A DNA stretch of 12,434 bases from Betaproteobacteria bacterium (GTDB taxonomy: Bacteria > Pseudomonadota > Gammaproteobacteria > Burkholderiales > Burkholderiaceae), in NCBI GenBank assembly GCA_018969885.1, contig JAGWXN010000071.1, positions 1 to 12,434 of the forward strand, in the 5' to 3' direction. Both the position numbers and the translations under genes were made by a program. How positions within the stretch are numbered: position 1 is the stretch's first letter; every line of letters starts with the position of its first letter. This document shows positions 1 to 12,434 of this stretch, piece after piece. The notes below the pieces were generated by a model, which did not search any database, was not told where the DNA came from, and saw only the letters and a program-made list of their open reading frames with translations.

Positions 1-243
1 GCTGCGGTGGCCTGTCGCGAAACCGGTGTTGAGCGCCGCTACGCCGACGAGGCCTGGCTTGAGTACACGCGCGACACCATTTTTCCATCGGACGGCCGCC
101 CATCGGTTGCCGCTGTACGCTCCCTCATTGAGGTAAGCAGCCTGATCCGCGATTTGCCCACCCGCGCTTCCATGCGCGCCGACACCTATATCGATACCTC
201 GTTTGTTGAGGCTGCCGAGCGTAGCCTGCGCCCGGCGGTCTGA
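1..243 (+). CDS. ABC transporter substrate-binding protein, C-terminal fragment (NMT1/SsuA-like)
   Basis: The reading frame is open from the first base and stops at TGA 241-243, leaving the last 80 residues of a protein that begins outside the window. The segment with TIFPSDGRPS, a helix-rich stretch (VRSLIEVSSLI) and the near-terminal YIDTSFVEAAERSL resembles the C-terminus of NMT1/THI5 or SsuA-like periplasmic substrate-binding proteins. These often end with a helix followed by a 'D-x-S-F-x-x-A' segment. Such proteins feed small organic molecules to an inner-membrane ABC permease. The gene converges on the operon that ends at 258, with only 14 bp between the two stop codons. The family call rests on a short fragment and could be wrong; that the frame is coding is more certain. 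Confidence 0.6.
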   Translation, partial: AAVACRETGVERRYADEAWLEYTRDTIFPSDGRPSVAAVRSLIEVSSLIRDLPTRASMRADTYIDTSFVEAAERSLRPAV

Positions 244-257
244 GCAGGGTCAGCGAA

Positions 258-1013
258 TCAGAACTCCGACAACAAGCGGGTGAATCCGCGGATACGGTCG
301 GTGATGCCGTTCATTCGCAGCGCATGCCAGTAGGTGGCCACGTTCACGCTGATCACCGGTTTGTCGAGCCAGCGCTCAGCCTCGTCAGCAAGACGGCCCA
401 TGGGGAGGTTCGCGCCGAACTGAACAATGGCTTCGATGTCATCGCCGTCAATCGATCTCATCGCGCGGATCATGTCCTGAGCGGTGAGAACGGAATAGGA
501 GGCGGGGTTGCTGCCCCGCATGTGATTAAACCGCAGGATCTCGTAGCCAAAGCTCCCGAGCACGCCCTGCAGTCGTGGCTCAATCGAGGGGTAGTAGGGT
601 TCCATCACTGCGATTCTGCGTTTAACGCCATGCGCCTTGAGCGCTGCAATCACCGCATCGGAGGCGAGGGCCACGGGAATATCGTGCCCGGCCACCTTGC
701 GGATCCGGGCTTTCAGGTGTTCACCCCACTCCGTATTTCCGCCCCACACCGCAAGCGCAGAAATGCCGAGTACAAACGCATTGGGCCTTGCATCCATGAC
801 GCTCGCCACGGCGGGTTCGAGCGCGCGGTCGATATCCTCGACCAGTTGATTGAAATCTTCAGAGCTGCTCACCGGGCGCTCGTGAATCACCATCCGGCCG
901 AGGTGATTGGTGATGCCCGCTGGCCGCATCTCATCGTATTCGGGCTGAACCACCGTATTGGTCGAAGGCGTCGCAACACCGAATGCCATTCGCCAGGCCA
1001 GATAGTCGCGCAT
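258..1013 (-). CDS. Maleate isomerase / arylmalonate decarboxylase-like protein (Asp/Glu racemase superfamily), cysteine-free
   Basis: 251 residues, the usual length for the maleate cis-trans isomerase/arylmalonate decarboxylase branch of the Asp/Glu racemase superfamily. The start is ATG at 1013, preceded by AAAGGA (1025-1020); a longer in-frame extension lacks protein character. Family marks visible are FGVATPSTNTVVQPEYDEM near the N-terminus (residues 11-29), VKRRIAVMEPYYPSI (130-144), and AIVQFGANLPM followed by DKPVISVNVATYW (195-229). In known members one or two catalytic cysteines sit after strands equivalent to residues 80-86 and 196-201. Here these positions read VLGISA and IVQFGA, and the whole protein has no cysteine. 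The normal Cys-based proton transfer or decarboxylation therefore seems impossible. It may be a non-canonical enzyme, a lyase using other residues, or a binding protein. It is the last gene of the operon, 37 bp after the flavoprotein gene. Confidence 0.8.
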   Translation of the reverse strand: MRDYLAWRMAFGVATPSTNTVVQPEYDEMRPAGITNHLGRMVIHERPVSSSEDFNQLVEDIDRALEPAVASVMDARPNAFVLGISALAVWGGNTEWGEHLKARIRKVAGHDIPVALASDAVIAALKAHGVKRRIAVMEPYYPSIEPRLQGVLGSFGYEILRFNHMRGSNPASYSVLTAQDMIRAMRSIDGDDIEAIVQFGANLPMGRLADEAERWLDKPVISVNVATYWHALRMNGITDRIRGFTRLLSEF

Positions 1014-1050
1014 GTCGGTCCTTTCGTTGAAGAGGGGTGAGGGTGCTGGG

Positions 1051-1968
1051 TCAGGCGATGACGCGTGCGGCCAGTTGGGCGGCCAGCGTTGCCTCGCCGA
1101 TCGCGACCGCGAGCCGCCCCGAGTAGCCGCTGCGAAGCGCACCCACGGCATACAGATGGGGGGTTCGCGTCTGAAGGCTGGCATCGGTGATGACCGCACC
1201 CTGCGGGTCGCGCTCGACCAGCGTGCCCAGCCAGTCGGTGCAAGGCGAAAGCCCGATGTAGGCGAATACTGCTTCGCAGTTGATTCGTTCAGGCGCCGTG
1301 GCGTAGCGATCGCGGATCATGACGCCTTCAAGTGCCTCGGCGCCTTCAAGCGACAGCAGTTCGCTATCCCATCGGAATTCGATCGACTCGATATCGGCGG
1401 CTCGAGCGGCAAAGCGCTGGCGTGCACGAAGCGTATCGCCGCGTACCACCATGACCACCGATTCGGCGTGACGGGCGAGGTGCAGCGCTTCCTGAAGGGC
1501 TGAGTCGCCCCCGCCCACCACGACCACTCGCCGCCCGCGATAAAGCCCAGCATTGCACCAGGCGCACTGAAGCAGTCCACGGTTGACGAAGCGCTCGGCC
1601 CCGGGAACGGAAAGCGGTTTCAGTGCGGCCCCTGTGGCGGCGATGACCTGGGCAGGCTGCCAGCGATCGTGGCCGCTCGCGAGCGTGAAGCCTTCGGTGG
1701 CGGGCTCGAGCGACTGGGCGTCCTGAGCGACCCGTTCGACACCGGCTTCAAGTCCCTGACGACCGAGCGAGTCGATCAACTCCGCTCCCGATATCGGGGC
1801 GGGGGCGCCGGGATAGTCATCGAGTACACCGATGTTGGCGACCAGACCGCCCGGCAGACCGGCGCCCGCAAGATGCAACACCCGCATGCCGGAGGACGCG
1901 GCCTCGAGGGCTGCCACATAGGCCGCCACGCCGCTACCCACTACCGCCAGATCAACCGGACCGCTCAT
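1051..1968 (-). CDS. Thioredoxin-reductase-like FAD-dependent oxidoreductase
   Basis: 305 residues, close to the usual 310-320 of low-Mr thioredoxin reductases. The N-terminal FAD site is VVGSGVAAYVAALEA (residues 9-23), the redox pair is C135-A-W-C138, and the second nucleotide-binding loop is VVGGGDSALQEAL (150-162). A family enzyme passes electrons from NAD(P)H via FAD to the CxxC pair and on to a thiol protein. Two usual features are altered. The 2'-phosphate-binding HRR motif reads V-R-G (175-177), though R181 remains. The C-terminal G-D that contacts FAD reads G-A (276-277, in LYAVGALRSGY). NADPH use is thus doubtful; NADH or another donor is possible. The ATG at 1968 overlaps the previous gene's stop (ATGA 1968-1965) and has a strong GAGGAGAAAGG site. 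Its place after the selenoprotein and its paralogue suggests it re-reduces them (inference). Confidence 0.9.
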   Translation of the reverse strand: MSGPVDLAVVGSGVAAYVAALEAASSGMRVLHLAGAGLPGGLVANIGVLDDYPGAPAPISGAELIDSLGRQGLEAGVERVAQDAQSLEPATEGFTLASGHDRWQPAQVIAATGAALKPLSVPGAERFVNRGLLQCAWCNAGLYRGRRVVVVGGGDSALQEALHLARHAESVVMVVRGDTLRARQRFAARAADIESIEFRWDSELLSLEGAEALEGVMIRDRYATAPERINCEAVFAYIGLSPCTDWLGTLVERDPQGAVITDASLQTRTPHLYAVGALRSGYSGRLAVAIGEATLAAQLAARVIA

Positions 1969-3167
1969 CCTTTCTCCTCGATGATTCGAGTGACTCGACA
2001 GGCCGGGTAACCCCAGGCCGGACACCACGCATGCTGGGGAACCGGTACGTCGCCCCCTGCGACGATCAGGGTGAGGTCGTCGGGCGATGCGGTGACCGGA
2101 ATCGAGCCGCGCGAAGCCGCATCCTGCACCCAATTCGGCCATCGCGTCTCGTCGCCAACGGTCCGATAAAGCCAGGAACTGCGCCACTGCTCGGGGGTCC
2201 AGCGCCCGCGTTCGTACAGGATCTGACGCACGGCCGCTTTGTCCAACCCCTGCCCAGCGAGCATTCTTGCCACGACGGGTGACAGGATCACTGTGGAGAT
2301 GCCTGCCCAGCGCATGGAGAAGGCTGAACTTGCACTGGCCATCGCGCTGGCAATTTCTTCCAATCCCCCGGTGACGTTGATCAGGGTTTCCGCGCGCAGC
2401 AGCGTGACCGCGCTCACCTCGGGTGCCAGCCCGAGATCGGTGTGCAGCGATGGCCACGGGCTGCCCGTCTCATCTTCTGCGATGCAAAGTGAATAGCGGG
2501 CCGCCTGGCCAAGACCGGCATAGGAGACAGCGCCCGGCCAGCCGCCACCGATGTTCTGCATCACGAACCGTAGCGCGCGACCGATGGACGCGTTTGCGCG
2601 CCAGCCTGGTCCGAGGAGACCAAATCCGCTGTTAATGCCGAGACGTTTCACGATCGGTCCGCTCACCACCAGAAGGGGCGCAACGTTCTCGTCGGTGGTC
2701 TGCACACCGCGCAGGTTGAAAGCGGGATCGAGTAAGGCCTCCACCGCCGCGACTACGATCGGGAACTGCTCCGGGCGGCACCCCGCCATCACCGCGTTAG
2801 CGGCAATTTTTTCCAGTGTTGCCTGTCCCTGAAGCGGCTCGAGCTCCCCCAGAACAGTGGTCGCGGGCCGCGAACTTCCGAGAAGCATCCGTTTGACTGC
2901 GCTCACCTCGGGCGGGACGATGGGAAGCCCATCGGTCCAACCCCGGTCCCCGTACAGTTCATTGATATCGGCGGCAGGGTTGGCCGAGGTGATCACCTCC
3001 ACGCGCTGTCTCGGGAACTGACCCACGCGAGGCGAGCGGGCCAAGAGCAAATCGCGCGCGTCGCTTTCCGCGATGCGTGCCGACACCGTGTCGTCGATCC
3101 AGGCGCCACCCGCCTGCTGGCCCACCGGAATCAGCAGCCAGTGCGTCGGAGGGCGGGCGTCGCTCAT
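1965..3167 (-). CDS. Sec-less paralogue of the C-terminal domain of the UGSC selenoprotein
   Basis: 400 residues starting at ATG 3167, 22 bp after the selenoprotein stop. The ribosome site is weak, so the start is the best guess and translation may be coupled. From about residue 65 on it aligns by eye with residues 205-575 of the neighbouring UGSC protein. GWTDGLPIVPP (77-87) matches GWSDGLPIVAP, AGCRPE (C130) matches AGCRPE (C270), SGPIVKRLGIN (169-179) matches NGPIARTLGFN, and NASIGRALRF (192-201) matches NTAIGRFWRL. It lacks the UGSC domain. Instead it has about 60 residues without recognised motif (LLIPVGQQAGG near 11-21). The C-terminal Cys pattern also differs (C382, C390). No signal peptide or membrane segment is evident. 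I infer that the two proteins form a hetero-oligomer, this one giving a second substrate-binding subunit. No biochemical function is known to me for this domain. Confidence 0.85.
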   Translation of the reverse strand: MSDARPPTHWLLIPVGQQAGGAWIDDTVSARIAESDARDLLLARSPRVGQFPRQRVEVITSANPAADINELYGDRGWTDGLPIVPPEVSAVKRMLLGSSRPATTVLGELEPLQGQATLEKIAANAVMAGCRPEQFPIVVAAVEALLDPAFNLRGVQTTDENVAPLLVVSGPIVKRLGINSGFGLLGPGWRANASIGRALRFVMQNIGGGWPGAVSYAGLGQAARYSLCIAEDETGSPWPSLHTDLGLAPEVSAVTLLRAETLINVTGGLEEIASAMASASSAFSMRWAGISTVILSPVVARMLAGQGLDKAAVRQILYERGRWTPEQWRSSWLYRTVGDETRWPNWVQDAASRGSIPVTASPDDLTLIVAGGDVPVPQHAWCPAWGYPACRVTRIIEEKG

Positions 3168-3189
3168 GGCTCGCGAGGGCAGGTGCGCT

Positions 3190-4917
3190 TCAAAGGGCTC
3201 CGACCCGCTGCTCCCAGTGATCAGGCAGACGGATCGGCTTGACCGTTGTGTAGCCCAGCATGCCGTTATGCGGCATGAACATGCAGTTGGAGCGTAGCGG
3301 ATCGCCGCATACGGCGATGATGATGTCCTCGGGTTTACAGACGATGGGGACCAACCGCTCGGGATCGCGCGACTCGCCGAACAGTTTGGGGGCCTTTCCA
3401 AGCCGGGTCATCTCGAAGAGCCCCCGCCTGCCGCCCGGCACCAGATTGGTCCAGTTCGTCATCAGGTTCTCGAAACGCCTGGCAGGCATGCGGGCGCGCT
3501 CAAAGAGCTGCTGCCGAAGCTCGGCCTTGGACATTCCGGCGCGTGCCAGCATCTCGGCGATCAGGGGACTCAACACCAATAGCGGCTGATAGGTACCGTT
3601 TGCGATCCCCACCACGAAGATCACTTCCCAGGTGGTGTGGGTCACCATGGCGTCAGCCAGATAGGGCAGCACCTTGTCGGGACTGTCGCCAAAGACCGAG
3701 ACGATCACATTACGTCCGGTAAAGCGCGAGATGGTGACCGCGTTGCCCCCTGCCGGCTCGCCGAGGTCTTGCGCGACGCTATTCCAGCCAATGCGCCCGA
3801 GCACTGCCTCGTTCTCGGCGAGCACCACATTCCATGTGCCACCGAACGTTCCCTTGTCGTTCTGGTGGAGCATGAAGCCCGCAACGTTCCGGAGGTAGAG
3901 TCGCCAGAACCGGCCGATGGCTGTGTTGGGTTGGAATCCGTCGCGTAGCGCGCCCTGCTCGGTGTTGAACCCCAACGTACGCGCGATGGGGCCATTGAGA
4001 ATGATCTGCGTTTCCGCGCCCGGTGTGTTGCCGCTGTGTTCAACACCATAGCGCGCATCGGCCATGGCTTCGACGAGCGCAACCAGCACGGGCATGTACT
4101 CAGGACGGCACCCGGCGATCACGCCGTTGACGGCCACGTTCCAGATGGTGGCCTGTCGGTTATCGGGCAGGAGCGTGCCAAGGATCTCGTCCGGGTCGCG
4201 GTCAACAAAGTCGAGGAAGGCCTGAATGCGCGCCATAGTGGGGGCAACGATCGGCAGGCCGTCACTCCAACCGTTCTCGATATAGAACCGGTTGATTTCA
4301 TCCACGGTGCCGGTGAAGACGATCTCTCTCGGGCCCGGATCCGGGCTTTGCGCGACCGTTACCACGGGCTCAGTGAGATTCCGAATCAGATCGTTGACGG
4401 TGGTGCCGAGCACACCCGCACGTAGTTCGTCGGGTCGCTGCACATCGACGTGACCCGGGACCTTGGCAAGCGGCAGGCTGGAATAGCCCAACCCTTCAGC
4501 GGTGGTACGGGCCTGCCCCAGGAAGCCCTCGCAGCAGAGCGATGAACTCGGAATGCCGGCCTGCTCAGCGACAGCGCTCACCCGCAACACGGCGGGCGTG
4601 CAGCTGCCTCAGCAGCCCATTCCGGAGACGACAGCGTCGACCTGCAGCGCCTTCAGCTTGTCCGGAAGCTCGGCGAGCACCCGGTGCTCGTCTTCGCCGT
4701 GAGTGGAACCAAATTGGTCCCAGTCGATGAAGCGGATGCCAGGGAATCGGCTGGCGAGCTCAGCTTTGAGCAACTCCCAGATCTCGTCGCCGCGGAAGAG
4801 GTAATCCCAGAGGAAGGCGATGCGCTTACCCTCCAGTGAGGTGAGCCGCGCCGCGAGCGGACGCGAGGTGATCGTTCTGGCGCTTCGCGGCCAGACGACC
4901 GACTCAAGCTGGTTCAT
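3190..4917 (-). CDS. UGSC-family selenoprotein with C-terminal DGLPIV domain; in-frame TGA read as selenocysteine (residue 103)
   Basis: Read through the TGA at 4611-4609, this is one 575-residue protein. The start is ATG 4917 with AAGGAA 6 bp upstream; a GTG at 4923 abuts that site and is less likely. Residues 1-132 form the UGSC domain: GKRIAFLWDYLFRGDEIWEL (about 29-48), a strand LQVDAVVSGMG, then C102-U103-G104-S105-C106, and AEQAGIPSSSL with vicinal C128-C129. U103 and C106 make a UxxC redox pair; C102-U103 could form a selenenylsulfide. Residues about 205-575 form a second domain with GWSDGLPIVAP (217-226), AGCRPE (C270), NTAIGRFWRLYLRN, and C537/C545 near the end; it is shared with the next gene. 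UGSC proteins are a known family with Sec, Cys or Ser at the U position and unknown function. Frame continuity, coding character on both sides, the exact motif and a SECIS-like hairpin argue against a nonsense mutation. Sec insertion needs selABCD elsewhere in the genome. Confidence 0.88.
4570..4608 (-). promoter_or_regulatory. Predicted bacterial SECIS hairpin
   Basis: A 39-nt hairpin begins directly after the TGA. The outer stem GGCAGC (4608-4603) pairs with GCTGTC (4575-4570), with one G-U. A small asymmetric internal loop (TG against C) follows, then CACG against TGAG with an A-A mismatch and a G-U pair. The upper stem is CCCGC (4596-4592) with GCGGG (4585-4581), and the hexaloop is CGTGTT (4591-4586). 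The loop starts 17 nt after the TGA and has a G in its second position. Both points fit the published description of bacterial SECIS elements (spacing about 16-37 nt, a G early in the loop). It would recruit SelB with Sec-tRNA. Pairing was done by eye, and GC-rich coding DNA can form hairpins by chance. Confidence 0.7.
4609..4611 (-). other. In-frame TGA predicted to encode selenocysteine
   Basis: The codon order around this TGA on the minus strand is GGA ATG GGC TGC TGA GGC AGC TGC, giving G-M-G-C-U-G-S-C. The downstream G-S-C completes the UGSC family motif, which is hard to explain if TGA were a random stop. The same frame stays open for 469 further codons. Confidence 0.88.
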
Positions 4918-4923
4918 GAACAC

Positions 4924-4930
4924 TTCCTTT
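4924..4930 (-). promoter_or_regulatory. Ribosome binding site of the selenoprotein gene
   Basis: Minus strand AAAGGAA, 6 bp before ATG 4917 and directly touching the alternative GTG 4923. The spacing decides for the ATG. Confidence 0.65.
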
Positions 4931-4933
4931 CAG

Positions 4934-5890
4934 TCAGTCTGCTTTGAGGCCTGCCTTGCGGATGATCGGCCCCCACTTTTCACGCTCGGTCTTTTCAAAA
5001 GCCGCCAATTCAGCGGGTGTGCCCCCCACCGGCTCGTGACCCAGTTGAAGGAGCCGCTGCTGCGTATCGGCTTGCGCGAGCACCTTGGAGACTTCGGCAT
5101 TGAGACGCGTGATGATGGCAGCCGGCGTACCTTTTGGGGCATAGAGCGCATTCCAGGCAGACACATCAAACCCAGGAACGCCCTGCTCAGCGACCGTGGG
5201 CACCCCGGGTAACAGCGCTGAAGGGTTGGCCGAGGTCACGGCGAGCGCGCGAAGCTTGCCGCTCGCGAGCCCGGGTTTGGCCGCGCTGATGGTGTCGATC
5301 AGGAGGGGTAACTGTCCTCCGAGCACGTCAGTGGCCGCTGCAGGCGATCCTTTGTAGGGCACGCCGAAGAGGCCGATTCCGGTGCGCTCTTTCAGCAACT
5401 CCACCACCAGCCGCGCCGTGGTGCTGGGCATGGCCATATCGGCCGCCTTGGGATTGGCGCGTGCCGCAGCCAGGACTTCGGCCACGCTCTTGAAAGAGGC
5501 CGAAGGACCCGCAGCAATCACCATGGGAAAGCGGCTCACCAGAATGATGGGCTCGAATGCTTTCTCCGCGTCGTAACCGGTGGACGCATAGAGAAAGGGA
5601 TTCATGGTCTGCGTGCCCGAGGTGCCCATGGTGAGCGTGTAGCCATCGGGTGCAGCACGCGCTGCCTCGGCGGTGCCGACGTTACCGCCTGCACCAGCGC
5701 GGTTTTCAATGAAGAAGCTCTGTCCAACGGCCTTGCTGAGTTGTTCGGCAACGAACCGGGTCGCGACGTCGGTGCCCTGGCCGGCCTGGTAGGCGACGAT
5801 GATTCGGACCGGGCGGGCAGGGTAGTCCTGCGCCTGTACGGTGGTAGAACAGGTTGCTGCCGATACGGCGAGCAGCGCGAGCCATTTCAT
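4934..5890 (-). CDS. Bug/TctC-family periplasmic solute receptor
   Basis: 318 residues, the typical length of the Bug (Bordetella uptake gene) family of extracytoplasmic receptors. A signal peptide is clear: MKWLALLAVSAATCSTTVQA, with likely cleavage after VQA (residue 20) before QDYPARPVR. Family marks are RIIVAYQAGQGTDVATRFVA (29-48), IENRAGAGGNVGTAEAARA, PDGYTLTMGTSGT and LLPGVPTVAEQGVPGF. Bug proteins bind small carboxylates or related ligands. Some serve TctAB-type transporters, others act as sensors, and most have no transporter gene nearby, as here. The ATG has an AAGGAG site 9 bp upstream. The next gene, the selenoprotein, starts 16 bp after the stop. The receptor probably captures the substrate of this pathway; the ligand cannot be told from sequence. 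Confidence 0.93.
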   Translation of the reverse strand: MKWLALLAVSAATCSTTVQAQDYPARPVRIIVAYQAGQGTDVATRFVAEQLSKAVGQSFFIENRAGAGGNVGTAEAARAAPDGYTLTMGTSGTQTMNPFLYASTGYDAEKAFEPIILVSRFPMVIAAGPSASFKSVAEVLAAARANPKAADMAMPSTTARLVVELLKERTGIGLFGVPYKGSPAAATDVLGGQLPLLIDTISAAKPGLASGKLRALAVTSANPSALLPGVPTVAEQGVPGFDVSAWNALYAPKGTPAAIITRLNAEVSKVLAQADTQQRLLQLGHEPVGGTPAELAAFEKTEREKWGPIIRKAGLKAD

Positions 5891-5940
5891 GCTGAGTGTC
5901 TCCTTCGGATCGTTATGGGTATCACGATGCCTGAAAGGTG

Positions 5941-7173
5941 TCAGCGCGGCAACCGTTCGAGTACCGCTCCGCTTGCTTTCAGTCGCGCGCGCTCGGTTTC
6001 GCCGTAACCGTGCTCGGCAAGGATGGCGTCGGTGTCGGCTGCAAACGCAGGCGGCGCCTTGCCCGGGGCGCCCGGCGTTTCGGAGAGCTTCAGCGGAATG
6101 CCGGTGCTTTGATAGTCGCCTTCACCGGTCACGGCCATCTTGCGATGGCGGGTATGTTCGAGCGCAAACGCCTCTGGGATGGAATTGACCGGACCAATGG
6201 GTACGCCCGCCGCCATCAGTTCATCACAGAGGGGATAGCGAGTGCGCGCGGAGAGCGTTTTCTCAATGGTTTCCCGAAGCGCCGGCCGGTGCTGCATCCG
6301 CTGCGCGTTGTTCGAAAAACGTGGGTCGGTGAGCAGGTGGTTCAGTCCGACGTGTTCGCAGAAGCGGCGGAACTGACCGTCATTCACCACACCCAAAAAA
6401 ATCTCGCCGTCAGCGCAGCGATACCGGTCGTATGCCGCAATGCTGGGATGCGCGCTGCCAAGGAGCCCTGGCGTGCGGCCCGAATGCATCCAGTTGACCG
6501 CCTGCGGTACCAGGATGCTGAGTGCGCTGTCGAAGAGCGTTGCCTCGACCCGTTGTCCGCGACCCGTTCGCGTGCGTGCCAGGACCGCCATCAGGATGCC
6601 GCTCACCGCCATGTGGCCGGTCACCAGATCGACGATTGGAACGCCCACCCGGGTGGGGCCGGCCGCAGGATCGCCATTGATGCTCATCAGCCCGCACATC
6701 GCCTGCAGGACGGCGTCGTAGCCGGGCAGTCCGCCCAGTGGCCCATCGCGACCGAATCCAGAGATCGAGCAGTAGATCAGCCCCGGGAACCGGGGCAACA
6801 GATCGTGTTCAAAGCCCAGCCCCCATCGCTCCATGGTGCCGGGCAGCAGATTTTCGACCAGGATGTCGGCACCTTCCAGGAGGCGCAGCAGGACCTCACG
6901 TGCATCGGGGCGGGTCAGATCAAGCGCAAGTGCGCGCTTGCCACGATTGAGGTTGCCGAAATAGGCGGCCGACCCGATGGCGGTAAAGGGCGGGCCCAGA
7001 TGACGGGTTTCATCGCCACCCGGCGGCTCGACCTTGATGACATCGGCACCGTGATCGGCGAGCGTCTGCGTGCAGAGGGGGCCGGCGACGACGCGCGACA
7101 GATCGATGACGCGCAGGCCCTCGAGCGCGCGAGGCGGTCGATCGGGTGAGGTGGGTGGGCGGGTGTCGGTCAT
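5941..7173 (-). CDS. CaiB/BaiF-family (class III) CoA-transferase
   Basis: 410 residues, normal for the family. It has ALEGLRVIDLSRVVAGPLCT (16-35), HGADVIKVEPPGGDETR (41-57), NRGKRALALDL, ILVENLLPGTMERWGLG (104-120), and the catalytic aspartate D182 in GVPIVDLVTG. Class III enzymes move CoA between an acyl-CoA donor and a free carboxylic acid through an aspartyl-CoA anhydride. The ATG overlaps the preceding gene's stop (ATGA 7173-7170) and no clear Shine-Dalgarno is seen, so translation is probably coupled. The Bug receptor gene follows after 50 bp. Together with the ligase, this gives the operon a second way to make a CoA thioester; which enzyme acts on the imported substrate is unknown. 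Confidence 0.95.
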   Translation of the reverse strand: MTDTRPPTSPDRPPRALEGLRVIDLSRVVAGPLCTQTLADHGADVIKVEPPGGDETRHLGPPFTAIGSAAYFGNLNRGKRALALDLTRPDAREVLLRLLEGADILVENLLPGTMERWGLGFEHDLLPRFPGLIYCSISGFGRDGPLGGLPGYDAVLQAMCGLMSINGDPAAGPTRVGVPIVDLVTGHMAVSGILMAVLARTRTGRGQRVEATLFDSALSILVPQAVNWMHSGRTPGLLGSAHPSIAAYDRYRCADGEIFLGVVNDGQFRRFCEHVGLNHLLTDPRFSNNAQRMQHRPALRETIEKTLSARTRYPLCDELMAAGVPIGPVNSIPEAFALEHTRHRKMAVTGEGDYQSTGIPLKLSETPGAPGKAPPAFAADTDAILAEHGYGETERARLKASGAVLERLPR

Positions 7174-8309
7174 GTTCGAGAGGGGAGTTCCACAATGCCA
7201 GTGCCGAGCACCGACAGTTCCTGATCCTGATTGTGGGCCTGCTGCTCGATTTCGACCAGATGCCTTCCGTTTTCCACGAACTTGCGGAGCACCCGGCCCT
7301 GGATGTAGAGCAGGTCGCCCTCGGGGTTGTGGCGCCGGATCTTGCAGGTGGCCTTGCGCAGAAACCCGCGGTCGCCCATCCAGTTGGTGAGGTGGTGGGT
7401 GAGCCATGATGCCCGCTCGGGACCGTAGTCATAGGCGCCTGGCGCGCCCACCTCGAGCGCGAAGTCTTCCTCCCAGTGCACCCGCTCGGGTACATCGGGA
7501 ATCCCGAAGCGATTGGTGATGCCCACGCCCGGATGCGCGTCAATCAGCTTCCAGGCGAGTTTGTTGGCTCGGATGTAGAGCCCCCCCCAGCCCTGCGCGT
7601 AGGCAATGAACCCGGTGACCGTCATGGGACCCTTCAGCATGACGGGCAACGCCTCGTTTTCTGATACATCGTCCCAGAAACGAGGAGTTGCGCCCCGAAC
7701 CGGCTCATCGCGATAGAGCTTGTAGGCCTCGGCAATCTCTTCGGCCGAGTAGCGACGCGGAGCGCGCTCTCGCGTGTGCTGATACTTGGTGCCCTGCTCG
7801 CGCGCGGTATCGCGCTCGGTGCGAAAGCACCAGCTGTCGGCCTCAGCGAGCAGCTCGCCCTTCTGATTGTAAAAATTCACGTGATAAATCTGTTGAACCG
7901 CCCGGCCTGCAAATCGTGTTTCATGCAGCACCAGATCTTTAAGCCACGACTCGGTACGGATTTCGTCATTTCGGCGCACGGGCAGGTGCCAGGTCCAATC
8001 GGAGCCCGACCACATGGCGTGAATGCCGGGCAAGCCGCCGACGTAACCGGAGATGATGCGGTTGGTGGAAAAAAGAAAGCTTGGCAGCGCGACGATGCCG
8101 CCATAGTGGCTGCCCGCCGCGTAGTCGGGATCGCACCAGAGTGGGTTATCGTCGCCGATGCCGTGAGCGTAGTGGCGGATGTTGTCGCGAGTGGCCTCAT
8201 GGCACCAGGGTTCAGCCTGGTTTTCGATCTTGACGCCGATGCGGCGGCGCAGCGCATCGAGGCCGCTTTCGGTGATTTTCGGGAATGAACGTTCCGCTGA
8301 CGTTGACAT
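7170..8309 (-). CDS. Two-domain hotdog acyl dehydratase (FAS1-like N-terminal plus MaoC-like C-terminal)
   Basis: 379 residues, starting at ATG 8309, 4 bp after the ligase stop, with GGAG about 11 bp upstream. The N-terminal hotdog domain holds HYAHGIGDDNPLWCDPDYA (46-64), a variant of the hydratase motif GDxNPxHxD. The aspartate (D53) is kept but the usual His is W58, which I recall as common in the 'FAS1-like dehydratase' group. A second domain starts near residue 205, with PMTVTGFIAYAQGWGGLYIR (228-247) and a C-terminal strand-rich part (GDLLYIQGRVLRKFVENGRHLVEIE). Fused pairs of this kind hydrate or dehydrate bulky or unusual acyl-CoAs. Position between ligase and CoA-transferase fits a step on a CoA-bound intermediate. 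The substrate is unknown. Confidence 0.87.
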   Translation of the reverse strand: MSTSAERSFPKITESGLDALRRRIGVKIENQAEPWCHEATRDNIRHYAHGIGDDNPLWCDPDYAAGSHYGGIVALPSFLFSTNRIISGYVGGLPGIHAMWSGSDWTWHLPVRRNDEIRTESWLKDLVLHETRFAGRAVQQIYHVNFYNQKGELLAEADSWCFRTERDTAREQGTKYQHTRERAPRRYSAEEIAEAYKLYRDEPVRGATPRFWDDVSENEALPVMLKGPMTVTGFIAYAQGWGGLYIRANKLAWKLIDAHPGVGITNRFGIPDVPERVHWEEDFALEVGAPGAYDYGPERASWLTHHLTNWMGDRGFLRKATCKIRRHNPEGDLLYIQGRVLRKFVENGRHLVEIEQQAHNQDQELSVLGTGIVELPSRT

Positions 8310-8313
8310 GGTT

Positions 8314-9921
8314 TCAGGCTCCAGGAGAAGAGGGGGGTGCGGCGCGCGGCACATCCGACTGCGCTACGTCCGTCTGATGGGCGAGCGCCTCACGGTCACG
8401 AAGGATTTTGCGATTGATCTTTCCTGCCGGGTTTTTGGGCAGCTCGGTCACGAACACGACCTTTCGCGGATACTCGTGCTGGCTCAGATTGTTGCGGACC
8501 CGGGTCTGGATTTCTTCGATGAAAGCGCTGTCACCAGCCCGGCGAGAGACGATGAATGCCTTTACCACACTGCCGCGGAGCGCGTCTGGAACGCCGATTG
8601 CGGCGGCCTCCTGAACGTCAGGATGTTTGAGAATGGCGTCTTCGATTTCCACTGCGCTCATGGTCCAGCCGGCTGAAATGATCACGTCATCGGCGCGGCC
8701 GCCGTGCCAGAAATAGCCCTCTTCATCGATACGTCCCAGGTCTTTGGTGGGCACCCAGCGGTCTCGGCGCCAGACCTTCAGTTCGCCGGTGACACCAGGC
8801 GCGCAGGGCTGGCCGCTCGCGTCCTGAACCTCAACGCGGCCGCCTGGTACGGGCTTTCCGAGCGAGCCTGGTTTTACCGGAAAATCGGGGGCGCCAGGGT
8901 AGTTCACCAGCACCACCCCAATCTCGGTCGTGCCATACATGCTGCACACCGGCGCACCAAACGTGGCTTCGGCAAAGCTGAGTGTCTCGGTATCAATCGG
9001 CTCGCCGGTGAACGAGAGCTTACGAAGCTGGTAACGGTAGCGGGTTGCTACGCCACTATTTCGCATCATGCGGTAATGCGTGGCCGCAGCCGACAGGTTG
9101 GTGAAGCCCTGTTCGGCAAGTGCCTGCAGCAACCTGGCGGCATCAAACTTCCCGGCATAAACGCCGATGGTGACGCCGAGCGCAAGCGGCGCGAGCGTGC
9201 CGTGCCACAGGCCATGACCCCAGGCGGGCGAGGATGGGCACATGAACCGGTCTCCCGGACGGATACCCGTGCCGTAGAGCGCGGCCAGCATCAGCGTGAC
9301 AAGCGCGGCGTGCGTGTGGCGCACGGCTTCGGGCAGTTCGCGGGTGGTTCCCGAGGTGTATTGAAAGATTGCGAGGTCGCTCGCCCGGGTGTCGGTCTGA
9401 AACACGTCGGGCCATTGCGCGAGCTCGGCCTGGAGCGCGGAGTCGTCGTAGAGACAGGTGAGGCCGGCGATGCCAGCCACCGCCTGGGCTTTGTCTGGCA
9501 CGGTGACTAGGACACGCGGCTCGCAGTCGAGCACTCTGAGCCGCACCCCGTCGGGCCCAAACAGCGTAAAGAGGGGCACTGCGATGGCGCCGAGTTTGAT
9601 TGCACCGAAGATCGCCGCATAAAAGAGACGACCAGGTTCCAGCATGACCGCCACCCGGTCGCCGCGGCTGATACCGCGTGCGGCAAGCAGATGCGCGAAG
9701 CGTGCTGAATCAGCAGAGATCTGGCGAAAGCTGAGGAGTTCGTCAGCTTGGCCAGGGCGGACCACGATCACCGCGGTGCGGTCGCCAGCGGCATGCCGGT
9801 CAATGCACTCGTGAGCGATATTGAGCCGCTCCCGGTTGCCGTCGAAGAGGGACCACAGCGCATCTTTTGAGCAGTGCTGCTGCGCGTCGGCGTAGCGGCT
9901 GAATTCGGTGAGGAGTGGCAT
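8314..9921 (-). CDS. AMP-forming acyl-CoA ligase/synthetase (ANL superfamily)
   Basis: 535 residues. It activates a carboxylic acid with ATP to an acyl-adenylate and then to acyl-CoA. Motifs in order are the phosphate loop YTSGTTRELPEAVRHTH (188-204), MYGTTEIG (328-335), a variant of TGD (TKDLGR, 392-397), YFWHGGRADDVIISAGW (403-419), and the C-terminal PKNPAGKINRK with the expected catalytic lysine K501. The phosphate loop departs from the usual SGTTGxPK: G-x-P-K is replaced by R-E-L-P-E-A-V. The last 25 or so residues after the catalytic region (Ala/Pro-rich) look unstructured. It is the first gene of the eight-gene operon. The promoter lies in the 113-bp gap before the divergent regulator. 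The ATG at 9921 has no good Shine-Dalgarno, so the exact start is less sure. The substrate type is not evident. Confidence 0.94.
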   Translation of the reverse strand: MPLLTEFSRYADAQQHCSKDALWSLFDGNRERLNIAHECIDRHAAGDRTAVIVVRPGQADELLSFRQISADSARFAHLLAARGISRGDRVAVMLEPGRLFYAAIFGAIKLGAIAVPLFTLFGPDGVRLRVLDCEPRVLVTVPDKAQAVAGIAGLTCLYDDSALQAELAQWPDVFQTDTRASDLAIFQYTSGTTRELPEAVRHTHAALVTLMLAALYGTGIRPGDRFMCPSSPAWGHGLWHGTLAPLALGVTIGVYAGKFDAARLLQALAEQGFTNLSAAATHYRMMRNSGVATRYRYQLRKLSFTGEPIDTETLSFAEATFGAPVCSMYGTTEIGVVLVNYPGAPDFPVKPGSLGKPVPGGRVEVQDASGQPCAPGVTGELKVWRRDRWVPTKDLGRIDEEGYFWHGGRADDVIISAGWTMSAVEIEDAILKHPDVQEAAAIGVPDALRGSVVKAFIVSRRAGDSAFIEEIQTRVRNNLSQHEYPRKVVFVTELPKNPAGKINRKILRDREALAHQTDVAQSDVPRAAPPSSPGA

Positions 9922-9985
9922 ACACGGGGCGGGCCGGGAAGGGGCGGGCGCGGGTGCGCGGGCAACAGGGTCTGGTGGATACCGG

Positions 9986-10015
9986 ACTATGGCGTGCCGC
10001 CCAAAGATTTGTCAA
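9986..10015 (-). promoter_or_regulatory. Predicted sigma-70 promoter of the ligase-to-isomerase operon
   Basis: On the minus strand a perfect TTGACA (10015-10010) is followed after 18 bp by CATAGT (9991-9986, four of six consensus bases). Transcription would begin near 9978, leaving a leader of about 57 nt before ATG 9921. The -35 box lies inside an AT-rich stretch with inverted arms, where the regulator could bind. Confidence 0.5.
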
Positions 10016-10043
10016 TTGGCGTTAGTATTTGTATATGGACAAA
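10008..10043. promoter_or_regulatory. Inverted arms TTTGTC / GACAAA in the divergent intergenic region, candidate regulator operator
   Basis: TTTGTC (10008-10013) and GACAAA (10038-10043) form 6-bp inverted arms 24 bp apart. They lie in an AT-rich island (about 10005-10050) that stands out from the GC-rich surroundings. The left arm covers the operon -35 box; the right arm covers the first codons of the regulator. This is a natural place for IclR autoregulation and operon control, but the arms do not match a specific IclR consensus known to me. Confidence 0.35.
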
Positions 10044-10868
10044 AAATTTCAACCGTCACCGCCCCCTCCGTTGAGGGCGCTTTCCCGCCCTGTCCGACCT
10101 GGTCCCCCCGCAGCGGTCGACCGTGTGCGCCCGGTCCCTGCGGTCAGCCGGGCGGTTGCGATACTGCGCGCGCTCGGGCGAAGTGCCGAACCCATGGGTG
10201 TGAAGGCCCTCGCCGATCAGCTCGAGCTCGTCCCGAGCACCTGTCTGCACATTCTTCGTGTGCTGGTGGCCGAACAGTTGGTGAAGCTTGACCCCGCCAC
10301 GCGTCGCTACAGCCTGGGAAATGGTCTGGCCACACTTGCCCGGGCCGCGCTCGCCCGCGACCCGTTTCCGGCTCTTGCGCAGCCTGCGCTTGATCAGATT
10401 TCGCAGCGCTGGAAGGTCACTGCGATCGGTGTTGAAATCGCAGCACACGAGCACATGCTGGTGCTCGCAATCTCGCGCTCGGAAGCGCCGTTTCGTTTGC
10501 ATGTGGATGTCGGCAGCCGATTCCCCGCGCTCATCAGCGCAACCGGGCGGCTGGTGGCTGCGTTCACGCAGTGGCCGCCAGGCGAACTCGAAGCCCGGTT
10601 CCGGAAGCTTCGCTGGCAGAAGGCGCCGGGCTATCGCCGTTGGCTCAAGCAGGTCGCTGAAGTACGCGAGCGTGGCTTCAGCGTGGATCAAGGCGATTAC
10701 ATTGCAGGCGTGACGCTGATCGCCGTACCCGTCTTCAATGCTGGCGGCGTGCTGTCACACGCACTGGTAGCAGCTGAAATGGGGGAATCGAACAGCGCGC
10801 GGGCGCGCCGGGGTCTGATCGACGATCTCCTTGCGCGGGCCCGTGCACTGTCAGACTCCCTCGCCTGA
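10035..10868 (+). CDS. IclR-family transcriptional regulator
   Basis: 277 residues from ATG 10035. After a proline-rich N-terminal stretch of about 34 residues come the winged helix-turn-helix (about 35-96: VPAVSRAVAILRALGRS, VKALADQLELVPSTCLHILRVLVAEQLV, TRRYSLG) and the effector-binding IclR domain. The latter contains KVTAIGVEIAAHEHMLVLA, VGSRFPALISATGRLVAA and the characteristic GFSVDQGDYIAGVTLIAVPVF. IclR proteins respond to small organic acids or aromatic compounds and often control a divergent catabolic operon, as the layout suggests here. The start is uncertain. There is no Shine-Dalgarno before ATG 10035, and a plausible -35/-10 pair (TTGTCA 10009, TATATG 10032) would put the transcript start inside the frame. 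A start at TTG 10071 or GTG 10125 would still keep the whole DNA-binding domain. Confidence 0.92.
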   Translation: MDKKFQPSPPPPLRALSRPVRPGPPAAVDRVRPVPAVSRAVAILRALGRSAEPMGVKALADQLELVPSTCLHILRVLVAEQLVKLDPATRRYSLGNGLATLARAALARDPFPALAQPALDQISQRWKVTAIGVEIAAHEHMLVLAISRSEAPFRLHVDVGSRFPALISATGRLVAAFTQWPPGELEARFRKLRWQKAPGYRRWLKQVAEVRERGFSVDQGDYIAGVTLIAVPVFNAGGVLSHALVAAEMGESNSARARRGLIDDLLARARALSDSLA

Positions 10869-10895
10869 CAGGCCGACGGAGGATCCTGGGCGAGG

Positions 10896-11990
10896 TCAGT
10901 CCGCGGTGCCTGGCGTTACGGCCGGCCGGATCGCGGGCGGGGCGCCATCCACCCACGCCGGAAATAGCGCCTGAAGGCTGCCATCGGGTGCTCTGGCCAC
11001 CAGCTTACGACTGGCCAGACGAGGGCTCGCCAGGGCCTCGTCGAGTGCAAGCACCGGCGAGACACAGCACTCATCGTCAGAAAATCGCGCGAGGCATTCA
11101 TCGAACGAAAGCGCGGCAATCACGTCTGCCACGTCGGCAATCAGCCGGTGCTGTGGCAGGGGTTCAGTCTGCCTGGCCGCCCACTCGGGATGGCCGGCTG
11201 CGTCGCTGAAGCGCCGCCAGAATTTGGGCTCGACCGCTCCCACTACCACGTGCCGGTCATCACGGGTGCGATACACCTGGTAATAGGCTGCACCGCCGTT
11301 CAGATAGGTGGTTCGCCGCTTCGGAACCGCGCGGTTCTCGCCGAAGTCGGCCACCTGCAGCATCTGAAGCGGCATGATCACATCGGCAAGGCCCAGGTCG
11401 ATCGCACAACCCTCGCCGCTAGCGTGGCGTCCCTGAAGCGCGCCCAGGATCGCGATCGCCGCGAACAGGCTGCCTGACACGTCCGCCACCGGCGGGTCGA
11501 AAAAAACCGGGCCCTGATGACCATTACGATCCAGGACGCCCGCCTCGGCCAGATAATTGGCGTCATGTCCCGCCTTTTGCAGCGACTCCCCAGCTGCGCC
11601 ATAGCCGCTAATCGAGCACACGATCAGCTGTGGCGCGTGTGCTCTGAGTAACCCGATGCCCAGCCCCAGTCGCTCCATCACGCCAGGCCTGAAGCCTTCG
11701 ATCAACACATCGGCCTCGCGCGCGAGCTCCAGCAGCGTTTCGCGCCCCTGGTCGCTCTTGAGATCGATCCGCAGAACTCGCTTGCCGGCGTTGAGCGTCT
11801 GATAAAAGAGCCCTTCGCCCTCGCGGTTCCTCGGACCGAGCGTTTGCATGGGGTCGCCCGAGGGCGGCTCGATCTTCAGGACCTCGGCCCCCATGTCGGC
11901 GAGTAGCAGACTGGCGAGCGGCCCGGGGATGTACTGCGACAGATCGAGGATACGAACGCCTGCCAGCCACCGGCTCATGCCTTGGCTCAT
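10896..11990 (-). CDS. CaiB/BaiF-family protein, alpha-methylacyl-CoA racemase-like
   Basis: 364 residues from ATG 11990; a second ATG at 11978 is possible and neither has a strong ribosome site. The CaiB fold is marked by LAGVRILDLSQYIPGPLASL (9-28), MGAEVLKIEPPSGDPM (33-48), NAGKRVLRIDLKS, VLIEGFRPGVMERLGLG (95-111) and the aspartate D170 in PPVADVSG. The segment AGHDANYLAEAGVL (140-153) recalls the GHDINY signature of alpha-methylacyl-CoA racemases, whose His and a later Asp are catalytic; here H142 and D170 are candidates. It could thus epimerise a 2-methyl-branched acyl-CoA rather than move CoA. It differs clearly from the CaiB protein at 5941-7173. Its stop faces that of the IclR gene (27 bp apart), and it is divergent from the enoyl-CoA hydratase gene. 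Confidence 0.9.
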   Translation of the reverse strand: MSQGMSRWLAGVRILDLSQYIPGPLASLLLADMGAEVLKIEPPSGDPMQTLGPRNREGEGLFYQTLNAGKRVLRIDLKSDQGRETLLELAREADVLIEGFRPGVMERLGLGIGLLRAHAPQLIVCSISGYGAAGESLQKAGHDANYLAEAGVLDRNGHQGPVFFDPPVADVSGSLFAAIAILGALQGRHASGEGCAIDLGLADVIMPLQMLQVADFGENRAVPKRRTTYLNGGAAYYQVYRTRDDRHVVVGAVEPKFWRRFSDAAGHPEWAARQTEPLPQHRLIADVADVIAALSFDECLARFSDDECCVSPVLALDEALASPRLASRKLVARAPDGSLQALFPAWVDGAPPAIRPAVTPGTAD

Positions 11991-12144
11991 CTGTTCACCC
12001 GTCAATGAAATTCGTGGGAGGGGGATGGAATTCGAAAAGGCATGCCTATTCGACCAACAGCCCGCTTGTCTCTCTATGATACGCATCGAGAATATCAACA
12101 GCCATCAAGCGGTGTCCAATGCCGCTCGAGCCAGGAGAACCCCG
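11991..12144. promoter_or_regulatory. Divergent intergenic region with a candidate plus-strand -10 box and small inverted arms
   Basis: This 154-bp gap separates the divergent CaiB-like and enoyl-CoA hydratase genes and should hold both promoters. TATGAT (12075-12080) is a good -10 box for the plus strand, but no convincing -35 is at the right distance. TGATA (12077-12081) and TATCA (12093-12097) form 5-bp inverted arms overlapping that box, a possible operator. Nothing else stands out. Confidence 0.3.
12133..12138 (+). promoter_or_regulatory. Ribosome binding site deciding a TTG start
   Basis: AGGAGA lies 6 bp before TTG 12145. No in-frame ATG exists near the N-terminus (the ATG at 12155 is out of frame), so this site supports the TTG as start of the enoyl-CoA hydratase gene. 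Confidence 0.65.
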
Positions 12145-12434
12145 TTGCCCATTCATGTGAGTCAACCCCGCCCCTCGGTCACGCTGGTCACGCTGGACAA
12201 TCCGGCGAAACGAAATGCGCTGTCGCGCGCGGACCTGGCTGAACTGGGGCGTCTGTGGGAGCGCCTCGATTCCGATCCAGGCTGTCGTGCGATCGTACTC
12301 ACGGGGGCTGGCGAAAAAGGCTTCTGCTCCGGCGCCGACATTGGCGGCGACCTGAGCGCAGCCGAGGAAACCGCCCGTATCGTCAATGATGCACTGCTGA
12401 AGACCCGCGCATTTTCAAAACCGATCATCGCGGC
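12145..12434 (+). CDS. Enoyl-CoA hydratase/isomerase family protein, N-terminal part (cut by window end)
   Basis: The frame is open from TTG 12145 to the window end and gives 96 codons. It reads PIHVSQPRPSVTLVTLDNPA, then the typical KRNALSRADLAEL, VLTGAGEKGFCSGADIGGDL (about residues 53-72), and SKPIIAA at the edge. The strand VTLVTLDNPAKRNALS and the oxyanion-hole segment FCSGADI are hallmarks of the crotonase family, so the call is secure. Which reaction it catalyses (hydration, isomerisation, retro-Claisen or hydrolysis) cannot be told because the catalytic Glu positions lie beyond the window. It is divergent from the racemase-like CaiB gene and may act on the same CoA-bound intermediates. 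Confidence 0.93.
   Translation, partial: MPIHVSQPRPSVTLVTLDNPAKRNALSRADLAELGRLWERLDSDPGCRAIVLTGAGEKGFCSGADIGGDLSAAEETARIVNDALLKTRAFSKPIIA

Follow-up and report, generated by a model that had tools for sequence, protein, structure and literature searches.

The window, here the whole 12,434-nt stretch of betaproteobacterial DNA that was analysed, contains a run of eight genes on the same strand, with short gaps or overlaps between them. Their order is acyl-CoA ligase, MaoC-like, CaiB, TctC-type binding protein, UGSC fusion, a paralogue of its C-terminal domain, thioredoxin-reductase-like, and arylmalonate decarboxylase-like. The genes and the features of the fusion are as follows.

8314 to 9921, minus strand: AMP-forming acyl-CoA ligase (PF00501, 205.8 bits).
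7170 to 8354, minus strand: MaoC/FAS1-dehydratase-like protein (PF13452, 44.1 bits).
5941 to 7173, minus strand: CaiB-type CoA transferase (PF02515, 405.7 bits).
4934 to 5890, minus strand: TctC-type solute-binding protein, whose stop lies 16 nt before the selenoprotein gene (PF03401, 197 bits).
3190 to 4917, minus strand: predicted UGSC-fusion selenoprotein gene, 575 codons and stop (frame, Pfam, and AlphaFold model with pLDDT 87.8).
Residues 7 to 169 of the fusion: UGSC domain (Pfam profile PF24696).
Residues about 196 to 575 of the fusion: C-terminal domain, without Pfam model.
4609 to 4611, minus strand: in-frame TGA, codon 103, probably read as selenocysteine (TGA in relatives, Cys in full-length homologues).
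4581 to 4596, minus strand: predicted core SECIS hairpin CCCGC-CGTGTT-GCGGG, which begins 12 nt past the TGA (invariant codons and fold).
4570 to 4608, minus strand: longer predicted SECIS stem with a lower helix, the lower stem differing among loci.
1965 to 3167, minus strand: paralogue of the C-terminal domain, 400 aa, without the UGSC part, 22 nt after the selenoprotein gene.
1051 to 1968, minus strand: thioredoxin-reductase-like flavoprotein with CAWC, its start overlapping the preceding stop (TIGR01292).
258 to 1199, minus strand: arylmalonate decarboxylase-like gene, start uncertain (PF17645, 46 bits).

The fusion gene spans one frame of 575 codons from the ATG at 4917 to the final TGA stop at 3192-3190. 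The first-pass annotation described two ORFs as one frame parted only by the TGA at 4611-4609, and its coordinates, motif, and lengths were reproduced. This TGA is the only internal one, in the context GMGC-U-GSCTP, and the ORF 3' of it would encode 466 aa from a GTG if taken alone. All 10 main genes of the window are terminated by TGA. Thus, UGA is not a general sense codon here and keeps its meaning as a stop.

The whole frame matches the Pfam UGSC family (PF24696) over residues 7-169 at 93.3 bits, with a cut-off of 25, and the first 102 residues alone match at 31.1 bits. The narrower NCBIfam equivalog UGSC_fam (NF041046) is missed, as the score of 46.7 bits is under its cut-off of 125. In the 13 aligned rows that reach this region, both positions 103 and 106 are occupied by Cys when the TGA of the window is read as C. 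With this UxxC motif and the Pfam match, the family assignment proposed from the sequence is upheld. C106 is kept in 19 of 19 TGA genes. C129 is also invariant in the 19 Sec genes; among 46 aligned homologues, however, only 34 have Cys there.

The homologue search found 3433 proteins, and the figures given here are from the 120 listed. Twelve of these are full length and without exception carry Cys in place of the TGA, a kind of homologue that the first-pass annotation had named as confirmation. Another 106 records are 430-480 aa in length; nearly all of them begin a few residues behind the site, and one begins later. The other two are longer, odd-sized proteins. It had been claimed that such a gene would be annotated as a 5'-truncated protein of about 466 residues with the UGSC domain lost. 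The truncation is found in these 106 of the 120 listed records, in which the gene call starts behind the active site, but the PF24696 match is still present in 103 of the 106. The UGSC domain is thus clipped, not wholly lost.

Close relatives do not have a sense codon at this position; a nonsense mutation confined to this strain would predict one. TGA is found at codon 103 in all six loci from genome contigs, four with 93-98% and two with 68-69% identity. The 19 genes of the codon alignment, which include five of these loci, all have it as well. The nearest relative, G005, is 94% identical to the window over 5 kb. The dN/dS ratios for six pairs (among the window, G001, G002, and G003) are 0.040-0.122 before the TGA and 0.037-0.063 after it. 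Purifying selection is similarly strong on both sides of the TGA. The low ratios on both sides and the UGSC match of residues 1-102 alone go beyond chance. A record titled Bordetella parapertussis (a MAG, L003) is 86% identical to the window over most of its length, and this name looks wrong.

The codon test on the 19 TGA genes revealed that 4 of 108 conserved columns of degenerate amino acids never vary in codon. They are P108 (CCC), A109 (GCC), V110 (GTG), and R112 (CGG), and all four are in the hairpin. A random pick of four columns would give exactly these about once in 5.4 million (1 over 108 choose 4, about 2e-7), a figure which is only a guide because the columns and the related sequences are not independent. 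The test retained L196-L198 and left out L006 (broken frame with 8 stops) and the distant fusions L116, L118, L199, L201, and L202. Folding of the 46 nt after the TGA gave a z of -2.42, with 3 of 200 shuffles equally stable, which alone is only moderately unusual. The hairpin is absent from two distant Cys genes, L119 and L200. The hairpin 12 nt after the TGA is the predicted SECIS. SECIS hairpins are predicted to differ by UGSC subfamily (L063-L076, L077, and L023-L032). The predicted loops are CGUGNU in close fusions, UGUAU-type or AGU-type in short forms, and another in the G344 fusion.

The first-pass annotation pointed to selA, selB, selC, and selD as the genes to look for, and they were found in relatives of the window. 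SelB and tRNA-Sec are present in all six genomes of the first loci, as is SelD; SelA was seen in the four betaproteobacteria among them. The nearest relative, G005, has SelB, tRNA-Sec, SelA, and SelD. In a second set of 18 genomes, all 16 with TGA forms have SelB above the cut-off, and neither of the two with distant Cys fusions (G284 with CGIC and G712 with CGLC) does. This set overlaps the first six genomes by two (G004 and G006) and omits G662 (fragments) and G383 (C-terminal domain with TGA). The Cys fusions without SelB are distant, at 33% and 30% identity, and a tRNA-Sec match is also absent from G284. SelD was found in 9 of 10 genomes tested, with none in G712 and two in G284. In G001, G002, G003, and G005, SelD lies within open frames of 771 aa, which exceeds the length of SelD by itself. 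These frames are perhaps the Ndh-SelD fusion mentioned in the available text of PMC2398784.

The association was also observed in the family of G002. Among its 74 genomes, 23 have a UGSC gene, which bears TGA (short or fused) in 21. SelB is found in 19 of the 21 TGA-UGSC genomes vs. 13 of the 53 others (Fisher p 2e-7), and tRNA-Sec in 18 of the 21 vs. 17 of the 53 (Fisher p 6e-5). No SelB was found in two of the TGA-UGSC genomes: in G321, the UGSC gene is at the end of a contig, and in G325, a contig breaks off within the SelA next to one UGSC gene. In G340, SelB and tRNA-Sec accompany a short UGSC that contains no stop, so in this direction the pairing of UGSC and SelB is not a strict one. 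For G306, which has both SelB and a TGA UGSC, no tRNA-Sec match was obtained. G292 and G343 have two tRNA-Sec matches each, and G292 has no SelB match.

The computations support the reading frame, the Sec/Cys exchange, the SECIS, the machinery in relatives, and the gene neighbourhood, and from these we infer protein production. The predicted product is one 575-residue selenoprotein with Sec at codon 103, with a probability of around 90%.

Three SelB-family genes each were observed in G001, G002, and G005, and two in G003; each of these four genomes has one tRNA-Sec over the cut-off. The first type of SelB is located beside selA and tRNA-Sec, and also beside fdoGH in G002, G003, and G005. The in-frame TGA of fdoG is seen in G002 and G003. 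The second type follows a gene with TGA in the motif CAY-U in G001, G002, and G005. The CAY-U-TTAHSY gene is directly upstream of the second SelB in three lake betaproteobacteria, at L038:2454-5630 (minus), L041:754-3951 (plus), and L045:4516-7713 (minus). Neither half of this gene has a Pfam match at E 1e-4, so the label AhpD-like is taken from its CxxU motif alone. The third type is downstream of the UGSC fusion at a distance of about 7 kb and follows apparent TRAP transporter genes (read by eye), with a minus-strand gene between the fusion and the SelB. In G005, this SelB is in two pieces at contig ends. The three types are 32-35% identical to one another, and all are under purifying selection (dN/dS 0.10-0.24). 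The three SelBs of G002 match the C-terminal winged-helix model PF09107, which is presumably the SECIS-binding part of SelB.

In a class-level sample of 274 genomes, a SelB match (E 1e-40) was found in 12, and more than one only in G002. In the family of G002, two SelBs each are also found in G344, G338, and G331, one of those in G331 being cut by a contig end. G344 has a compact cassette (L116:4367-10600) of tRNA-Sec, a TrxR-like gene, SelB, a TctC-type protein, and a distant UGSC fusion; its second SelB and tRNA-Sec are elsewhere, beside fdo. In the alphaproteobacterium G406, the fusion, the paralogue, the TrxR-like gene, tRNA-Sec, and its one SelB are all together.

A SelB tree of 47 rows was built by a quick method, with labels assigned from the nearest gene found. 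It omits L221 (on the same contig as L123), SelBs shorter than 400 aa, and SelBs missed by the motif filter; those absent include L117 and L129 (beside fdo), L141, L143, and L148. The fdo-linked SelBs are in one part of the tree (support 98), and the short-UGSC-linked SelBs are in another (support 99) with seven rows lacking a UGSC label. The AhpD-linked SelBs form one clade (support 100). The three UGSC-linked SelBs of this lineage also form one clade, with a stem of 2.07 (support 100). The labels require 15 changes vs. a shuffled mean of 24.8, with none of 200 shuffles as low, a contrast inflated by near-copies. Taken by itself, the short-UGSC label does not cluster clearly, with 69 of 500 shuffles reaching a value as low. 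The six SelBs linked to UGSC fusions do not form a single clade (three changes are needed), and the deep branches are poorly supported (14). The SelBs of L130-L134 are in the short-UGSC-linked part without UGSC nearby, and a short TGA UGSC is elsewhere in their genomes.

In the tree, the UGSC-linked SelB sits on a very long stem, and its best TIGR00475 match covers only the first 258 positions. It has no match to two other SelB winged-helix models that the fdo-type SelB matches. In G001, GHVNHGKT replaces GHVDHGKT. Two of the three (G001 and G003) have Lys for an otherwise conserved Arg, reading VDKSF where other motif-matching SelBs read DR; we take this Arg to be in the Sec pocket. The UGSC-linked SelB may be changing its function. 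Some deltaproteobacteria have selC*/selB* systems, in which, according to the available part of PMC7609411, a second SelB lies downstream of a tRNA-Cys gene. If the linked SelB were such a factor, it would read UGA as cysteine with an unusual tRNA-Cys(UCA). Its divergence, its position near the fusion in relatives, and the VDKSF sequence would fit such a role, as would the presence of a second SelB in one genome. Unlike in the systems described there, the extra SelB is here near selenoprotein genes, and the genome has an ordinary tRNA-Sec, a match to which is found in all six genomes checked. ARAGORN found no tRNA in L036, L039, and L042, and an Rfam search of six loci, of which three contain the linked SelB, gave none at gathering scores; either could miss odd tRNAs. 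Moreover, just one SelB exceeds the cut-off in alphaproteobacteria that share this gene and its core hairpin. Reading as cysteine is thus improbable.

Still less probable is the production of two proteins, of about 102 and 466 aa, by termination and reinitiation without recoding. The GTG just behind the TGA, where most listed records start, would allow it, but the full-length Cys homologues are one chain, the predicted fold continues across the site, where Sec occupies a strand-helix turn, and the frozen hairpin and the link to SelB point to recoding. A nonsense mutation, pseudogene, or sequencing error would explain a single in-frame TGA that splits an ORF, but hardly the same TGA in six of six separately assembled genomes, the selection on both sides of it, and the frozen hairpin codons.

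Given selenocysteine at codon 103, the three SelBs raise a further, rather doubtful possibility, that Sec decoding is divided in this lake betaproteobacterial lineage. One tRNA-Sec pool would serve three anciently diverged SelBs, each mainly reading the SECIS of the nearby selenoprotein, and selenoprotein and SelB would travel as modules. The hypothetical partners of the SelBs are FdoG, the CxxU AhpD-like protein, and the UGSC fusion. The hairpins for FdoG and the AhpD-like protein are predicted by folding only. The 15 alphaproteobacterial genomes with a close fusion have the same core hairpin and one SelB over the cut-off, which argues against a strict need for a dedicated SelB. Several SelBs linked to their own selenoproteins had no precedent in the open-licence literature searched, and three deeply diverged SelBs with one detected tRNA-Sec in close relatives are apparently new. 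Two complete sel operons are described for Photobacterium profundum 3TCK in the available text of PMC5330540. It is similar in having more than one Sec cassette per genome, as does G344 with two SelBs and two tRNA-Sec; it differs from G001, G002, and G005, in which three SelB lineages share a genome with a single tRNA-Sec above the cut-off. Should each nearby SelB really serve its own selenoprotein, one cell would contain several natural, orthogonal SelB-SECIS pairs, with bearing on the evolution and spread of recoding and on the engineering of Sec insertion.

The window protein shares with known UGSC selenoproteins (PF24696 and NF041046) the UGSC motif, the Sec/Cys exchange, the downstream hairpin, and the machinery in related genomes. 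It differs from them in its fusion to a C-terminal domain of roughly 380 residues and in scoring under the NCBIfam cut-off. UGSC is a common selenoprotein family of aquatic samples. In the parts of the publications available, 255 Sec and 21 Cys UGSC forms are reported from GOS samples (PMC2398784), UGSC table entries are 26 and 33 (PMC5029168), and the functions of such selenoproteins are called largely uncharacterised (PMC13188914). The available text of PMC2398784 also notes a UGSC/Unknown_1 fusion, which by description resembles the window protein in that UGSC is joined to a conserved, functionally uncharacterised domain and the bacteria are aquatic. As the family and a UGSC fusion are already in print, the selenoprotein is a well-supported addition to a known family. 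The same text suggests a Trx-like fold; the best structural matches of the UGSC-domain model from the window are Rossmann-like. In the fusion model, U103 is between the strand 95-101 and the helix 106-119.

The conserved module of UGSC fusion, paralogue, and thioredoxin-reductase-like protein is apparently new. Sixteen loci have a fusion of at least 56% identity; in 15 of them the paralogue adjoins the fusion, and in 14 the TrxR-like gene is near it. The exceptions are L195, which stops at a contig end, and L190, which has no TrxR-like gene in its 12 kb. Neither gene was found within the 18 kb searched at L196-L198, which have TGA fusions of 49-50% identity. The TrxR-like protein matches TIGR01292, the model for true thioredoxin reductases, at 217 bits, under its cut-off of 343.45. 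Its CxxC was checked in the window and at 14 loci, with L116 and L118 (distant fusions) included and L001 and L005 omitted, and all 15 proteins have it.

In the proposed mechanism, the SECIS hairpin would redirect ribosomes reading UGA at codon 103, where SelB would deliver Sec-tRNA-Sec. The N-terminal UGSC domain would thereby hold Sec between a strand and a helix, with the conserved Cys three residues on (UxxC). The catalytic cycle that appears most likely takes its redox steps and its substrate from the neighbouring genes alone. The selenol of U103 would carry out redox chemistry on an organic acid, either free or as its CoA ester, and the neighbouring transport, ligase, CoA-transferase, and hydratase genes would import and activate that substrate; this substrate class is a tentative assignment. 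A selenenyl-sulfide would then form between U103 and C106, and the adjacent flavoprotein would reduce it again via its CxxC. That the flavoprotein is the electron donor is somewhat more likely than not. Glycine and D-proline reductases (GrdB and PrdB) are also Sec enzymes, which work with further subunits and thiol reductants. The fusion has no Pfam match to GrdB or PrdB, UGSC being the only family reported at E up to 0.01. Together with the flavoprotein reductase and the additional copy of the fused domain, the fusion makes up a module that can be tested as a biochemical unit.

The C-terminal part of the fusion would constitute a separate family, with its paralogue encoded by the next gene; the two are 30% identical over 335 columns (E 4e-37). 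The model of this domain (pLDDT 86.7) showed no clear or convincing fold relative in the structure comparison. Many short UGSC genes adjoin a separate gene for a homologue of this domain (L120-L126 and L152-L155), so the two parts are associated whether or not they are fused. A match limited to the C-terminal domain is found in many alphaproteobacterial proteins about 480-560 aa long (G629:C2, G442:C100, G576:C65, and others). A C-terminal-domain match at G383:C6:27826-28875 contains a TGA, and it is possibly another selenoprotein.
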